Origin: Actinomycetes bacterium
GTDB taxonomy: Bacteria; Actinomycetota; Acidimicrobiia; Acidimicrobiales; RAAP-2
Direction of reading: 5' to 3'
Length of the DNA stretch: 64,000 nucleotides
Assembly: GCA_021848365.1 (NCBI GenBank)
Contig: JAJZUS010000002.1
Span: 62,001 to 126,000 of the forward strand
The first letter of the stretch is position 1. The number at the start of each line of letters is the position of its first letter. A program made the position numbers and the translations under genes. The notes under the pieces are model-generated. The model worked only from the letters and a program-made list of their open reading frames with translations. It was not told the DNA's origin and ran no database searches. This document shows positions 1 to 64,000 of the stretch, one piece after another.

Positions 1-11
1 GCCGCCGACTC

Positions 12-386
12 GTGGCTCGCCTGAGACGACGCGTCCTCTCCGTCGGGGCCATTCTCGGGGCCTCGCTCGCGCTCAGCGCGTGCGGTACGTCGGGTGCGAT
101 CACGCAAGCTCGAACCGCGTGCACCTACGTGGATCAGGCGATCGCCGTCTACCGAACGAGCCAGTCACCCGCCACGCCCGCGGCCCAGCGCAGCGCCCTC
201 GCCAACCGCGCGATGGCCCTGCTACTGCGCGCGACCCCCTACGCCGCGTCGGCGACCTCGACGGACGGAGGCTGGAACCCGCTCATGACGACGATCAACG
301 AGGCCGAACGCGTCCCCCTGCGCTTCCTCATCCCGTCGCTGACGCACCTGTGCGCGATCGCACAGTCGTCGACGCCCTACCTCTGA
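12..386 (+). CDS. small putative lipoprotein
   Basis: A 124-residue protein of unknown function. The N-terminus is a textbook lipoprotein signal: basic residues (MARLRRR), a hydrophobic stretch and the lipobox LSAC with the acceptor cysteine near residue 24. It should therefore be exported and lipid-anchored on the outer face of the membrane. The mature part is Ala/Thr-rich with two further cysteines and no recognisable catalytic motif. The start is a GTG at the window edge, so upstream context is not visible. Its stop overlaps the end of the convergent gene at 377–724 by 10 bp. Confidence 0.75.
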   Translation: MARLRRRVLSVGAILGASLALSACGTSGAITQARTACTYVDQAIAVYRTSQSPATPAAQRSALANRAMALLLRATPYAASATSTDGGWNPLMTTINEAERVPLRFLIPSLTHLCAIAQSSTPYL

Positions 387-724
387 GAGGTGGAGAGCCG
401 TTCGTAGAGCCAGTCCAGGGATCCCGGGTGGTCGATGGCGTCCTCCCACCCCTCGAGCCGGTCCTCGACCGCGCCCAGCGTGGGAATCGTGCCGATCACG
501 ACGACCGTGAGGCCCTCGACGGGCTCCTCCTCGACGTAGAAGTCACCGAAGATGTCCTCGGACACGGTCGTGTCCGGCTCGATCATCAGGTAGAGCTCGC
601 CCGTCGCCTCGACCCACGACAGGGTGTAGGAGTTCCCCGACGCGTCCGTCCACTCGTCACCGAACTCGTACTCCGTGCTCTCGCGACGGGCCTCGTTCTG
701 CTCGTAGAAGGCCTCGATGTCCAT
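377..724 (-). CDS. conserved-looking acidic hypothetical protein
   Basis: A 115-residue, strongly acidic protein (many Glu and Asp) with no signal peptide or membrane segment, so presumably cytoplasmic. I do not recognise the family. The start is supported by a TAGGCT box exactly 6 nt before the ATG, the leaderless arrangement seen at many genes of this window. It is divergent from the gene at 837 and converges with 10 bp overlap on the lipoprotein gene. Confidence 0.65.
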   Translation of the reverse strand: MDIEAFYEQNEARRESTEYEFGDEWTDASGNSYTLSWVEATGELYLMIEPDTTVSEDIFGDFYVEEEPVEGLTVVVIGTIPTLGAVEDRLEGWEDAIDHPGSLDWLYERLSTSQR

Positions 725-730
725 GTGCGC

Positions 731-736
731 AGCCTA
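731..736 (-). promoter_or_regulatory. -10 box TAGGCT, leaderless start of 377–724
   Basis: TAGGCT on the minus strand, 6 nt before the ATG at 724. This spacing puts the transcription start at or next to the start codon. Confidence 0.55.
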
Positions 737-816
737 CGCGCCCGGTATGTGCGCGGGCGTGTGCGTTCGAGGGGGCACCGTGCTGGTCGTGCGGCGAGGA
801 GCGGGTGGATGTGTCA

Positions 817-834
817 GGGCGAGTCGACTCGCCC
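817..834. promoter_or_regulatory. 18-bp perfect palindrome before the gene at 837
   Basis: GGGCGAGTCGACTCGCCC is a perfect, gapless 18-bp palindrome ending 2 bp before the ATG at 837. It occupies the place where a ribosome binding site or -10 box would lie, and I see no other initiation signal there. It could be an operator or a hairpin that hides the start. Confidence 0.5.
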
Positions 835-836
835 CC

Positions 837-1532
837 ATGACCGACTACGACATCCTCACCCACCTTCGCGCCGACTGGCGCTTTCTCGGGCACCAGCCAG
901 CATCGAGGGACTCCCTCGAGCAGGTGCGTCGGCTCGTCCCGGACGCACCCTGGCGCGACGTCACGGACCTCGGTGACGTCCTGCGAGCCCTCGACACCTC
1001 CGGCGGTCGCCCGCAGCTGGAGCGGCACGCCCTCATCACCGCCCTCCTGCGCGGCGCCGACGATCCCCTCGTCGCCCGGGCCCTCCTCCAGGCCCTCCTG
1101 CCCGGGATCGTGAGCGTGTGCCGTCGCTTGCGCTTCGGTGCCGGCGCCCTCGAGTCACCGTCGGAGACGGTCGGCGTCGCCGCGTCCCTCGCGACGGAAC
1201 TGATCGCGGAGTGGGCGGGCCAGAGCCGCCCCTACGCGGCCCCGGACCTGCTCTCCGCCCTGCGTGGTCGTCTCCGGCGCTACATCCAGCGCGAGCGGCA
1301 CTCCCGCGACGCGGCCCTCCCCCTCGCCCACCACGACGTCGCCCGCGACGACGTCGATCTGGCCTCCCGTCTCGCCGCCCTCGGCGGCGGTCCGCACGCG
1401 CGACTGGCCCGACTCACCTACGCCCGGGTCCTCGAGGGCCGCAGCTGGCGCGAGGTTGCGGCCGCCGATCACTCCCACCCGGCCACGCTGCGGGCCGAAG
1501 TTCGTTCATTCGTCCAGAGCCACGTGCTGTGA
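837..1532 (+). CDS. hypothetical protein with a possible C-terminal helix-turn-helix
   Basis: A 231-residue soluble protein. An open frame extends upstream to 717, but ATG 837 (MTDYDILTHLRADW) is chosen because the upstream part is low-quality Val/Gly/Arg sequence. The C-terminal ~50 residues (LEGRSWREVAAADHSHPATLRAEVRSF, in part) resemble the helix-turn-helix of sigma-factor region 4 or simple regulators: a conserved-looking 'GRSWREVA' turn followed by a recognition-helix-like segment. That is inference only. A perfect palindrome directly precedes the start, which would fit autoregulation. The genes at 1587 and 2003 follow on the same strand. Confidence 0.6.
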   Translation: MTDYDILTHLRADWRFLGHQPASRDSLEQVRRLVPDAPWRDVTDLGDVLRALDTSGGRPQLERHALITALLRGADDPLVARALLQALLPGIVSVCRRLRFGAGALESPSETVGVAASLATELIAEWAGQSRPYAAPDLLSALRGRLRRYIQRERHSRDAALPLAHHDVARDDVDLASRLAALGGGPHARLARLTYARVLEGRSWREVAAADHSHPATLRAEVRSFVQSHVL

Positions 1533-1574
1533 CCCTCGATGACGACCCAATTGGCGCCCCCGTGGACGAGTCGG

Positions 1575-1580
1575 TACCGT
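1575..1580 (+). promoter_or_regulatory. -10 box TACCGT (CGGTANNNT type), leaderless start of 1587
   Basis: TACCGT lies 6 nt before the ATG at 1587 and is preceded by CGG. It supports the inner start over an in-frame ATG at 1539. Confidence 0.5.
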
Positions 1581-1586
1581 GGCCTC

Positions 1587-2006
1587 ATGGCGCGTCGCAC
1601 GGCCCCCTCGCGGGCGACGCACGTGGTCCTCTGGTCGAGCCCCGTCCTGGCCCTCGTGCTCATCCTGTCGACGTGGGCCCCGACGCACCCGAGTCGCCGA
1701 GCGACGTCCTCGCCCGCCTCCGCCGCGACGACCGCGCCGATCGGGCGAACAGGCGGCGTACCCGTGCTGCCCGCGACCGTGGTCGGCTCCCTCACCCGGA
1801 CCACGCCACGCGTCGAGCTCCCGCTGCGCGGGCCGGGTACGTGGACCATCACCGCGAGCGCGGTCGTGACGACGCGACTCCGGTGCTCGGGACCGGCGAC
1901 GGCCGTGCCGGGTCGTCTGGCCCTGCCCGCGGGAACGTCGTGCCTCGTCGATCTCACCAACCCCACGTCGCACACCGCCCCGTGGCGCCTCCACCGGACG
2001 TCGTGA
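1587..2006 (+). CDS. small membrane-anchored/exported hypothetical protein
   Basis: A 139-residue protein with a basic N-terminus and one hydrophobic segment (about residues 11–29, HVVLWSSPVLALVLILSTW), so either secreted or held by an N-terminal anchor. The remainder is Thr/Pro-rich with two cysteines (CSG and SCLVDL contexts) that could form a disulfide outside the cell. No family recognised. The start is chosen on the -10 box 6 nt upstream. Its TGA stop overlaps the GTG start of the next gene (GTGA), so the two are almost certainly translated together. Confidence 0.6.
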   Translation: MARRTAPSRATHVVLWSSPVLALVLILSTWAPTHPSRRATSSPASAATTAPIGRTGGVPVLPATVVGSLTRTTPRVELPLRGPGTWTITASAVVTTRLRCSGPATAVPGRLALPAGTSCLVDLTNPTSHTAPWRLHRTS

Positions 2007-3568
2007 GCGACGCCCGTCGCCTCTCACCGACCGGGGTCGCCCTCGCCCTCTACTTCATCCTGGTTCCCGTCGTCGTGGCCAACCGCTGGACCGACGCCTC
2101 CCACCACCGCTTCCCGACGCTGCTGCGCGCGTCCCTGGTCCTCCTCGCCGTCCTCTGGCTCGTCTTCGTCTCACGAGTCGGTCGCGATGTCGTGCGGCTA
2201 CGACGAGGACAAGACATCGACCGTGGCGCGAGCGCCTGGGTCGCCGGGGTCGTCGTCGCCGTCCTCGCCCTCGGTCCCATCGCTCCCGCACACCCCCATA
2301 CCCGCCCCACCACGACCATCGTCGCGGGGCACCACACGTCACCGTCGCCCCTGGCGGCCGGGTCAGCTTCCCCCCTCGTCCTCGCGATCGCCGCGCGTCG
2401 TCGACTCGACGAATGGCGAGAGAACGGCCCCGACCCGAGTGCCGACGTCGACCACGAGCTGGATCTCGTTCAGCGAGCCGACCTCACCTGGATCGGTCGG
2501 ATCCGTTCCGCCGTCGCGGGGCGCGTCGGCGGAGTGGTCAACGTCGACCCGGACGGACCCTTCACGCCCGGGGTCGAGGCTGAACCCCTCGTCGCCTGCG
2601 TCATTACGGACGACGACACCCCCCTCGTGAGCTTCGCTCGCGAGGGTGCCGACCTCGCGATCCCGGCCACGTGGGATGACGTCCGGGTACGGGCGAGCGT
2701 CGTCGGCCTCCACGACGGGGGACGCGTCGGGCTCACGTCCGACCACTACGAGTTGCTCACCCTGCTCGCCACGCGCGCCGTCCGGCGCAGTGCCGTCGTC
2801 TGGCTCGGGTCACCCGACGACCTCGACGACGCGCTGCGCGCCAGTTGCGTCGTCGTACACCGCGTCGATCGTCCCGCCAGCCTCGTCGATGACGACGTCA
2901 CCTCGCTCACCGCAGACGTCACGGTCGAGCTGCTCCGCGCCGATCCCCGAGTGGCGGGCCTCGTCGCCCCCTTCACGGCGACGTTGCGGCGACGCTGCGT
3001 CGAGATGGCCGCGTATCTCGCCCTGCACCGGCACGAGCCCGTGACCGGGGAACGCCTCCGGGCACGGGTCCTCGGCCGAGCGGACCAGGACGCGTCCCTC
3101 AGGACCCTCGCCAATACGGCGACCGCCCTGCGGCGGAGCCTCGGCGTCGACGACGACGGGCCCCGGCTACACCCCGTCTCGTCGGCCGGGCTCTACGAGA
3201 CCCACGGACTCCGCAGCGACGTCGACGCCTTCCACTCCCTCGTCACCACCGCCCGCCGCGCGGCCGACGGGGGTGCGGCCCCGCTGCGCGCCGCGCTCTC
3301 GCTCGTGCACGGTGAGCCGCTCGCGGCGGTGCTCCGGGGGTACGAATGGTTCCTCGCCGAAGGGCACCTCGCCCAGGTCCAGCGCGACGGCGAGTGGGCC
3401 GCCCTGACCCTCGCGGAGATCGCGCGCGAGCACGGTGACGTTGACCTCGCGTTCTGGGCCCTACGCCAGGGTCGACTCGTCGACCCCTACAGCGACGACC
3501 TCGTGGCCGCCCTGGCGCGCGTCCCGCGTTCAGGCCAGCTTGGCCGCAATGGACCCGGCGCGGCGTAG
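2003..3568 (+). CDS. membrane-anchored BTAD (SARP-like) regulatory protein
   Basis: A 521-residue protein. Three hydrophobic segments lie at about residues 10–28, 42–58 and 80–98, followed by a long soluble region. The last ~200 residues match the C-terminal half of SARP-type regulators: a winged-helix-like part (RRRCVEMAAYLALHRHEPV, then LRTLANTATALRRSLG) and a bacterial transcriptional activator (BTAD) helical domain (YEWFLAEGHLAQVQ, LAFWALRQGRLVDPYSDDL). Classical SARPs are soluble; the membrane anchor here suggests a scaffold or a membrane-bound regulator. GTG 2003 overlaps the previous stop. The 3' end overlaps the convergent ddl gene by 39 bp. Confidence 0.7.
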   Translation: MSDARRLSPTGVALALYFILVPVVVANRWTDASHHRFPTLLRASLVLLAVLWLVFVSRVGRDVVRLRRGQDIDRGASAWVAGVVVAVLALGPIAPAHPHTRPTTTIVAGHHTSPSPLAAGSASPLVLAIAARRRLDEWRENGPDPSADVDHELDLVQRADLTWIGRIRSAVAGRVGGVVNVDPDGPFTPGVEAEPLVACVITDDDTPLVSFAREGADLAIPATWDDVRVRASVVGLHDGGRVGLTSDHYELLTLLATRAVRRSAVVWLGSPDDLDDALRASCVVVHRVDRPASLVDDDVTSLTADVTVELLRADPRVAGLVAPFTATLRRRCVEMAAYLALHRHEPVTGERLRARVLGRADQDASLRTLANTATALRRSLGVDDDGPRLHPVSSAGLYETHGLRSDVDAFHSLVTTARRAADGGAAPLRAALSLVHGEPLAAVLRGYEWFLAEGHLAQVQRDGEWAALTLAEIAREHGDVDLAFWALRQGRLVDPYSDDLVAALARVPRSGQLGRNGPGAA

Positions 3569-4633
3569 CGCGAGTCCGTCAGCTCCTTCGGCACTGAAGA
3601 GCCGCGTCGGACGCTCGCGCGCCTCGGCGAGCAGGTCGCTCAGCAGCTGTCCGAAGGGCAGCGGCGGGTCGACGAAGAGGTGCTTCGACAGCGATCCGGG
3701 GATCGTGTTCACCTCGTTCACGTAGAGCTCGTCATCTCCCGCGAGGAAGTCGATACGCGCGACCCCCCGCACCGAGGCGACGCGCGCCACCTCCCGGGCG
3801 ATATCCCGGATGCGCGCGGTGCGCTCGGGAGGCAGGTTCGCGGGGATCTCCCGCGGCGCCGACACCATGCCCTCACCGCCGACGTACTTGTCGCGGTAGT
3901 CGAGGATCTCGACCCGATCGTCACGACGCAGGGGTCGCTCGATCGCCGACAGCTCGACGGTCGGATAGGTGCGCACCGCGATCTGGAGGTCGCGCAGGTC
4001 GGAGCGGTAGGGCTCGACCACGCAGCCCCGCGCGAAGTGGGGATTCGTCCGTCGACGCGCTCGTGCCGTCGCCAGATCCTCGACCACGTCGATGCCGATC
4101 GACGAGCCGCCGAATCGGGGCTTCAGGATGTAGGGGCCACCGAAGGAGATCGACTCGGTCTCGGCCTCGAGGAGTGCTCGCGGCAGTGTGGGCAGTCCCG
4201 CCGCCGCCACGACGGCCCCGAAGGCCCACTTGTCCATGCCCAACGCCGCGCCGGCCACGCTGGGCCCGCTGTAGGGGACGCCCGCGAGATCGAGTGCCGC
4301 CTGCAGGGTCCCGTCCTCACCCGGCCCCCCGTGCGTCGCCAGGATGACCGCGTCGAGGTCAAGTCGTCGCTCCCGCCCCAGCCGTCCGCCGGGCTGGACG
4401 AACCCTCCGGGCTCGCCCGGTCGCAGGTTGACCTCGGTCGAGCCGGCGGGCACCCCGTCGAGGAAGCCCTCCGCCTCCACGTCCCCGTTGACTAGGTAGA
4501 AGGCGCCCGACTTGGTCCAGTAGAGACCGAGAGCGTCACCGTGCCGGCGCAGCTCGCGCAGGGCCTGGAGGCCCGTGAGGATGGAGATGTCGTGCTCGGG
4601 CGACGGCCCACCGAAAATGACTCCCTGGCTCAC
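3530..4633 (-). CDS. ddl: D-alanine–D-alanine ligase
   Basis: An ATP-grasp ligase of 367 residues that joins two D-alanines for the peptidoglycan stem peptide, in the cytoplasm. Visible motifs are the N-terminal GGPSPEHDIS, the HGGPGEDG loop, the ATP-grasp lysine segment GPYILKPRFGGSSIGI, the metal-binding ARIDFL, and the C-terminal NEVNTIPGSL that signs Ddl. Length is normal for the family. It is the third gene of a minus-strand group (hydrolase, MurF-like ligase, ddl), 31 bp after the ligase gene; its product is the substrate of MurF-type enzymes. The start is GTG. Confidence 0.92.
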   Translation of the reverse strand: MSQGVIFGGPSPEHDISILTGLQALRELRRHGDALGLYWTKSGAFYLVNGDVEAEGFLDGVPAGSTEVNLRPGEPGGFVQPGGRLGRERRLDLDAVILATHGGPGEDGTLQAALDLAGVPYSGPSVAGAALGMDKWAFGAVVAAAGLPTLPRALLEAETESISFGGPYILKPRFGGSSIGIDVVEDLATARARRRTNPHFARGCVVEPYRSDLRDLQIAVRTYPTVELSAIERPLRRDDRVEILDYRDKYVGGEGMVSAPREIPANLPPERTARIRDIAREVARVASVRGVARIDFLAGDDELYVNEVNTIPGSLSKHLFVDPPLPFGQLLSDLLAEARERPTRLFSAEGADGLALRRAGSIAAKLA

Positions 4634-4664
4634 CGCGCCGCCTTTCTGCTCCCCGCGCCGACGA

Positions 4665-6221
4665 TCAAGGGTAGTGGTCGGGGAGGTCGTTGAGGTAGAG
4701 CACCGCGTCGTCCTCCCCCAGGCTCTGGCGCACCCACGCCACGGCCTCGTCCCGTCGATCGACGCGCCGCGCGCCGTCGCCGTAGCCGCGGGTCAGGGGT
4801 ACCGCGTTGGTCCGCCCCACGACGACGAGCTCGACGTCCCGGGCGTGCGCCGCCTGGGCGAGACGGAGATTCTCGTGATACTGCTCGCCGCCGAGCTCGA
4901 CCATGCCCGGCGTGACGAGCACCCGCCGACCGGTGACCGGCAGAGTGCAGAGCAAGTCGAGGGCCGCCCGCGCACTCGCCGGATTCGCGTTGAAGGTGTC
5001 GTCAATCACCGTGACGCCCGACGGAGCCCGACCGACCTGCGAACGATTAGCGACGGGAGTGATGCCGCGCAACCGCGAGACCAGTTCCTCGCGCTCCGCA
5101 CCGACCTCGCGGGCGGCGGCGAGGGCGCACGCGAGATTCGTGGGCTGCACCCCGGGGACTGGTTCCATCCCCGCCCACTCCACGCCGTCGACGATGACGC
5201 GCCACCGCGACGGCTCGACGACGACCCGAACGTCCAGGTCATCGCGACTCGAGCCGGCCGTGACGACGCGCGCGCCGCGCGCGCGCAGACGCTCCACCCA
5301 CCCGGCGAGCCGGGGATCGTCCGCGTTGAGGACGATCGTCGACGCGCGCTCGGTGATCTCGAACTTGGCCGACTCGATGACCTCGAGGCTCCCCATTCGC
5401 TCGAGGTGAACGGGACCGATCGCCGTGACCACCGCGATCGAGGGCGGACACCACTCACACAGGGCCCGGATCTCGCCCGGCCCGAAGGTCCCCATCTCGG
5501 CGACGAAGACGCGCGTGCCGTCCGTCAGATTCTCGTTGATGGCGCGCGAGAGGCCCGCGCGGTTGTTGAAGCTGCGGGGGGAGCCGACCGCTCCGGGCCC
5601 GATCAGCTGCACGAGGTGGTTCTTGGTCGAGGTCTTCCCGTACGACCCGGTGACGCCGACGACCGTGGGGGCGACGCGAGTCAGGCGCTCCCGGGCTCGT
5701 GCGACGAAGCGGCCGGCCTCGCGATCCTGGTAGGGCTGCACGGCGCGTGCGGCGACCTCGAGGATGAGAGGCACGGCCCACACGATCGCCACTCCGGCGA
5801 TCCAAGGCTGTCGCGCCGCGAGCCCCAGTGCCTCGACGAGGAGGGCGAGCACGACGGCGACCCCGGCCGTCGTCGCGAGGCGGCGCGTCCATCGGAGCGC
5901 TCCCGTCCGGCCCCGCAGGGACAGCCCCTCGGGCAAGAACACGCCGTAGACGATGGCGTCGGCGACCGCGAGCTCGGGAGAGCGCACCAGCGCCGCCAGC
6001 ACCAAGAACAGCATCGCGATGTGGGTCCCGGTAACGGGACGTCGCCGCGATGCGGGCCGGCGGGCCGGCGCCACGGGTGGCGAAGCCCAGCGAGCGACGA
6101 AGTGGCGCAGCGAGCTCGGCACGTAGTGCTCGCGCTGCAGCACGCGCAGCCACCGCAGAAATTGGGCGGCCGTCGCGCCGGCCAGGCCCACTCCCCCGAT
6201 GACCTCGATCGCGACGTTCAC
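4665..6221 (-). CDS. MurF-like Mur ligase with N-terminal membrane domain
   Basis: A 518-residue protein. From residue ~185 it is a Mur ligase: P-loop GSYGKTST (192–199), the EMGTFGPGEI segment, GPVHLERMGSLE, and the MurF-type IDDTFNANP near the C-terminal domain. MurF adds D-Ala-D-Ala to UDP-MurNAc-tripeptide. The usual N-terminal UDP-substrate-binding domain is absent; instead residues ~1–165 carry several hydrophobic segments (about 64–96, 117–135, 140–158). The ddl gene next to it supports a D-Ala-D-Ala or other wall-related substrate, but this could be a Mur ligase paralogue of another specificity. GTG start overlaps the previous stop (GTGA). Confidence 0.78.
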   Translation of the reverse strand: MNVAIEVIGGVGLAGATAAQFLRWLRVLQREHYVPSSLRHFVARWASPPVAPARRPASRRRPVTGTHIAMLFLVLAALVRSPELAVADAIVYGVFLPEGLSLRGRTGALRWTRRLATTAGVAVVLALLVEALGLAARQPWIAGVAIVWAVPLILEVAARAVQPYQDREAGRFVARARERLTRVAPTVVGVTGSYGKTSTKNHLVQLIGPGAVGSPRSFNNRAGLSRAINENLTDGTRVFVAEMGTFGPGEIRALCEWCPPSIAVVTAIGPVHLERMGSLEVIESAKFEITERASTIVLNADDPRLAGWVERLRARGARVVTAGSSRDDLDVRVVVEPSRWRVIVDGVEWAGMEPVPGVQPTNLACALAAAREVGAEREELVSRLRGITPVANRSQVGRAPSGVTVIDDTFNANPASARAALDLLCTLPVTGRRVLVTPGMVELGGEQYHENLRLAQAAHARDVELVVVGRTNAVPLTRGYGDGARRVDRRDEAVAWVRQSLGEDDAVLYLNDLPDHYP

Positions 6222-6973
6222 GACAGGGCCCTCGTCGCCGCCGCCGCGAGCTCGTCGGGCGCCTCGAGCGGCAGCAGGTGGCCGACCCCGGGTAGCACGG
6301 TGGTCACGACGGGCACGCCCCGGGCGGTGAGGACGTCGCGGACGCGATGGGCGACGGCAACGGGGACCTCACGGTCTCGCTCACCCCAGACCAGCTCGAC
6401 GGGAGCCACCAGGCGGGTCAACTCGTTGGAGTAGTCCTCGGCCAAGGTGGCGACGAGCACGTCGCGCACGATGCCGGACGCCGCACGGTAGTCGGCCGAG
6501 CCGTAGCGCTGGCGAGCCGCCTCCAGGCGATCCTCGGAGACGAGGCCCCACCGACGCAGCGCCCGTATCACCCGGTACCCGGTCGCCGGTCGGCGCGAGG
6601 CGCCCACGCGCGCCACGGGGGCTCCCGTCAGCACGAGCGCCCGCACCAGCTCCGGGTGCTCGGCGGCGATCACGGTCGCGACCCGACCGCCGAAGGAGTG
6701 GCCGACCAGGACGAAATCCTCACCAAGATCGGCGAGAGCCCCCGCGACGACGCCGGCGTAGAGCCGGGCACCACCCGCGACGGCCGGCGGAGGTGACGCC
6801 CCGAATCCCGGGAGGTCGAGGGCCAGCGACGCCGCGCCCTGGGCGGCCACGATCTCCCCGCATCGGGCGAAGTCGGCTCCGCGACGCGCCCAGCCGTGGA
6901 GCCAGATCACCTGCGGCGCCCCGTCCCCGTGGGCGTCCGCGAAGAGGGTCCCGTCGCCCAGGGCACGTAGCAC
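6218..6973 (-). CDS. alpha/beta hydrolase
   Basis: A 251-residue single-domain alpha/beta hydrolase. The nucleophile elbow GHSFGG (Ser near residue 92), an oxyanion-hole HGW near the N-terminus, a likely acid in WGERDREVP and a final catalytic His in GVGHLLPLE are all visible. The fold resembles BioH/MenH-type esterases, but the substrate cannot be read from sequence. GTG 6973 follows TATTGT by 6 nt, so the GGGAG directly before the start is spacer rather than a Shine-Dalgarno site. It overlaps the MurF-like gene by 4 bp. Confidence 0.82.
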   Translation of the reverse strand: MLRALGDGTLFADAHGDGAPQVIWLHGWARRGADFARCGEIVAAQGAASLALDLPGFGASPPPAVAGGARLYAGVVAGALADLGEDFVLVGHSFGGRVATVIAAEHPELVRALVLTGAPVARVGASRRPATGYRVIRALRRWGLVSEDRLEAARQRYGSADYRAASGIVRDVLVATLAEDYSNELTRLVAPVELVWGERDREVPVAVAHRVRDVLTARGVPVVTTVLPGVGHLLPLEAPDELAAAATRALS

Positions 6974-6979
6974 CTCCCA

Positions 6980-6985
6980 ACAATA
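6980..6985 (-). promoter_or_regulatory. -10 box TATTGT, leaderless start of 6973
   Basis: TATTGT on the minus strand, 6 nt before the GTG start. It is the likely promoter of the hydrolase–MurF-like–ddl group. Confidence 0.55.
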
Positions 6986-7016
6986 CTGAGGCCCTCGCGT
7001 CGACCCACCCGACCGG

Positions 7017-7022
7017 TAGCGT
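7017..7022 (+). promoter_or_regulatory. -10 box TAGCGT (CCGGTANNNT type) for 7031
   Basis: TAGCGT preceded by CCGG, 8 nt before the GTG at 7031. It lies back-to-back with the promoter at 6980 in a 57-bp divergent gap. Confidence 0.5.
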
Positions 7023-7030
7023 CATCGGCG

Positions 7031-8608
7031 GTGGACGGTGCATTCCCGAACGAACTCCTGGTCGGACTGACCCCCGAGCAGCGCGAGGCCGTGACCTCAC
7101 CCGCCCGACGCCTCCTCGTGCGCGCGACCGCGGGTTCGGGCAAGACGCACGTCCTCACTCTGCGGATCCACCGTCGGGTCGCCGAGGGAGAGCTCGCCGG
7201 CGAGCACGTGCTGGCGATGACCTTCACGCGCAAGGCCGGGGAGGAGCTACGACGCCGCCTGTTCCGATCGGGAGTGCGCGACGTGCGCGCGGGGACGTTC
7301 CACCGCGCCGCCCTCACGCTCGTCAACCAGCACCGCCGCGACACGGGCCGCTCGCCCGCGCAGGTCGAGGCGAATCGACGACGCCTAGTGGTCGGACTCG
7401 TCGAGCAACTCGAGCGAGACGGCGTCACCCGCGTCGCCGACTGGCAGCTGCCCCGCCTCGAGCAGGAGATCGGCTGGGCCCTCAGCCAGGGACTGACGGG
7501 TCGCACGTACGGGGCGGAGGCCCGCCGTCACCGACGTGACGCTCCCCTGCCTCCCACGGTGTTCGCGGAGGTGCTCGACCGCTACGTCGGACTCTGCGCG
7601 AGTCGTGGCGTCCTCGACTTCGACCTCCTCTTGCGCGAAGCGATCGACGTGCTGCGTGAGGACGCCCCGACCCGAGCGGCGTTTCGCCACCGCACGCGGG
7701 CCCTCTTCGTCGACGAGGCCCAGGACATGAATCCTCTCCAGTTCGCGCTCCTGCGCGAGATGGCGGGCGACGACCCCGACCTGTTCGCGGTGGGCGACCC
7801 GCACCAGTCGATCTACGGCTTCAACGGAGCGAGCCCGCACCTCATCGACGAGATCGTCCGAACCTGGCCCGACACCCAGGTCGTCGACCTCACGCGCAAT
7901 CACCGATCAACGGCCCACATCGTGGCGGTGGCCAACACGATGCTGGAAGAAGGGGCCCGCGGGATCACCCCGGCCCGCGAGGGCGGGAGCATTCCCCTCG
8001 TCCGCGAGTACCGCACCGACGCCGAGGAGGCGCGTCACGTCGCCGCGTGGCTCTCGGCCACCCACCAGCCCGGTACGGCGTGGCGAACCATGGCCGTGCT
8101 CGCCCGGACGAACGCGCAACTCGACGTCGTCGCGACGGCCCTGGACGCCGCCGGTGTCCCCTACGAGCGACGAGGCCCCGAGCACTCGCCGGCGTCCGAC
8201 CTCGTCACGGGCACCGAGCCCGGTCGCCGACTGGACAGCGCCCCCGGACCCGACGCGGTCGCCCTGTCCACGATCCACCGGGCGAAGGGACTGGAATTCG
8301 CGCACGTGGCCGTCGTCGGGTGGTCCGAGGGACTGCTGCCCCACTACGCAGCGGTCCGCCCGGCCCAGATCGCCGAGGAGCAGCGGCTCGCGTACGTCGC
8401 GTTGAGTCGGGCCGAGAGCACGCTCCTCGTCACCTGGAGTCGGGGACGCGACGACGCGCGCGATCCCGACCGGGAGCCGTCGCGATTCCTCACGCCCATC
8501 ACGACCGAGATCGCGGCCCTGGCGGCCCGGGAGGCCCCCCTCACCGGGGAGGCGCGCCGCGCGCGTCTGGACGCCATCCGTCGCCAGCTGGAGCAGGGCG
8601 CGCAGTAG
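7031..8608 (+). CDS. UvrD/PcrA-family ATP-dependent DNA helicase, short form
   Basis: A superfamily 1A 3'-5' helicase of 525 residues. Motif I is ATAGSGKT, motif Ia TFTRKAGEE, motif II VDEAQDMNP, motif III GDPHQSIYGF, motif IV NHRST, motif V STIHRAKGLEF and motif VI YVALSRAE. It is clearly shorter than canonical UvrD/PcrA (about 700 residues): the 2B region is reduced and there is no C-terminal HRDC domain as in the mycobacterial UvrD2 group. The usual role is DNA repair or fork processing. The start is GTG, 8 nt after a TAGCGT box. The FAD oxidase gene follows after 9 bp. Confidence 0.88.
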   Translation: MDGAFPNELLVGLTPEQREAVTSPARRLLVRATAGSGKTHVLTLRIHRRVAEGELAGEHVLAMTFTRKAGEELRRRLFRSGVRDVRAGTFHRAALTLVNQHRRDTGRSPAQVEANRRRLVVGLVEQLERDGVTRVADWQLPRLEQEIGWALSQGLTGRTYGAEARRHRRDAPLPPTVFAEVLDRYVGLCASRGVLDFDLLLREAIDVLREDAPTRAAFRHRTRALFVDEAQDMNPLQFALLREMAGDDPDLFAVGDPHQSIYGFNGASPHLIDEIVRTWPDTQVVDLTRNHRSTAHIVAVANTMLEEGARGITPAREGGSIPLVREYRTDAEEARHVAAWLSATHQPGTAWRTMAVLARTNAQLDVVATALDAAGVPYERRGPEHSPASDLVTGTEPGRRLDSAPGPDAVALSTIHRAKGLEFAHVAVVGWSEGLLPHYAAVRPAQIAEEQRLAYVALSRAESTLLVTWSRGRDDARDPDREPSRFLTPITTEIAALAAREAPLTGEARRARLDAIRRQLEQGAQ

Positions 8609-8611
8609 CGT
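8606..8611 (+). promoter_or_regulatory. -10 box TAGCGT overlapping the helicase stop codon
   Basis: The TAG stop of the helicase gene forms the first half of TAGCGT, which sits 6 nt before the GTG at 8618. This may be an internal leaderless promoter, or chance because TAG fits the box. Confidence 0.35.
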
Positions 8612-8617
8612 CGGCGC

Positions 8618-10006
8618 GTGGACTCCCTACGCGACGATCTCCTCGCGGTGCTCGGGCCCGACGGGGTCCGCTTCGCCCCCGACCTCAATCCCGACGACCT
8701 GCACGACGAGACGCTCCACCCCGATCCGGTGACCCCCTTCGCGGTCTGCTTCCCGCGCGACACGGACGAGGTGGTGGGCGTGGTGCGCATCGCCGCGCGC
8801 CACGGTCGAGCCCTGACGCCACGCGGCTCGGGGACGGGGCTCTCCGGCGGGGCGACACCCGCCCCCGATGGACTGGTGGTCAGCTTCGCCCGCATGAACC
8901 GGGTCCGGGCGATCCGCGTCGACGACCACGTGGCGGTGGTCGAGCCCGGCCTGACGCTCCGTGAGCTCGACGAGGCCCTCGCCCCCCACGGGCTGCGCTA
9001 CCCCGTCTACCCCGGCGAGACCTCGGGCTCGATCGGCGGGAACGTCAACACCAACGCCGGCGGGATGCGCGCCGTGCGCCACGGGGTGACGCGCCATCAC
9101 GTCGTCGGCCTCGAACTGGTCCTCGTCGACGGGACCGTCCTGCGGACCGGAGGACCGGTCGTCAAGAACTCGTCGGGCTACGACCTCACCCAGCTCGTCA
9201 TCGGCAGCGAGGGGACCCTCGCCCTCGTGACCGAGGTCACGCTGCGACTCAGCCCCCGCCTCGCCCACGGCGCCACGGTCCTCCTCCCCTTCGCCAGCCT
9301 CGGCGAGGTGACGCACGTCGTACCCCGAATCGTCGCGTCGGGGCTCGAGCCCGCGATCCTCGAGTACCTCGACACCCTCACGCTCTCGGCCATCACGCGC
9401 GCGAGCGACCTCGAGGTCGGCGTCGCGCCAGAGATCGCCGCCCGGGCGCAGGCCTACCTGGTCGTCGTGCTGGAGACCCGCACCGCCGAACAACTCGACC
9501 GCGACGTCGCGGACCTCGCGAACCTGGTCGACGCGGCCGGGGCCCTCGAGGTCTACGTCCTGCCGCCCAGTGCGGCCACGCGCCTCATCGAGGCCCGCGA
9601 GCGCGTCTTCTGGGTCTCGAAGGCCGCCGGGGCCGACGAGATCATCGACGTCGTCGTCCCGCGATCCCGCGTCCCCGACTTCCTCGAGCAGGCCGGCGAC
9701 ATCGCGACGCGTCACGGTGCCTTCATCGCGGGCTGCGGACACGTGGGCGACGGCAACGTACACCTCTCGGTGTACCAACCCGACGACGACGCGCGACGCG
9801 CCCTCCTCCGGGAGCTCTTCGCGACGGGCATCGCCCTCGAGGGACAGGTCTCGGGTGAGCACGGGCTGGGACGCGACAAGCAGCCCTACTACCTCGAGCT
9901 CACCGACCCGGCACTCGTCGCTCTCCAGCGCCGGGTGAAGGCCGTCTTCGACCCGGACGGCCGACTGAATCCCTACCGCCATCTCGACGAACGGCCACGA
10001 CCATGA
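8618..10006 (+). CDS. FAD-linked oxidase, glycolate/lactate oxidase GlcD type
   Basis: A 462-residue flavoprotein of the VAO/GlcD family. The FAD-binding PCMH domain is clear: RGSGTGLSGGA, then the PGETSGSIGGNVNTNAGG region, and KNSSGYDLTQLVIGSEGTLALVTE. The C-terminal cap ends with GHVGDGNVHLSVYQ and GEHGLGRDKQ, which carry the conserved substrate/metal residues of D-2-hydroxyacid dehydrogenases. Likely substrates are glycolate, D-lactate or a similar 2-hydroxyacid. The stop overlaps the ATG of the ThDP enzyme (ATGA), so the two may act in sequence on a 2-hydroxyacid and the resulting 2-oxoacid. No iron–sulfur partner (GlcF) is present. Confidence 0.85.
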   Translation: MDSLRDDLLAVLGPDGVRFAPDLNPDDLHDETLHPDPVTPFAVCFPRDTDEVVGVVRIAARHGRALTPRGSGTGLSGGATPAPDGLVVSFARMNRVRAIRVDDHVAVVEPGLTLRELDEALAPHGLRYPVYPGETSGSIGGNVNTNAGGMRAVRHGVTRHHVVGLELVLVDGTVLRTGGPVVKNSSGYDLTQLVIGSEGTLALVTEVTLRLSPRLAHGATVLLPFASLGEVTHVVPRIVASGLEPAILEYLDTLTLSAITRASDLEVGVAPEIAARAQAYLVVVLETRTAEQLDRDVADLANLVDAAGALEVYVLPPSAATRLIEARERVFWVSKAAGADEIIDVVVPRSRVPDFLEQAGDIATRHGAFIAGCGHVGDGNVHLSVYQPDDDARRALLRELFATGIALEGQVSGEHGLGRDKQPYYLELTDPALVALQRRVKAVFDPDGRLNPYRHLDERPRP

Positions 10007-11559
10007 ACGGTGCCCTCTCCCTCCTGCGGACGCTGCGCGCGAGCGGCGTCGACACGGTCTTCGCGAATCCCGGTACCTCCGAGATGCACTTCGTGGCGGC
10101 CCTCGACGACGCGCCCGACGTGCGTGGCGTCCTCTGTCTCTTCGAAGGCGTGGCCACGGGAGCGGCCGACGGGTTCGCCCGCGTCAGCGGTCGCCCGGCG
10201 GCGACCCTGCTCCACCTCGGTCCCGGACTCGGGAACGGATTCGCCAACCTCCACAACGCGCGCCGGGCCCGGACGCCGGTCGTGAACGTGGTCGGCGACC
10301 ACGCCACGTACCACGTGGCCCTCGACCCCCCGCTCGCCTCGGATATCGCGGCCGTCGCCGGCGCCCTCGAGGGATGGGTCGGACGCGCCGACACCCCCGA
10401 CGAGGTCGCCGAGCGCACGCGCGAGGCGCTCGCCGCCGCCTACGGACCACCGGGCCGGGTGGCCACGCTCGTGCTCCCGGCGGATGCCTCGTGGGGTGAT
10501 CTCACCCGCGAGCCCGATCTCACCCCGGTCGTCGCGGGCCGACCGCGGCCCGTCGATCCCGTCCGCGTCGAGGAGGCCGGGCGCGCCCTGCGGCAGGGTC
10601 GCACCGCTCTCCTCCTCGGCGGGGACGCGACCCGGGGACCGTCCCTCGTCGCCGCCGAGCGGATCGCCCGAGCGACCGGGGCGCGCGTCATCGTGGAGAC
10701 GTTCCCCGCCGTGATGGACCGGGGTCGGGGCGTTCCCCAGCCCGAGCGACTCATCTACCTGGTCGAGTTCGCCCAGTCCCAGATCCAGGACCTCGACCAC
10801 CTCATCCTCGTCGGGGCCGAGGACCCCGTGGGCTTCTTCGCCTACCCGGGCGTCCCGGGACGCGTCACGGCACCGACGACCACGGTGGTCACGCTCGCGA
10901 GCCCCGGGGACGACGCTCGGGGGGCACTCGACGCCCTCGTCGAGTCGGTCGGGGCCCCGAAGGTCTCGATCGCGGACCCGGGTCCCGCCGTCACCCCGAC
11001 GGGGGCCCTCACCACCGAGACCTTCGCGGCCGCCATCGCCGCGACTCTCCCCGAAGGCGCCGTCGTCGTCGACGAATCGAACACCAGCGGTCTGCACCTC
11101 TACGGTCGGACGGTGGCGAGCGCTCCGCACCAACTCCTCACCCTCACCGGCGGGGCCATCGGCTTCGGCGCACCGGCGGCCGTCGGCGCCGCCCTCGCGC
11201 ACCGGGGTCGCGTCGTCGCCATCGTCGCCGACGGCTCGCTCCTCTACACCGTGCAGTCGCTCTGGACCATGGCGCGCGAGGGCCTCGACGTCACCGTGGT
11301 GGCCCTCTCCAACCGCGCCTACGCGATCTTGGAGCTCGAGCGCTCGCGCGTCGGTGTGGGTGGCCCCGTCGGGGACGCCAGCCGCCACCTGCTGCAGCTC
11401 ACGGACCCCGATCTCGACCTCGCCACGATCGCCCGGGGACTCGGGGTACCGGCCGTGCGGGCCCAGAGTGCCGACGAGCTGGTCGGGGCCCTGCGACGTT
11501 CCTACGCCACTCCCGGACCGACCTTCATCGAGGCGATGCTCCCGCCCGGGCTCTCCTAG
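10003..11559 (+). CDS. ThDP-dependent enzyme of the acetolactate synthase/benzoylformate decarboxylase family
   Basis: A 518-residue ThDP enzyme. The N-terminal PYR domain has NPGTSEMHF and the activating glutamate in LFEGVATGAADGFAR; a central domain follows; the C-terminal PP domain contains the cofactor motif, here ADGSLLYT and LSNRAYAIL, where most relatives have GDGS. It belongs to the group often labelled 'acetolactate synthase large subunit' without an FAD or regulatory-subunit requirement; the true substrate is unknown. The 4-bp overlap with the FAD oxidase gene suggests a joint pathway. The stop shares a CTAG palindrome with the convergent xthA. Confidence 0.82.
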   Translation: MNGALSLLRTLRASGVDTVFANPGTSEMHFVAALDDAPDVRGVLCLFEGVATGAADGFARVSGRPAATLLHLGPGLGNGFANLHNARRARTPVVNVVGDHATYHVALDPPLASDIAAVAGALEGWVGRADTPDEVAERTREALAAAYGPPGRVATLVLPADASWGDLTREPDLTPVVAGRPRPVDPVRVEEAGRALRQGRTALLLGGDATRGPSLVAAERIARATGARVIVETFPAVMDRGRGVPQPERLIYLVEFAQSQIQDLDHLILVGAEDPVGFFAYPGVPGRVTAPTTTVVTLASPGDDARGALDALVESVGAPKVSIADPGPAVTPTGALTTETFAAAIAATLPEGAVVVDESNTSGLHLYGRTVASAPHQLLTLTGGAIGFGAPAAVGAALAHRGRVVAIVADGSLLYTVQSLWTMAREGLDVTVVALSNRAYAILELERSRVGVGGPVGDASRHLLQLTDPDLDLATIARGLGVPAVRAQSADELVGALRRSYATPGPTFIEAMLPPGLS

Positions 11560-12314
11560 AGATCCAGGTCGACGACGACGGGGGCGTGGTCGGACGGACG
11601 CTCGCCCTTGCGCGCGTCCCGATCGACGAAGGTCTCGCGCACCAGGGGCGCGAGGGCGGCGTCGCCGAACACGAGGTCGATGCGTAGCCCGTGACCGCGG
11701 TGGAACGCCCCGCCCCGATAGTCCCACCAGGTGAAGATCGTCTCGTCCGGGTGGGTCCACCGCACCAGGTCGACGAGACCGATGTCGCCGAGGGCCCGCA
11801 GGGCGCTCCGCTCGGGCTCGCTCACGTGAGTCGCCCCCGCGAAGGCCGCGGGGTCGTAGCAGTCGCGATCCTCGGGAGCGACGTTGAAGTCACCGCCCAC
11901 CACGCACGGCACCGCGGGGTCTCGTTCGGCCAGGGTCGCGCGCAGTTGGTCGAGCCACCAGAGCTTGTAGGCGTAGTGCGGGTCGTCGAGGGCGCGGCCG
12001 TTCGGGACGTAGCACGAGTACACGCGCACCCCGCCACACGTCGCGGCGACCGCCCGAGCCTCGGCGTCGCCGTCGAGACCCGCGACGACGTCCATCAGGC
12101 CCACCCGGGACACGATGGCGACGCCGTTCCACCGACCCTGGCCGTGATGGGCCACCTCGTAGCCGAGATCCCGCGCCTCATCGACGGGAAAGCCGTCGGG
12201 CGCCGCTTTCGTCTCCTGCACGAGCAGGACGTCCGGCTCCCGTTCGACGAGCCACCTCGCGACCCGCGGCCAGCGGGCCCCGATCGAGTTCACGTTCCAG
12301 GTGGCGATCCTCAC
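11556..12314 (-). CDS. xthA: exodeoxyribonuclease III
   Basis: A 252-residue member of the exonuclease/endonuclease/phosphatase fold that cuts at abasic sites in base-excision repair. Visible motifs are IATWNVNSI at the N-terminus, VQETKA with the metal-binding Glu, GGDFNVAPEDRDCYD, RIDLVFG and the final SDHAPV with the catalytic Asp–His. Length is normal for XthA. It is the last gene of the kgd–NYN–fabZ–xthA operon and overlaps fabZ by a GTGA junction. Confidence 0.92.
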   Translation of the reverse strand: MRIATWNVNSIGARWPRVARWLVEREPDVLLVQETKAAPDGFPVDEARDLGYEVAHHGQGRWNGVAIVSRVGLMDVVAGLDGDAEARAVAATCGGVRVYSCYVPNGRALDDPHYAYKLWWLDQLRATLAERDPAVPCVVGGDFNVAPEDRDCYDPAAFAGATHVSEPERSALRALGDIGLVDLVRWTHPDETIFTWWDYRGGAFHRGHGLRIDLVFGDAALAPLVRETFVDRDARKGERPSDHAPVVVDLDL

Positions 12315-12739
12315 GAGACGTCGGCGAGGACGAAGAGCAGGTCGGCCTCGACCGCCACCTCACCGCCTACGCGCGCGACCCCGTGCCCCTTCCCGGCTCG
12401 CGCCGACAGCCGAGTCATGACGCACTCGAGGTCCACGACCTCACCGGGAACGACCTGGCGACGGAAGCGGGCGTGCTCGACGCCGCCGAAGAGGGGGAGG
12501 CGGCCCGCGTAGCGCTCGTCGGCGAGCACGGCGACGCCGCCGCACTGGGCGAGCGACTCGAGGAGCAGTACGCCGGGCGTCGTCGGGCGACCCGGGAAGT
12601 GTCCGGGAAAGAACCATTCGTCGCCCCGCAGCACCCAGCGGCCCCTCGCCCGCACTCCGGGCTCGAGCTCGACGATCTCGTCAACGAGCAGGAAGGGTGG
12701 TCGGTGAGGAAGCCACCGGGTGGGGTCGTAGGTCGTCAT
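12311..12739 (-). CDS. FabZ-like 3-hydroxyacyl-ACP dehydratase
   Basis: A 142-residue hot-dog-fold protein. It has the FabZ signatures: LPHRPPFLLVD near the N-terminus, FPGHFPGRPTTPGVLLLESLAQ (in part) with the catalytic His and Glu, and a C-terminal half with the expected beta strands. FabZ removes water from 3-hydroxyacyl-ACP in fatty acid elongation. ATG 12739 is chosen because the frame upstream overlaps the NYN gene with poor sequence and because ATGA links it to that gene's stop. The setting beside kgd rather than fab genes leaves open a related dehydratase role. Confidence 0.82.
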   Translation of the reverse strand: MTTYDPTRWLPHRPPFLLVDEIVELEPGVRARGRWVLRGDEWFFPGHFPGRPTTPGVLLLESLAQCGGVAVLADERYAGRLPLFGGVEHARFRRQVVPGEVVDLECVMTRLSARAGKGHGVARVGGEVAVEADLLFVLADVS

Positions 12740-13941
12740 AGCAGGCTCAACTCCGCGATCCGTCGCTCGTCGTCGACCGTCACCAGGCGGAACGTCCGCC
12801 GGTCGCCCCGGGTGAGAACGTCGCGCGCCCGCGCCGGCGGCGGATCGCCGAGTTGCGCCGTCGGGGCGTAGCACTCGATCGGTCCCGCCTTCGTCACGAC
12901 CCGAATGACGGCTCCGTGCGACGTGAAGGTGACGACCTCGCCCTCGAGCTTCGCCCCGATCCGGTGCGAGTGGACGAAACGACGGAATTCGTCTTCCGGG
13001 TTGACGGGGTGGCGCCCCCGTCGCAGGGCCGCCGGAGCCTCCGAGACGGGCACGGCAACGTCCACGACGACGGGCTCCGGTGCCACGGCCACCGAGGTCG
13101 TCGCGCGCTTCCGCGCACGTCGCGCGGGGGTGGGTGGGGCTTCAGGGGCGGGCGATGGTGTCGGCGTCGTCCCACGACGGCGTCGTGTCACCGGCTTCAC
13201 CTCGGGGGCCTCGGGGCTCGGTGGCGAGACGGGTGAGGCCGGAACCACCGCCGTCGCTCGGGGTGCCGTGCGACGAGCACGCCGCGCGGGGGCCGAGGGA
13301 CCGGTGGCCGGAGCCGCCTCCTGCGCGGGCGCGACGTCCTTCGCGGGCGCGACGTCCTTCGCCGGTCGAGGGCTTCCCGACGCGCGTCGCCGGCGCGTCG
13401 GGGTCGCCGGCTCGGCCGAGGCGTCGGTCGTTTCCCCCTCGGTCTCCGCGACCGGCTCATCCGTGCGGGCCGCGCGGCGGGCCGCGCGCGTCACCCGTGA
13501 ACTGGTCGGGCCCCGGACCGGGATCCGCTCGGTGAAGATCCAGCCCACCCCGGGAACGGGCTTGCCCCCCACGAGACGACCCTGTTCGAAGAGCCAGGGA
13601 TACTCCGCGTGGAACTCCTGAAACGAGTCGTTGCTGAGGACGACGGCCGTGACGCGGTCCGCGATCTTCAAGATGAAGGCGTCACCCCGCCCGATCGCCC
13701 CCGCGGGAGGCGTCACGAACTCCCCGGCGCGCTCGCGCTCGAGGAAGCGGTTCCGCTCCGACGCGGCGACGCGATGCTCGAAGCTGGCGTCGACGACGAC
13801 GATGACCTCCGCGCGTGGGTGCTCGGCGGCGAAGGCGGCCACCGCCTCGTCGAGTTGCGCCAGGCTCGGCTCGGCGCGTCCCTCGGTGGCGAGGTTCGAC
13901 CCGTCGACGACGACCCGATGACGGGTGCGGGCGGCGGTCAC
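12736..13941 (-). CDS. NYN (Zc3h12a-like) nuclease with C-terminal S1-like RNA-binding domain
   Basis: A 401-residue protein in three parts. Residues ~8–145 form a PIN-like NYN nuclease domain with the acidic set intact: D13 in VVVDGSN, D51 in VVVDASF, D87 and D95 in GRGDAF…IAD, and D105 in LSNDSF. Residues ~150–315 are a disordered Ala/Pro/Arg-rich linker with a small tandem repeat (KDVAPA twice). Residues ~322–401 resemble an S1 RNA-binding fold (GAKLEGEVVTFTSHGAVIRV). It is therefore probably an endoribonuclease. GTG 13941 overlaps the kgd stop (GTGA). Its target is unknown. Confidence 0.7.
   Translation of the reverse strand: MTAARTRHRVVVDGSNLATEGRAEPSLAQLDEAVAAFAAEHPRAEVIVVVDASFEHRVAASERNRFLERERAGEFVTPPAGAIGRGDAFILKIADRVTAVVLSNDSFQEFHAEYPWLFEQGRLVGGKPVPGVGWIFTERIPVRGPTSSRVTRAARRAARTDEPVAETEGETTDASAEPATPTRRRRASGSPRPAKDVAPAKDVAPAQEAAPATGPSAPARRARRTAPRATAVVPASPVSPPSPEAPEVKPVTRRRRGTTPTPSPAPEAPPTPARRARKRATTSVAVAPEPVVVDVAVPVSEAPAALRRGRHPVNPEDEFRRFVHSHRIGAKLEGEVVTFTSHGAVIRVVTKAGPIECYAPTAQLGDPPPARARDVLTRGDRRTFRLVTVDDERRIAELSLL
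13324..13359 (-). repeat. 18-bp tandem duplication inside the NYN gene linker
   Basis: Two adjacent perfect copies of an 18-bp unit encode the doubled KDVAPA in the disordered linker. This looks like recent slippage. Confidence 0.6.
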
Positions 13942-16900
13942 CCGATGGCCCGGGCCAGGAGGTCCGCCTGCTCGGCGGCGTGCACGAGGGCCGAACCCGT
14001 CGCCGGGCTCGCCGACTCGGCGCGCGCCACGTGGCGCAGGGCCACGTGGCGCAGTAGGGCGTGCGCCTGGTGGTGGACGAACGGCCACGGGCCCATGTTC
14101 TCGGGCTCCTCCTGGAGCCACACCGCCTCGGCCATCGCCGGGTACGACGCGAACACGGCGTCGAGCTCGGCGTGCGGCCACGGGTAGAGCTGCTCCACCC
14201 GCACGACCGCCACGTCCGCATGGCCGTGCTCGTCGCGGTAGGCCCGCGCCTCGTGGGCGATCTTCCCCGACGCCACCACCACGCGAGTCACCGTGGCGTG
14301 GTCGACGGCCGCGTCGTCGATGACCGACTGGAACGAGCCGGTCACGAACTCCGCGAGGGGCGAGCGGGTCGCGGTCGCGCGCAGCAGGGACTTCGGGGTG
14401 AAGACCACGAGCGGCGTGACGCGATCGCGTCGCACCTGACTACGCAGGAGGTGGAAGTACTGGGCGGCCGAGGTCGGCTGCGCCACCCGGAGGTTGTTGC
14501 GCGCACACAGGCTGAGGAATCGCTCGATGCGTCCGCTCGAGTGCTCCGGGCCCTGCCCCTCGTAGCCGTGGGGCAGCAGCATCACGAGTCCGGCGCCCTG
14601 GCCCCACTTGTCCTCGGCGGCGACCAGGAAGTTGTCAATGATGATCTCGGCCCCGTTCACGAAGTCCCCGAACTGGGCCTCCCAGGCGACCAGGGACCGA
14701 GGGGCCTCTACCGAGTAGCCGTATTCGAAGCCGAGCGCCGCGTACTCGGAGAGGAACGAGTCGCGAACCGTGAAGAACCCGGGAGAGTCCAGGTTCGAGA
14801 GCGGCACGTACGACGCGCCGGTGTGGTAGTCGATGAGTGCGGCGTGACGCTGTGAGAACGTCCCGCGACGGGAGTCCTGGCCCATGAGGCGCACGTTCGC
14901 CCCCTCGAGCACGAGGCTGCCGAAGGCCAGCGCCTCACCGAGGGCCCAGTCGACCTCCCCACCGTTGAGCATGGTCGCTCGCTGTGCGAACTGACGAGCC
15001 AGCTTCGGGTGGATGGTGAACCCGTCGGGCACCGACATCGTCGCCGTGGCGACGCGCTGCAGGACGGCCTCGTCGACTCCGGTCACCGGGGCCGGTGAAT
15101 CCGCCGGCGCCTCGATCGACGGCACGCGGTCGAGCTCGGGTACCGGCACCGTGCGGACCTCGTCGAGGACGCTCTGCAACCGAGCGTTGAAGGCGTCGAG
15201 GGCGGCCTCGGCCTCCTCGAGCGAGAGGTCGCCGCGACGGACCAGCGTCTCGGTGTAGATCTTGCGCACCGAGCGCATCTGGTCGATGATCGCGTACATC
15301 TGAGGCTGGGTGTAGCTGGGGTCGTCACCCTCGTTGTGGCCGTGACGGCGGTAGCAGACGATGTCGATGACCACGTCGCGCTGGAAGGTCTCGCGGTAGT
15401 CGAAGGCGAGCCGTGCGACCCGGGCGCACGCCTCCGGGTCGTCGCCGTTCACGTGGAAGATCGGGGCCTGGATCATCTTCGCCACGTCGGTCGGATACAC
15501 GCTCGAACGGGCCGACTCGGGCGCCGTGGTGAAGCCGACCTGGTTGTTGATGACGATGTGGACCGCACCCCCCACGTGGTAGCCGGAGAGTTGCGAGAGG
15601 TTCAGGGTCTCGGCCACGACGCCCTGACCCGCGAAGGCGGCGTCCCCGTGGATGAGGATCGGTAGGTACGGATAGCGCGTGCCCGCCGGGGCTGGTGCGG
15701 ACCCGTCGCCCGGGCGCAGGATGCGGTCCTGCTTCGCTCGCGCGATGCCCTCGACCACGGGGCTGACCGCTTCCAGGTGCGAGGGGTTCGAGGCCATCGA
15801 CACGCTGAGGGCTCGTCCGCTGGCGGCAGCGTACGAGCCACGAGCCCCCTTGTGGTACTTGACGTCACCACTGCCCTGGACGCTCTCGGGGTCCAGGTTA
15901 CCCTCGAACTCGCTGAAGATCTCGCGGTACGACTTGCCGACGACGTTGGCGAGGACGTTGAGGCGACCGCGGTGGGCCATACCGATGACGGCCTCCTCCA
16001 CCCCCTCCTCGGCGGCCCGGTCGAGGATGGTGCGCAGGGCCACGATCGTCGACTCCGCCCCCTCCAGCCCGAATCGCTTCTGACCGACGTAACGCGAGTG
16101 CAGGAAGCGCTCGAAGACCTCAGCCTCGTTCAGTGACTGGAGGATCCGGTGCTGCTCCTCGAGGGTCGCCTGCGTGCGCACGCCCTCGACCCGCTGCTGG
16201 ATCCAGCGCTTCTGCGCCGGATCCATGATGTGCCCGTACTCGATTCCCACCGTGCGGCAGTAGGCGTCGCGCAGCGTCGCGAGGATCTCCTCGAGAGTCG
16301 CCTCCTGACGACCGGCCAGCCCCCCCGTCACGAAGCGTCGCGGCAGGTCCCAGATCGTGAGCCCGTAGGTGTCGAGCTCGAGCTCGTCGTGCACCGGCGG
16401 CGGCGAGCTGTGCAGAGGGTCGAGGTGCGCGTAGAGGTGCCCGCGCACGCGGTACATGTTGATGAGTTCCTGCACCCGGATCTGCTTGAGGACGCGCTCC
16501 GCCTCGTCGCCTCCGGCGGCGTTGTGGTCGGGCGCCCACCGGGCCGGCTCGTACGGGATGCCGAGCGACGCGAAGATCTCCTCGTAGAAGCCGTGACCCC
16601 CGGTGAGGCACTCCGCCACGTGCTTGAGGAACAGGCCCGACTCGGCCCCCTGGATGATCCGGTGGTCGTAGGTCGAGGTCATCGTGAAGACCTTGCCGAC
16701 TCCGAGGGTGGCGAGGGTGCGCGGATCGGCCGCCTCGAACCCCGCGGGCCAGGTGAGGGCCCCGACGCCGATGATGGCGCCCTGGCCCGGCATGAGACGC
16801 GGCACGGACTGGATGGTGCCGAGCGTGCCCGGATTCGTGAGCGAGACCGTGGCGCCGGTGAAGTCGTCGGCGCCGATCGTCCCTCCGTGCACCTTGCGAA

Positions 16901-17543
16901 TGAGGTCCTCGTAGGCGAGCAGGAAGTCGCGGAAGCCGAGCGAGTCGGCGTCCCGCACTACGGGAACCATGAGGTTGCGCGATCCATCCGCCCGCGCCAC
17001 GTCGACGGCCAGCCCCAGACCGACCCGCTCGTGGCGGCTCACGCCCGGCGTGCCCTTCTGGTCCACCGCCTCGACGAAGCTGGCGTTCATCGCCGGTACC
17101 TTGATCAGTCCCTTGACGATCGCGTAGGCGATGAGGTGGGTGAACGACACCTTCGCCCCGGTGGAACGCGAGAGGGCCTCGTTGAGGGCCGCCCGATTGA
17201 TCTCGAGCAGTCGAGCGGACACCACGCGGACGCTCGTAGCGGTCGGCACCGCGAGACTGGCCTCCATATTCGCCACGATCCGTGCCGCCGCGCCCCGCAG
17301 GGGCGTCGCCGACTCGTCGATCGTGGAGGGGGTGGGCGCCGGGCTCGGCGCCGCGGCTCGCGAGGGCGCAGCGACGGCTGGCACGGTCGAGCGCTGGTAG
17401 TCGGCGAAGAACTCTCGCCAACTCGGCGACACGGAGTCGGGGTCGGCGAGGAAGCGGTCGTACATGTCGTCGACCAGCCAGGCGTTAGGCCCGAAGGAGC
17501 CCTTGAGCGGGGCGGTCGAATCAGCGGAGGGCGGCGTCGTCAC
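13938..17543 (-). CDS. kgd: multifunctional 2-oxoglutarate decarboxylase/dehydrogenase E1–E2 (Kgd/OdhA type)
   Basis: A 1201-residue actinobacterial-type fusion that channels 2-oxoglutarate in the TCA cycle. Residues 15–50 are the E1o N-terminal helix region (FGPNAWLVDDMYDRFL); 52–80 a Pro/Ala linker; ~85–315 an E2 succinyltransferase core with the catalytic STYDHRIIQG (His294); ~335–1201 the ThDP-dependent E1o, with GDAAFAGQGV and NNQVGFTT for cofactor binding. No lipoyl domain is present, as in mycobacterial Kgd, so it needs a lipoylated partner; the E2-like gene at 62478 is a candidate. GTG start, 6 nt after TAGGCT. First gene of an overlapping four-gene operon. Confidence 0.95.
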   Translation of the reverse strand: MTTPPSADSTAPLKGSFGPNAWLVDDMYDRFLADPDSVSPSWREFFADYQRSTVPAVAAPSRAAAPSPAPTPSTIDESATPLRGAAARIVANMEASLAVPTATSVRVVSARLLEINRAALNEALSRSTGAKVSFTHLIAYAIVKGLIKVPAMNASFVEAVDQKGTPGVSRHERVGLGLAVDVARADGSRNLMVPVVRDADSLGFRDFLLAYEDLIRKVHGGTIGADDFTGATVSLTNPGTLGTIQSVPRLMPGQGAIIGVGALTWPAGFEAADPRTLATLGVGKVFTMTSTYDHRIIQGAESGLFLKHVAECLTGGHGFYEEIFASLGIPYEPARWAPDHNAAGGDEAERVLKQIRVQELINMYRVRGHLYAHLDPLHSSPPPVHDELELDTYGLTIWDLPRRFVTGGLAGRQEATLEEILATLRDAYCRTVGIEYGHIMDPAQKRWIQQRVEGVRTQATLEEQHRILQSLNEAEVFERFLHSRYVGQKRFGLEGAESTIVALRTILDRAAEEGVEEAVIGMAHRGRLNVLANVVGKSYREIFSEFEGNLDPESVQGSGDVKYHKGARGSYAAASGRALSVSMASNPSHLEAVSPVVEGIARAKQDRILRPGDGSAPAPAGTRYPYLPILIHGDAAFAGQGVVAETLNLSQLSGYHVGGAVHIVINNQVGFTTAPESARSSVYPTDVAKMIQAPIFHVNGDDPEACARVARLAFDYRETFQRDVVIDIVCYRRHGHNEGDDPSYTQPQMYAIIDQMRSVRKIYTETLVRRGDLSLEEAEAALDAFNARLQSVLDEVRTVPVPELDRVPSIEAPADSPAPVTGVDEAVLQRVATATMSVPDGFTIHPKLARQFAQRATMLNGGEVDWALGEALAFGSLVLEGANVRLMGQDSRRGTFSQRHAALIDYHTGASYVPLSNLDSPGFFTVRDSFLSEYAALGFEYGYSVEAPRSLVAWEAQFGDFVNGAEIIIDNFLVAAEDKWGQGAGLVMLLPHGYEGQGPEHSSGRIERFLSLCARNNLRVAQPTSAAQYFHLLRSQVRRDRVTPLVVFTPKSLLRATATRSPLAEFVTGSFQSVIDDAAVDHATVTRVVVASGKIAHEARAYRDEHGHADVAVVRVEQLYPWPHAELDAVFASYPAMAEAVWLQEEPENMGPWPFVHHQAHALLRHVALRHVARAESASPATGSALVHAAEQADLLARAIG

Positions 17544-17549
17544 CTCTCT

Positions 17550-17555
17550 AGCCTA
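17550..17555 (-). promoter_or_regulatory. -10 box TAGGCT, leaderless start of kgd
   Basis: TAGGCT on the minus strand, 6 nt before the kgd GTG at 17543; the likely promoter of the kgd operon. Confidence 0.55.
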
Positions 17556-17603
17556 TGGCGGCCCTCCATCCCGTCGGCGGCCGGTCGCCCCCGCTGCTCC
17601 CGG

Positions 17604-17609
17604 TACTCT
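17604..17609 (+). promoter_or_regulatory. -10 box TACTCT (CCGGTANNNT type), leaderless start of 17616
   Basis: TACTCT preceded by CCGG, 6 nt before the ATG at 17616. Confidence 0.55.
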
Positions 17610-17615
17610 GCCCTT

Positions 17616-18419
17616 ATGGACGCGTCTGCTCCCCCCCGCGGCCTGCGCGTGACATCGTCGCCGGTCACCGGACTCCGCGTGACGCGACGCGACGTAGCGG
17701 CACCCCGCGCCACGGTGATCGCCATCCACGGGGGGCTCGACCGCGGTGGATCGTTCGCTCGCCTCGCCCGGCGGCTGGACGAGGTCTCTCTCGTGGCCTA
17801 CGACCGTCGCGGCTACCAGGGCTCGCGGGCCCTCGGGCCGGGTCGCCTCCAGGATCACGCCGCCGATCTCCTGACCCTGGTGGACGACGTTCGCGCCGAC
17901 GGCCCCGTCGTCGCCTTCGGTCACAGCTTCGGGGGACTCGTCGCGCTCACGGCCGCCGTCGCCGAGCCGCGACGGCTCGCGGCCGTCGTCGCCTACGAGT
18001 CACCCCTTCCCTGGGTGCTGGCCCGCCCCGACGCCAGCCCGGCCCCGCACGGCGATCCGGCCCGTCTCGCCGAGGGCTTCTTTCGCCGGATGGTCGGTAC
18101 CGCCGCCTGGGAGCGCCTCGCGGAGGCGGAGCGCCAGTCCCGTCGCGACGACGGTCCGGCCCTCATGGCCGACCTCACGGCCCTGCACGAGGTCGCCCCG
18201 TGGCGCCCCGAGCAGATCAGCACCCCCACCGTGTACGCCTACGGCGACAATGAGCGAACCCCGTACTACCGGGCCCTGGTGCGCGAGCTCGCCGCCGCGA
18301 GTCCGGTCGTGACGTCGGCCGAGTTGCGCGGAGCGAGCCACGGCGCTCATCTCTCGAACCCCGACGACGTCGCTCGCCTGATCATGACAGTGGTGGAGGA
18401 AACATGCGCATCGGAGTGA
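17616..18419 (+). CDS. alpha/beta hydrolase
   Basis: A 267-residue alpha/beta hydrolase. Motifs are the oxyanion-hole region AIHGGLDRGG, the nucleophile elbow GHSFGG (Ser near residue 112), YGDNERTPYY as the probable acid region, and GASHGAHLSNP with the final His. The substrate is unknown. ATG 17616 is selected because it follows the TACTCT box by 6 nt; the longer open frame upstream is antisense to kgd. It overlaps the epimerase gene by 16 bp, so the two are co-expressed. Confidence 0.8.
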   Translation: MDASAPPRGLRVTSSPVTGLRVTRRDVAAPRATVIAIHGGLDRGGSFARLARRLDEVSLVAYDRRGYQGSRALGPGRLQDHAADLLTLVDDVRADGPVVAFGHSFGGLVALTAAVAEPRRLAAVVAYESPLPWVLARPDASPAPHGDPARLAEGFFRRMVGTAAWERLAEAERQSRRDDGPALMADLTALHEVAPWRPEQISTPTVYAYGDNERTPYYRALVRELAAASPVVTSAELRGASHGAHLSNPDDVARLIMTVVEETCASE

Positions 18420-19318
18420 CCGGCTCGTCGGGCCTAATCGGCTCGGCACTCGTGCGAGCCCTGCGGGATCGCGGTGACGACGTCATCACCTTCGTGCGAC
18501 CCGGCAGCACTGCGTCGGGACCGTCGTCGATCCGGTGGGACCCGGCCCGCGAGATGATCGACGCCGACGACCTCGCCCGCGTCGGAGGCTTCGACGCCGT
18601 CGTCCATCTCGCCGGAGCGGGAATCGCCGACCGGCGCTGGACGGAGACGCGCCGCCGCGAAATCCGGGACTCGCGGGTGCGATCCACCGCGCTGCTGGTG
18701 AACGCCTTGCGCGATCTCCCGGCGGGCGTGCGGGTGCTGGCGAGTGGGTCGGCGATCGGCATCTACGGGTCGCGTGCCGAGGAAGTGCTGCGCGAGGACT
18801 CCTCGCTCGGGCACGACTTCCTCGCCGACGTGTGTCGCGACTGGGAGGCCGAGGCGCTGCAGTTGGAGACGTCGGGCAGCCGGGTCGCCGTGCTCCGCAC
18901 GGGCATCGTGCTGAGCGCGACCGGCGGGGCCCTGCGTCGTCAGCTCCCACTCTTCCGACTGGGACTCGGCGGACGGCTCGGCTCGGGGCGTCAGTGGATG
19001 AGCCCCATCTCGCTCGCCGACGAGGTTCGCGCCATCATCTGGACGATCGACGGCGACCTGCGGGGCCCGCTCAACCTGACCGGGCCACAGCCCCTCACCA
19101 ACGCGGAGTTCACCCGGACCCTCGCGGCCCGGGTCCACCGACCGGCACCCTTCGCCGTCCTCGCCGTCGCCCTGGGACTCGCCCTGGGGCGCGACGTCGC
19201 CGAGGGTGTCGTCCTGGCGAGTCAGCGCGTCGTGCCGACGCGTCTCGTCGAGTCGGGCTTCACCTTCCAGCACCCGACGGCCGACGCCATGATCGCCAGC
19301 GCCCTGGTGCGTACCTGA
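18404..19318 (+). CDS. SDR-type NAD(P)-dependent epimerase, YfcH/TIGR01777 family
   Basis: A 304-residue extended short-chain dehydrogenase. The nucleotide-binding GVTGSSGLIGSALVRAL is at the very N-terminus; VVHLAGAGIADRRW and the IYGSR segment (active-site Tyr region) are typical, as is the C-terminal GPLNLTGPQPLTNAEF of the TIGR01777/DUF1731 group. The physiological substrate of this family is not established. A GGAGGA ribosome binding site lies just before ATG 18404, inside the 3' end of the hydrolase gene. Confidence 0.85.
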   Translation: MRIGVTGSSGLIGSALVRALRDRGDDVITFVRPGSTASGPSSIRWDPAREMIDADDLARVGGFDAVVHLAGAGIADRRWTETRRREIRDSRVRSTALLVNALRDLPAGVRVLASGSAIGIYGSRAEEVLREDSSLGHDFLADVCRDWEAEALQLETSGSRVAVLRTGIVLSATGGALRRQLPLFRLGLGGRLGSGRQWMSPISLADEVRAIIWTIDGDLRGPLNLTGPQPLTNAEFTRTLAARVHRPAPFAVLAVALGLALGRDVAEGVVLASQRVVPTRLVESGFTFQHPTADAMIASALVRT

Positions 19319-19335
19319 TCACGAGCCAGGTGGAC

Positions 19336-19341
19336 TAAGTT
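19336..19341 (+). promoter_or_regulatory. possible -10 box TAAGTT for the binding protein at 19351
   Basis: TAAGTT lies 9 nt before ATG 19351, and I see no Shine-Dalgarno sequence. The transcript may start at or near the ATG. Confidence 0.35.
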
Positions 19342-19350
19342 TTTCGCGAC

Positions 19351-21171
19351 ATGGCCCTACTACGCAGAGCCGCGCCGCGCGCGTCGAAGTTGTCGGCCCC
19401 CCGTCGAGTTGGCCTCGCCCTCGCTCTGTCGGGCCTGATCGGCGTGGTCGTCCCGGGGCTCCCGCTGGTCGCCGGCCCCGCGGGTGCCGCCGGTCCTCTG
19501 ACCTTTGCGGAAGCCCCCGGTGGCAGCCCCAACTTCATCTTCCCGATCACGCCGTGCGCCTACGCGTCGACGAACAACATCCAGGACTTCCAGCGCCTGA
19601 TGTATCGGCCCCTCTACTGGATGTCGGGCGCCTCCCCCGCGGCCCCGGACCCCCAGCTATCGCTCGCCAGTGCGCCCATCTACGGACACGGCGACCTGAT
19701 GGTCTCCTTCAGCCTGAAGAAATGGCACTTCGCCGATGGTTCGCCGATCACCCCGGCGAGCGTCCGGCTGTACCTGAACCTCGTCGCGGCGACTCCGGCG
19801 TCGCAGTGCGGCTACGCGGCGGGACTGGGGATTCCCGACCAGATTCGGGCCGTCGCGAGCGCCGGCCAGACCGTCCGACTGTTCTTTCGGACCCGAGTGA
19901 ATCCGACGTGGTTCACCGATAATTACCTGGCCCAGATCACCCCGTTCGACCTCGCGTGGGACCGGACCTCGAGCGGCTCGGCGGGGGGATGCGCGACCGG
20001 CGTCTACAACGCCGCGGCCACGAAGACGCAGTGCGCCGCGGTCTCCCAATACCTCACCCAGCAGTCACTCGCGACCACGACCTACTCGGGGCCCTTCTGG
20101 CGCGGTGGATCCGACGGACCCTGGATCCTGCGCTCCTTCTCGCCGAGTGGACGAGCGGTCTTCGGGGCGAACGCCGCCTACGGCGGGGGTGCCCTCCCGA
20201 CCTCGGCACAGTTCATCGAGGTCCCCTACACGAACTTCACCACGCTCACCGGCGACGTCGTCCAGCGCAAGCTGACGCTCGCCATGGTCGAGCCGTCGCC
20301 CGGCCAGACGTGGGCGGGGTTGGTCGCGTCCCTGCCATCCGCCGTGTCCCTGGTGAAGGTCACCCCGTGGGCGACGGGAGTCTCCCAACTGAACTTCGAC
20401 GGTAGCGACGTGGGCGCCGCACTCGTGCGCAATCTCTACTTCCGCCAGGCCCTCCAGACTCTGGTCAACCAGAACGCCATCGTGTCACGGGCCTACGCCG
20501 GTTTCGCCACTCCCTCCTGGGGGCCACTCCCCCCCTCCACACCGTCGACGCTCGGCAGCAACGGCCCTAATCCCTATCCCTACAGCCCGCCGAGCGCCCT
20601 TCGCCTGCTGACGGCGCACGGATGGCGGCTGAGCGGTGGAACGCTCACGTGCGTGTCGCCCGGAACTGGCCCCTCCCAGTGTGGGAACGGGATCTCCCTG
20701 AACCAGGCGGCCACCGTCAGCATCGCCGTGCCGTCGGGATGGCCCACCATGACCTCGGAGGCGACCACCGATCAGGCGAACCTGGCCTCGGTGGGGATCC
20801 ATACGACAGTCGTCTCCTCCTCGTTGGACAACGTGATCGCCGCGTGCACGACCTTCAGCGGTCCGGACGTGTGTCTCCTACCCCTCGGCTACACCTACAA
20901 CCAGGCGGCCTTCCCGTCCGGTGAGCAGCTCTTCAGCACCGTGGCCGGGTCGGCGGTGACCGGATTCTCCGACACCCACCTATCGGCCCTCATTCGTCAG
21001 TCGGTCGCCGGCCCGGTGAACCTCACTCCCTACGCGACCTACGTCGCCCAGCAGCTGCCCTTCCTCTTCGGCCCGGTGCCCGACACCGTCTACGCGGCCA
21101 CGGCGGCCACCTCGCGCGTCCTGACGGCCGTCTCCGCCCTCTCGGGCCTACGACCCGAAGCGCTGCTGTAG
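19351..21171 (+). CDS. ABC transporter substrate-binding protein, peptide/nickel (SBP_bac_5) family
   Basis: A 606-residue extracytoplasmic solute-binding protein. A Sec signal peptide (basic residues 5–19, hydrophobic core ~20–47 ending AGAAG) precedes a mature part beginning LTFAEAPGGSPNFIFP. The family 5 signature region (FQRLMYRPLYW) follows, with many pairwise cysteines. It is a paralogue of the binding protein at 23328–25148: same length (606 residues) and a matching mature start. It stands alone on the plus strand, facing the permease genes, so it probably shares that transporter with another ligand range. Confidence 0.85.
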   Translation: MALLRRAAPRASKLSAPRRVGLALALSGLIGVVVPGLPLVAGPAGAAGPLTFAEAPGGSPNFIFPITPCAYASTNNIQDFQRLMYRPLYWMSGASPAAPDPQLSLASAPIYGHGDLMVSFSLKKWHFADGSPITPASVRLYLNLVAATPASQCGYAAGLGIPDQIRAVASAGQTVRLFFRTRVNPTWFTDNYLAQITPFDLAWDRTSSGSAGGCATGVYNAAATKTQCAAVSQYLTQQSLATTTYSGPFWRGGSDGPWILRSFSPSGRAVFGANAAYGGGALPTSAQFIEVPYTNFTTLTGDVVQRKLTLAMVEPSPGQTWAGLVASLPSAVSLVKVTPWATGVSQLNFDGSDVGAALVRNLYFRQALQTLVNQNAIVSRAYAGFATPSWGPLPPSTPSTLGSNGPNPYPYSPPSALRLLTAHGWRLSGGTLTCVSPGTGPSQCGNGISLNQAATVSIAVPSGWPTMTSEATTDQANLASVGIHTTVVSSSLDNVIAACTTFSGPDVCLLPLGYTYNQAAFPSGEQLFSTVAGSAVTGFSDTHLSALIRQSVAGPVNLTPYATYVAQQLPFLFGPVPDTVYAATAATSRVLTAVSALSGLRPEALL

Positions 21172-21366
21172 CCGCCTCCGAGCGAACTCGGCGGGTCCCC
21201 TCTCGCCGCCACGCCGTGGGTGCTCACATCCCCGTCCGACGTCGACACGACGGTGTGGCGAGACCCTCTCACTCGCGCACCTACAGCCAGCGACGCGCTG
21301 CTCGCCCGTCGCCCGCGCGAAACCGGTCCGAGCCCCACGGACCCCGACCACCACGGTCGCTACTGC
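21172..21366. other. intergenic gap between convergent transport genes
   Basis: 195 bp between the two convergent stops. It holds one weak hairpin (CCGAG–CGAA–CTCGG at 21178–21191, extendable with a bulge) that might be a terminator for the plus-strand gene. I see no tRNA or small gene. Confidence 0.4.
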
Positions 21367-22269
21367 TCAGCGCTCGATCAGTCGAACCTCGAAGACGTCC
21401 CGCAACGCGTCACCGATGTAGTTGATGGCCACGACGACGAGGATGAAGACCCCGGCCACGGGGAAGATCTCCCACCAGTAGCCGTTCTGCAGCTGCGTCG
21501 TTCCCTGCTGGAGCATGGTTCCCCAGTCGGTCTGGGGCGCCACGATGCCGAGGCCCAGGAATCCCAGAGCCGACAGGAAGAGAATCGCGTCGGCCACCGA
21601 GAACGTAGCCACGGTCACGATGTTGGAGATCGAGTTCGGGTACACGTGCCGACGGATGATCCGCAGCTTCCCCGCCCCCATCGACCGTGCCGCCTGCGAG
21701 TACTCCAACTCCCTGATCGTCATGGCGTCACCTCGAATGATGCGGGCGTTACCCCACCAACCCGTAAGGCCGATGATCAGGATGAGCAAGACCGTGGAGC
21801 GCTTGAAGATCGAGATGAGGGCGATGAGCAGGAACAGGTACGGAATCGAGAGGAAGGCGTCGAGCAGACGCATCATGATGCTGTCCGTCACGCCACCGAT
21901 GAATCCCGAGATCATGCCGTAGGCCGTGCCCACCACGATCGTGATGATGCCCGCGAGGAAGCCCAGGGCGAGCGAGTACTCGCCCCCGTAGGCGATTCGG
22001 CCCAGTTCGTCGAATCCCGACGAGTCCGTCCCCAGCCAGTGGGCCGCCGACGGCGGCGCGTTCCAGGTGACGTTGAAGGTCGCCGCCTGATTCGTCTGAT
22101 TGGTGGGGTGGAAGATCGGCAGGAGGTAGCAGAACGCGGCGACCAGGACGAGATAGACGACCGACGCGATGGCCAGCTTGTTGTGGAAGAAGATGCGCAG
22201 GCGCTGTCGCCACAGCGGGACGATGACGTCGGCGGCTGGGGTGGGCGCGGCTTCGGTGACAGTACTCAC
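21367..22269 (-). CDS. ABC transporter permease, DppC/OppC type
   Basis: A 300-residue inner-membrane permease. An N-terminal cytosolic segment leads to the first membrane helix (~30–51); then the OppC-type N domain with HWLGTDSSGFDELGRI, and five further helices. The coupling loop that touches the ATPase is seen as YSQAARSMGAGKLRIIRRHVYPN. Together with the permease at 22269–23237 it forms the membrane channel of a peptide-type importer. Its GTG start shares one base with the preceding stop (TAGTG). It is the last gene of the minus-strand transport group. Confidence 0.9.
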   Translation of the reverse strand: MSTVTEAAPTPAADVIVPLWRQRLRIFFHNKLAIASVVYLVLVAAFCYLLPIFHPTNQTNQAATFNVTWNAPPSAAHWLGTDSSGFDELGRIAYGGEYSLALGFLAGIITIVVGTAYGMISGFIGGVTDSIMMRLLDAFLSIPYLFLLIALISIFKRSTVLLILIIGLTGWWGNARIIRGDAMTIRELEYSQAARSMGAGKLRIIRRHVYPNSISNIVTVATFSVADAILFLSALGFLGLGIVAPQTDWGTMLQQGTTQLQNGYWWEIFPVAGVFILVVVAINYIGDALRDVFEVRLIER

Positions 22270-23237
22270 TACTTTGCTGCTTCCAGTCGAAGTCGGGGGT
22301 TGATGACGCCGAGGGCTAGGTCCGCCAGGAGGTTGCCCAGCAGGGTGGTCAGGGTGATGAGCACCGTGATGCCCAAGATGACGGGGACGTCGTAGTTGTT
22401 GGCCGCGTTCACCGTCTCGATGCCGAGACCCTGGTAGTTGAAGACGTCTTCGATGATGAGCGCTCCGCCGAACAGCGCGGGGATCGAGAGACCGAGGATC
22501 GTGACGATCGGACCAAGGGCGTTGCGGAAGGCGTGGCGGAAGAGGATCCGGCGGTTCGAGCAGCCCTTCGCGCGGGCGGTCCGCACGTAGTCCTGGACGA
22601 GGACGTCGAGGACCGTACCGCGCATGAACCGGCTGAGTCCGGCGACGGAGAGAAGCGTCAGGCTGAGGACCGGCAGGACGAAGCCCACGGGGTCAGTGAA
22701 CATGGCCCAGGGAGCGACGCCCGAGGGCGGTGATGCCGGGAGGTGCGGCCAGTGGAACCCGAAGGCGTCCAGGACGAGGAGGCACAGCAGGAACGACGGC
22801 ATCGCGTAGAGGATGAACGCGATGCCCGTCGCGGCGTAGTCGAACGTGCTGTTGCGCTTGACGGCCTGGTACATGCCCATCGGGATCGCGATGATGACCG
22901 TGAGGACCAGCGAGGACAGGGCCAGCCAGACCGTGCGAGGAACGAAGACGCTGATCACGTTCCAGACCGACATGTTCTGCTTGTACGACGTGCCCAGGTT
23001 CCCGTGGAAGACGATCTGGGAGACGTATTCCCATAGGCGGACCAAGTACGGGTGGTTCATTCCGTGCTGAGCGGCCCAGGCCGCCACACGCGCGGGCGTC
23101 GCCTGGGCCCCGAGGATCGCGTAGGCCGGCGCGAGGATGCCCCCCTGTTGGAAGTACGGGAGCGAGAAGGTGAAGATCATGACGATCAACATGACGACGA
23201 TCGCCTGGAGGATACGGCGGACGATGTAGTGCAGCAC
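22269..23237 (-). CDS. ABC transporter permease, DppB/OppB type
   Basis: A 322-residue permease with six predicted helices. The start (LHYIVRRILQAIVVMLIVMIFTF) is the conserved first helix of OppB/DppB, and the coupling loop YVRTARAKGCSNRRILFRHAFRNALGP is typical. It pairs with the DppC-type permease, to which it is translationally linked. The GTG start lies about 90 bp downstream of the binding-protein stop; a strong hairpin occupies that gap, which fits lower expression of the channel than of the binding protein. Confidence 0.9.
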   Translation of the reverse strand: MLHYIVRRILQAIVVMLIVMIFTFSLPYFQQGGILAPAYAILGAQATPARVAAWAAQHGMNHPYLVRLWEYVSQIVFHGNLGTSYKQNMSVWNVISVFVPRTVWLALSSLVLTVIIAIPMGMYQAVKRNSTFDYAATGIAFILYAMPSFLLCLLVLDAFGFHWPHLPASPPSGVAPWAMFTDPVGFVLPVLSLTLLSVAGLSRFMRGTVLDVLVQDYVRTARAKGCSNRRILFRHAFRNALGPIVTILGLSIPALFGGALIIEDVFNYQGLGIETVNAANNYDVPVILGITVLITLTTLLGNLLADLALGVINPRLRLEAAK

Positions 23238-23280
23238 GGCCTCTACCTATCGACTAAGTCAACTACCTACGAACGGGCGA

Positions 23281-23314
23281 CACCCCCCGGAGCCGGTTCC
23301 GGCTCCGGGGGGTG
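23281..23314 (-). terminator. 15-bp hairpin between binding-protein and permease genes
   Basis: A perfect 15-bp GC-rich stem (23281–23295 with 23300–23314) with the 4-nt loop GTTC, 13 bp after the binding-protein stop. There is no T-tract, so it is either a partial terminator or a 3' stabiliser that keeps the upstream mRNA more abundant. Confidence 0.7.
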
Positions 23315-23327
23315 ACCCCCACTACGA

Positions 23328-25148
23328 CTACTTGAAGCTGAGGTACTCCGGCATGAGGTTCTGGAGCGGGTTGGGCTGGAACCCAATCGAGCTCTTGAGC
23401 TTCACCGAGACCTCGCCCACGCCGGTCGGCGTCGGCTGGAAGATCACCGGAACCTGCTGGGCGGCGAAGGCTGCGTAGCCCGTCAGCGGCGTGTTGCCCG
23501 CCGTCGTCGCCTTGATCAGACGGTCCATGGTGGCGTTCGAGTAGCCACCGGCGTTGGAGCCAGCCTTCGTGAGCAGGAGCTCCTCACCCGACGGGTAGTA
23601 GTCCGGCGCGTAGATCCAGCCGGCACCCCAGGTGCAGATCTCCCACGTCAGCTTCGAGGTCTGCGAGCAGCCCGAGATGACGTTGTTGAACGTGTCGGTC
23701 GACGTGGTCACGTTGATGCCCATGGCCTTCCACTGGGAGACCTCAGCGTTCACCGTGTCGGTGATCGACTGAGAGCCCGTCACGTAGAGGAGCTTCAGGT
23801 TCATCTTCGTTCCCGCCTTGATGCCCGCACCACACTGCTTCGCGCCGGCACCGGCCGACGTGCAGGTGAGCGTGCCACCCTTCATCGTCCAACCGTGAGC
23901 CTTCAGCAGCGCCGAGGCCTTCTGGGCCGAGAACGGGTACGGGTTCTTCGGGTTCTTACCGATCGACGCCGGGGTGTTCATCGGCAGCGGGCTGATCGTG
24001 AGCGATCCGTAACCCTTGTCAATCTTCTGGATGATGCCCTGCTGGTTCGTCGACAGCTGGAGCGCCTGGCGGACGTAGAGCTGCTTGAACACGTTGGCCA
24101 TCGGGTTCGTCTTCGGGTTGAAGTTGATCGGGTCGTAGTTGTACGACCACGACGGACCGGTGACGTTGATGTACTTGCCCACGAGGGACGGCAGGTTCGG
24201 TCCCGCCTGAGTGGCCGACTTCGCCGGGCTGGCGATCTGCGTCGTGTCCACGTAGCCGAGGCTGAGGCTGCCGGCGAGGAGCTGGTTGAGCTCAGCGGCG
24301 TTCGAGGTCTCGGGGACGAGCTTCAGCACGTCGACCTTGGCCTTCACCGGACCCGAGTACGTCGGGTTCGGGACGAACGTGGCGTTGCCGAGGGAGTCGA
24401 ACGCCGTCAACTTCCACGGACCATCCGTACCGGCCGCCCACATCGAGTTGGTGTAGGTGCTGATCTGCGAGGCCTGGGCGTCGAGGTACTTCTCGACCGC
24501 GAGGCACGCCGTGTTGGTCGCCGCTGCGTTGTACGCACCCGTCGCACACGTCGAGGTGACGCCGGGGGCCGTGATGTCCCACGCGTCCGGGAACGGCGTG
24601 ATCTCCGACAGGTAGTTGTACAGCAACCAGTTCGGGTTCACCGACACGTCGAAGGTCAGCGTCACGGTGTTGCCGTTCGCCACCACGTTGGTCAGGTGGT
24701 CGGGAATTCCGTAACCCGGGGCGTAGCCCGCGTAGGACGTCGGGTCGGCCTTGTAGAGGTCGAGGAAGAACTTGACCGACTGAGCGTCCACGGTCTGACC
24801 GTCAGCGAACTTCCAGCCCTTCATCGTGATCGTGACCGTCTTGTTCCCGTTGGTGAAGACCGGCTTGTTGCCGAGGCTCAGCTGCGGCTGATAGGCGACC
24901 GAGCCGCCAAGGCCGAACCAGTACAAGGGGCGGTACATCAATTCCTGGAACTGGTTGATGTTCGCGACCGAGAAGTACGAGAATCCCATGTACGGGAAGA
25001 TGTAGTTCGGCGGCGTCTGCGGTGCCTCCGCCACGGTCAGTACCGTCTGGGCGGCGCTGGCACTCGTCGCGAGTGGCACCCCCAGAGCTATGGAACTCGC
25101 GGCCACCGCACTCAATGCGGCGAGTCGCACCCTTCGCTTGATCTTCAT
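23328..25148 (-). CDS. ABC transporter substrate-binding protein, peptide/nickel (SBP_bac_5) family
   Basis: A 606-residue secreted solute-binding protein. ATG 25148 gives a signal peptide (MKIKRRVRLAALSAV…ATSASAA) and follows a good GAGGGGAG ribosome binding site; an in-frame ATG ten codons earlier has no such site. The mature protein begins near LTVAEAPQTPPNYIFP and carries the family 5 segment FQELMYRPLYW. It lies between the ATPase and permease genes on the same strand and is the primary binding protein of this importer. Two leader hairpins and a 3' hairpin frame the gene. Its ligand (peptide, nickel or other) cannot be told. Confidence 0.9.
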   Translation of the reverse strand: MKIKRRVRLAALSAVAASSIALGVPLATSASAAQTVLTVAEAPQTPPNYIFPYMGFSYFSVANINQFQELMYRPLYWFGLGGSVAYQPQLSLGNKPVFTNGNKTVTITMKGWKFADGQTVDAQSVKFFLDLYKADPTSYAGYAPGYGIPDHLTNVVANGNTVTLTFDVSVNPNWLLYNYLSEITPFPDAWDITAPGVTSTCATGAYNAAATNTACLAVEKYLDAQASQISTYTNSMWAAGTDGPWKLTAFDSLGNATFVPNPTYSGPVKAKVDVLKLVPETSNAAELNQLLAGSLSLGYVDTTQIASPAKSATQAGPNLPSLVGKYINVTGPSWSYNYDPINFNPKTNPMANVFKQLYVRQALQLSTNQQGIIQKIDKGYGSLTISPLPMNTPASIGKNPKNPYPFSAQKASALLKAHGWTMKGGTLTCTSAGAGAKQCGAGIKAGTKMNLKLLYVTGSQSITDTVNAEVSQWKAMGINVTTSTDTFNNVISGCSQTSKLTWEICTWGAGWIYAPDYYPSGEELLLTKAGSNAGGYSNATMDRLIKATTAGNTPLTGYAAFAAQQVPVIFQPTPTGVGEVSVKLKSSIGFQPNPLQNLMPEYLSFK

Positions 25149-25162
25149 ATCTCCCCTCTCAT

Positions 25163-25201
25163 GAGTTGGCCCTACCAACTCTCAGTCGGCGTCTCCGCCG
25201 A
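25163..25201 (-). promoter_or_regulatory. two tandem hairpins in the 5' leader of the binding-protein gene
   Basis: GAGTTGG/CCAACTC (25163–25169 with 25075+100, i.e. 25175–25181; 5-nt loop) and TCGGCG/CGCCGA (25186–25191 with 25196–25201; loop TCTC). Both are perfect stems just upstream of the ribosome binding site and downstream of a possible -10 box. Confidence 0.5.
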
Positions 25202-25213
25202 TTGGCTAGAGCA

Positions 25214-25219
25214 ACCATA
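25214..25219 (-). promoter_or_regulatory. possible -10 box TATGGT of the binding-protein gene
   Basis: TATGGT on the minus strand, about 65 bp before ATG 25148. It would give the binding protein its own transcript with a roughly 58-nt structured leader. Confidence 0.35.
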
Positions 25220-25310
25220 GCGCCGGGTCGAACGCCCTTCACGACGCCCCGCACCCGTCACCGCCCCTGGCGGAACCCGAAATTCCCCGGTGTCACCGAT
25301 ACGTGCTCGC

Positions 25311-27320
25311 CTACGCCGTGCGTAGGGAGACCGGGGTCGACAGCGGGAAGTGACACGCCGCGAAGTGATCGCCGCCGAACGACGTCATCTCCGGTGTCTC
25401 GTTGGCGCATACGTCCTGGGCGTACGGGCAGCGCGTCCGGAAACGGCAGCCCGACGGCGGGTTAATAGGTGACGGGAGCTCCCCGCGCACCTGCTGACCG
25501 CGCCGCGCCCGGGCGATTTCGGGAACGGGCACCGGCACCGCGTCCAGCAGACCTCGCGTGTAGGGGTGGACCGGCGACAAGAAGACGTCGTCGGCCCGGC
25601 CGATCTCGACGATCCGACCCAGGTACATGACCGCGATCGTGTCGGCCATGTAGTGGACCACCGACAAATCGTGACTGATGATCACGTAGCTCAACCCGTA
25701 GTCCTTCTGCAGGTCCTTCATCAGATTGAGGATCTGGGCCTGGATCGACACGTCGAGCGCCGAGACGGGCTCGTCCGCAATCACGAGTTTCGGGCGCAGG
25801 ATGATCGCACGTGCGAGTCCAATTCGCTGGCGTTGTCCGCCGGAGAATTCGTGCGGGTAGCGGTCGGCGGCCGACGGGTCCAGCCCGACGATCGAGAGCA
25901 TCTCGCTGACGCGCTCGCGACGCGACTGCCTGGTCCCCTCGTGGTGGATCTCCAGCGGCTCCGCCACGATGTCCCGAACCGTCATACGGGGATTCAGTGA
26001 AGAGTAGGGGTCCTGGAACATCATCTGACGATTGCGGTGCTGCTCCAGCGTCGGCTTGTACTTGCGGGCCGACACCACGTCACCCTGGAAGCGGATCGTT
26101 CCCGCGGTCGGCGTCTCCAGACCGACGAGCATTCGACCAATGGTCGTCTTGCCACAGCCGGACTCGCCCACCAGGCCGAACGTCTCGCCGTCGCGGATCA
26201 CGAAGCTCACGTCGGAGGTGGCGTTCACGGCGCCGACTTCGCGCCGCAGGAGACCCTTCTTCACGGGAAAGCGCTTGACCAAGTTCTCCACGGTGACGAG
26301 GGACTCCCCCGTCGTCTCGTTGCGCACATCGTCGCCCGTCTCAATGGGCTGCCCCGGGCCGTCGACCGGATGGAAGCACGCGAACCCGTGGTCGCCGTTC
26401 ACGACGAAGTCGGGCTCCTGCTGACGGCACTGGTCGGTCGCGAAAGCGCAGCGGGCGGCGAAGCGACATCCGACGATGGGACGGGAGAGGTCGGGGGGGA
26501 GTCCGGCGATGGAGCGCAGGCGCTGGTGAGCCGTCTGTCCCATCACCGGCATTGAGGCGAGGAGGGCCTGGGAATACGGGTGGCGCATGTCGGCGAACAG
26601 CTCGTCGACGGGAGCTTCCTCGGCCTTCTTCCCTCCGTACATCACGACGACGCGGTTCGCACGCCCCGCGATGACGCCCAGGTCGTGAGTAATGAGGAGC
26701 ACGCCCATGTTGAGCTCCGTGCGGAGCCGATCCAACAAGTCGAGGATCTGCGCCTGGATCGTGACGTCGAGGGCCGTCGTGGGCTCGTCGGCGATCAGCA
26801 ACTTGGGGTTGCAGACGAGACCCATCGCGATGATGACGCGCTGGCGCAGACCGCCGGAGAGCTCGAAGGGGTATTGGTCGAGTCGCTCGGCCGGCTGTGG
26901 CACCTCGACCATCTCGAGAACCTCGAGTGCGCGCTTGCGTGCCTCCCTCTCGCTCACGCCGAAGTGGATCCGCATCCCCTCCCCCACCTGACGTCCGATC
27001 TTGGTCGTCGGGTTGAGCGAGCTCATGGGGTCCTGGGGGATCAGGGCCACCGAGCGTCCACGCTGGTCCTGCATGTCACCGTCGCTGAGACTGGTGAGGT
27101 CAACCCCGTCGAGCACGACACGACCGTTCGCGACTCGCCCGTTCGAGGGCAGGAGTCGCATGACACCCAGTCCGGTCGTCGTCTTGCCGCAACCCGACTC
27201 GCCCACGAGACCGACGCACTCCCCGGCGTCCACCGTGAGCGAGAAGTCCTGGACCGCGTTGACGACGCGGTCGCGCATCTTGAACTCAATGCCGAGATTT
27301 GATATGTCGAGCAGAGGCAT
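25311..27320 (-). CDS. fused double ATPase of a peptide-type ABC importer (DppD–DppF)
   Basis: A 669-residue cytoplasmic ATPase made of two nucleotide-binding domains in tandem. Each half has a Walker A GLVGESGCGKTT, an ABC signature (ELSGGLRQRV in the first, EFSGGQRQRI in the second) and a Walker B (LLIADEPTTALD and LVIADEPVSALD). Each half ends with the Cys-rich oligopeptide-transporter C-terminal extension (CRFAARCAFATDQC and CRFRTRCPYAQDVC). Fusion of DppD and DppF is known in other importers such as GsiA and YejF. It is the first gene of the group; a TACACT box lies 9 nt before the ATG. Confidence 0.92.
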   Translation of the reverse strand: MPLLDISNLGIEFKMRDRVVNAVQDFSLTVDAGECVGLVGESGCGKTTTGLGVMRLLPSNGRVANGRVVLDGVDLTSLSDGDMQDQRGRSVALIPQDPMSSLNPTTKIGRQVGEGMRIHFGVSEREARKRALEVLEMVEVPQPAERLDQYPFELSGGLRQRVIIAMGLVCNPKLLIADEPTTALDVTIQAQILDLLDRLRTELNMGVLLITHDLGVIAGRANRVVVMYGGKKAEEAPVDELFADMRHPYSQALLASMPVMGQTAHQRLRSIAGLPPDLSRPIVGCRFAARCAFATDQCRQQEPDFVVNGDHGFACFHPVDGPGQPIETGDDVRNETTGESLVTVENLVKRFPVKKGLLRREVGAVNATSDVSFVIRDGETFGLVGESGCGKTTIGRMLVGLETPTAGTIRFQGDVVSARKYKPTLEQHRNRQMMFQDPYSSLNPRMTVRDIVAEPLEIHHEGTRQSRRERVSEMLSIVGLDPSAADRYPHEFSGGQRQRIGLARAIILRPKLVIADEPVSALDVSIQAQILNLMKDLQKDYGLSYVIISHDLSVVHYMADTIAVMYLGRIVEIGRADDVFLSPVHPYTRGLLDAVPVPVPEIARARRGQQVRGELPSPINPPSGCRFRTRCPYAQDVCANETPEMTSFGGDHFAACHFPLSTPVSLRTA

Positions 27321-27578
27321 ACCCGCGCAAGTGTAGTGAACGGCTCAACGCCCTTACGCCCGCCATCGTCACTCTCGCATCCCCCGTGTCGTCCGCGTCA
27401 CTCCGCCCCGACGAACTCGTTCGTCCGACGCCGACCAGTCACGTCACACCACCTCGACACCGTTCACCGATCGACGTCGAGGGGGCCACCCAACCACATG
27501 CATCAGGGAAAAGACCGGCCACGGCGGGCCCGGTGCGCGTCACCGTACTCACCCGGCGACGGCGTCGTCGTCATCGTC
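27321..27578. other. intergenic region upstream of the ABC ATPase gene
   Basis: 258 bp between the ATPase start and the rnhB stop. Apart from the TACACT box at 27330–27335, I see no tRNA, hairpin of note or convincing small gene. Confidence 0.5.
27330..27335 (-). promoter_or_regulatory. -10 box TACACT for the double ATPase gene
   Basis: TACACT on the minus strand, 9 nt before ATG 27320; this suggests a leaderless or nearly leaderless transcript. Confidence 0.5.
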
Positions 27579-28247
27579 TCACGACACCGGAAGGTTCCAT
27601 GAACGACGGTGTTCGATCGACGGACCAAGCGCACCCAGCGCGGCCCGGTGCTCCGCGGTGCCGTAGCCCACGTTTCGCGACCATCCGTAGCCGGGCAGAA
27701 CTCGATCGCGTTGGCGCATCACGTCATCTCGAGCAACCTTCGCGATGACCGACGCGGCGGCGATGACGGCGCTCACCCCGTCGCCACCCACGACCGCGAG
27801 TACGTCGTCGACGGGGCAGGGAATCCCTGAGCCAACCGGGGGGAGGCCCACATCCGCGGGCACGGACAGGAGGTTGAGCGGGCCATCGACCAGGATGAGG
27901 GGACGATCCTCGTGGCGCAAGGGAAGGTCGGCGAGTGCCCGATACGACGCCATCGCGAGCGCGACACGTAGTCCCATCTGATCAATCTCCGCGGCGCTCA
28001 CCCATCCCACCGCGATTCCGTGGGCCCACGCGGATAGCGGTGCGACGAGACCTTCTCGTCGGAGACGGGTCAATCGCTTGGAGTCGTCGAGGCCATCGGG
28101 GATGTCTCGGACGTCCCGCACGAGGACGGCACCGACGGCGAGCGGTCCCGCCCAGGCCCCCCGACCGACCTCGTCGACGCCCACCACCGCTCGACCTTGC
28201 GCCAGGGCGCCGAGTTCTGCGTCGAGACGCCCGACGGCTCCCCTCAC
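27579..28247 (-). CDS. rnhB: ribonuclease HII
   Basis: A 222-residue RNase HII, which removes ribonucleotides from DNA and RNA primers. The N-terminal VVGVDEVGRGAWAGPL holds the first two acidic catalytic residues (Asp, Glu); LILVDGPLN holds the third Asp; AKVARDDVM the fourth. The C-terminal NVGYGTAEHRAAL is also typical of the family. GTG 28247 lies 6 nt after a TAATCT box, in a divergent gap of only 34 bp shared with cofC. Confidence 0.93.
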   Translation of the reverse strand: MRGAVGRLDAELGALAQGRAVVGVDEVGRGAWAGPLAVGAVLVRDVRDIPDGLDDSKRLTRLRREGLVAPLSAWAHGIAVGWVSAAEIDQMGLRVALAMASYRALADLPLRHEDRPLILVDGPLNLLSVPADVGLPPVGSGIPCPVDDVLAVVGGDGVSAVIAAASVIAKVARDDVMRQRDRVLPGYGWSRNVGYGTAEHRAALGALGPSIEHRRSWNLPVS

Positions 28248-28253
28248 GCCGTC

Positions 28254-28259
28254 AGATTA
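28254..28259 (-). promoter_or_regulatory. -10 box TAATCT, leaderless start of rnhB
   Basis: TAATCT on the minus strand, 6 nt before GTG 28247. Confidence 0.55.
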
Positions 28260-28267
28260 TCGACCCC

Positions 28268-28273
28268 TAGCAT
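28268..28273 (+). promoter_or_regulatory. -10 box TAGCAT for cofC
   Basis: TAGCAT, 8 nt before the GTG at 28282. The rnhB -10 box lies 8 bp away on the other strand. Confidence 0.45.
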
Positions 28274-28281
28274 CGAGGACA

Positions 28282-28854
28282 GTGTCGCCCGACTCGCACG
28301 TAATGCTCGTGCCCCTCAAGTCCCCTCGTCGAGGGAAGCAGCGTCTGCGTCAGGCGGGTGTCCCGAACGTCACCGCTCTGGTGACGACGCTCGCTCGCAA
28401 CGTGATCCTCGCGTGTCACCCGCGCGTCGTGTACGTGGCGTGCGGTGACCCCGATGCCGAGAGAGTGGCGCGGGACGTGGGTGCCGTGCCGATGCGAGCG
28501 CACGGCATCGATCTCAGTTCCGACGTGGGCGAGGCCTATCGGCATCTGTCGGCGACGACGGAACGAATCACCGTCATCCCCGCCGACCTCGCACTCCCCG
28601 ACGGTCTCGGCCAGTGGAGCAACCCCGAGGGCATCGCCATCGTCCCGGATCGCCACGGCACGGGGACGAATCTCCTCTCTCTGCCGAGCGGCCTCGACTT
28701 CGTCTTTCGCTTCGGCCCCGACTCGGCTCAGCGACACATCGAGGAAGCCCAGCGCTTGGGCGTACCGATCACGGTCGTCTCCCCGTCCCCCTGGGCCTGG
28801 GACGTCGACGAGCCGGGCGACATCCCCGATTCAATGCAGAAAGCGGGGAGCTAA
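28282..28854 (+). CDS. cofC: 2-phospho-L-lactate/phosphoenolpyruvate guanylyltransferase (coenzyme F420 biosynthesis)
   Basis: A 190-residue nucleotidyltransferase of the CofC/FbiD family, which activates the phospho-acid that becomes the side chain of coenzyme F420. Signatures are [23 protein letters not shown], the [13 protein letters not shown] nucleotide loop, [15 protein letters not shown] and the closing [12 protein letters not shown] 28282 is preferred over ATG 28303 because of a -10 box 8 nt upstream and because family members keep a few residues before the first motif. No other F420 genes lie in the window. The stop codon sits in the loop of a 16-bp hairpin. Confidence 0.85.
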
Positions 28855-28870
28855 CTCCCCGCTTTCTGCA
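28835..28870. terminator. 16-bp perfect hairpin with the cofC stop codon in its loop
   Basis: 28835–28850 pairs perfectly with 28855–28870, and the loop CTAA contains the TAA stop of cofC. The last codons of cofC form the left arm. It can serve both cofC and the convergent histone-like gene. There is no T-tract. Confidence 0.75.
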
Positions 28871-28899
28871 CCGCCGTCTGCGGCGAGACTGCCGTGGAC

Positions 28900-29238
28900 C
28901 TACTTCTTGGCCGGAGCCTTCTTGGCCGGAGCCTTCTTGGCCGGGGCCTTCTTCGCCGGAGCCTTCTTGGCCGGAGCCTTCTTGGCCGGAGCCTTCTTGG
29001 CCGGGGCCTTCTTGGCCGGGGCCTTCTTGGCCGGAGCCTTCTTCACCGGAGCCTTCTTGGCGGCAACCTTCTTCGCCGGTGCCTTCTTCGCCGGAGCCTT
29101 CTTGGCCGGAGCCTTCTTGGCCGGAGCCTTCTTGGCGACAGCCTTCTTCGCCGGAGCCTTCTTGGCGGCGGCCTTCTTCGCCGGCGCCTTCTTGGCCGGA
29201 GCCTTCTTGGCCGGGGCCTTCTTGGCGGCAGTTGCCAC
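28900..29238 (-). CDS. lysine/alanine-rich histone-like repeat protein
   Basis: A 112-residue protein built almost entirely of the pentad AKKAP (about 20 copies, with a few A/V substitutions). Such tails bind DNA non-specifically in bacterial HupB C-termini and histone H1-like proteins, so nucleoid binding is likely. Here no globular HU domain is attached. GTG 29238 is chosen because an AAGGAGG ribosome binding site lies at ideal distance, whereas an in-frame ATG 13 codons earlier has none. It ends near the bidirectional hairpin at 28835–28870. Confidence 0.75.
28905..29215 (-). repeat. array of 15-bp coding repeats (AKKAP units)
   Basis: Tandem 15-bp units encode the AKKAP pentads, differing mostly at silent third positions (GCC/GCG, AAG constant). 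It is a coding microsatellite prone to copy-number change. Confidence 0.8.
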
Positions 29239-29495
29239 GTTCCCTCCTTGGGATATGTCAGTGAGTCGAGTCGTCATCGCGGATGACCACCTTGGTCATA
29301 CCGTGTCATCGATGCATGCTCGCTCGGCGTGAACTCGCTCACGTTCCGCCCAGCTTCCCGGCTGTGCGACGCGCGACCGCAGTGCACGGTCCGACCATGA
29401 AGAACCGACGTGGACAAAGACCGCCTATGGACTTCGGCACTTCGTTGACCTTCTTCATGATCGAACAATTCAAAGTTCACTAGGTACGCCGAGCA
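29239..29495. other. intergenic region between the histone-like and VirD4-like genes
   Basis: 257 bp between divergent genes, visibly less GC-rich toward 29460–29520 than the surroundings. It contains the inverted repeat ATGACCA–CCT–TGGTCAT at 29283–29299. Short open frames here have no codon or context support. I see no tRNA or clear attachment-site repeat. Confidence 0.45.
29283..29299. promoter_or_regulatory. 7-bp inverted repeat ATGACCA-N3-TGGTCAT
   Basis: A perfect 7+7 bp inverted repeat with a 3-bp centre, 45–61 bp upstream of the histone-like gene. It has the form of an operator; the regulator is unknown. Confidence 0.35.
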
Positions 29496-30860
29496 ATGTC
29501 AAGCATTTGCGCATTGCGCGACCGTTGGTCGTCGATGAGTGATGACGGAATCTTCCTCGGTGTGAACGACGGGGGTGATGTCGTGAGTGATCACGAACGC
29601 GGCGCACTCATCATCGGACCAACGCGCAGTGGCAAGACGACGTCGATCATCATTCCCAACTTGCTGCTCACATCGCGCGCCGTCGTCACCACGTCGACGA
29701 AGCCAGATGTCGTGGCGGTGACGAGCGGAATGCGACGAGACGTCACCACCTTGCTCTTTGATCCATCGGGCGAGACTCCCGCTCCCACGCACGTGCGGCG
29801 CGTCGGATACTCGCCCCTGATCAGCGCGGACTCGTGGGACCGCTCCGTCCTCATTACACGTTCACTGGTGGCCGCGAGTCGAATGCGTGTCGACGGCTCG
29901 GGAGATCACTGGACGGAACGGGCCGCTGCGCTCGTGGCCCCAGTACTGCACGCCGGTGCCCTCGCATCTCTCACCCTCACCGACGTGGTCAATCAGATCG
30001 ACGCACGCGTGAGCACCGAAGCGATCGACGTGCTGCGCCACCACTACGACGAGTCACATCCGGCAGTCGCGACCATCACCGGAGTGCTCGCCACCGAGGC
30101 TCGAGAGCTCTCGAGTATCTGGTCGACGGCGGCCGGCCTCTTCGCCGGACTGCGCACACTGGCTGCTCGTACCGCGGCCTCACTGCCATCGATCGACGTG
30201 CCAGCCCTGCTCGATGGTGGGCACCACCTGCACATCGTCGCGCCGCGCCGCCACCACGCCGTGTCGGCCCCCCTCGTCATTGGCCTCATCGATGAGGTAG
30301 TGCACGTCGCCTACCAGCGGCACGCGAGCGGGCCAGGCCTCTTGCTCGCTCTCGACGAGCTGGCGAACGTGGCCCCGCTCCCCGATCTCGCGTCCATCGT
30401 CTCGGAAGGTGGAGGGCAGGGCGTCCTCACGCTCGCCTGCCTGCAGGACCTGTCACAGGCCCGGTCGCGGTGGGGTGCCGAAGCCGGCTCGTTCCCGTCG
30501 CTCTTTCCCACCACCGTGGTCCTTCCGGGCATCGCGGACCGACACACCCTGGACCTCATCGCGTCACTCGGCGGACGCCACCTCGCCCCGACGAGTACGT
30601 TGCAGCACTCGCGGCGCCGCCGACGGGGCCACTCGACCGCCTGGGTCGAGCGCGACCGGCTCAGCACCGCGGACGTGGCGCACGGGCGACCCGGATACGC
30701 ACTCACCATCGGACCGTCGAAGCAGGCGACCTGGACCCGGCTCGCGCCCTTCTACCGCGACTCACGGTTCGCGCCCGAGCGAGAACGACCTGTTCCGCCC
30801 GACGTGCGCCCCACCACTCAGTCGCGAGGCCAGGATGGTCCGCTCTCGTCCCGTCACTGA
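29496..30860 (+). CDS. VirD4/TraG-like conjugative coupling ATPase, soluble short form
   Basis: A 454-residue ATPase of the type IV coupling protein family. Walker A is GPTRSGKT (residues 41–48), Walker B LLLALDELANV (Asp287–Glu288), and the motif region SEGGGQGVLTLACLQDLSQ fits the TraG/TraM-recognition group. Full-length coupling proteins (about 600 residues) begin with membrane helices and carry an all-alpha domain; here the membrane part is missing. No type IV channel genes lie nearby. ATG 29496 or ATG 29535 may be the real start. It converges with the relaxase gene, overlapping it by 99 bp. Confidence 0.78.
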   Translation: MSSICALRDRWSSMSDDGIFLGVNDGGDVVSDHERGALIIGPTRSGKTTSIIIPNLLLTSRAVVTTSTKPDVVAVTSGMRRDVTTLLFDPSGETPAPTHVRRVGYSPLISADSWDRSVLITRSLVAASRMRVDGSGDHWTERAAALVAPVLHAGALASLTLTDVVNQIDARVSTEAIDVLRHHYDESHPAVATITGVLATEARELSSIWSTAAGLFAGLRTLAARTAASLPSIDVPALLDGGHHLHIVAPRRHHAVSAPLVIGLIDEVVHVAYQRHASGPGLLLALDELANVAPLPDLASIVSEGGGQGVLTLACLQDLSQARSRWGAEAGSFPSLFPTTVVLPGIADRHTLDLIASLGGRHLAPTSTLQHSRRRRRGHSTAWVERDRLSTADVAHGRPGYALTIGPSKQATWTRLAPFYRDSRFAPERERPVPPDVRPTTQSRGQDGPLSSRH

Positions 30861-31787
30861 GAGCTCTTCGGCGAGGGGGTCGGTGAGCCGTCCCTCTAGG
30901 GTCACGTCCACCAGCGCTTCGACCTCCGGCGAACGTGCCCCGTGGGTCCACGCGTTGGCGACCGCCTCGACGACGTCTCGCCGAAAGAGCCGACCGGGGA
31001 CGACGACGCCCCGTTCCAGCGCGTGGTGATCGAGCCGAACCGGTCGTCGCGGTACGTCAACCCCGAGGACCTCCACTGCGGCCAGATCGCGTCGCCAACG
31101 ACTCCTCGCGCCATCGCGCGTCCAGGTGATCTTGCGCCTGCCGCGAGAGCGCTCGCCCGGCCAACAGGCGAAGGCTCCCGCGTCGAGGCCCTCGACGACT
31201 TCCGAACCAGCGTAGGGTCGTCGCACCGTCCAGGACGTCACGTCGTTGACGATGTGGCGCAGGTTCGTGCGGTAGAGCGCGTCGGCGGCCCGCAGGTGAT
31301 AGCGGAGGTGCCGCGCGCTCACGACCCCGTCCCGATCGGACAGGCGTGACCCGATGAGCACGTGGTCGTGCAGGTGTGGCTCGCCCGCACGGTTGATGCC
31401 GTGGGTGAACGAGGCGACGGGACCGATGGCCGCGCGAACGACGTGCTCCTCCCCCCACCGAGTCGAGCAGTGCACCGTCCCCCGTCGGGCGAGATACTCC
31501 ACCGCCACCGCCACGGCGGTCCGGTGCGCGGCCACGATCGCGGACGCGCCACCCTCGTCGAGGGCCATCAATGCCGACACGACCCGCGGGGCCGACATCA
31601 CGAGGTCGTAGCCGAGGACGCGCGACCGCGAGCTGCCCCTCAGGACCTCCTCGGCGGTTCGGACCTCTCCGCCGTCGGGCCGCACCCACCACTGGGCTCC
31701 CCCATCCCGCAGCCCGTCGATCTCGTTCGCCTCGTCCTCGATCAGGTAGCTGACGTCACTCGACGTGCGGGTCAGAACAGTGATCAC
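30762..31787 (-). CDS. MobF (TrwC/TraI-type) relaxase domain protein, no helicase
   Basis: A 341-residue protein matching the N-terminal relaxase domain of MobF enzymes, which nick and covalently hold DNA at a transfer origin. A candidate catalytic Tyr14 (SDVSYLI) is near the N-terminus; GYDLVMSAPRVVSALMAL fits the conserved second block; the metal-binding triad is complete in FTHG…LHDH (His129, His140, His142); and ADALYRTNLRHIV follows. The helicase half of MobF proteins is absent. GTG 31787 is chosen since the upstream frame overlaps pafBC. It lies 34 bp after pafBC on the same strand and overlaps the coupling-ATPase gene by 99 bp. Confidence 0.75.
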   Translation of the reverse strand: MITVLTRTSSDVSYLIEDEANEIDGLRDGGAQWWVRPDGGEVRTAEEVLRGSSRSRVLGYDLVMSAPRVVSALMALDEGGASAIVAAHRTAVAVAVEYLARRGTVHCSTRWGEEHVVRAAIGPVASFTHGINRAGEPHLHDHVLIGSRLSDRDGVVSARHLRYHLRAADALYRTNLRHIVNDVTSWTVRRPYAGSEVVEGLDAGAFACWPGERSRGRRKITWTRDGARSRWRRDLAAVEVLGVDVPRRPVRLDHHALERGVVVPGRLFRRDVVEAVANAWTHGARSPEVEALVDVTLEGRLTDPLAEELSVTGRERTILASRLSGGAHVGRNRSFSLGREP

Positions 31788-31821
31788 GCCCGGGGAATCC
31801 TCACCCCCGCCAACGGTCGCT

Positions 31822-33759
31822 TCAGAGGAGGTCACGCATCGCGCGCGCCAGGGCACGCCCCGCGTCCGCGAACTCGGGAGTGACGACGACGGCCCCCGGA
31901 CCCGCCTGGACCATCAGGTGATCGAGAAACGTCCGGTCCGTGACGCGGAACTGCACGGCCGGCCGTCCGTCCGAGGCCCAACTCCACGTCGCCCCGGGCA
32001 GGGGCTCGAAGAGCCAGCGCTGCTCCGGGCTCATCACCACGACGACGTCGTCACCCCCGTCGCCGACCCGAGTCAACCAGAGGGCGTCCGTGTCGTCTGG
32101 GCGAGAGTCGGTCGCCGCCGATCGCGCGAGCACTGCGCCGATTCGGTCCAGTCGGAACGTGAGCCACGCGTCACGCGTGGTGCAGAACGCGCGAACGTAC
32201 GCCATCCCGTTCAGCACGCGAATCTCCCGGGGCTCGATGACCCGCTCCTCGGGCTCGCCCGATCTCAGGGACGCGTAGGTGATCTTGAGGCGCTCGTTCC
32301 CGGCGATCGCGTCACGGACGACACTGGTGACCTCGTCGGACTCGGCGGTGTCGAGGCGCACTCGACCGTCGACGACCGCCTCGATCTTCGCGATCGCCGA
32401 CTCGATAGCCGGGTCGTCGTAGACGTGAGCCGCCTCACGAAGCGCGACGTTCAGCTCGAAGAGGTCCTGCCACCGCAGGGGGCGCAGCGTCACGGCACCG
32501 CGGGGGTCGAACGCCTCCGCCCGATAGAGCGAGTCGTCCGTCTCCTCGTTCTCCCAGTCGTCGCACTCCTTGACGATGTGGGCAGGAAAGCCGAAGCGGC
32601 CGCCCATGGGCTCGAACGTGGTGAGGCGATCCATGATGTGCCGTACGAGCTCGGGGCTCATCGAAAAGCGCGCGGACAACTCGCTGATGCGTAGCCCTTC
32701 GGGATTACGTTGGACGGCCCGCAAGAGGAGGAGCGCCTGGCCGAGACTCGTCACGGGAGAGGACGCGGCGGCGCGCGGCGGCGTCACGCCCGGTCGCGGC
32801 CCGCGATTGACCCCCTCCAGCCACCGTCGCACGTCGGCACGGAGCGACTTCGGACTCTCGACGCGAACACGAGTCCCGGCACTGAGAACGAAGCGCAGCG
32901 CCGCGCGCGGTCCATCGAATCGCAGACCGACCTCGACGACCCCGTCGCGCTTGCGCGCGACCACGGCTCCCGGGTGCTGACGAGCGATCAGTGATCCCAT
33001 CGCGGCGCTGGTCGTGATCGACACGTCGAGCGGTCGCGGGGCCTTCCCGTACTGGGGGCGCCACGCTAGGGCGAGCTCCCGCGTCGCCAGGTCGACCTCG
33101 TCGAACTCGCCTCCGACGTCCGGCATCGAAGTGATGCGGGAGAGCCGAAATCCCCGGATCTCGGTGGTCCCGGATGGTCGAGCCACCAGGTACGTGGCGC
33201 CGTCGGCGACGATCAGCGCCAGGGGATCCACGTCACGACGTCGGTCCGACGAGGAGAAGTAGCCGAAGCGCAGCGTGCGACCGCGCCGCAGGGCCCGCAC
33301 GATCGGGTTGAGGAACTGCGATGACTCGAGCCCCCCATCCGGCACGCGACCATCGCCGAAGAGACCAATCGCTCCACTCGGCCCGAACCCGTAGAGGGCG
33401 AGAGCCGTTCGAATGACCGCCTCCTCGTCGTCGGAGAGGTCGAGGTTGGTGGCACCGACCGCGTCGTCGTCGATCCAGTAACCGGTCGAGCCCCCGTCCA
33501 TCGCCACCGTCTCGATCTGGTAGCCGAGTTGGCGGATGCGCTTCTTGTCACGCTCGAACATCTGACGGACCGCCTCGTCGGACCCCTGGTACGCGCGCAC
33601 TTTGCGGGGTCGCTTGGGATCCACCGGGTACTCATCGATCGTGAGCTGGGAGATGATGTCGTCCTGGGTCAACGGGCACTGAGCGGACGCTTCCTGCAGC
33701 AACAGCGTGAGCGCGAGTTGACGCTCTCGACTCTCCTCGTGATCGTTGCGCACGGCCAT
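31822..33759 (-). CDS. pafBC: fused PafB–PafC WYL-domain DNA-damage regulator
   Basis: A 645-residue fusion of two WYL-type regulators. Each half has a winged helix near its start (residues ~10–95 and ~345–400), a WYL domain (~155–230 and ~495–560) and a C-terminal WCX-like part. In mycobacteria PafB and PafC are separate proteins forming an activator of the LexA-independent DNA-damage response, and the fused form has been described in other actinobacteria. The order of halves here matches PafB then PafC. ATG 33759 follows the moaC stop by one base. No proteasome or Pup genes are present, unlike the mycobacterial locus. Confidence 0.85.
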   Translation of the reverse strand: MAVRNDHEESRERQLALTLLLQEASAQCPLTQDDIISQLTIDEYPVDPKRPRKVRAYQGSDEAVRQMFERDKKRIRQLGYQIETVAMDGGSTGYWIDDDAVGATNLDLSDDEEAVIRTALALYGFGPSGAIGLFGDGRVPDGGLESSQFLNPIVRALRRGRTLRFGYFSSSDRRRDVDPLALIVADGATYLVARPSGTTEIRGFRLSRITSMPDVGGEFDEVDLATRELALAWRPQYGKAPRPLDVSITTSAAMGSLIARQHPGAVVARKRDGVVEVGLRFDGPRAALRFVLSAGTRVRVESPKSLRADVRRWLEGVNRGPRPGVTPPRAAASSPVTSLGQALLLLRAVQRNPEGLRISELSARFSMSPELVRHIMDRLTTFEPMGGRFGFPAHIVKECDDWENEETDDSLYRAEAFDPRGAVTLRPLRWQDLFELNVALREAAHVYDDPAIESAIAKIEAVVDGRVRLDTAESDEVTSVVRDAIAGNERLKITYASLRSGEPEERVIEPREIRVLNGMAYVRAFCTTRDAWLTFRLDRIGAVLARSAATDSRPDDTDALWLTRVGDGGDDVVVVMSPEQRWLFEPLPGATWSWASDGRPAVQFRVTDRTFLDHLMVQAGPGAVVVTPEFADAGRALARAMRDLL

Positions 33760-33760
33760 C

Positions 33761-34249
33761 TCAGGCGTCGCCGTCGCCACGGCGCCACGACCCCGAGCGC
33801 CCGCCAGACTTCTCCCAGAGAGCCACGCCCTCCACCGTCATCGTCCGGTCGATCGACTTGCACATGTCGTAGATGGTGAGCGCCGCCACCATCACCGCCG
33901 TGAGCGCTTCCATCTCGACCCCGGTGCGATCGATCGTGTCAACGCTGGCCTCGATTTCGATCGAGGTCTCGGCGATGGTGAAGTTCACGTACACGTTCCC
34001 GACGAGCACCGGGTGGGCCATCGGAATCAGAGCGGCAGCCTGCTTCGCGGCCTGGATCCCCGCCACGCGTGCCGTTGCGAGGACGTCGCCCTTGTTCACC
34101 TCGTTCGACGCGACCGCTGCCGTGGTCGCGGGCAGCATGGTCACGCGACACCGGGCCAGCGCGCGCCGTGCCGACACCTCGTTCGGGCCGATCTCTCGGG
34201 GAAATGGGCCATCCCCGGGCACGCGACGCAACTGGTGGAAATCCGTCAC
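33761..34249 (-). CDS. moaC: cyclic pyranopterin monophosphate synthase MoaC
   Basis: A 162-residue MoaC, which acts with MoaA in the first step of molybdenum cofactor synthesis. Diagnostic segments are NEVNKGDVLATARVAGI, LIPMAHPV and DRTGVEMEALTAV, followed by YDMCKSID and ALWEKSGGRSG. The usual Cys of the CHP motif is Ala here, but the neighbouring His is kept. GTG 34249 is 6 nt after a TAGCAT box. It is the first gene of an apparent moaC–pafBC–relaxase operon. No other moa gene is nearby. Confidence 0.9.
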   Translation of the reverse strand: MTDFHQLRRVPGDGPFPREIGPNEVSARRALARCRVTMLPATTAAVASNEVNKGDVLATARVAGIQAAKQAAALIPMAHPVLVGNVYVNFTIAETSIEIEASVDTIDRTGVEMEALTAVMVAALTIYDMCKSIDRTMTVEGVALWEKSGGRSGSWRRGDGDA

Positions 34250-34255
34250 CTCGTC

Positions 34256-34261
34256 ATGCTA
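34256..34261 (-). promoter_or_regulatory. -10 box TAGCAT (CGGTANNNT type), leaderless start of moaC
   Basis: TAGCAT on the minus strand preceded by CGG, 6 nt before GTG 34249; candidate promoter of moaC–pafBC–relaxase. Confidence 0.55.
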
Positions 34262-34292
34262 CCGAGACGTCCTCACGAGGCCCGGGGACCGG

Positions 34293-34298
34293 TAGAGT
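34293..34298 (+). promoter_or_regulatory. -10 box TAGAGT (CCGGTANNNT type) for the FmdB-like gene
   Basis: TAGAGT preceded by CCGG. Here a leader of about 25 nt with GAGGAG at 34316–34321 precedes ATG 34330, so this transcript is not leaderless. Confidence 0.5.
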
Positions 34299-34329
34299 GG
34301 CGGAGCCGTACCGTCGAGGAGTCGAGTCG

Positions 34330-34533
34330 ATGCCCACTTACCAGTACGAGTGCCAGTCCTGCCACCGCCGTACGGAAGTCGTCCAGCGCTTCAGCGACGC
34401 CGCCCTCACCACGTGTGAGGAGTGCGGCGGGACTCTGCGCAAGGTCTACTCGCCGGTCGGCATCGCCTTCAAGGGGTCGGGCTTCTACAAGACCGACAGT
34501 CGGTCGTCCGGTGCCTCGTCGAGCGCTGACTGA
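34330..34533 (+). CDS. FmdB-family zinc ribbon protein
   Basis: A 67-residue protein starting MPTYQYECQSC, with two CxxC knuckles (CQSC and CEEC) and the family's GSGFYKTD motif before a Ser-rich tail. FmdB-like zinc ribbons are small putative regulators of unknown action. ATG 34330 has a GAGGAG site 8 nt upstream. The dxs gene follows. Confidence 0.88.
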   Translation: MPTYQYECQSCHRRTEVVQRFSDAALTTCEECGGTLRKVYSPVGIAFKGSGFYKTDSRSSGASSSAD

Positions 34534-34581
34534 GGACGTTCGACCCGCGTACGGGGACGCCGCCGCGCGACTACCCGCCGG

Positions 34582-34587
34582 TAGCAT
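34582..34587 (+). promoter_or_regulatory. -10 box TAGCAT (CCGGTANNNT type), leaderless start of dxs
   Basis: TAGCAT preceded by CCGG, 6 nt before GTG 34594. Confidence 0.55.
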
Positions 34588-34593
34588 GACGCC

Positions 34594-36519
34594 GTGATAC
34601 TCGACACCATCGAGTCGCCTGAAGACCTCGCGCGCCTGAGTCGCAATGAGTTGATCCAGTTGGCCGCTGAACTGCGCAGCGTGATCATCGACACGGTCAC
34701 CTCGACGGGCGGACACCTCGGTTCCAACCTCGGCGTGGTCGAGCTGACCATCGCCCTGCACCGCGTCTTCGACTCTCCCAGTGACGTCGTCCTGTGGGAC
34801 ACCGGCCATCAGGCGTACGTCCACAAGCTCCTCACCGGACGCCGCTACCGCTTCAACCGCTTGCGTCAGCGTGGCGGGCTGTCCGGATACCCCAACCGGA
34901 CCGAGAGCCCCCACGACTGGATCGAGTCCTCCCACGCATCGACCGCCCTGTCCTACGCCCACGGGCTCTCGGCCGCCCTCGAGCGCCGTCGCGAGCTCAT
35001 CGGTCACGGCGGTCATCGTCACGTCGTCGCGGTCGTGGGTGACGGATCCCTCACCGGCGGCATGGCCTACGAAGCGCTCAATAACCTGGGGCACTCCAAT
35101 CAGCGGGTGGTCATCGTCCTTAACGACAACGGACGCAGCTACGCGCCCACCGTCTCCAAGTTGAGCGAGTCACTAACCGCCCTACGGCTGAACCGCACCT
35201 ACCTGACGCTGCGCGACCGGTTGCGACGACTGGTGCCCCACCTGCCGGGCCTCGGCAAGGCCGCCTATCGCGGGATCGACGGCGTCACGTCGGTCGTTCG
35301 CGAGATGGTCACGCCTCACACCTTCTTCGAGAACCTAGGGGTTCGTTACGTGGGCCCCATCGACGGGCACAACATCGAAGCCCTGGAGACGACCTTGCGC
35401 CAGGCCGCTCAGTGGGACGGCCCCATCGTCGTGCACGTACTCACCCAGAAGGGTCGAGGTTACGAGCCGGCCATCACCGACGACCTGCGCATGCACGACT
35501 TCAAGGTTCCCGCGCGGCTCAACGACGAGGACGTGACTCCGCAGTCCTTCACCGAGGCCTTCGGATCGGCCCTGGTGACCCTGGCAGGACTCGACGAGCG
35601 AATCGTCGCCATCACCGCGGCCATGGCCGGCCCCACCGGACTCCTGCCCTTCCAGAACCGGTACCCGCAGCGCTTCTTCGACGTCGGCATCGCCGAGCAG
35701 CACGCGGTTACGGCCGCGGCCGGGATGGCGATGGGCGGGCTCAAGCCGGTGGTCGCCGTCTACTCGACGTTCTTCTCCCGAGCCTTCGACCAGGCTCATC
35801 TCGACGTTGGCCTGCACAACCTCCCCGTGGTCTTCGTCTTCGATCGGGCCGGGATCACGGGTGACGATGGCCCTAGCCACCACGGCCTGCTCGACATGGC
35901 TCTGTGCCTCGCCATCCCCAACATGACGATCTTCGCCCCCTCCACGACCGCGGAGATCCCCGGCATGTTGGCGACGGCCCTCTCCCTGAGCACGCCGAGC
36001 GCCATCCGGTTCCCGAAGACGCTCCCGCGTCCCTTCGACGGAAGGGTCGGTGACGGCCTGCGGGCCCGTGAGGTCCGACGCGGTACCGGAGACCTCTGCG
36101 TACTGTCCGTCGGCAAGATGGCCCCCGCCGCCTTCGCCGCCCTGGAGCTCCTGGGTGACGAGGGGAGCCGTATCACCCTCTACGACGTGCGCGTCCTGCC
36201 CCCCGACCCGCAGATGATCGACGATGCACTGGAGCACCGGCGGATCATCACGGTGGAGGACGGAACTCGCCACGGAGGAGCGGGAACACTGATGGTCTCG
36301 GCGGCCCGCAGCCGCTCCCAGGACCTCGGGCGCTCGCTGCCCACCACCCGCATCCTCGGCGTCCCGCGGGCGTTCCTCGAGCACCATCGCCCCGACGCCC
36401 TACTCGCCGAGATCGGGCTCGATCCCGAGGGTCTCGCCGCCGCGTTCCGCCGAATGCTCGCCGACGAGCCGGAGTTCGCGCCGAGCCTGCCCGAGTCGCC
36501 GCGCTCGCCCTACCTGTGA
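34594..36519 (+). CDS. dxs: 1-deoxy-D-xylulose-5-phosphate synthase
   Basis: A 641-residue ThDP enzyme that condenses pyruvate and glyceraldehyde 3-phosphate, opening the MEP route to isoprenoids. Visible are GGHLGSNLGVVELT, DTGHQAYVHK, the ThDP motif VGDGSLTGGMAYEALNN, GPIDGHN, and in the pyrimidine domain FDVGIAEQHAVTAAAGMA and FDRAGITGDDGPSHHG. The C-terminal transketolase domain is complete. It starts with GTG 6 nt after TAGCAT. msrB follows after 32 bp with its own -10 box. Confidence 0.96.
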   Translation: MILDTIESPEDLARLSRNELIQLAAELRSVIIDTVTSTGGHLGSNLGVVELTIALHRVFDSPSDVVLWDTGHQAYVHKLLTGRRYRFNRLRQRGGLSGYPNRTESPHDWIESSHASTALSYAHGLSAALERRRELIGHGGHRHVVAVVGDGSLTGGMAYEALNNLGHSNQRVVIVLNDNGRSYAPTVSKLSESLTALRLNRTYLTLRDRLRRLVPHLPGLGKAAYRGIDGVTSVVREMVTPHTFFENLGVRYVGPIDGHNIEALETTLRQAAQWDGPIVVHVLTQKGRGYEPAITDDLRMHDFKVPARLNDEDVTPQSFTEAFGSALVTLAGLDERIVAITAAMAGPTGLLPFQNRYPQRFFDVGIAEQHAVTAAAGMAMGGLKPVVAVYSTFFSRAFDQAHLDVGLHNLPVVFVFDRAGITGDDGPSHHGLLDMALCLAIPNMTIFAPSTTAEIPGMLATALSLSTPSAIRFPKTLPRPFDGRVGDGLRAREVRRGTGDLCVLSVGKMAPAAFAALELLGDEGSRITLYDVRVLPPDPQMIDDALEHRRIITVEDGTRHGGAGTLMVSAARSRSQDLGRSLPTTRILGVPRAFLEHHRPDALLAEIGLDPEGLAAAFRRMLADEPEFAPSLPESPRSPYL

Positions 36520-36538
36520 CGTGGCGGCGTCGAGCCGG

Positions 36539-36544
36539 TACCCT
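36539..36544 (+). promoter_or_regulatory. -10 box TACCCT (CCGGTANNNT type) for msrB
   Basis: TACCCT preceded by CCGG, 7 nt before ATG 36552; supports that start over an upstream in-frame ATG at 36516. Confidence 0.5.
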
Positions 36545-36551
36545 CACACCT

Positions 36552-36950
36552 ATGCGCTTTGCGGTAGAGAGGTCCGAACAGGAGTGGCGGGAGTTGCTCG
36601 CCCCCGATCGCTACGCCATCCTGCGGGAGGCGGCCACCGAGCCTCCGTGGAGCGGCTCCCTGCTGAACGTCGCCGATGACGGCAGCTACACGTGCGGGGG
36701 GTGCGGCGCGACGCTCTTCACGTCGGACCAGAAGTTCGACTCCCACTGCGGCTGGCCCAGCTTCGACGCGTGCGAGCCGGGAAGCATCGTCGAGCGTCCC
36801 GACCACTCGCTCGGGCGCGTCCGCACGGAGATCCTCTGTGCGTCGTGCGGCGGTCACCTGGGTCACGTCTTCGACGACGGGCCCACCCCCACCGGCCTGC
36901 GCTACTGCGTGAACTCCCTCGCCGTCGACTTCGCCCCGACGAGTGATTGA
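36552..36950 (+). CDS. msrB: peptide-methionine (R)-S-oxide reductase MsrB
   Basis: A 132-residue repair enzyme reducing methionine-R-sulfoxide. Two zinc CxxC motifs (CGGC and CASC), the substrate segment FDSHCGWPSF, GHVFDDGP and the catalytic Cys in RYCVNSLAVDF are all present, so it should be active. It overlaps lysA by 8 bp, which implies joint expression although the functions are unrelated. Confidence 0.94.
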   Translation: MRFAVERSEQEWRELLAPDRYAILREAATEPPWSGSLLNVADDGSYTCGGCGATLFTSDQKFDSHCGWPSFDACEPGSIVERPDHSLGRVRTEILCASCGGHLGHVFDDGPTPTGLRYCVNSLAVDFAPTSD

Positions 36951-38190
36951 CGCCGACTTCCGGAGTCTGCTGCCGCCGACCGCGACCGCGACCGCCGACG
37001 GCATCACCATCGGTGGGGTACCCCTCGTCGCGGTGGCCGAACGGTTCGGCACCCCGTCGTACGTGATCGACGAGCAGTCGCTGCGCGAGCAGATCGGGTC
37101 GTTCCGGGACGCTCTCGCTCGCCGATGGGGAGCGGGGCGAGTCCACTTCGCCTCGAAGGCCTTCCCCACCACCGCCATGTACCGCGTCATGGCCGAGGAG
37201 GGCATCGGCGTGGACGTGGCCGGCGGGGGCGAACTCCACCTCGCGCTACGCGCGGGGGTCCGCCCCGACGTCATCCTTCTGCACGGCAACGCGAAGACCG
37301 ACGAGGAGATATCGCTCGCTCTCGAGGCGGGCGTCGGCCTCGTCGTCATCGACAACTTCGACGACATCGATCGGCTCGAACGCCTCGCACCGGGGCGCCA
37401 GTCGGTCCTCGTCCGCGTGCGGCCCGACGTCGTCGCCCCGACTCACGAGGCGATGGCGACGGGCCACGCGAGCTCCAAGTTCGGCCTGTCGATCCCCGAC
37501 GCTCGTCGGGCGATTGAGCGAATCACTCGGTCTCGGCACCTGGGGCTCGAGGGTCTCCACGTGCACATCGGATCCCAGATCTCCGAGCTCGCACCCTTCA
37601 CCCACGCGGTGGAGGCCCTCGCCGACCTCGGGGAGTTCGACACCTACGACCTGGGAGGGGGCCTCGCCGCTCGCTACACCTACGGCGACCACGCCCCGAG
37701 CCCCGACGAGTGGGTCGAGACCCTGACCGAGGCCGCCCGCCGAGTACTTCCCGCCCACGCCCGGATCTTGCTCGAACCAGGACGCAGCGTCGTGGCCCGG
37801 GCGGGGGTGACGCTCTATCGCGTCGTCACGGTGAAGCACGGTGAGCCCACCTTCGTCGCCGTGGACGGGGGAATGGGTGACAACCTCGACGTCTCTCTCT
37901 ACGGGCAGCGATTCGAGTCGGCCGTCGTCACCCGCCCGTCCGGCGGTGGGCCCGTCGACCTGGTCGGACGCCACTGCGAGTCGGGCGACCGCCTTGTCGA
38001 AGGGGCCCGTCTCAACGATCCCCGCCCCGGCGACCTGATCGTCGTCGCGGTGACCGGCGCCTACTGCGTCACCATGGCCAACAACTACAACGGCGCCCGG
38101 CGGCCACCCGTCGTCTTCGTCCGCGACGGGGTGGCGACGCTGCGTCAGCGACGCGAGACCTACGAGGATCTCGCGTCGCGCGACGTCTGA
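36943..38190 (+). CDS. lysA: diaminopimelate decarboxylase
   Basis: A 415-residue PLP enzyme (fold type III) that makes L-lysine from meso-diaminopimelate. The PLP-lysine lies in FASKAFPT, the specificity helix region in HVHIGSQI, the phosphate-binding part in YDLGGGLAARYT, LLEPGRSVVA near the middle, and the partner-subunit cysteine region GRHCESGDRL. The C-terminal GAYCVTMANNYNGARRP is typical of LysA. GTG 36943 lies within the end of msrB. Its TGA abuts the ftsX stop inside a 20-bp palindrome. Confidence 0.95.
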   Translation: MIDADFRSLLPPTATATADGITIGGVPLVAVAERFGTPSYVIDEQSLREQIGSFRDALARRWGAGRVHFASKAFPTTAMYRVMAEEGIGVDVAGGGELHLALRAGVRPDVILLHGNAKTDEEISLALEAGVGLVVIDNFDDIDRLERLAPGRQSVLVRVRPDVVAPTHEAMATGHASSKFGLSIPDARRAIERITRSRHLGLEGLHVHIGSQISELAPFTHAVEALADLGEFDTYDLGGGLAARYTYGDHAPSPDEWVETLTEAARRVLPAHARILLEPGRSVVARAGVTLYRVVTVKHGEPTFVAVDGGMGDNLDVSLYGQRFESAVVTRPSGGGPVDLVGRHCESGDRLVEGARLNDPRPGDLIVVAVTGAYCVTMANNYNGARRPPVVFVRDGVATLRQRRETYEDLASRDV

Positions 38191-38200
38191 TCAGACGTCG
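38181..38200. terminator. 20-bp perfect palindrome spanning the lysA and ftsX stops
   Basis: CGACGTCTGATCAGACGTCG, centred on the abutting stop codons TGA|TCA. Both proteins end in Asp-Val because of the symmetry. As RNA it would fold with a minimal loop; a bidirectional terminator or pause is possible but not proven. Confidence 0.5.
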
Positions 38201-39045
38201 AGGAATCGTCGGATCGCGATCGCCGACCCGACCGAGCCGATCGCCACACCCGCCACCAGCACCACCGCGTTGGTCCCGAGCAGGGCGTTGGTGTTCAATT
38301 GGAACTCGTTGTGCAGCGGATACCAGGTATGGAGCGCGGTGACGGCTCCGACCGCGATCAGCGATCCGATGAGTCCCTGGAGGAAGCCCTCGGTCATGTA
38401 GGGGACCCGGATGAACCAGTTCGTGGCGCCGACGAGCTTCATCACCGAGACCTCGCGGCGCCGCGCGAAGATCGCCATCCGGATGGTGTTGAGAATCAAG
38501 ACGGTCGCCGAGAGCAGCAGGACGGCGGCCAGCGCCAGGAAGACGACCTGAAGGATCCGAATCGCCCTATTCATCTGGCGAATCTGTTGCTCGGGTGCGG
38601 TGACCCGGTAGACGCCCGGCTGAGTGGCGAAGGTCGACTCGACGACGAAGGCGTTGGAGGGCACCGTGGGAACGCACCGGAAGGACGACGGCATGTCACT
38701 GACGTGCAGCACGCTCGACTCCGAGGGCGGGAGGATCTTCAGCGCCTCCTGGTAGTCCTGTGCCTGAGTGAAGAACGTGCAGTTCTTCACGATGGGCAGG
38801 GTGCTGAGCTGGTTCTGCACGTTGGCCAACTCGCTCTGGGTCGCCGTCGGCTGCATCCAGATGGTGACGCGGGTCCCCTGCTGCCACTGGGCGGACGCCT
38901 GCGCCGCGCTCTGCTTGAGCAAGAGGGCCGCTCCCACGAGTGATAGCGACACGGCCACGGTCAGCACCGCGGCAATCGTCATCATGCGATTGCGCCAGAG
39001 GTTGGTCAACGTCTCCTTGACCGCGTAGCGGAGATAGACGCGCAT
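38191..39045 (-). CDS. ftsX: cell division protein FtsX
   Basis: A 284-residue membrane protein of the FtsEX complex, which controls peptidoglycan hydrolases at the septum. The N-terminus is cytosolic (YLRYAVKETLTNLWRNRMMT); the first helix lies at ~24–45; a periplasmic domain of ~120 residues with two cysteines follows; three more helices complete the four-helix FtsX topology. The conserved cytosolic loop RREVSVMKLVGATNWFIR is present. Its ATG shares one base with the ftsE stop (TGATG), so the two are translationally coupled. Confidence 0.93.
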   Translation of the reverse strand: MRVYLRYAVKETLTNLWRNRMMTIAAVLTVAVSLSLVGAALLLKQSAAQASAQWQQGTRVTIWMQPTATQSELANVQNQLSTLPIVKNCTFFTQAQDYQEALKILPPSESSVLHVSDMPSSFRCVPTVPSNAFVVESTFATQPGVYRVTAPEQQIRQMNRAIRILQVVFLALAAVLLLSATVLILNTIRMAIFARRREVSVMKLVGATNWFIRVPYMTEGFLQGLIGSLIAVGAVTALHTWYPLHNEFQLNTNALLGTNAVVLVAGVAIGSVGSAIAIRRFLDV

Positions 39046-39743
39046 CAGCGGATCACCGGTTCGTCGATCCCGTAGACGCCGCGCGCCTGGTCGCGCACGA
39101 CCTCGCCGTGATCGAGCTCGATCACTCGGCGCCGCATCCGGTCGACGAGGGCCTTGTCGTGGGTCGCCATCACCACCGTGGTGCCCGTCCGGTTGATCCG
39201 CTCGAGCAGGGCCATGATGACCTCGGAGTTCGTCGGGTCGAGGTTTCCGGTCGGTTCGTCAGCGAGCAGGATCAGTGGGCGGTTCACGAAGGCTCGCGCC
39301 ACCGCGACACGCTGCTGTTCGCCGCCCGACAGCTCTCCGGGTAGGTTGCGGGCCTTGTCCGCCAGTCCCACTAGATCGAGGATCTGGGGCACCTGGCTCT
39401 CCACCGTCGATCGGGGGCGCCCGATGACCTCGAGGGCGAACGCGACGTTGTCGAAGACGCTCTTGTTGGGCAGCAGACGGAAATCCTGGAAGACGCACCC
39501 GATGTTGCGGCGCAGGTAGGGAACCCGCCAGCTCGAGAGCGTTCCGATGTCCCGACCGGCTTCGAGGATCCGCCCCTTGTCCGGCAACTCCTCTCGTAGG
39601 AGGAGACGCAGGAAGGTCGTCTTGCCGGAGCCGGAGGCCCCGACGAGGAAGACGAATTCACCCTTGTCGATGTTCACGGTGACGTCCCGCAGGGCGGGCG
39701 TCCCGTTCTTGTACGTCTTCGAGACGTTCTCGAACCGGATCAC
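39045..39743 (-). CDS. ftsE: cell division ATP-binding protein FtsE
   Basis: A 232-residue ABC ATPase, partner of FtsX. Walker A is [12 protein letters not shown], the signature [14 protein letters not shown], Walker [15 protein letters not shown], with the switch His in [28 protein letters not shown] at the N-terminus is typical of FtsE. It starts with GTG and is preceded by GGGGGAGA; a TAGGAT box lies at 39803–39808. prfB ends 118 bp upstream. Confidence 0.95.
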
Positions 39744-39802
39744 CTAGGTGTCTCCCCCGCGCGGCGCGGTCCGTGGAGCGAGCGGGCGCACGTCACGGGT
39801 CC

Positions 39803-39808
39803 ATCCTA
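39803..39808 (-). promoter_or_regulatory. -10 box TAGGAT (CCGGTANNNT type) upstream of ftsE
   Basis: TAGGAT on the minus strand preceded by CCGG, about 60 bp before the ftsE start; candidate ftsEX promoter with a leader. Confidence 0.45.
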
Positions 39809-39861
39809 CCGGCCACGGATGACGGGACGGCGTCACTCGGCGGGGTAGAAATGAGTTCTCA

Positions 39862-41010
39862 TCAGGATGAGCGTGCTCGCTGCCGGCGCAATTCGGCTTC
39901 CATGAACGAGTCGAGGTCCCCGTCGAGGACGGCGTCCACGTTGCCCGTCTCGTGGTCACTCCGGTGGTCCTTCACGAGCTGGTACGGCGCGAGGACGTAG
40001 CTGCGGATCTGTGACCCCCACGCGTTGTCGCTGCGCTCGCCGCTGAGCGCGTCCATCTCGGCCTGGCGAGCGGCCCGAGCCCGCTCGGCCAACTTGGCGG
40101 CGAGGATCTGCATCGCTCGCGCCTTGTTCTGGTGCTGACTGCGCTCGTTCTGGCAGCTGACCACGATGCCCGACGGCAAGTGCGTGATGCGAATCGCCGA
40201 ATCGGTCTTGTTGACGTGCTGGCCACCCGCCCCCGACGAGCGGTACGTGTCGATCCGCAGGTCCTTCTCGTCGATCTCCACCTCGGCACTGTCGTCGGGC
40301 AGCAGGGGCGTGACCTCGAGACTCGCGAAGCTCGTCTGACGACGGGCCTGGGAGTCGAAGGGACTGATGCGGACCAGACGATGCACTCCGCGCTCCGACG
40401 ACAGCCATCCGTAGGCGTAACGGCCCTTCACGATGAAGGTAGCCGACAGCAGCCCCGCCTCCTGACCCTCGGTGGCCTCGTCGACCTCGACCTCGAAGCC
40501 CCGGCGCTCCGCCCAGCGGCTGTACATCCGCAGCAGCATCTCGGTCCAGTCCTGCGCGTCGGTCCCCCCCGCACCGGCGTGGAGCTCGGCGATCGCGTCG
40601 TACTCGTCGTACTGGCCACTCAACAGGCTCTGGGTCTCCACCCCCGCGATGTCGGCGTCGAGGCGGTCGACGGTAACCCGCAGCTCCTCGAGGAGCGATC
40701 CGTCGATCTCTCCCGCGGCCAGGCCCTCGGCGCAGAGGTCCACCAGAACGGTTCCGTCGTCCATCCGTCGCCCCAGGGCGTCGAACGCATCAAGCTCACT
40801 CGAGATGCGTCCGAGCTCGGTCGTCACCGCCCGGGCGCGATCAGGCTCGTCCCAGAGGTCGGGCCGCGCCGCGGTAGCGCTCAGTACGGCGTGGCGCTCG
40901 CGGAGCGAGTCCACGTGCAGGTACTCGCGAGCCGCGTTCCAGCGCTCGCCCAACTCCGCGAGTGCTACCTGGGCCTCGCGCAGGGTGGCTTCCGCCTTAA
41001 GGTCGGCCAT
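39862..41010 (-). CDS. prfB: peptide chain release factor 2
   Basis: A 382-residue class I release factor reading UGA and UAA. The RF2 tripeptide SPF (RISPFDSQARRQTSF) and the GGQ catalytic loop (SSGAGGQHVNKTDSA) are clear. The frame is continuous: the programmed frameshift used by many bacteria to control RF2 is absent. ATG 41010 overlaps the end of secA by 14 bp, so prfB is translated with secA. Confidence 0.95.
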   Translation of the reverse strand: MADLKAEATLREAQVALAELGERWNAAREYLHVDSLRERHAVLSATAARPDLWDEPDRARAVTTELGRISSELDAFDALGRRMDDGTVLVDLCAEGLAAGEIDGSLLEELRVTVDRLDADIAGVETQSLLSGQYDEYDAIAELHAGAGGTDAQDWTEMLLRMYSRWAERRGFEVEVDEATEGQEAGLLSATFIVKGRYAYGWLSSERGVHRLVRISPFDSQARRQTSFASLEVTPLLPDDSAEVEIDEKDLRIDTYRSSGAGGQHVNKTDSAIRITHLPSGIVVSCQNERSQHQNKARAMQILAAKLAERARAARQAEMDALSGERSDNAWGSQIRSYVLAPYQLVKDHRSDHETGNVDAVLDGDLDSFMEAELRRQRARSS

Positions 41011-43669
41011 GGCACTGCTTGAACTTGCGACCCGAGCCGCACCAGCACGGCTCGTTGCGGCCGAGCTTGCGCTCCGTCGGCTCCGGCTCGGTCGTCGCCT
41101 GATGGGCGGGTAGCTCGAGCCCCCCGGGCGCCACCGCCGCGGCGTTGGTCACTGCTCCGACCAGACCTTCGTCGACGCCCGCGACCTCCTCGACGGCCGG
41201 CATCGCCTCCACGTGCGTGATGTAGCGGACGAAGTCAGCGTCGACGGCGTCCAGCAGGTGCTCGAACATCTCGTAGCCCTCGCGCTGCCACGCGGTCAGC
41301 GGATCCTGCTGCGCCACCTGACGCAGGTAGATGCCGTCACGCAGGTAGTCCATGTCGCTCAAATGGTCGCGCCAGCGCTGATCGAGGATCTGCAGCATCA
41401 CGTCGCGCTCGATCTCGATCGCCGTCTCGACGCCTCCGGGGAAGTTCTCGCACTTCGCCACGTACTGGTCGAGCGCGTCACGCACGACGGCCTCGATGAC
41501 GTCCTCACGGGTTTCGAACGCCTCGAACTGCTCGCGCGTGATCCTCGTCGGGTAGAACGACAGCATCTCGTTGACGAGCGCGTTGATGTCCCATGCCTCG
41601 GGAAACTCGCTCTCGAGCTGGCGCATGACGGCGTCGTTCAGCTGACTCTCGATCAACTCGAGGCTCTGCTCGTGCATGTCCTCACCCTCGAGGATCTGGA
41701 GTCGACGCTGGTAGATCACCTTGCGCTGCTCGTTCATGACCTCGTCGTACTTGAGGACGTCCTTGCGGATCTCGGCGTTGCGGCCTTCGACCGTGTTCTG
41801 GGCGCGCTCGATCGCGCGCGACACCATCTTGGCCTCGATGGCCTCGCCCTCGGGCAGTGCTCGGTCCATCACCCAGGAGACGGCGCCGGTCGCGAACAGT
41901 CGCAGCAGCTCGTCCTCCAGGGAGAGGTAGAAGCGGCTCTCTCCCGGGTCCCCCTGGCGACCCGACCGACCACGCAACTGGTTGTCGATGCGCCGCGACT
42001 CGTGTCGCTCGGTCCCGAGGACGTAGAGGCCACCGAGCTCGCGGACCTCGTTGCCGTCGGCCTCGCACTCGGGTCGGTAGCGATCGAAGGCAACCCGGTA
42101 GGCCTCGTCGTACCCGTCAGCCCCGGGCGTGACGCCCTGCGCCGCGGCCTCGCGCCGAGCCAGGCCCTCGGCGTTGCCGCCCAGGATGATGTCGACGCCT
42201 CGACCCGCCATGTTCGTGGCCACGGTGACGGCGTGCTTGCGTCCCGCCTGGGCGATGATCTCCGCCTCGCGGAAGTGCTGCTTCGCGTTGAGGACCTCGT
42301 GGGCGATCCCCGCCTTCGAGAGTGCACGGCTGAGCAGCTCGGACTTCTCGACCGACGCGGTACCGAGCAGCACCGGCTGACCGCGGTCGTAACGCTCGCG
42401 GACGTCGGCCACGATCGCGTCGAACTTCGACTCCTCGGTCTTGAAGACGAGGTCGGGCTGGTCGGCGCGCTGGGGCGGACGGTGAGTCGGAATCGGCACG
42501 ACGGTCAGGTTGTAGGTGCTCCCGAACTCACTGGCCTCGGTCTCGGCGGTACCAGTCATGCCGGCGAGCTTCTCGTAGAGGCGGAAGTAGTTCTGCAGCG
42601 TCACGGTCGCCCAGGTGTGGTTCTCCTCCTGGATCCGCACGCGCTCCTTCGCCTCGACGGCCTGGTGCAGCCCGTCGGACCAGCGTCGGCCCTCGAGCGT
42701 GCGGCCGGTGAACTCGTCGACGATCTTCACCTCGCCGCCCGAGACGATGTAGTCCTTGTCGCGGTGGTAGAGCTCCTTGGCGCGCAGCGCCTGACCCAGC
42801 TGGTGCACGTAGTTCGTGGCGACCGCGTCGTAGAGGTTCGCGACTCCGAGCTGACGCTCGACCTTCTCGATGCCGGACTCGGTCGGCACGACGGTCTTCT
42901 TCTCCTCGTCGACTTCGTAGTCAGCGTCACGCACCAACGTGCGCACGATGGAGGCGAACTGGTAGTAGAGCTTGGTGACGTCGGTGGCGGGGCCCGAGAT
43001 GATGAGCGGCGTGCGCGCCTCATCGATCAGGATCGAGTCGACCTCGTCGACAATGGCGTAGTGGTGACCCCGCTGGACCATGTGCTCCAGGCTGCGAGCC
43101 ATATTGTCGCGGAGATAGTCGAACCCGAACTCGGTGTTCGTCCCGTAGGTGATGTCGGCCGCGTAGGCCTCGCGCTTCTGCTCGAAGTCGGGTAGATCCG
43201 GCCCCACCCGGCCGACGCTGAGGCCGAGGAATCGGTGCAGCTGGCCCATCCAGGTCGCGTCACGCGTCGCCAGGTAGTCGTTCACCGTGACGACGTGGAC
43301 CCCTCGGCCGCTCAGGGCGTTCAGGTAGACGGGCAGGGTCGAGACCAGGGTCTTTCCTTCACCCGTCTTCATCTCGGCGATCCACCCGAAGTGCAGGGCC
43401 ATGCCTCCCATGAGCTGCACGTCGTAGTGCCGCTGCCCGAGAACGCGGGTCGCCGCCTCACGAACCACGGCGAATGCCTCGATCAGCAGGTCGTCGAGCG
43501 TCTCGCCGTCAGCCAGGCGCTGGCGGAACTCGTCCGTCTTGGCGCGCAGGTCACCGTCGCTGAGAGCAGCCATCTCGTCCGACAGCTGGTTGATCGGCTC
43601 CACCAGCTCGGCCAGTTGACGGACGCGCTTACCTTCGCCCGCTCTCAGGATCTTGCTGAACACACTCAT
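40997..43669 (-). CDS. secA: preprotein translocase ATPase SecA
   Basis: An 890-residue SecA, the motor that pushes unfolded proteins through SecYEG. Key features are MKTGEGKTLVSTLPVYL (Walker A), the DEVDSILIDEARTPL region, the preprotein cross-linking domain, TNMAGRGVDIILGG and RRIDNQLRGRSGRQGDPG of the second motor domain, and a C-terminal zinc SEC-C tail (CWCGSGRKFKQCHG). ATG 43669 (MSVFSKIL) is the family start; it lies 8 nt after TAGGGT. An in-frame start 24 codons upstream lacks family support. Confidence 0.96.
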   Translation of the reverse strand: MSVFSKILRAGEGKRVRQLAELVEPINQLSDEMAALSDGDLRAKTDEFRQRLADGETLDDLLIEAFAVVREAATRVLGQRHYDVQLMGGMALHFGWIAEMKTGEGKTLVSTLPVYLNALSGRGVHVVTVNDYLATRDATWMGQLHRFLGLSVGRVGPDLPDFEQKREAYAADITYGTNTEFGFDYLRDNMARSLEHMVQRGHHYAIVDEVDSILIDEARTPLIISGPATDVTKLYYQFASIVRTLVRDADYEVDEEKKTVVPTESGIEKVERQLGVANLYDAVATNYVHQLGQALRAKELYHRDKDYIVSGGEVKIVDEFTGRTLEGRRWSDGLHQAVEAKERVRIQEENHTWATVTLQNYFRLYEKLAGMTGTAETEASEFGSTYNLTVVPIPTHRPPQRADQPDLVFKTEESKFDAIVADVRERYDRGQPVLLGTASVEKSELLSRALSKAGIAHEVLNAKQHFREAEIIAQAGRKHAVTVATNMAGRGVDIILGGNAEGLARREAAAQGVTPGADGYDEAYRVAFDRYRPECEADGNEVRELGGLYVLGTERHESRRIDNQLRGRSGRQGDPGESRFYLSLEDELLRLFATGAVSWVMDRALPEGEAIEAKMVSRAIERAQNTVEGRNAEIRKDVLKYDEVMNEQRKVIYQRRLQILEGEDMHEQSLELIESQLNDAVMRQLESEFPEAWDINALVNEMLSFYPTRITREQFEAFETREDVIEAVVRDALDQYVAKCENFPGGVETAIEIERDVMLQILDQRWRDHLSDMDYLRDGIYLRQVAQQDPLTAWQREGYEMFEHLLDAVDADFVRYITHVEAMPAVEEVAGVDEGLVGAVTNAAAVAPGGLELPAHQATTEPEPTERKLGRNEPCWCGSGRKFKQCHGRP

Positions 43670-43967
43670 TGAGTCAAACCCTACCGGTCGTCTTACGTAG
43701 TCTCGGGGGCTGCGGGCGTCTGACCTGGTCTTTGACCCCACACTCGCCTGCGGCAGGTTCCGCGCGCCCGACGAGCAGAACCAGTCTCTCCCGCCGCGCT
43801 TTCGCGCTCTCCCCCGTCTCCCGGATCACCCACCGTGAGTGACCCGAGGCAGGTCTTACGTCTAAACCGCGCCATGCTCAGCGTCCACAAGACGCCTTAC
43901 GTGGGTCGTTTCGCCCGCGGCTGGCATCGACTTTCAACCACAGAGCCGCCCGCAGCCCGGCGAAAGT
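43670..43967. other. 298-bp intergenic region upstream of secA
   Basis: No convincing gene. It contains the secA -10 box and several short perfect stems: GGTC–TTT–GACC (43727–43737), CCTG–CGG–CAGG in the 43740s–50s, GCGC–TTTC–GCGC near 43797–43808, and GCGTC–CACAA–GACGC (43881–43895). CTTACGT occurs three times (43692, 43855, 43896). A structured leader or small RNA is possible; I cannot name one. Confidence 0.4.
43678..43683 (-). promoter_or_regulatory. -10 box TAGGGT (CCGGTANNNT type) for secA
   Basis: TAGGGT on the minus strand preceded by CCGG, 8 nt before ATG 43669; supports this start. Confidence 0.5.
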
Positions 43968-44819
43968 CTAGGCGCTCCGCGGGCCAGGGCGCCCCTCGCG
44001 GGCCAGTATGAGCGCCAGTCGGACCCCGAGGACGAGTGAGGCCACGGGGGCGAACAGCCGGCGGACACCGCGGGCGGTCTGCCACTCGAATCGCAAGGCA
44101 CTGACGTGATGGGCTACCACCATGGCTCGCGGCGCGCGGGCCCGGGAGAGACCCTCCTGGTGGGTGACGCGCGCGTCCGGCACGGCGGCGACCGAGAATC
44201 CGGCCTCCCGTACGGCCCAGCAGAGTGCCATGTCCTCGGCGAACATGAAGTAGCGCTCGTCGAAGCCGCCAACCCTCTCGAACACGTCGCGACGCACCAG
44301 GAAGAAGGCCCCGGAGACCCAGTCGACGGCCCCCCCGGGTCGCGGCGACCGGTATCGCCGGGTGGCGGGATTGTCCGGCCAGAGCGGGGCGAGAAGCGCG
44401 TGCAGCGCCGCCAGGGCCACGTTCGGGAAGATCCGGTGCGAGGGGTAGACGGTGCCGTCCGGTCGCTCGATCGTCGGTCCGGCGACAGCGATCTCCGGGT
44501 GGTCGTCGAGGAAGTTGACGAGCGTCGCCACGGCGCCGGGATGGACCTCGATGTCCGGGTTGGACACCAGGAGGAACGCGTAGTCCCCGACCCGTGCCGC
44601 CCCTCGATTGACCGCCCGGCCGTAGCCCAGGTTGACGCCGGGCTCGACGATCTCGGCGGGATCCTCGTCGAGCGCGGCGCGCGCCGTGCCCGGCGCGCCG
44701 TTCTCCACGACCACGATCCTCGCGAGGCCGTCGGCCCGCAGCGTGGCGACGCACCGTGCGAGCGCCGCACCGGCGTGGAAGTCGACGACGACGGCGGCGA
44801 CGTCGTGAGCGACCGTCAC
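43968..44819 (-). CDS. family 2 glycosyltransferase, probable rhamnosyltransferase
   Basis: A 283-residue GT-A glycosyltransferase. VVVDFHAGAALARCVATL opens the fold; VVENGAPG and NLGYGRAVNRG are donor-binding segments; the metal-binding part reads LLVSNPDIEV; FDERYFMFAEDMALCWAVREAG is the acceptor-side ED motif. A C-terminal hydrophobic stretch (~258–275) suggests membrane contact. The nearby rmlD makes dTDP-rhamnose a likely donor, a WbbL-like role in the cell wall. GTG 44819 overlaps the rmlD stop (GTGA). Confidence 0.82.
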   Translation of the reverse strand: MTVAHDVAAVVVDFHAGAALARCVATLRADGLARIVVVENGAPGTARAALDEDPAEIVEPGVNLGYGRAVNRGAARVGDYAFLLVSNPDIEVHPGAVATLVNFLDDHPEIAVAGPTIERPDGTVYPSHRIFPNVALAALHALLAPLWPDNPATRRYRSPRPGGAVDWVSGAFFLVRRDVFERVGGFDERYFMFAEDMALCWAVREAGFSVAAVPDARVTHQEGLSRARAPRAMVVAHHVSALRFEWQTARGVRRLFAPVASLVLGVRLALILAREGRPGPRSA

Positions 44820-45733
44820 CGCGAGTCGCTCCCCCAGGTCACGAGGCGCTCCACGCTCTCGCGCCAGGGTCCGAGCGGCGCGAAGTGCTGCCGCCACGTC
44901 GTGGTGTCGAGGTCACTGCGCTCGGGTCGCGCGGCGAGAGGCGGTGGTTCGAGGTCCGACGTCAGGATCGGTCGGGCGAAGTCGTCACCCCTCCCGAGGA
45001 CGCGCCCAACGTGCTGGGCGACGTCGAACCACGTCGCGTCACCGTCGTTCGCCACGTGCCACACCCCTCCGGGGCGCGCCCGCACCAGGGCGACCAGTCC
45101 CGCCGCGAGGTCGGCGGACGCCGTGATGGTCCCGCGCTGATCCGTGACGAACCTCACCTCCTGCCCCTCGCGAGCCCGCCGGGCCATGGTGTGCACCACG
45201 CTCGTCCCCCGCACGCCCATGATCCACGAGGCGCGCACCAGCGTGACCTCCGGGGGGCACCGCTCCTCTCCGGCTCGCTTCGAGGCGCCGTAGACGGACT
45301 GGGGATTGGTGAGGTCGTCCTCCCGGTAGGCCGCCCCCTTGCGACCGTCGAAGACGTAGTCGGTCGAGACCGCGATCACGTGGGCACCCACCGCGCTCGC
45401 GGCGTCCACCACGTGGCCGACACCATCGGCGTTCACGGCGAAGCATCGGCTGACGTCGCGCTGGGCGGCGTCGACCTTCGTGTAGGCGGCGAGGTGCACC
45501 ACCACGTCAGGACGACTCGCCGCGAGGGCTCGTTCGACGTCGCCGCGATGACTGACGTCGAGGTCGTGGTGAGTCAGCCCGAGGACCTCGAACTCCCCGG
45601 CACCGACCGCGCTCCCGTCGAGTGGCCGCCCGTCGCGCCCCCCGGGGGGGACCCGACCCTCGAGCGTGTCCACCAGGTCGACGCCCACCTGGCCGGCGGC
45701 GCCCGTCACCAGGACTCGGACCGGACGGTTCAC
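44816..45733 (-). CDS. rmlD: dTDP-4-dehydrorhamnose reductase
   Basis: A 305-residue extended SDR that makes dTDP-L-rhamnose in the last step of its synthesis. VLVTGAAGQVGVDLV binds NADPH; VVHLAAYTKVDAAQRD, STDYVFDGRKGAAYREDD and the YGASKRAGEE (Tyr-x3-Lys) catalytic pair are all typical of RmlD. It sits between birA and the glycosyltransferase gene with GTGA overlaps on both sides, so the three form one operon driven from the birA promoter. Confidence 0.9.
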   Translation of the reverse strand: MNRPVRVLVTGAAGQVGVDLVDTLEGRVPPGGRDGRPLDGSAVGAGEFEVLGLTHHDLDVSHRGDVERALAASRPDVVVHLAAYTKVDAAQRDVSRCFAVNADGVGHVVDAASAVGAHVIAVSTDYVFDGRKGAAYREDDLTNPQSVYGASKRAGEERCPPEVTLVRASWIMGVRGTSVVHTMARRAREGQEVRFVTDQRGTITASADLAAGLVALVRARPGGVWHVANDGDATWFDVAQHVGRVLGRGDDFARPILTSDLEPPPLAARPERSDLDTTTWRQHFAPLGPWRESVERLVTWGSDSR

Positions 45734-46473
45734 GACCCGCCCTCCGCGGAGCGAAGGTGCACGACGTCACCGGCGCTCACGATCCGCGTCGCGCCGCCGA
45801 CGTCGACGACCAGTCGGCCACTCTCGTCCAGATCGATCGCGCGTCCCTCGAACTCACCGTCCTCGAGGACGACGCGCACCGCGCGACCGAGCGTGGCGAG
45901 ACCGGCCGCGTACTCGGCGCGCAGACGGGCGAGGCCCGCCGGGTCGTCGACGAGAGGGGCTCGGGCCTCGAGCTCCTCCAGCACGATGTCGGTGAGAGCG
46001 CGAGGGGCCAGCGTCACCCCGGCCTCGGCGAGGACGGTCGTCGCTCCGACTCCGTCGGGACAGGCGGTGAGATTGAGGCCGATCCCGACGACGATGGCCG
46101 GTTGGGGCGTCGTCACGTACTCGGCGAGCACGCCACCGAGCTTGCGATCGCCGACCATCAGGTCGTTGGGCCACTTGAGACTCGGCTGCAGGCCGCAGAG
46201 TCGGGTGAGGGCGGCCCGCGCGCTGAGTCCGACCGCCGCCACCGCCCAGGCGGCGGCCGTCGGGGGGTCGGAGGGGCGCAGGAGGACCGACAGGAGCAGT
46301 GCCGAGTGAGGCGGAGCCTCCCACCGGCGGTCGCGTCGACCTCGTCCCGCGGCCTGGTAGTCCGCGAGCGCCGCGGTCCCCTCCGGGGCACCCTCGCGAG
46401 CACGCTCGGCGACCCACGCGTTCGTCGAGTCGATGGTCGCGACGTGGGTCAGTCGCCAGACGATCGGAGGCAC
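45730..46473 (-). CDS. birA: biotin–[acetyl-CoA-carboxylase] ligase
   Basis: A 247-residue class I biotin protein ligase (no N-terminal DNA-binding domain), which attaches biotin to the carboxylase BCCP. The biotin/ATP loop AAGRGRRDRRWEAP, SLKWPNDLMVGDRKLGGVLAE and GIGLNL are present. GTG 46473 is chosen over a TTG six bases upstream because the TAATCT box is then exactly 6 nt away. It is divergent from the biotin carboxylase gene, whose product is a natural substrate. Confidence 0.9.
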   Translation of the reverse strand: MPPIVWRLTHVATIDSTNAWVAERAREGAPEGTAALADYQAAGRGRRDRRWEAPPHSALLLSVLLRPSDPPTAAAWAVAAVGLSARAALTRLCGLQPSLKWPNDLMVGDRKLGGVLAEYVTTPQPAIVVGIGLNLTACPDGVGATTVLAEAGVTLAPRALTDIVLEELEARAPLVDDPAGLARLRAEYAAGLATLGRAVRVVLEDGEFEGRAIDLDESGRLVVDVGGATRIVSAGDVVHLRSAEGGS

Positions 46474-46479
46474 CGCCAA

Positions 46480-46485
46480 AGATTA
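46480..46485 (-). promoter_or_regulatory. -10 box TAATCT, leaderless start of birA
   Basis: TAATCT on the minus strand, 6 nt before GTG 46473; promoter of the birA–rmlD–glycosyltransferase operon. Confidence 0.55.
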
Positions 46486-46533
46486 GGGTTTGCGGAGCGA
46501 GTGGTAGAAAAGACCGCGACAGACGGAGGTCTC

Positions 46534-48282
46534 GTGCTCAAGAAGGTGCTGATCGCCAACCGCGGGGAAATCGCCGTGCGCGTCATGCGCACGTGTCGAG
46601 AGATGGGGATCGCCACCGTCGCGGTGTACTCCGAACTCGATCGTGACGCCCTGCACGTACGCCTGGCGGACGAGGCCTACGCCCTGGGCGGGTCCACGGC
46701 CGCGGAGAGCTACCTCAACACCGAGGCCATCCTCGACGCCATCGAACGCTCGGGAGCCGACGCGGTACACCCGGGATACGGATTCTTCTCGGAGAACACG
46801 GACTTCGCCCGAGCCATCACGTCGCGCGGCGTGACCTTCATCGGCCCGCCGCCCGAGGCGATCGAGGTGATGGGCGACAAGATCTCGTCCCGCCTGGCCG
46901 CCGAGAGGGCCGGTGTCGCCGGGGTCCCGGGCCGGAGCGAGACCCTGAACGGCCCCGACGAGGTCGTCGCCTTCGGCAACGAGGTGGGATGGCCGGTCGC
47001 CATCAAGGCGGCCTACGGCGGGGGCGGACGGGGCATGAAGGTGGTCAGCTCGGCCGACGAGGCCGCGGCCGCTTTCGAGAGTGCCCAACGGGAGGCCCAG
47101 AGTTACTTCGGGCGTCCCGAGTGCTACGTCGAGCGCTACCTGACGTGGCCCCGCCACATCGAGATGCAGATCCTGGCCGACACGCACGGCACCACCCTGT
47201 GGCTCGGTGAGCGGGACTGCTCCGCTCAGCGTCGCCACCAGAAGCTGGTCGAGGAGTCCCCCGCCGCGAACTTCCCCGACGAGGTGCGCCGCGCCATGGG
47301 TGAGGCCGCCGTGAAGATCGCCCGCGCCTGCGGGTACGTGAACGCCGGCACGGTCGAGTTCCTCTACCAGGACGGCGAGTTCTACTTCCTCGAGATGAAC
47401 ACGAGGCTCCAGGTCGAGCACCCGGTCACCGAGCTCGTGACGGGTCTCGACCTCGTGGAGTGGCAGCTCCGCATCGCCGCGGGCGAGGCCCTGCCCTTCC
47501 ACCAGGACACGATCCGTCGCGAGGGCCACGCCATCGAGATTCGCATCAACGCCGAGGATCCCGCCGGTGGGAAGTTCACGCCCTCCCCGGGCCCGATCAC
47601 GCACCTGACGGCTCCCGCCGGGCCCGGCGTCCGCCTCGACGCCGGCTACCTCGAGGGCGACACCGTCTCTCAGTACTACGACAACCTCATCGCCAAGCTC
47701 GTGGTGTGGGCGCCCGACCGCGACCGGGCGCGCCACCGGATGCTTCGCGCGATCGAGGAGACGCGCATCGAGGGCGTTGCCACCACCCTCCCCGCTGACG
47801 CCATCATTCTCGCGGACGACGACTTCGCACGGGGAACGCACTCGACGAAGTGGGTCGAGGAGCGGCTCGACTTCACGGGTATCGCCCCCGTGGGCGCCGC
47901 CCACCCCGGGGATGCCGACGGTCGCATCCGTCACGACGTCGTCGCGGAGGTCGACGGCCGACGCGTCCAGGTGGCCCTCTGGTTGCCCGAGGGCGCGGCC
48001 GCCCCGAGCGCGGGGACCTCGACCTCCAAGCCGCGGCGCCAGCACCACGCCGGCGTCGTGGGCAGCGGCTCGGGCTCGGTGACCGTTCCGATGCAGGGGA
48101 CGATCGTGAAGGTGGTGGTCGAGGTCGGCCAATCCATCGAGGCGGGTGAGACCGTCGTCATCCTGGAGGCCATGAAGATGGAGAACGCCGTGGGCGCCGA
48201 GCGTTCGGGAACCGTGACCGCGGTGCGCGTGGCGCCCGGGGACGCGGTGAGCGCGGGCGACGTGGTGGCTACGATCGAATGA
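46534..48282 (+). CDS. acetyl-/propionyl-CoA carboxylase alpha subunit (biotin carboxylase + BCCP)
   Basis: A 582-residue subunit that carboxylates its own biotin and passes it to a carboxyltransferase. The biotin carboxylase domain has VLIANRGEIAVRV, VHPGYGFFSEN, KAAYGGGGRGMK, ERDCSAQRRHQKLVEE and EMNTRLQVEHPVTE; the C-terminal BCCP has the biotinylation motif EAMKMEN. GTG 46534 follows GGAGG by 4 nt; the long open frame before it is antisense to birA. The carboxyltransferase beta subunit is not in the window. With the mutase at 49723 it fits propionyl-CoA metabolism. It overlaps the next gene (ATGA). Confidence 0.93.
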   Translation: MLKKVLIANRGEIAVRVMRTCREMGIATVAVYSELDRDALHVRLADEAYALGGSTAAESYLNTEAILDAIERSGADAVHPGYGFFSENTDFARAITSRGVTFIGPPPEAIEVMGDKISSRLAAERAGVAGVPGRSETLNGPDEVVAFGNEVGWPVAIKAAYGGGGRGMKVVSSADEAAAAFESAQREAQSYFGRPECYVERYLTWPRHIEMQILADTHGTTLWLGERDCSAQRRHQKLVEESPAANFPDEVRRAMGEAAVKIARACGYVNAGTVEFLYQDGEFYFLEMNTRLQVEHPVTELVTGLDLVEWQLRIAAGEALPFHQDTIRREGHAIEIRINAEDPAGGKFTPSPGPITHLTAPAGPGVRLDAGYLEGDTVSQYYDNLIAKLVVWAPDRDRARHRMLRAIEETRIEGVATTLPADAIILADDDFARGTHSTKWVEERLDFTGIAPVGAAHPGDADGRIRHDVVAEVDGRRVQVALWLPEGAAAPSAGTSTSKPRRQHHAGVVGSGSGSVTVPMQGTIVKVVVEVGQSIEAGETVVILEAMKMENAVGAERSGTVTAVRVAPGDAVSAGDVVATIE

Positions 48283-49436
48283 CCAGTGAGCGGGCCACGC
48301 GAGCCATCGAGGCCGCTGACGCGGACCTCATCACGCTCAGTCGCTACATCCACGCCCACCCCGAACTCGGCTACGAGGAGCACCTCAGTTCGGCCGCTGT
48401 GGCCGACACCGCTCGCGCCCACGGCTTCAGCGTGGAGACGGGGGTCGCCGGGCGGGACACGGCCTTCGCGGCCCGTATCGGCTCGGGTCGCCTCCACCTC
48501 GCCCTCTGCGCCGAGTACGACGCCCTGCCCGACGTCGGGCACGCCTGCGGTCACAACATCATCTCCGCCGCCTCGCTCGGCGCCGCCATCGGCCTCGCGG
48601 CGGTCGCCGACGACCTCGACCTGCGGGTGACGCTCTTCGGGACGCCCTCGGAGGAGGGGGGCGGAGGCAAGATCGACCTCCTCGAGGCCGGCTACTTCGC
48701 CGACGTCCACGCCGCGATGATGGTCCACCCGTGGCCCACCGAACGCCTGGCGGCGGCCTGTCTCGCGGTCGACCACTTCGACGTCGTCTACGAGGGCCGG
48801 GAGGCCCACGCGTCCGCCGCCCCCTGGGAGGGCGTGAACGCCCTCGACGCCGCCATGGTCGCCCAGGTAGCCCTCAGCGCGCTGCGTCAGCAACTCCGTC
48901 CCGGAGACCAGGTGCACGGCATCATCGCGGAGGGGGGCTCGGCAGCCAACGTGATCCCGAGCCGCGTCGTCGCCCGGTACATGTGCCGCTCGGTCACGAG
49001 CGCCCGCCTCGCCGAGCTGCGCGAGCGCACCGACGCCTGCTTCCGCGCGGGAGCCCTGGCGACCGGGGCCACGCTCACGATCACTGAGCTCGGTCACCAG
49101 TTCTCGCATATGGAGTCGGACCCCGACATCCTGGCGCACTACCGCCGGGCCGCCGAGTCCCTCGGTCGCCGCTTCGACGATGACGACGCGGGCCTACCCC
49201 TGCCCACGATCTCGACGGACATGGCCAATGTCTCGCTAGCCGTGCCGTCGATCCACCCGCTGATCATGATCCCGACCGGGGGTGCCGTGAACCACCAGCC
49301 CGCCTTCACCGCGGCCTGCCTCGGCGAGGGCGCCGACCGGGCCGTGCGCGACGGGGCGACGGCCCTCGCACTGACGGGCGTCGCCGTCGCTCAGGACCCG
49401 ACCCTGCGAACCCGACTCCTCGAGGAGGCTCCGTGA
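48279..49436 (+). CDS. M20-family amidohydrolase (AbgB/p-aminobenzoyl-glutamate hydrolase type)
   Basis: A 385-residue metallo-amidohydrolase. The metal-site segments DALPDVGHACGHN and PSEEGGGGK are visible, together with the dimerisation domain region HASAAPWEGVNALDA and a C-terminal MIPTGGAVNHQP. Members cleave N-acyl or p-aminobenzoyl-glutamate amides; the substrate here is unknown. It overlaps both the carboxylase gene before it (ATGA) and the small gene after it. Confidence 0.85.
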   Translation: MTSERATRAIEAADADLITLSRYIHAHPELGYEEHLSSAAVADTARAHGFSVETGVAGRDTAFAARIGSGRLHLALCAEYDALPDVGHACGHNIISAASLGAAIGLAAVADDLDLRVTLFGTPSEEGGGGKIDLLEAGYFADVHAAMMVHPWPTERLAAACLAVDHFDVVYEGREAHASAAPWEGVNALDAAMVAQVALSALRQQLRPGDQVHGIIAEGGSAANVIPSRVVARYMCRSVTSARLAELRERTDACFRAGALATGATLTITELGHQFSHMESDPDILAHYRRAAESLGRRFDDDDAGLPLPTISTDMANVSLAVPSIHPLIMIPTGGAVNHQPAFTAACLGEGADRAVRDGATALALTGVAVAQDPTLRTRLLEEAP

Positions 49437-49726
49437 TCATCGAACACGCTCTCGTACGCATCGACCCCGCCGACCGTGAGTTCTTCGAGGCCGACGCGCG
49501 CGCGGCCCTGCCGCTCATCACCTCGGCCACCGGCTGCCACGGCGCCGAGTTCCGCCGCCAGCACGAGGACGACACGACCTACCTCCTGCTCGTGCGGTGG
49601 GACTCGGTCGACGCGCACCTCGAGTTTCGCGCGACCGAGCTCTTCACCCAGTGGCGCGCCCTGACCCACCCGCACTACGTGAGCCCGCCCGAGGTCACCC
49701 ACTACCTCGAGCCGATCGCTCGCTAG
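49433..49726 (+). CDS. antibiotic-biosynthesis-monooxygenase (ABM) fold protein
   Basis: A 97-residue dimeric alpha+beta barrel type protein (ABM superfamily): a beta strand [10 protein letters not shown], a helix with [13 protein letters not shown], and the [15 protein letters not shown] segment. Roles in the superfamily range from quinol oxidation to heme or fatty-acid handling, so the function is open. GTG 49433 overlaps the amidohydrolase stop. Its own stop shares a CTAG palindrome with the convergent mutase gene. Confidence 0.72.
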
Positions 49727-51300
49727 TGGGGCTCGTAGACGCCGACGACGCCCCGTAGGACGTCGGCAACCTCTCCAAGGGTCGCCCGGCGGGCGAGCGC
49801 CGTCTTCATCGGGTAGAGAACATTGGACGTCCCCCGCGCGGCCCGCTCGAGGTCGTCGAGCGCGTGACGCACCGCGTCGTTGTCGCGATCGCGCTTGAGG
49901 GCGCGTACGCGCTCGACCTGGGCATCCTGCTGTGCCGCGTCCACGGGGAACACCTCGGTGGGCGCCGCAGCGACCTCGGTGAACCGGTTCACACCGACCA
50001 CGACGCGCTCGCCTCGCTCGACGCGACGGGCGAAATCGTAGGCCGCCGACTCGATCTCCTCCTGCGGGTAGCGGGCCTCGATGGCCGCGACGGCACCGCC
50101 CAGGTCGTCGATGCGGGAGAGGTACTCGCGAGCGCGGCGCTCGATCTCGTCGGTCAGGCTCTCGACGAGGTACGAGCCGGCCAGGGGGTCGACGGAGTCC
50201 GTGACCCCCGACTCGTAGCCGACGATCTGCTGGGTTCGCAGCGCGAGGCGCGCGGCGTGCTCGGTGGGTAGCCCGAGGGCCTCGTCGAACCCGTTCGTGT
50301 GCAGGCTCTGCGTCCCCCCGAGGACGGCGGCGAGCGCCTGGATGGTGACCCGCACGACGTTGTTCTCGGGCTGTTGGGCGGTCAGGGTCGACCCGCCCGT
50401 CTGGGTGTGGAACCGCAGAGTCTGGGCTCGCGGATCGGTCGCCCCGAATCGATCGCGCATGATCGACGCCCAGAGCCGACGGGCGGCCCGGAACTTGGCG
50501 ACCTCTTCGAAGAGGTTGTTGTGAGCGTTGAAGAAGAAGCTCAGTCGGGGGGCGAACTCCGCGAGGTCCAACCCGGCGGCGAGTGCCGCCTCGACGTAGG
50601 CGACGCCGTTGGCGAGGGTGAAGGCGACTTCCTGGACCGCTGTCGAACCGGCCTCGCGAATGTGATAGCCGGAGATGGAGATCGTGTTCCACTGCGGCAT
50701 CTCCGCCGCGCAGTAGGCGAAGGTGTCGACGATAAGACGCATCGACGGGCGCGGGGGATAGATGTACGTGCCGCGCGCGATGTACTCCTTCAGGATGTCG
50801 TTCTGAATCGTCCCCCGCAGCTGGTCACCGCGCACTCCCTGCTCCTCCGCCACCAGCTGGTACAGGAGGAGCAGCGTCGACGCGGTCGCGTTGATGGTCA
50901 TCGAGGTCGTGACCTGGTCGAGTGGCAGGTCCCTCAGCAGCAGGCGCATGTCGTCGATCGAGGAGATCGCGACGCCCACCTTGCCGACCTCTCCCTCCGC
51001 GCGGGGATGGTCGGCGTCGTAGCCCATCTGAGTCGGCAAGTCGAAGGCGCACGACAGTCCCGTCTGCCCGGCTCCGAGGAGGAACTTGAATCGCTCGTTC
51101 GTGGCCTCGGCGGTGCCGAAACCGGCGTACTGGCGCATCGTCCACAGGCGACCGCGGTACATCGTGGGGTGCACCCCCCGCGTGAAGGGGTACTCACCCG
51201 GCTCGCCCAGGCGGCGGGCGGGATCGAAGCCGACGAGGTCCTCGGGGCGATAGACCGCGCGAACCTCAATGTCGGAGTCGGTGTATCTCTGCTCATCCAC
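49723..51300 (-). CDS. methylmalonyl-CoA mutase large subunit, catalytic domain only
   Basis: A 525-residue TIM-barrel mutase subunit. [24 protein letters not shown] (in part), [19 protein letters not shown] and [13 protein letters not shown] are typical of the two-subunit mutases, where the B12-binding domain is a separate small protein; no such domain follows here and no small-subunit gene is in the window. It turns methylmalonyl-CoA into succinyl-CoA, or may act on a related acyl-CoA. GTG 51300 is 6 nt after TAGTGT. The adenosyltransferase gene at 55202 would supply its cofactor. Confidence 0.88.
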
Positions 51301-51306
51301 GCGCCC

Positions 51307-51312
51307 ACACTA
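51307..51312 (-). promoter_or_regulatory. -10 box TAGTGT, leaderless start of the mutase gene
   Basis: TAGTGT on the minus strand, 6 nt before GTG 51300. Confidence 0.55.
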
Positions 51313-51373
51313 GGTCCCCGGTTCCGAACCCTCGTGGCCCCACGCGGCGCTGAGCACGCGCGAGAATGGACGG

Positions 51374-51868
51374 ATGTACTGCCCGACGTGCGGAGCGCTC
51401 TCCTCCGGTACCCACTGTGACGCCTGCGGCACGGTCCTCGAACGCGCAGTGCGTGCTGGCTGGTGGCGACGAGTGGCCGCGACGGTCGTGGACAACCTCC
51501 TCCTCCTCATCCCGACGACCGCCCTTCTCGCGCTCCTTCCCTCAGCGCTCGGGACTGCGGCAGCCCTCGTCCTCCAGGGCGCGTACCAGATCGTGCTGCT
51601 CGCCGGTCCGCGCGGTCAGACCGTCGGGAATCGACTCGCCGGGACGCGCGTGCGCAGCATCTCGACCGACGGCCCCATCACCGTTCGCCAGGCGTCGTGG
51701 CGCTGGGGCATCGTCGTGGCCTACAGCGCTCTCACGCTGCCGAACCGTCCCCTCCTGACGGCCCTCGCGGGCGGGATCGGCCTCTTCGACGTCCTGTTCC
51801 CTCTCGCGAACGTGGAACGCCAGACGATCCACGACCGGATCGCCGCGACCGTCGTCGTGCGCGTCTAG
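51374..51868 (+). CDS. RDD-family membrane protein with N-terminal zinc ribbon
   Basis: A 164-residue protein. Residues 1–20 hold a double-CxxC zinc ribbon (CPTC and CDAC). Then WWRRVAATVVDNLLLLI with the Arg and two Asp-like positions of RDD domains, three hydrophobic segments (~36–58, 62–78, 108–125) and QTIHDRIAATVVV. RDD proteins are small membrane proteins of unclear transport role. A GAGAAT hexamer 6 nt before the ATG may be a degenerate -10 box. The stop shares CTAG with the convergent gene. Confidence 0.78.
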   Translation: MYCPTCGALSSGTHCDACGTVLERAVRAGWWRRVAATVVDNLLLLIPTTALLALLPSALGTAAALVLQGAYQIVLLAGPRGQTVGNRLAGTRVRSISTDGPITVRQASWRWGIVVAYSALTLPNRPLLTALAGGIGLFDVLFPLANVERQTIHDRIAATVVVRV

Positions 51869-53043
51869 GCGATCACCACATCCGCCGGGACGGCGTGAGG
51901 CATGCAGAGCTCGTCGTACTCGGCGATCACGATCGGGCCGGCCGACTCCCCGCACGCGGGACACGTCGGGTCCCGACGCACCCGGAAGGAGCGGAAGCTC
52001 TGATCGAGCGAGTCGTACGTGAGCAGGCGCCCGACCAGCGGCTCGCCCAGTCCGAGCAGGATCTTGATCGTCTCGATCGCCTGAATCGACCCGATGATGC
52101 CCGGCAGGACGCCCAGCACGCCCGCCTCCGCACAGCTCGGCGCCAACTCGGCCGGGGGCGGCTCGGGGATCATGCAGCGGTAACAGGGCCCGACGTAGGG
52201 ATGGAAGACGGTGACCTGGCCCTCGAATCGGAAGATCGAGCCGTGGACGACCGGGATCCCCTTGAGGAGCGAGGCGTCGTTGACCAGGTACCGCGTCGGG
52301 AAGTTGTCGGTCCCGTCCACGATGACGTCGTACCCGTCGATGATGTCGAGGATGTTGTCCGCCCCGAGTCGGGTGTCGTACGTGCGCACCACGAGGTCGG
52401 GGTTCATCGCGGTGAGGGTCTGTCGAGCGCTGTCGACCTTACGCATGCCCACGCGCTCCATGTTGTGCAGGACCTGCCGCTGCAAATTCGACTCGTCGAC
52501 CACATCCATGTCGATGATCCCGATCGTCCCCACTCCGGCGGCCGCGAGATAGAGCGCCGCGGGTGAGCCCAGGCCTCCGGCGCCGAGCAGCAGCACCTTG
52601 GAGTCGAGCAACTTGATCTGACCCTCCTCGCCCACTTCGGGCAGGAGGAGGTGACGGTGGTAGCGACCGCGCTGGTCGGCGTCGAGCGAGCGCGGAGCGG
52701 CCCAGGCGAGCCCCTCGTCCTTCCACCGGTTGAACCCGCCGATCACGGACACCACGTCCGTGTAGCCCAATTCCTGGAGCGTCTTTGCGGCGAAGGCCGA
52801 GCGAACGCCACCCGCGCAGTACACGGCGATCGGAGCGTTCTTGTCGAGGAGACGGCCCTCGACCGCGAACTCCAGCTGGCCCCGGGGGATGTGCACCGCA
52901 CCGGGAACGGCACCCTGGGCGAACTCGTCGGGCTCGCGCACGTCGAGGAGGCGGTAGTGGTCGAGACGCGCGGCCACCTCGTGGGGCTCGATCTCGCGGA
53001 TCGACTGCTTGGCGGCGTTCAGCAGATCACGGGGCGTCGGCAC
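51865..53043 (-). CDS. rhodanese–ThiF/MoeB fusion adenylyltransferase (MoeZ-like, reversed domain order)
   Basis: A 392-residue sulfur-transfer activator. Residues ~15–115 are a rhodanese domain with the persulfide Cys in VYCAGGVRS; ~125–392 are a ThiF/MoeB E1-like domain with LLLGAGGLGSPAALYL, DESNLQRQVLHN, two zinc pairs (CYRCM and CPACG) and CAEAGVLGVLPG with the putative catalytic Cys. Mycobacterial MoeZ and eukaryotic MOCS3/Uba4 have the opposite order. It probably activates small carrier proteins (MoaD, CysO or ThiS type). GTG 53043 follows AAGGAGG at good distance. Confidence 0.87.
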   Translation of the reverse strand: MPTPRDLLNAAKQSIREIEPHEVAARLDHYRLLDVREPDEFAQGAVPGAVHIPRGQLEFAVEGRLLDKNAPIAVYCAGGVRSAFAAKTLQELGYTDVVSVIGGFNRWKDEGLAWAAPRSLDADQRGRYHRHLLLPEVGEEGQIKLLDSKVLLLGAGGLGSPAALYLAAAGVGTIGIIDMDVVDESNLQRQVLHNMERVGMRKVDSARQTLTAMNPDLVVRTYDTRLGADNILDIIDGYDVIVDGTDNFPTRYLVNDASLLKGIPVVHGSIFRFEGQVTVFHPYVGPCYRCMIPEPPPAELAPSCAEAGVLGVLPGIIGSIQAIETIKILLGLGEPLVGRLLTYDSLDQSFRSFRVRRDPTCPACGESAGPIVIAEYDELCMPHAVPADVVIA

Positions 53044-53067
53044 GGAACCTCCTTGGACGGTGGGGAA

Positions 53068-53073
53068 AGCCTA
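53068..53073 (-). promoter_or_regulatory. -10 box TAGGCT (CCGGTANNNT type) for the rhodanese–ThiF gene
   Basis: TAGGCT on the minus strand preceded by CCGG; a leader of about 17 nt with AAGGAGG follows, so this is a leadered transcript. Confidence 0.5.
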
Positions 53074-53118
53074 CCGGGGACGTCGACAATCGGGGCAACG
53101 CCTGCTAGACCCCCTCAG

Positions 53119-53715
53119 GTGGACCTCCCCACCCTGCTCACAGATCGCCGCATGACCCGCTCCTTCACCGGCGATCCCGTCGACCTCGATGCGCTGACCC
53201 GCGCCTGCGCGCTCGCGCTGCGAGCGCCGACCGCCGGCAACTGCGGCGGCGTGCGTATGACGGTCGTGGGGCCCGAGTCGGTCACCGGCTACCTCGAGCG
53301 AGCCACCGATCCCGAATGGCGCGCCGCGTCCCGGCGGGTCGGCGGGCTCTCCCGGGCCGGCGCCCTCGTCGTGGTGACCTCGCGCCCCACCGACTACGCC
53401 ACCCGCTACGGGGAGCCGGACAAGGCCGCCAGCGGACTCTCGGATCGGGACGCGTGGGTCGTCCCCTACTGGCACGGCGACGCCGGCATGGCCACGATGG
53501 CGCTGCTGTTACTCGTCCAGGACGCGGGGCTCGGCGCGGCCCTGTGGGGCAACTTCCGCCACGAGGATCGCGTACTCGAGTGGCTCGACGCACCCGGCGA
53601 GTCGCTCTTCGCCACGGTCTTCGTCGGGCATCCGGACCGGCTCGATCCCCCCTCGTCCTCCCGGCGACGCGTGGTCCCCTCACCCGCCGAGCGGGTACGG
53701 CGACACGGTATCTAG
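53119..53715 (+). CDS. nitroreductase-family flavoprotein
   Basis: A 198-residue protein of the nitroreductase fold. RRMTRSFTGDPVDLDAL near the N-terminus and LRAPTAGNCGG form the FMN-binding start; GDAGMATMALLLLVQDAGLGAALWGNF is the typical second half. The substrate is unknown; an F420- or FMN-linked reductase are both possible. GTG 53119 gives the usual N-terminal helix. Its stop shares CTAG with the convergent pepA. Confidence 0.8.
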   Translation: MDLPTLLTDRRMTRSFTGDPVDLDALTRACALALRAPTAGNCGGVRMTVVGPESVTGYLERATDPEWRAASRRVGGLSRAGALVVVTSRPTDYATRYGEPDKAASGLSDRDAWVVPYWHGDAGMATMALLLLVQDAGLGAALWGNFRHEDRVLEWLDAPGESLFATVFVGHPDRLDPPSSSRRRVVPSPAERVRRHGI

Positions 53716-55199
53716 CGCGACCGAGCCCTCAGGAACTCGACGAGGGTACGAGCCCCGAAGGCCGTTCCCCCGCGCGTGACGTAGCCGCGCACCGAGTCCG
53801 AGCGACCCGGACCGGCGATGTCCAGGTGCGCCCAGGGCCGACCCTGGGTGAAGCGCTTCAGCACGAGGGCGGCGGTGATCGCTCCGGCACCCGGGCCGCG
53901 CCCGATGTTGCGTACGTCGGCCACGTCGGACTCCAGTTGGGAGGCGTAGGCCTCCGCCAGGGGCAGGCGCCACATGCCCTCACCGGCGCGGCCCGACGCC
54001 CGAAGGACCTCCTCGGCGAGGTCGTCGGCGGTCGAGAAGAGGGCCCCGATCTCGTCGCCCAGGGCGACGCGTTGGGCCCCGGTCAGCGTGGCCACGTCGA
54101 TGATCGCGTCGGGCTCGTCCTCGACCGCGAGACAGAGGGCGTCGGCGAGGATCAGACGACCCTCGGCGTCGGTATTGAGAACCTCGACCGTCGTCCCGTC
54201 GCGCATCGTGAGCACGTCTCCCGGCCGCATGGCCCGCTCGCCCGGCAGGTTCTCGGTGATCGGGGTAATCGCGGTGATGCGTGCCGCGACCCCGAGACGG
54301 CTCGCGATGGACAGGGCGGCGGCGACCACTGCGGCCCCGGTCATGTCCGTCTTCATCTGCATCATGCTCTCGGCGGGCTTCAGCGAGAGACCCCCCGAGT
54401 CGAACGTCACGCCCTTGCCCACGAGCACCACGTGGGGCAGCGACTCGCCGGGGGCGGGATCGTACGTCGCGCGAACGAGGCGCGTGGGCTGCGCCGATCC
54501 CGCGCCGACGCCGAGGAGCCCGCCGAGACGCTCCTCACGAATCCTCGACTCGGTCCAGACGTCGACGGTGACGTGCGGGTCCTCCCCCAGTCGCTTCACG
54601 AAGTGGCTCGCCAACTCTCGGGGTGGCAGATCCCGCGCGGGCGTATCGATCAGGCGCTTCGCCCAGTTGACGCCGTCGGCGATCGTCTCGCCGCGAGCGA
54701 CCCCCCGCGTGACGTCGTCGTGGACCTCGACGCTCGGCAGGCCGTTCGCGACCGGGAGGACCTCGAACCACGCGTCGCCCTCGCGCTCCCGGAACTGGTA
54801 GTTGGCGAGCAGCGCCCCTTCGACCATGGCGGCCGCGACGTCGCCCGGGTGCTCGAGTCCGTCGACGGGCAGCACCGCACAGAGATCCTCGGAGCTGGCG
54901 AGCCGCAGGGCCGCCGCTCCGGCCCGGCGCCATCGATCGAGATCGAGGCCGTCGGTGCCCACGGAGACGAGGACGACGGTGGATCGACCGGGAGCCGCCC
55001 ACGTCAACGTGCTGCCCGCCGTCTCGCTCAGGCCGTGTCGGCGACAGGTCTCGGGCGCGACCAGACGGTCGAGAGCGTGTCCACCGAGGTCCGTCGGGAT
55101 CGACGCCGAGAGGTGGGCCCCTTCGGCGTCGACGACGACGGGAACGACGAGCGTCGAACGGGTCAGGCCGTCGCGAGAGGTGACGCGGGCGCGGCGCAC
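53712..55199 (-). CDS. pepA: leucyl aminopeptidase, M17 family
   Basis: A 495-residue cytosolic zinc/manganese aminopeptidase. The catalytic C-domain has VLVGKGVTFDSGGLSLKP, MKTDMTGAA, and NTDAEGRLILADAL with the metal ligands and catalytic Arg; the N-terminal domain is less conserved as usual. GTG 55199 follows the adenosyltransferase stop by 2 bp, so the two form one transcription unit; an upstream in-frame start would overlap that gene by 61 bp. Confidence 0.93.
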   Translation of the reverse strand: MRRARVTSRDGLTRSTLVVPVVVDAEGAHLSASIPTDLGGHALDRLVAPETCRRHGLSETAGSTLTWAAPGRSTVVLVSVGTDGLDLDRWRRAGAAALRLASSEDLCAVLPVDGLEHPGDVAAAMVEGALLANYQFREREGDAWFEVLPVANGLPSVEVHDDVTRGVARGETIADGVNWAKRLIDTPARDLPPRELASHFVKRLGEDPHVTVDVWTESRIREERLGGLLGVGAGSAQPTRLVRATYDPAPGESLPHVVLVGKGVTFDSGGLSLKPAESMMQMKTDMTGAAVVAAALSIASRLGVAARITAITPITENLPGERAMRPGDVLTMRDGTTVEVLNTDAEGRLILADALCLAVEDEPDAIIDVATLTGAQRVALGDEIGALFSTADDLAEEVLRASGRAGEGMWRLPLAEAYASQLESDVADVRNIGRGPGAGAITAALVLKRFTQGRPWAHLDIAGPGRSDSVRGYVTRGGTAFGARTLVEFLRARSR

Positions 55200-55201
55200 G
55201 G

Positions 55202-55744
55202 TTATCGAGCCGACCGCGCGGTGCGGTGCTCGGGACCCTCGGCCCAGCGGGCCATGGTCCACGTCAAGTCGCTCAGCCGGTTCAAGTACGGCACGACGAG
55301 GCTGCCCTCCAGCGGATAGCCGACGGCGGTGCGCTCGGCGCGCCGCACAACCGTCCGCGCGACGTCGAGCGCGGCCGCTAGCGGATTCTCACCCGGCACG
55401 ACGAACTCACGAGGCATCTCGATCTCCGTGCTCAGCGCGTCGATCTCACGCTCGAGGCGCTCGATCATCTCGTTGGTCACCGAGGACTGCCCCGGTGTCA
55501 GCTTGTGACGATTCTCGGGGAGCGTGGCCACCTCGGCCATCAGCACCCACAGGTCACGCTGGACGTCGAGCAGCAACGTGGCCAGTCGTGGGCTGCCGGT
55601 CGCCTGGGACCGGGCCCAGCCGAGGGCCGCCTGAGCCTCGTCCACCGCCCCGTTCACCTCGATGGGATCAGAACTCTTCGCGACTCGACCGCCGAAGTAG
55701 AGGCCAGTGGTCCCGTCGTCGCCACCACGGGTGTAGATGCGCAC
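55202..55744 (-). CDS. cob(I)alamin adenosyltransferase, PduO/MMAB type
   Basis: A 180-residue five-helix enzyme that makes adenosylcobalamin. VRIYTRGGDDGTTGL at the start binds ATP; FVVPGENPLAAALDVARTVVRRAER contains the conserved Arg-x2-Glu-Arg. The product is the cofactor of the methylmalonyl-CoA mutase 4 kb away. GTG 55744 is preferred over ATG 55768 because a TACGCT box lies exactly 6 nt upstream and family members begin at this point. Confidence 0.92.
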   Translation of the reverse strand: MRIYTRGGDDGTTGLYFGGRVAKSSDPIEVNGAVDEAQAALGWARSQATGSPRLATLLLDVQRDLWVLMAEVATLPENRHKLTPGQSSVTNEMIERLEREIDALSTEIEMPREFVVPGENPLAAALDVARTVVRRAERTAVGYPLEGSLVVPYLNRLSDLTWTMARWAEGPEHRTARSAR

Positions 55745-55750
55745 GACGCC

Positions 55751-55756
55751 AGCGTA
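55751..55756 (-). promoter_or_regulatory. -10 box TACGCT, leaderless start of the adenosyltransferase gene
   Basis: TACGCT on the minus strand, 6 nt before GTG 55744, in a 44-bp divergent gap with metH. Confidence 0.55.
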
Positions 55757-55775
55757 GTGATCCGACACCGACCGG

Positions 55776-55781
55776 TAGCCT
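55776..55781 (+). promoter_or_regulatory. -10 box TAGCCT (CCGGTANNNT type), start of metH
   Basis: TAGCCT preceded by CCGG, 7 nt before ATG 55789. The short gap leaves no room for a cobalamin riboswitch. Confidence 0.55.
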
Positions 55782-55788
55782 CGACGTG

Positions 55789-59271
<3,483 letters not shown>

Positions 59272-59286
59272 GAGCCGTGGGCGACG

Positions 59287-59301
59287 GGACCCGTCGGGTC
59301 C
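59287..59301. terminator. possible short hairpin after metH
   Basis: GGACCC–GTC–GGGTCC, a perfect 6-bp stem 15 bp after the metH stop; no T-tract follows, so termination is uncertain. Confidence 0.35.
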
Positions 59302-59308
59302 ACGTGTC

Positions 59309-59314
59309 TACAGT
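59309..59314 (+). promoter_or_regulatory. -10 box TACAGT, leaderless start of 59321
   Basis: TACAGT, 6 nt before GTG 59321. Confidence 0.55.
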
Positions 59315-59320
59315 GGCCCC

Positions 59321-60847
59321 GTGCCCTCCCTCTCCCGACGTGACTTCCTGCGTGGTGCCGCTGGCGCCGCGGCCGGAGCCGCCCTCGGCGCCGCATCCAC
59401 CGCGGGTGCCGGCGCGGCAACCTCCCTACCCCTCAGTAACTGGGTTCGCAAAGAGAACGAGCGACCGGGCGACGGTAGTTGGCTTCGCGGTCCCGCGGCC
59501 ACCGCCGGGACTCTGGAGGGCTACGCGAGCACCGCCAGCGCCGCGCTCGGGGAGAAGGTCGCGGTCTTCGTCTCCTCGACGACCTCGTACCGAGTTCGCG
59601 TCTTCCGGATGGGCTACTACCAGGGCCTGGGCGCCCGACTGGTCGAGTCCCGCCCCTTCATGAAGGGCGGCGTTCAGGCCATGCCGACGCCCGATCGCTA
59701 CGGCACCGTCGACTGCCACTGGTCGCCGTCGTTCCACCTCGAGCTGGATCACCGGTACGCGCCGGGTCAGTATCTGATCCGTCTGGACAACGACCGGCAC
59801 GAGTTCCGCTTCGTCCCGCTCCTCGTGCGCGACGACTCGTCGCGGGCCGCATTCGTCTACCAGAGCTCGGTGACTACCTGGCAGGCCTACAACACCTGGG
59901 GCGGCTTCTCCCTCTACCGCCAGACGACCCCCCTCGGTGGGATCACGGTCTCGAACGCGAACCGCGCCGTGCGCGTCTCCTTCAACCGACCCTACGACCG
60001 GGTGTTCGCGAACGGGGCGGCCGACTTCGTCGGCAACGAGTTCCCGATGCTCTTCGAGGTGGAACGACTCGGGCTCGACCTGGCCTACTGGACCGACCTC
60101 GACCTCCACCAGCGCGGACCGACGCTCCAGCGGCACCGCGCCCTGCTCTCGCTCGGGCACGACGAGTACTACTCGCCCGCTATGCGAGCCGCGCTCGTCG
60201 ACGGCGTCGCCGCCGGCGTCAACCTGGCTCTCCTCGGGGCCAACTTCTGCTACCGCAAGATTCGCTTCCAGCCGGGCGTCAACGGTCCCGACCGGTTGAT
60301 GATCAACTACCGCTCGACCGCCGATCCGATCACCGCGACCGATCCGGCCGCCGCCACCGTGAACTGGAGCTCGCCGCCGTCCAACCTGCCCGAGAGCACC
60401 TTCAGCGGCTCGATCTACGGGGGTGTCGACGGCGCCGGGAGCCTCCACGTGCTCGACCCGAACTCCTGGCTCTGGCGCGGCACCGGCGTGCGCGCGGGCT
60501 CTGTCCTGGCGGGCGCGCTCGGCGGCGAGTTCAACCACGTCAACCTCGGCGGGCCGGATCCCGCGAACGTGGAGATCCTGGCCCACTCCCCCGTCGGCGG
60601 GGGCGTGAGCGACGTCACTTACGTGGCGGCCCCGGGTCGGGGTGGCGTCTTCGCGAGTGGGACCGGCCACTGGGTCTTCGACCTCTCCGACGCCCCGCGC
60701 CTCGGGAACTTCTGGGTGCCGGCCCCCCTACCCGGAGTCACGTCGATCCTTCAACGGGCCACCCAGAACATCCTCACCCTCTTCGGTGCAGGGCCGGCGG
60801 GGCGACGTCAGCCCTCGAAGGGGAATACCACGACGGTCTACGGCTAG
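59321..60847 (+). CDS. Tat-exported protein of the N,N-dimethylformamidase-beta-like family
   Basis: A 508-residue protein. The N-terminus SLSRRDFLRGAAGAAAGAALG carries the twin-arginine motif (SRRDFL) and an Ala/Gly-rich core, so it should be exported folded, possibly with a bound cofactor. The mature part matches the C-terminal large-subunit fold named after N,N-dimethylformamidase: VFRMGYYQGLGARLVE, the TTWQAYNTWGGFSLY segment, VSFNRPYDR, LSLGHDEYYSPAMRAAL and NLALLGANFCYRKIRF. A true amidase role is not shown; a carbohydrate-related role is also possible for this group. GTG 59321 is 6 nt after TACAGT. It ends 4 bp from the convergent lipBA. Confidence 0.8.
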   Translation: MPSLSRRDFLRGAAGAAAGAALGAASTAGAGAATSLPLSNWVRKENERPGDGSWLRGPAATAGTLEGYASTASAALGEKVAVFVSSTTSYRVRVFRMGYYQGLGARLVESRPFMKGGVQAMPTPDRYGTVDCHWSPSFHLELDHRYAPGQYLIRLDNDRHEFRFVPLLVRDDSSRAAFVYQSSVTTWQAYNTWGGFSLYRQTTPLGGITVSNANRAVRVSFNRPYDRVFANGAADFVGNEFPMLFEVERLGLDLAYWTDLDLHQRGPTLQRHRALLSLGHDEYYSPAMRAALVDGVAAGVNLALLGANFCYRKIRFQPGVNGPDRLMINYRSTADPITATDPAAATVNWSSPPSNLPESTFSGSIYGGVDGAGSLHVLDPNSWLWRGTGVRAGSVLAGALGGEFNHVNLGGPDPANVEILAHSPVGGGVSDVTYVAAPGRGGVFASGTGHWVFDLSDAPRLGNFWVPAPLPGVTSILQRATQNILTLFGAGPAGRRQPSKGNTTTVYG

Positions 60848-60851
60848 GTCC

Positions 60852-62477
60852 CTAGCGACGCGACGGCGCCGCTACCGGCGTCGCCTCGCGCAGAGCCTCA
60901 CCGGCGTGGTAGCTGGAACGGGTCAGCGGAGTCGACTGGACGTGGGCGAGGCCCAGCCGCCGTCCCCGCTCGGCGAGGTCGTCGAACTCCTCGGGCCGCC
61001 ACCAGCGCTGGACCGGGACGTGGTCGACGGTCGGTCGCACGTACTGACCGATGGTCGCGATCGACACGCCGACGGCCGCGAGGTCGGCCAGGGTCTCTTC
61101 CACCTCGTCGGCGGTCTCGCCGAGGCCGACCATCATCCCTGACTTCGTCGTGAGCCCCTGAGCCCCGGCTCGGGCGAGCACGGTGAGCGACCGGAGGTAC
61201 CCGGCGCTCGGCCGGACTGCTCGCTGCAGTCGCGCCACCGTCTCGATGTTGTGGTTAAGGACGTCCGGTCGCGCGTCGAGGATCAACTGGAGCGCGCCAG
61301 GGTCACCCTTCACGTCACTGATCAGTACCTCGACCGCGGTCTCGGGTGAGCGCTCGCGGATCGCGGTGATCGTACGGGCGATGGCCCCGGCCCCGCCGTC
61401 CGCCAAGTCGTCCCGAGCCACGCACGTGACGACCGCGTGGCGCAGCCCGAGGCGCACCACCGCCTCCGCGACCCGATCGGGCTCGGTGGGGTCCAGGGCG
61501 AGAGGCTTGCGGGTGTCCACGAGACAGAACCCGCACGCCCTGGTGCAGCGCTCGCCGTTCACCATGAACGTCGCGGTGCCGGCGTCCCAGCACTCGAAGA
61601 TGTTGGGGCAGCCCGCCTCCTCACACACCGTGACCAGGCGCAGGTCCTCGGTGAGTCGGCGCAACGCGCCGTAGCGCTCGCCCATGTGGGCTTCCACGCG
61701 TAGCCAGTCCGGCTTACGGCTGCGCACGTCGATGCCGGCGTCCGGGTCGACTCCCGCGCGCCGCAGGCGCCGGATCAGGGGCCGTTCGCCCCCACTCTCG
61801 GCCGGCGCCCGATCGACCGACGCCACCGTCCCCGCACCGCCCAGTCGTTCCTCGAGCGCCCGACCGAGCCGATCCTCGACGTCGCGCGGTGAGACCACGA
61901 GGCCCTCACGCTCGAGTGACGTCACCGGCTTGTCGGGGATCCCGCAGGGCACGATGAGCGAGAACGCCGCGAGGTCCACGTCGACGTTGAGGGCGACGCC
62001 GTGAAGGGTCCGGCGTCGACCGTCGCGGTCTCGCTCGGTCCGCACACCCACGGCGGCGATCTTCGCGGGTCGGCCGTCGAGGTGGACCCACACGCCGGGG
62101 TAGCCCTCGAGGCGCCCCACGTCGCCCAGCCGGTGATCGGGATCGAACGCGGTCACGGTGTCGATCACGGCGTCTTCGAGCCGGCGCACGTGCTCGCGCC
62201 CCGCACCGGGATCGTCGGTGACGGTGACCACGGCCCAGGCCACGACCTGGCCGGGACCGTGGTAGGTGACGTCACCTCCCCGGTCGGCGTCGATCACCAC
62301 GGCGTCGAGGCTGTCGAGCGGAACGAGGAAGTGATCGTCCGTGGCGCGCACTCCACGCGTGTAGGTCGGCGGGTGCTCCATGACGATCACGTAGTCGTCC
62401 ACCGCGTTGAGCAGCGCCCGTTGGAAGTCGTTCGCCTCGGCGAACGACACCCGTCCCACGTGGCGTCGGCGTAGCAC
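60852..62477 (-). CDS. LipB–LipA fusion: octanoyltransferase and lipoyl synthase in one chain
   Basis: A 541-residue bifunctional protein. Residues ~1–215 are LipB: HPPTYTRG, RGGDVTYHGPGQ, the catalytic Lys139 in AKIAAVGVR and Cys178 in VPCGI. Residues ~245–541 are LipA: the auxiliary cluster cysteines 285, 290 and 296 (CEEAGC…FEC), the radical-SAM CTRACGFC (311, 315, 318), and the closing RSSYHAGE. Octanoyl transfer and sulfur insertion would be done by one polypeptide. The GTG start directly follows the E2-like stop (TAG|GTG), so the lipoylating enzyme is co-translated with its lipoyl-domain substrate. Confidence 0.93.
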   Translation of the reverse strand: MLRRRHVGRVSFAEANDFQRALLNAVDDYVIVMEHPPTYTRGVRATDDHFLVPLDSLDAVVIDADRGGDVTYHGPGQVVAWAVVTVTDDPGAGREHVRRLEDAVIDTVTAFDPDHRLGDVGRLEGYPGVWVHLDGRPAKIAAVGVRTERDRDGRRRTLHGVALNVDVDLAAFSLIVPCGIPDKPVTSLEREGLVVSPRDVEDRLGRALEERLGGAGTVASVDRAPAESGGERPLIRRLRRAGVDPDAGIDVRSRKPDWLRVEAHMGERYGALRRLTEDLRLVTVCEEAGCPNIFECWDAGTATFMVNGERCTRACGFCLVDTRKPLALDPTEPDRVAEAVVRLGLRHAVVTCVARDDLADGGAGAIARTITAIRERSPETAVEVLISDVKGDPGALQLILDARPDVLNHNIETVARLQRAVRPSAGYLRSLTVLARAGAQGLTTKSGMMVGLGETADEVEETLADLAAVGVSIATIGQYVRPTVDHVPVQRWWRPEEFDDLAERGRRLGLAHVQSTPLTRSSYHAGEALREATPVAAPSRR

Positions 62478-63671
62478 CTAGTGCTCGCTCTCGATGTCGA
62501 GGCCGGCGAGCAGTTCGGCGACCCGCTCCAGGTAGGCGGTGGCGACGAACGGCTCGCAAACCCGCTGATCGAAGGCGAGGCCCAGTACGACCCGGCGTCC
62601 CGGCTCCACGACGCTCTGGCCGTCGCGCTCGACCACGACGGGCACGCGACGCACGGCGCCCACCGAGAGGATGGCGACCTGGGGCTGGATGATGATCGGC
62701 ACGTGGACGAGCGTTGCGCCGCCCGTCGGGCCGACCAGGGTGAAGGTCCCGCCCATGAGGTCGTCGGTGTTCAGCTGCCGGGTGGCGACGCGCTCAGCCA
62801 AGTCCGCCGACCGACGGGCGAGGGCGCGCAGGGTCAGCCCCGCCGCCGCGTGCACGACCGGCACTAGCAGTCCGTCACGCGGGACCTCGCGCAAGAAGCC
62901 GAGGTTGACCGTGCGATGGATGACCAACTCGTCGCCGGCGTACGTCGCGTTCAGGATCTCGAACTCGCCGAGGGCCCGTACGGCCGCGATCCCGACGACC
63001 ACCTCTTCCGAGATCGGCGCACCGTCCCGAGAGACGCGACCGACGGCGTCGAGTCGATCGAAGACCGACGCGTCCGCCTCGATCGCGACGAAGCCGTGCG
63101 GTGCGACCTGCAGGGACAGCGCCATGTGCTGCCCCATGCGCCGCTGGCCGTGCGTGAGCTCGACCACCACCTCTTCGCTGGGTCCCTGGGCGACGGCCCG
63201 CTCCGCGTCGCGTCGCGTGACGGCTCCGCCGGGACCCGATCCCCGAACGCGGGAAGGGTCGACTCCCCCATCGGCGAGGATGCGACGCACCACGGGCGAC
63301 ATGACGACTCCGACGGGTGCCCCGGACGTTGCGGGGACGCTCGGCGTCGCGACCGCGGGCCGCTCCGCCGTCGGGGTCACGACCGGGGCGGGAGCCGTCG
63401 CGTCCGCCGGGGCCGCGGGCGCCGCGACGGCGCCCGTCCCCTCCTCGATGACGGCGACGCGCGAGCCCGTCTCCACCGTGTCGCCCTCGTCCGCGAGAAT
63501 GGCCACGAGGACGCCCGCCGCCGGTGACGGCATCTCCGAGTCCACCTTGTCGGTCGAGACCTCGAAGAGCGGCTCGTCGCGGGCCACCGTGTCGCCGACC
63601 TTCTTGAACCAGCGCGTGATGATCCCCTCCGTCACCGACTCGCCGAGCGACGGAAGCGTGACGTCAGCCAA
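62478..63671 (-). CDS. E2-like lipoyl protein with degenerate acyltransferase site
   Basis: A 397-residue dihydrolipoamide acyltransferase relative. Residues ~2–78 are a lipoyl domain (Lys42 in STDKVDSEMPSP); ~122–160 a peripheral subunit-binding domain (SPVVRRILADGGVDPSRVRGSG, in part); ~165–397 the acyltransferase core. The catalytic motif DHRxxDG reads DQRVCEP (Gln369, Glu373, Pro374), so the His needed for acyl transfer to CoA is missing. It may serve as a lipoyl and E3-binding carrier for Kgd, which lacks a lipoyl domain. It overlaps lpd by 8 bp and touches lipBA. Confidence 0.88.
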   Translation of the reverse strand: MADVTLPSLGESVTEGIITRWFKKVGDTVARDEPLFEVSTDKVDSEMPSPAAGVLVAILADEGDTVETGSRVAVIEEGTGAVAAPAAPADATAPAPVVTPTAERPAVATPSVPATSGAPVGVVMSPVVRRILADGGVDPSRVRGSGPGGAVTRRDAERAVAQGPSEEVVVELTHGQRRMGQHMALSLQVAPHGFVAIEADASVFDRLDAVGRVSRDGAPISEEVVVGIAAVRALGEFEILNATYAGDELVIHRTVNLGFLREVPRDGLLVPVVHAAAGLTLRALARRSADLAERVATRQLNTDDLMGGTFTLVGPTGGATLVHVPIIIQPQVAILSVGAVRRVPVVVERDGQSVVEPGRRVVLGLAFDQRVCEPFVATAYLERVAELLAGLDIESEH

Positions 63672-64000
63672 CGTGGAGCCCCCGACCAGCTAGGGCCAGC
63701 AGCGTCTCGCCGAAGGTCTCCGACAGGGATGGGTGCGGTTGGATCAACGCGGCGGCCTCCTCCGCCGTCGCCTCCCAATTCACCGCGTAGTAACCGCCGC
63801 TCAGTTGCTCGGTCACCCACGGACCGGCCATGTGCACTCCGAGGATCTGGCCGGCCGAACCATCGGGCCGCTTCTCCGCGATCACCTTCACGACGCCGTC
63901 GGTGTCACCGATGATCTGCGCGCGACTGTTGCCACCGAAGGGGTCCTTCTTCACGACGACGTCGTAACCCCGCTCCTTGGCGGCCGCCTCGGAGAGTCCC
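63664..64000 (-). CDS. lpd: dihydrolipoamide dehydrogenase, C-terminal part (runs off the window)
   Basis: The last ~112 residues of an E3 flavoenzyme; the gene begins beyond position 64000. Visible is the dimerisation domain: KERGYDVVVKKDPFGGNSRA, GVVKVIAEKR, ILGVHMAGP, and the end PHPSLSE, which keeps the active-site His–Glu pair (usual motif HPTLSE). It reoxidises lipoyl groups and is the third component of a 2-oxoacid dehydrogenase set with the E2-like protein and LipBA. Confidence 0.88.
   Translation of the reverse strand, partial: GLSEAAAKERGYDVVVKKDPFGGNSRAQIIGDTDGVVKVIAEKRPDGSAGQILGVHMAGPWVTEQLSGGYYAVNWEATAEEAAALIQPHPSLSETFGETLLALAGRGLHVG

Follow-up and report, generated by a model that had tools for sequence, protein, structure and literature searches.

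We describe a chromosomal gene pair of Acidimicrobiales that encodes a VirD4/TrwB-type, T4CP-like ATPase without a membrane anchor and a MobF-type relaxase without a helicase, and we regard its domestication as close to certain. The pair lies in a stretch of 64,000 nucleotides, here called the window (Table 1). Its place beside the gene of a DNA-damage regulator, and its usual company of a DNA-transfer-type secretion cluster elsewhere in the genome, suggest resident machinery with which these cells move or handle DNA of their own. The reading that we favor, if by a modest lean, is a vertically inherited, domesticated conjugation-type system for DNA exchange or processing, resembling the archaeal Ced/Ted machines with a relaxase added, for which we infer transfer and control by DNA damage. 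The parts of this reading differ in strength. A functional partnership of the pair with the second locus seems probable, and the odds that cells pass their own DNA to one another are a little less than even.

Table 1. Features of the window around the T4CP-relaxase pair
Feature	Position	Strand	Remarks
rnhB	27579..28247	-	PF01351, 98.5 bits; fixed flank on the T4CP side
cofC-like gene	28078..28854	+	ORF with provisional start; PF01983, 21.5 bits (just below the cut-off of 22); fixed flank on the T4CP side
K/A/P-repeat histone-like gene	28900..29238	-	112 aa; GTG start behind a Shine-Dalgarno-like sequence; neighbor, outside the pair
Structured RNA leader	29283..29468 (core 29327-29468)	-	Between the T4CP and histone-like genes; covariation
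Box GCGACCGTTGG	29518..29528	+	Just before the T4CP start; exact in the window
T4CP-like ATPase, VirD4/TrwB-type, no membrane anchor	29535..30860	+	441 aa; PF02534, PF12696
Helicase-less MobF relaxase	30762..31787	-	341 aa from GTG 31787; PF08751
Box GCGACCGTTGG	31810..31820	-	Between pafBC and the relaxase start; exact
Fused PafBC-like regulator	31822..33780	-	Two WYL domains and WCX; WYL 110.6 bits; directly upstream of the relaxase gene
moaC	33761..34249	-	PF01967, 161 bits; flank on the pafBC side

Both open reading frames were found where a preliminary description of this DNA had placed them, including the 99-bp tail-to-tail overlap of the two convergent genes (30762-30860). That description had the ATPase begin at an ATG at 29496. 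The gene is real, but the start conserved among relatives is M14, at 29535. The earlier ATG is probably not the true start, because the motif around it is conserved as DNA and lies in differing frames in relatives. The T4CP, the single PF02534 match in the whole source genome, scored above the curated cut-offs in Pfam profile searches with both PF02534 (67.5 bits) and PF12696 (51.8 bits), and has the T4SS-DNA_transf and TraG-D_C domains along with Walker A (GPTRSGKT) and Walker B (LDE). Its AlphaFold model (pLDDT 89.4) fits Cag-beta and TrwB-deltaN70, with TM scores by query length of 0.60-0.71. In an alignment of 35 rows, which is a subset of the loci trimmed at the conserved start, the core residues of both Walker motifs are invariant (35/35), and the highest 19-residue hydropathy from that start on is 1.75, in mid-protein. 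This agrees with the earlier claim that the ATPase keeps its Walker motifs and has no membrane helices.

Could an anchor be encoded further upstream? The window's own frame is open for 17 residues before the conserved start, with no room for the N-terminal membrane anchor of VirD4/T4CP proteins, and this is why we use the label "T4CP-like." The open upstream frame is shorter than 40 residues in 51 of the 78 genus loci, too short to accommodate an anchor there either. It continues further in the remaining 27, and a hydrophobic stretch (>= 1.6) occurs within the upstream extension in 11 loci, where it presumably arises because the RNA leader and the histone-like gene are read in antisense.

The relaxase matches the TrwC relaxase domain (PF08751) with 79.3 bits over residues 42-182 (cut-off 25), and no other protein of the source genome matches this profile. 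Residues Y14, H129, H140, and H142 are invariant in all 32 rows of the relaxase alignment, itself a subset of the loci; we take the tyrosine and the three histidines to be the counterparts of the TrwC catalytic residues. A structure model of the protein aligns with TrwC (1zm5) with a Z score of 21.8 over residues 1-241, and the best structural matches of the domain reach Z 19-22. The preliminary description had credited the relaxase with Tyr14 and the His triad and denied it a helicase half, and it was right on both counts: the C-terminal half is missing from the 341 residues, and the Pfam search gave no helicase match. Since this half is absent, we call the product a MobF-type relaxase domain protein; it scored 71.1 of the 100 bits needed for the NCBIfam MobF model NF041492. 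The short form occurs in 35/35 genus loci (330-383 aa from the aligned start), and relaxase frames of about 400-500 aa were also found in other families.

The pair is a constant feature of its genus, where both genes occur in all of the 60 genomes searched. The convergent overlap is kept in 35/35 loci checked, chosen from 78 and representing 33 genomes; this count retains L012 and L049, each an additional locus from a genome represented by another one, which are omitted from the 34-row sets used below for dN/dS and for the box. The T4CP, relaxase, and PafBC genes are contiguous in 20/20 longer genus stretches. The cofC-like gene was matched in 19 of these and moaC in 18, and rnhB is present in 19, the contig of the 20th stopping before the rnhB position. 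By Pfam, these neighbors and pafBC are host genes. Among 27 stretches from other genera and families, 13 have T4CP and MobF together, WYL-WYL genes adjoin MobF in 9 of the 16 with MobF, and 8 from other families have a T4CP without MobF, cofC, or WYL matches. The chromosomal address of the pair is common, wholly or partly, to other families.

The sequences also carry the marks of long vertical descent. In the 14 closest pairs, dN/dS is 0.06-0.22 for the relaxase and 0.03-0.11 for the T4CP, and by these estimates selection on both genes is purifying. Protein distances follow dxs (r 0.84 for the T4CP and 0.71 for the relaxase; 0/2000 permutations reach these values). A neighboring ABC transporter is a poor vertical marker, because its distances do not track dxs (r 0.14). 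No stop lies within the coding part in the 78 loci. One stop inside the T4CP match was flagged in each of seven genus genomes (G002, G009, G012, G013, G045, G046, and G053); these stops fall outside residues 12-434 in the loci examined, G045 not being among them.

These results bear on the choice, offered in the preliminary description, between a domesticated DNA-processing pair and the remnant of an element. The former is upheld by the presence in every genus genome, the fixed neighbors that the suggested synteny check revealed, purifying selection, uninterrupted frames, and distances that track dxs. A decaying remnant without function is hardly credible. The loss of the helicase half and of the membrane helices, compared with textbook MobF and VirD4 proteins, would fit decay, but low dN/dS, invariant active sites, and the absence of inner stops refute it, and the short relaxase form is itself the rule in the genus and recurs in other families. 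The inactivating mutations in relatives that had been named as a counterargument did not appear in the loci examined. It is also improbable that the pair is the fixed mobilization module of an integrated element (IME/ICE) that still relies on a helper conjugation system to move other elements or chromosomal DNA. Its parts are of MobF and VirD4 type, and some genus members carry extra VirB4 copies and extra MobF copies, most of the latter in frames of about 1000-1300 aa. Against such a module stand the vertical signal and the fixed neighbors, and synteny across families largely refutes it. Neither sporadic distribution nor notable flanking direct repeats, the signs expected of an IME/ICE or of its remnant, were found around the pair. 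The search of viral contigs yielded just 3 matches, weak and partial, among 67 pattern stretches, the ten best plasmid T4CP relatives listed have 30-35% identity, and no plasmid relaxase relative covers 80% (0/51). A phage or plasmid origin was rejected on these matches.

The position of the relaxase gene behind pafBC may bear on its regulation. The best solved relative of the PafBC-like protein is PafBC itself (6sj9; phmmer E 2.5e-18), and of the paired HTH-WYL-WCX arrangement we found two WYL stretches and one WCX, the HTH matches being weak and below the cut-off. The gap between pafBC and the relaxase gene is 34 bp in the window and 15-33 bp in 20/20 genus loci (15-34 bp in 21/21 overall), and the two genes form an apparent operon. 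Conservation among the regions upstream of pafBC was not evident. We also searched for a damage promoter of the mycobacterial RecA-NDp type. This candidate was rejected: with 2 mismatches allowed, the pattern occurs 3 times in the window where 1.58 are expected, never at the locus of the pair, and 20 kb of the second locus has none.

The preliminary description had proposed a search for an oriT-like nick site in the intergenic region 29239-29495. No oriT was found there; conservation in this region is largely that of a minus-strand RNA with a promoter-like end. Upstream rows were reduced from 79 to 39, and the RNA alignment has 31 rows, omitting L033 (the window again) and seven close relatives of kept rows. 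It supports 35 pairs, 20 of them changed on both sides, with scores reached in 0/500 shuffles, and sliding the partners cuts pairing from 94% to 35-45%. RNAalifold gives -41.5 kcal/mol for the minus strand versus -11.3 for the plus strand, and many of the pairs are G-U. No Rfam family matched up to E 5. The RNA is a predicted leader serving the histone-like gene, whose longer ORF, reaching 29277, matches PF07382 with 55.9 bits. This leader speaks against a simple oriT-hairpin reading of the region; a nick site may still lie within the leader or close by. The alignment showed an invariant minus-strand TTGACA (29497-29502), whereas the sigma-70 scan returned no promoter in 28850-31900.

The same 11-nt box lies just before each gene of the pair. 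The window has 2 exact copies where 0.09 are expected (0/100 shuffles reach 2). Looser searches of the window were not above chance, with 5 copies versus 3.84 expected when one mismatch is allowed and 2 copies of the 9-mer core versus 1.32 expected. The box before the relaxase has at most one mismatch in 31/34 loci, the window included. It is weaker before the T4CP, with up to two mismatches in 15/34 and up to three in 26/34. A copy with 1 mismatch also precedes the pilin gene of the second locus in 5/5 genus loci examined and is absent there in 4/4 other families; a single 9-mer of the box in that locus is not rare (0.26 expected; 44/200 shuffles). The case for this putative element rests on position and conservation.

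How could a pair without a channel move DNA? The preliminary description had noted that no VirB-type genes are near. Locally this is correct; the genome as a whole has a T4SS-like cluster on another contig, of 1.2 Mb, which holds its sole VirB4-type match. The cluster encodes a DUF6112 VirB2-like pilin, a VirB6-like membrane protein, an SCO6880-like protein, and a VirB4-like ATPase. The VirB6-like protein is so assigned from its position and hydrophobic segments only and has no Pfam or NCBIfam match. For the SCO6880-like protein, the match in the source genome (G000) stays below threshold, at 43.9 of 60 bits, and G040 has none; G000 and G055 both lack the T4CP2 of this locus. In a survey of 298 genomes of the order, the T4CP of the pair (E <= 1e-95) was found in 83 genomes of 19 families. 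VirB4-type matches occur in 79 of these 83 versus 29 of the 215 without it, and a MobF relaxase in 82/83 versus 65/215. These counts should be interpreted with caution, since they are of species rather than independent events, only a few best first-look candidates were scored per genome, and VirB4 matches at the survey cut-off can include mobile elements.

It is conceivable, if rather unlikely, that the domesticated pair is uncoupled from any channel and works solely inside the cell, for instance by nicking or removing single-stranded DNA that is stalled, damaged, or foreign, under PafBC control. The missing anchor and helicase would suit such a job, as would the operon-like link to PafBC and the failure to find an oriT, and 5/61 genus genomes (G001, G004, G026, G027, and G042; completeness 85-97%) keep the pair with no VirB4 match. 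On the other hand, the T4CP co-occurs strongly with VirB4-type ATPases and retains a TrwB-type fold and the TraG-D_C region, and the box is common to the pilin gene. Because a channel is encoded elsewhere in the genome and co-occurs with the T4CP across the order, a conjugation-like function of these chromosomal genes is no less likely than one confined to the cell.

In the conjugation-like reading, the pair would be the half that processes DNA in an old system of Acidimicrobiales, derived from conjugation and passed on vertically. The relaxase would nick chromosomal DNA and remain on the 5' end via Tyr14, a host helicase could stand in for the lost helicase half, and the anchor-less T4CP would hand the strand to the VirB6/VirB4/VirB2-like channel, through which chromosomal DNA might pass between sister cells, as in Ced/Ted. 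The place of the relaxase behind pafBC would couple nicking to single-stranded DNA and DNA damage. In its most specific form, this would be a bacterial counterpart of Ced/Ted, that is, a split chromosomal conjugation system with a compact relaxase behind PafBC, in which damage triggers DNA exchange among kin for repair; we put this forward tentatively. A relaxase acts on the donor side, and DNA importers are not known to need one. This makes a machine for DNA uptake or release, instead of sister-cell exchange, very improbable, even though the Ced system of Sulfolobales is described as an importer (PMC9905601). PafBC, a DNA-damage regulator, is reported to be activated by single-stranded DNA in mycobacteria (PMC11804915). 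If true, the link offers a ready regulatory hypothesis, and the system would make testable how little-cultured actinobacteria recombine and repair. The pair would also be a caution to annotators who might take genes of this kind for the debris of plasmids or ICEs. A literature search, whose coverage left out most subscription papers and bioRxiv preprints, found no description of such a pair.

Compared with known systems, the relaxase has the fold, N-terminal tyrosine, and three-histidine site of the TrwC/TraI MOBF relaxases (R388, F, and pKM101), but it lacks their helicase half, has one conserved N-terminal tyrosine position, and is chromosomal. The T4CP has the Walker motifs, TraG-D_C domain, and fold of the TrwB/VirD4/Cag-beta ATPases, and differs from them in having no anchor from the conserved start in the 35 members and no upstream room for one in most genus loci. 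The regulator has the two WYL domains and the fused form known from PafBC of Mycobacterium and Arthrobacter. Unlike these, it adjoins a relaxase gene, and no WYL match occurs in the 20 kb around the genome's Pup-ligase-family genes. Some of the best plasmid relatives, of either the T4CP or the relaxase, come from small actinobacterial plasmids (Rhodococcus pDK5 and Mycobacterium pJCM_13573_2), with about 32% identity each; neither of these two records has a T4CP annotated along with a MobF. The closest likeness, one of architecture, may be to Ced and Ted of Sulfolobales and Thermoproteales. As described (PMC9905601), these are domesticated chromosomal derivatives of conjugation T4SSs with VirB2-, VirB6-, and VirB4-type parts, Ced is induced by damage, and Ted parts can sit at distal loci. 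VirB2-like (DUF6112) and VirB4-like proteins were found here, with the VirB6-like one assigned as above. The same text calls bacterial conjugation systems proprietary to mobile elements and gives the domesticated archaeal machines no recognizable relaxase, whereas the Acidimicrobiales system has a MobF relaxase, linked to PafBC, and a VirD4-type ATPase. A relaxase-T4CP pair that sits on the chromosome and is kept by purifying selection, with a T4CP found in 19 families of one bacterial order and nearly always alongside a VirB4-type ATPase, would supply a bacterial example of such domestication in which the relaxase is included.

The convergent gene pair and its tail-to-tail overlap of 99 bp were recovered as in the preliminary description. 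The plus-strand gene encodes a VirD4/TrwB-type ATPase, the T4CP (PF02534, 67.5 bits; PF12696, 51.8 bits), and the minus-strand gene a TrwC-type relaxase (PF08751, 79.3 bits) whose 341 aa leave no space for a helicase half, as had been claimed. In structure comparisons, the predicted models (pLDDT 89.4 for the T4CP and 85.1 for the relaxase) resemble Cag-beta and TrwB-deltaN70 in the former case and TrwC, over residues 1-241 (Z 21.8), in the latter. The residues singled out from the single sequence proved invariant: relaxase Tyr14 and the histidine triad (H129, H140, H142) are identical in 32/32 aligned relaxases, D61 being kept in 31/32, and the Walker A lysine/threonine and Walker B Asp-Glu are kept in 35/35 aligned T4CPs. 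The ATPase was confirmed to lack membrane helices from the conserved start onward: no hydrophobic helix of membrane strength was found in the 35 aligned T4CPs (top hydropathy 1.75). Upstream of that start, 51/78 genus loci have an open frame shorter than 40 residues; it continues in 27, and 11 loci have hydrophobic stretches there. Around 29496, conservation is at the DNA level and the frames differ among relatives; hence 29535 is the more likely start of the T4CP.

Features of the window, of the second locus, and gene orders in other genera and families (G, compared genomes; G000:C1, contig with the second locus; L126, a locus read; f, other families; paf, WYL regulator gene)
Feature	Position or genome	Strand	Remark
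ABC transporter ATPase	25311-27320	-	peptide-type, two fused ABC domains; beside further transporter-like ORFs
Histone-like gene	28900-29238		K/A/P repeats
Structured RNA	29283-29468	-	heads the histone-like gene
Box GCGACCGTTGG	29518-29528	+	before T4CP, exact
T4CP gene	29535-30860	+	
Relaxase gene	30762-31787	-	
Box GCGACCGTTGG	31810-31820	-	before relaxase, exact
pafBC	31822-33780	-	fused two-WYL regulator
raiA RNA (RF03072)	43711-43954	-	145.9 bits; gathering score 101.3
T4SS-like cluster	L126:7393-11734, G000:C1		contig of 1.21 Mb
Pilin-like protein	G000:C1 cluster		94 aa; PF19607 DUF6112 30.9 bits, cut-off 25
VirB6-like protein	G000:C1 cluster		hydrophobic
SCO6880-family-like protein	G000:C1 cluster		43.9 of 60 bits (sub-threshold)
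VirB4-like ATPase	G000:C1 cluster		AAA_10 31.7 bits, cut-off 27.5
ROK kinase	G000:C1 cluster		
Gene order	G100 (same family, other genus)		moaC-paf-paf-mobF> <T4CP-cofC-rnhB
Gene order	G133 and G080 (f21)		paf-paf-mobF> <T4CP-cofC
Gene order	G298 (f31)		T4CP> <mobF-paf-paf
Gene order	G097 (f38)		paf-paf-mobF-T4CP, all same direction
Gene order	G321 (f45)		two places: paf-paf-mobF; T4CP-cofC
Gene order	G147 (f43)		rnhB..cofC..T4CP

Both genes are present in 60/60 same-genus genomes searched, at 49-61% identity for the T4CP and 37-46% in the best rows for the relaxase. The T4CP, relaxase, and PafBC-like genes are contiguous in 20/20 longer genus stretches. In 19 of them, rnhB and the cofC-like gene lie at the T4CP end (the contig stops in the 20th); the other end is usually occupied by moaC and dxs. 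The convergent overlap (37-204 bp) persists in 35/35 loci, from 33 genomes, chosen from the 78. No stop falls within the relaxase match in the 78 loci, several genomes being represented more than once; four T4CP matches contain one (in the 454-aa reading, at query residues 11, 435, 440, and 443), placed ahead of the probable start or within the variable tail. The dN/dS values of the 14 closest pairs range over 0.064-0.218 for the relaxase and 0.034-0.108 for the T4CP; where dS is 0.2-1.5, the relaxase has a median of 0.33 (145 pairs, maximum 0.66) and the T4CP one of 0.18 (160 pairs, maximum 0.36). Protein distances follow those of dxs for the T4CP (r 0.84), the relaxase (r 0.71), and PafBC (r 0.92; n=18, 0/2000 permutations); those of the ABC transporter ATPase do not (r 0.14). 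One of the readings offered earlier took the pair for the remnant of an element. We reject it because of the presence of the pair in every genus genome searched, its fixed neighbors, uninterrupted frames, low dN/dS, and dxs-tracking distances; the synteny that was to be sought in relatives is there, within the genus and, whole or in part, in other families, and no inactivating mutations were found in the 78 loci, the T4CP stops falling only at the ends.

Beyond the genus, we considered 27 stretches from other genera or families matched with the window and relative proteins (E <= 1e-7). T4CP and MobF occur together in 13, T4CP alone in 8, T4CP with cofC and without MobF in 3, and MobF with WYL genes and without T4CP in 3; WYL-WYL genes adjoin MobF in 9 of the 16 MobF-bearing stretches. 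Judged by these gene orders, the address of the pair is old. Since short MobF frames (about 400-500 aa) are present in other families too (G105, G213, G302, G321, G339 (f45), G259 (f39), G120 (f60)), the helicase half may have been lost more than once. In addition to the fixed pair, extra MobF copies, with frames of mostly about 1000-1300 aa, occur in some genus members and extra VirB4 copies in some (e.g., G050, G039, G059, G046); these look like mobile elements. The gap between pafBC and the relaxase start is 34 bp in the window and 15-33 bp in 20/20 genus loci. The PafBC identity is supported by 6sj9, the best solved relative (E 2.5e-18), and mycobacterial PafBC is activated by ssDNA (PMC11804915). 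No WYL match was found in the 20 kb around Pup-ligase-family genes on another contig of the same genome.

The observation that no channel genes are near holds at the locus but not for the genome, where a T4SS-like cluster lies on another contig. A second T4CP (PF02534, 73 bits in the relative G040), about 30% identical, is found in most genus relatives with a VirB4-type P-loop gene adjoining, and is missing in G000 and G055. In G040, the pilin-like protein has a TrbC match under the cut-off (20.6 bits), and neither a family match for the VirB6-like relative nor one to the SCO6880 family was found. Two-component-system genes adjoin the DUF6112/SCO6880/VirB4-type cluster in the genus loci read (L126; L127-L136).

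The T4CP of the pair co-occurs with VirB4-type ATPases. VirB4 of the second-locus type is present in 56/61 genus genomes. In a set of 39 genomes, one from each of 39 other families, a pair-type T4CP reaches at least 180 bits in 10, with VirB4 at 395 bits or more in nine of these and at 213 bits in one; weaker VirB4 matches occur in 10 of the 29 below that T4CP score. In wider surveys, which scored a few best first-look candidates of each genome and count species rather than independent events, the T4CP (E <= 1e-95) was found in 83/298 genomes of the order, in 19 families, with VirB4 (E <= 1e-60) in 79/83 of these versus 29/215 others and a MobF relaxase (E <= 1e-10) in 82/83 versus 65/215; at the same T4CP threshold, 396 genomes of the phylum gave 11 matches, all within the order (next best 8e-85). 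The best 80 of 307 T4CP relatives in a named genome collection (49-83% identity) are by title mostly MAGs of Acidimicrobiaceae, Acidimicrobiales, Actinomycetes, or uncultured actinobacterium. Isolate names such as palsa, bog, or fen are frequent among them; a few are titled Acidobacteria and one Saccharibacteria. From these titles we take the order to be Acidimicrobiales.

An 11-nt box, GCGACCGTTGG, precedes both genes of the pair. Its two exact copies in the window compare with 0.09 expected, and 0/100 shuffles reach two; with one mismatch there are 5 versus 3.84 expected, and the 9-mer core occurs 2 times versus 1.32. The 20-kb region of the second locus contains the 9-mer once, 34 nt ahead of the pilin start (0.26 expected; 44/200 shuffles contain one). 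When 76 nt around each start are considered, the box is found with at most one mismatch ahead of the relaxase in 31/34 loci and ahead of the pilin in 5/5 genus loci examined; it is absent ahead of the pilin in 4/4 cases from other families (4-5 mismatches). Ahead of the T4CP it is looser, with at most two mismatches in 15/34 loci and at most three in 26/34. Shuffled stretches reach two mismatches or fewer in 2.5% (relaxase), 0.5% (T4CP), and 1.7% (pilin) of cases. The shared box may be an operator or, conceivably, the recognition site of the relaxase itself.

An oriT had been suggested in 29239-29495; the conserved stretch there turned out to be a covarying RNA on the minus strand, with double changes in 20/35 pairs (0/500 shuffles). 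Its covariance model, R1, finds it in 59/61 genus genomes and in 0/39 other-family genomes, and there is no Rfam match up to E 5. A K/A/P-rich ORF, picked automatically, begins directly behind it in 28/31 loci; of the remaining loci, one contig is too short and two have the pick in another frame. The RNA is apparently the 5' leader of the lysine/alanine/proline-repeat histone-like gene. The window contains another RNA, raiA (Table).

These data establish the parts of a conjugation-type system, their conservation, linkage, and co-occurrence, and the box. In such a system, the relaxase would nick DNA and a strand would then be delivered, so that the system could transfer DNA; it could also be under damage control. 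In a survey for elements combining integrase, T4CP, VirB4, and MobF across Actinobacteria, the Acidimicrobidae were reported as devoid of one ICE class, the AICEs (PMC3218068). Patescibacteria are described as having a chromosomal T4SS, mostly without relaxase (PMC12102498). Ced and Ted are described as chromosomal VirB2/VirB4/VirB6 machines, Ced being damage-induced (PMC9905601), and would be the best analogy for the pair and the T4SS-like cluster, in the sense of "works like" and with no claim of membership. In contrast to Ced and Ted, the Acidimicrobiales system has a relaxase and a T4CP.
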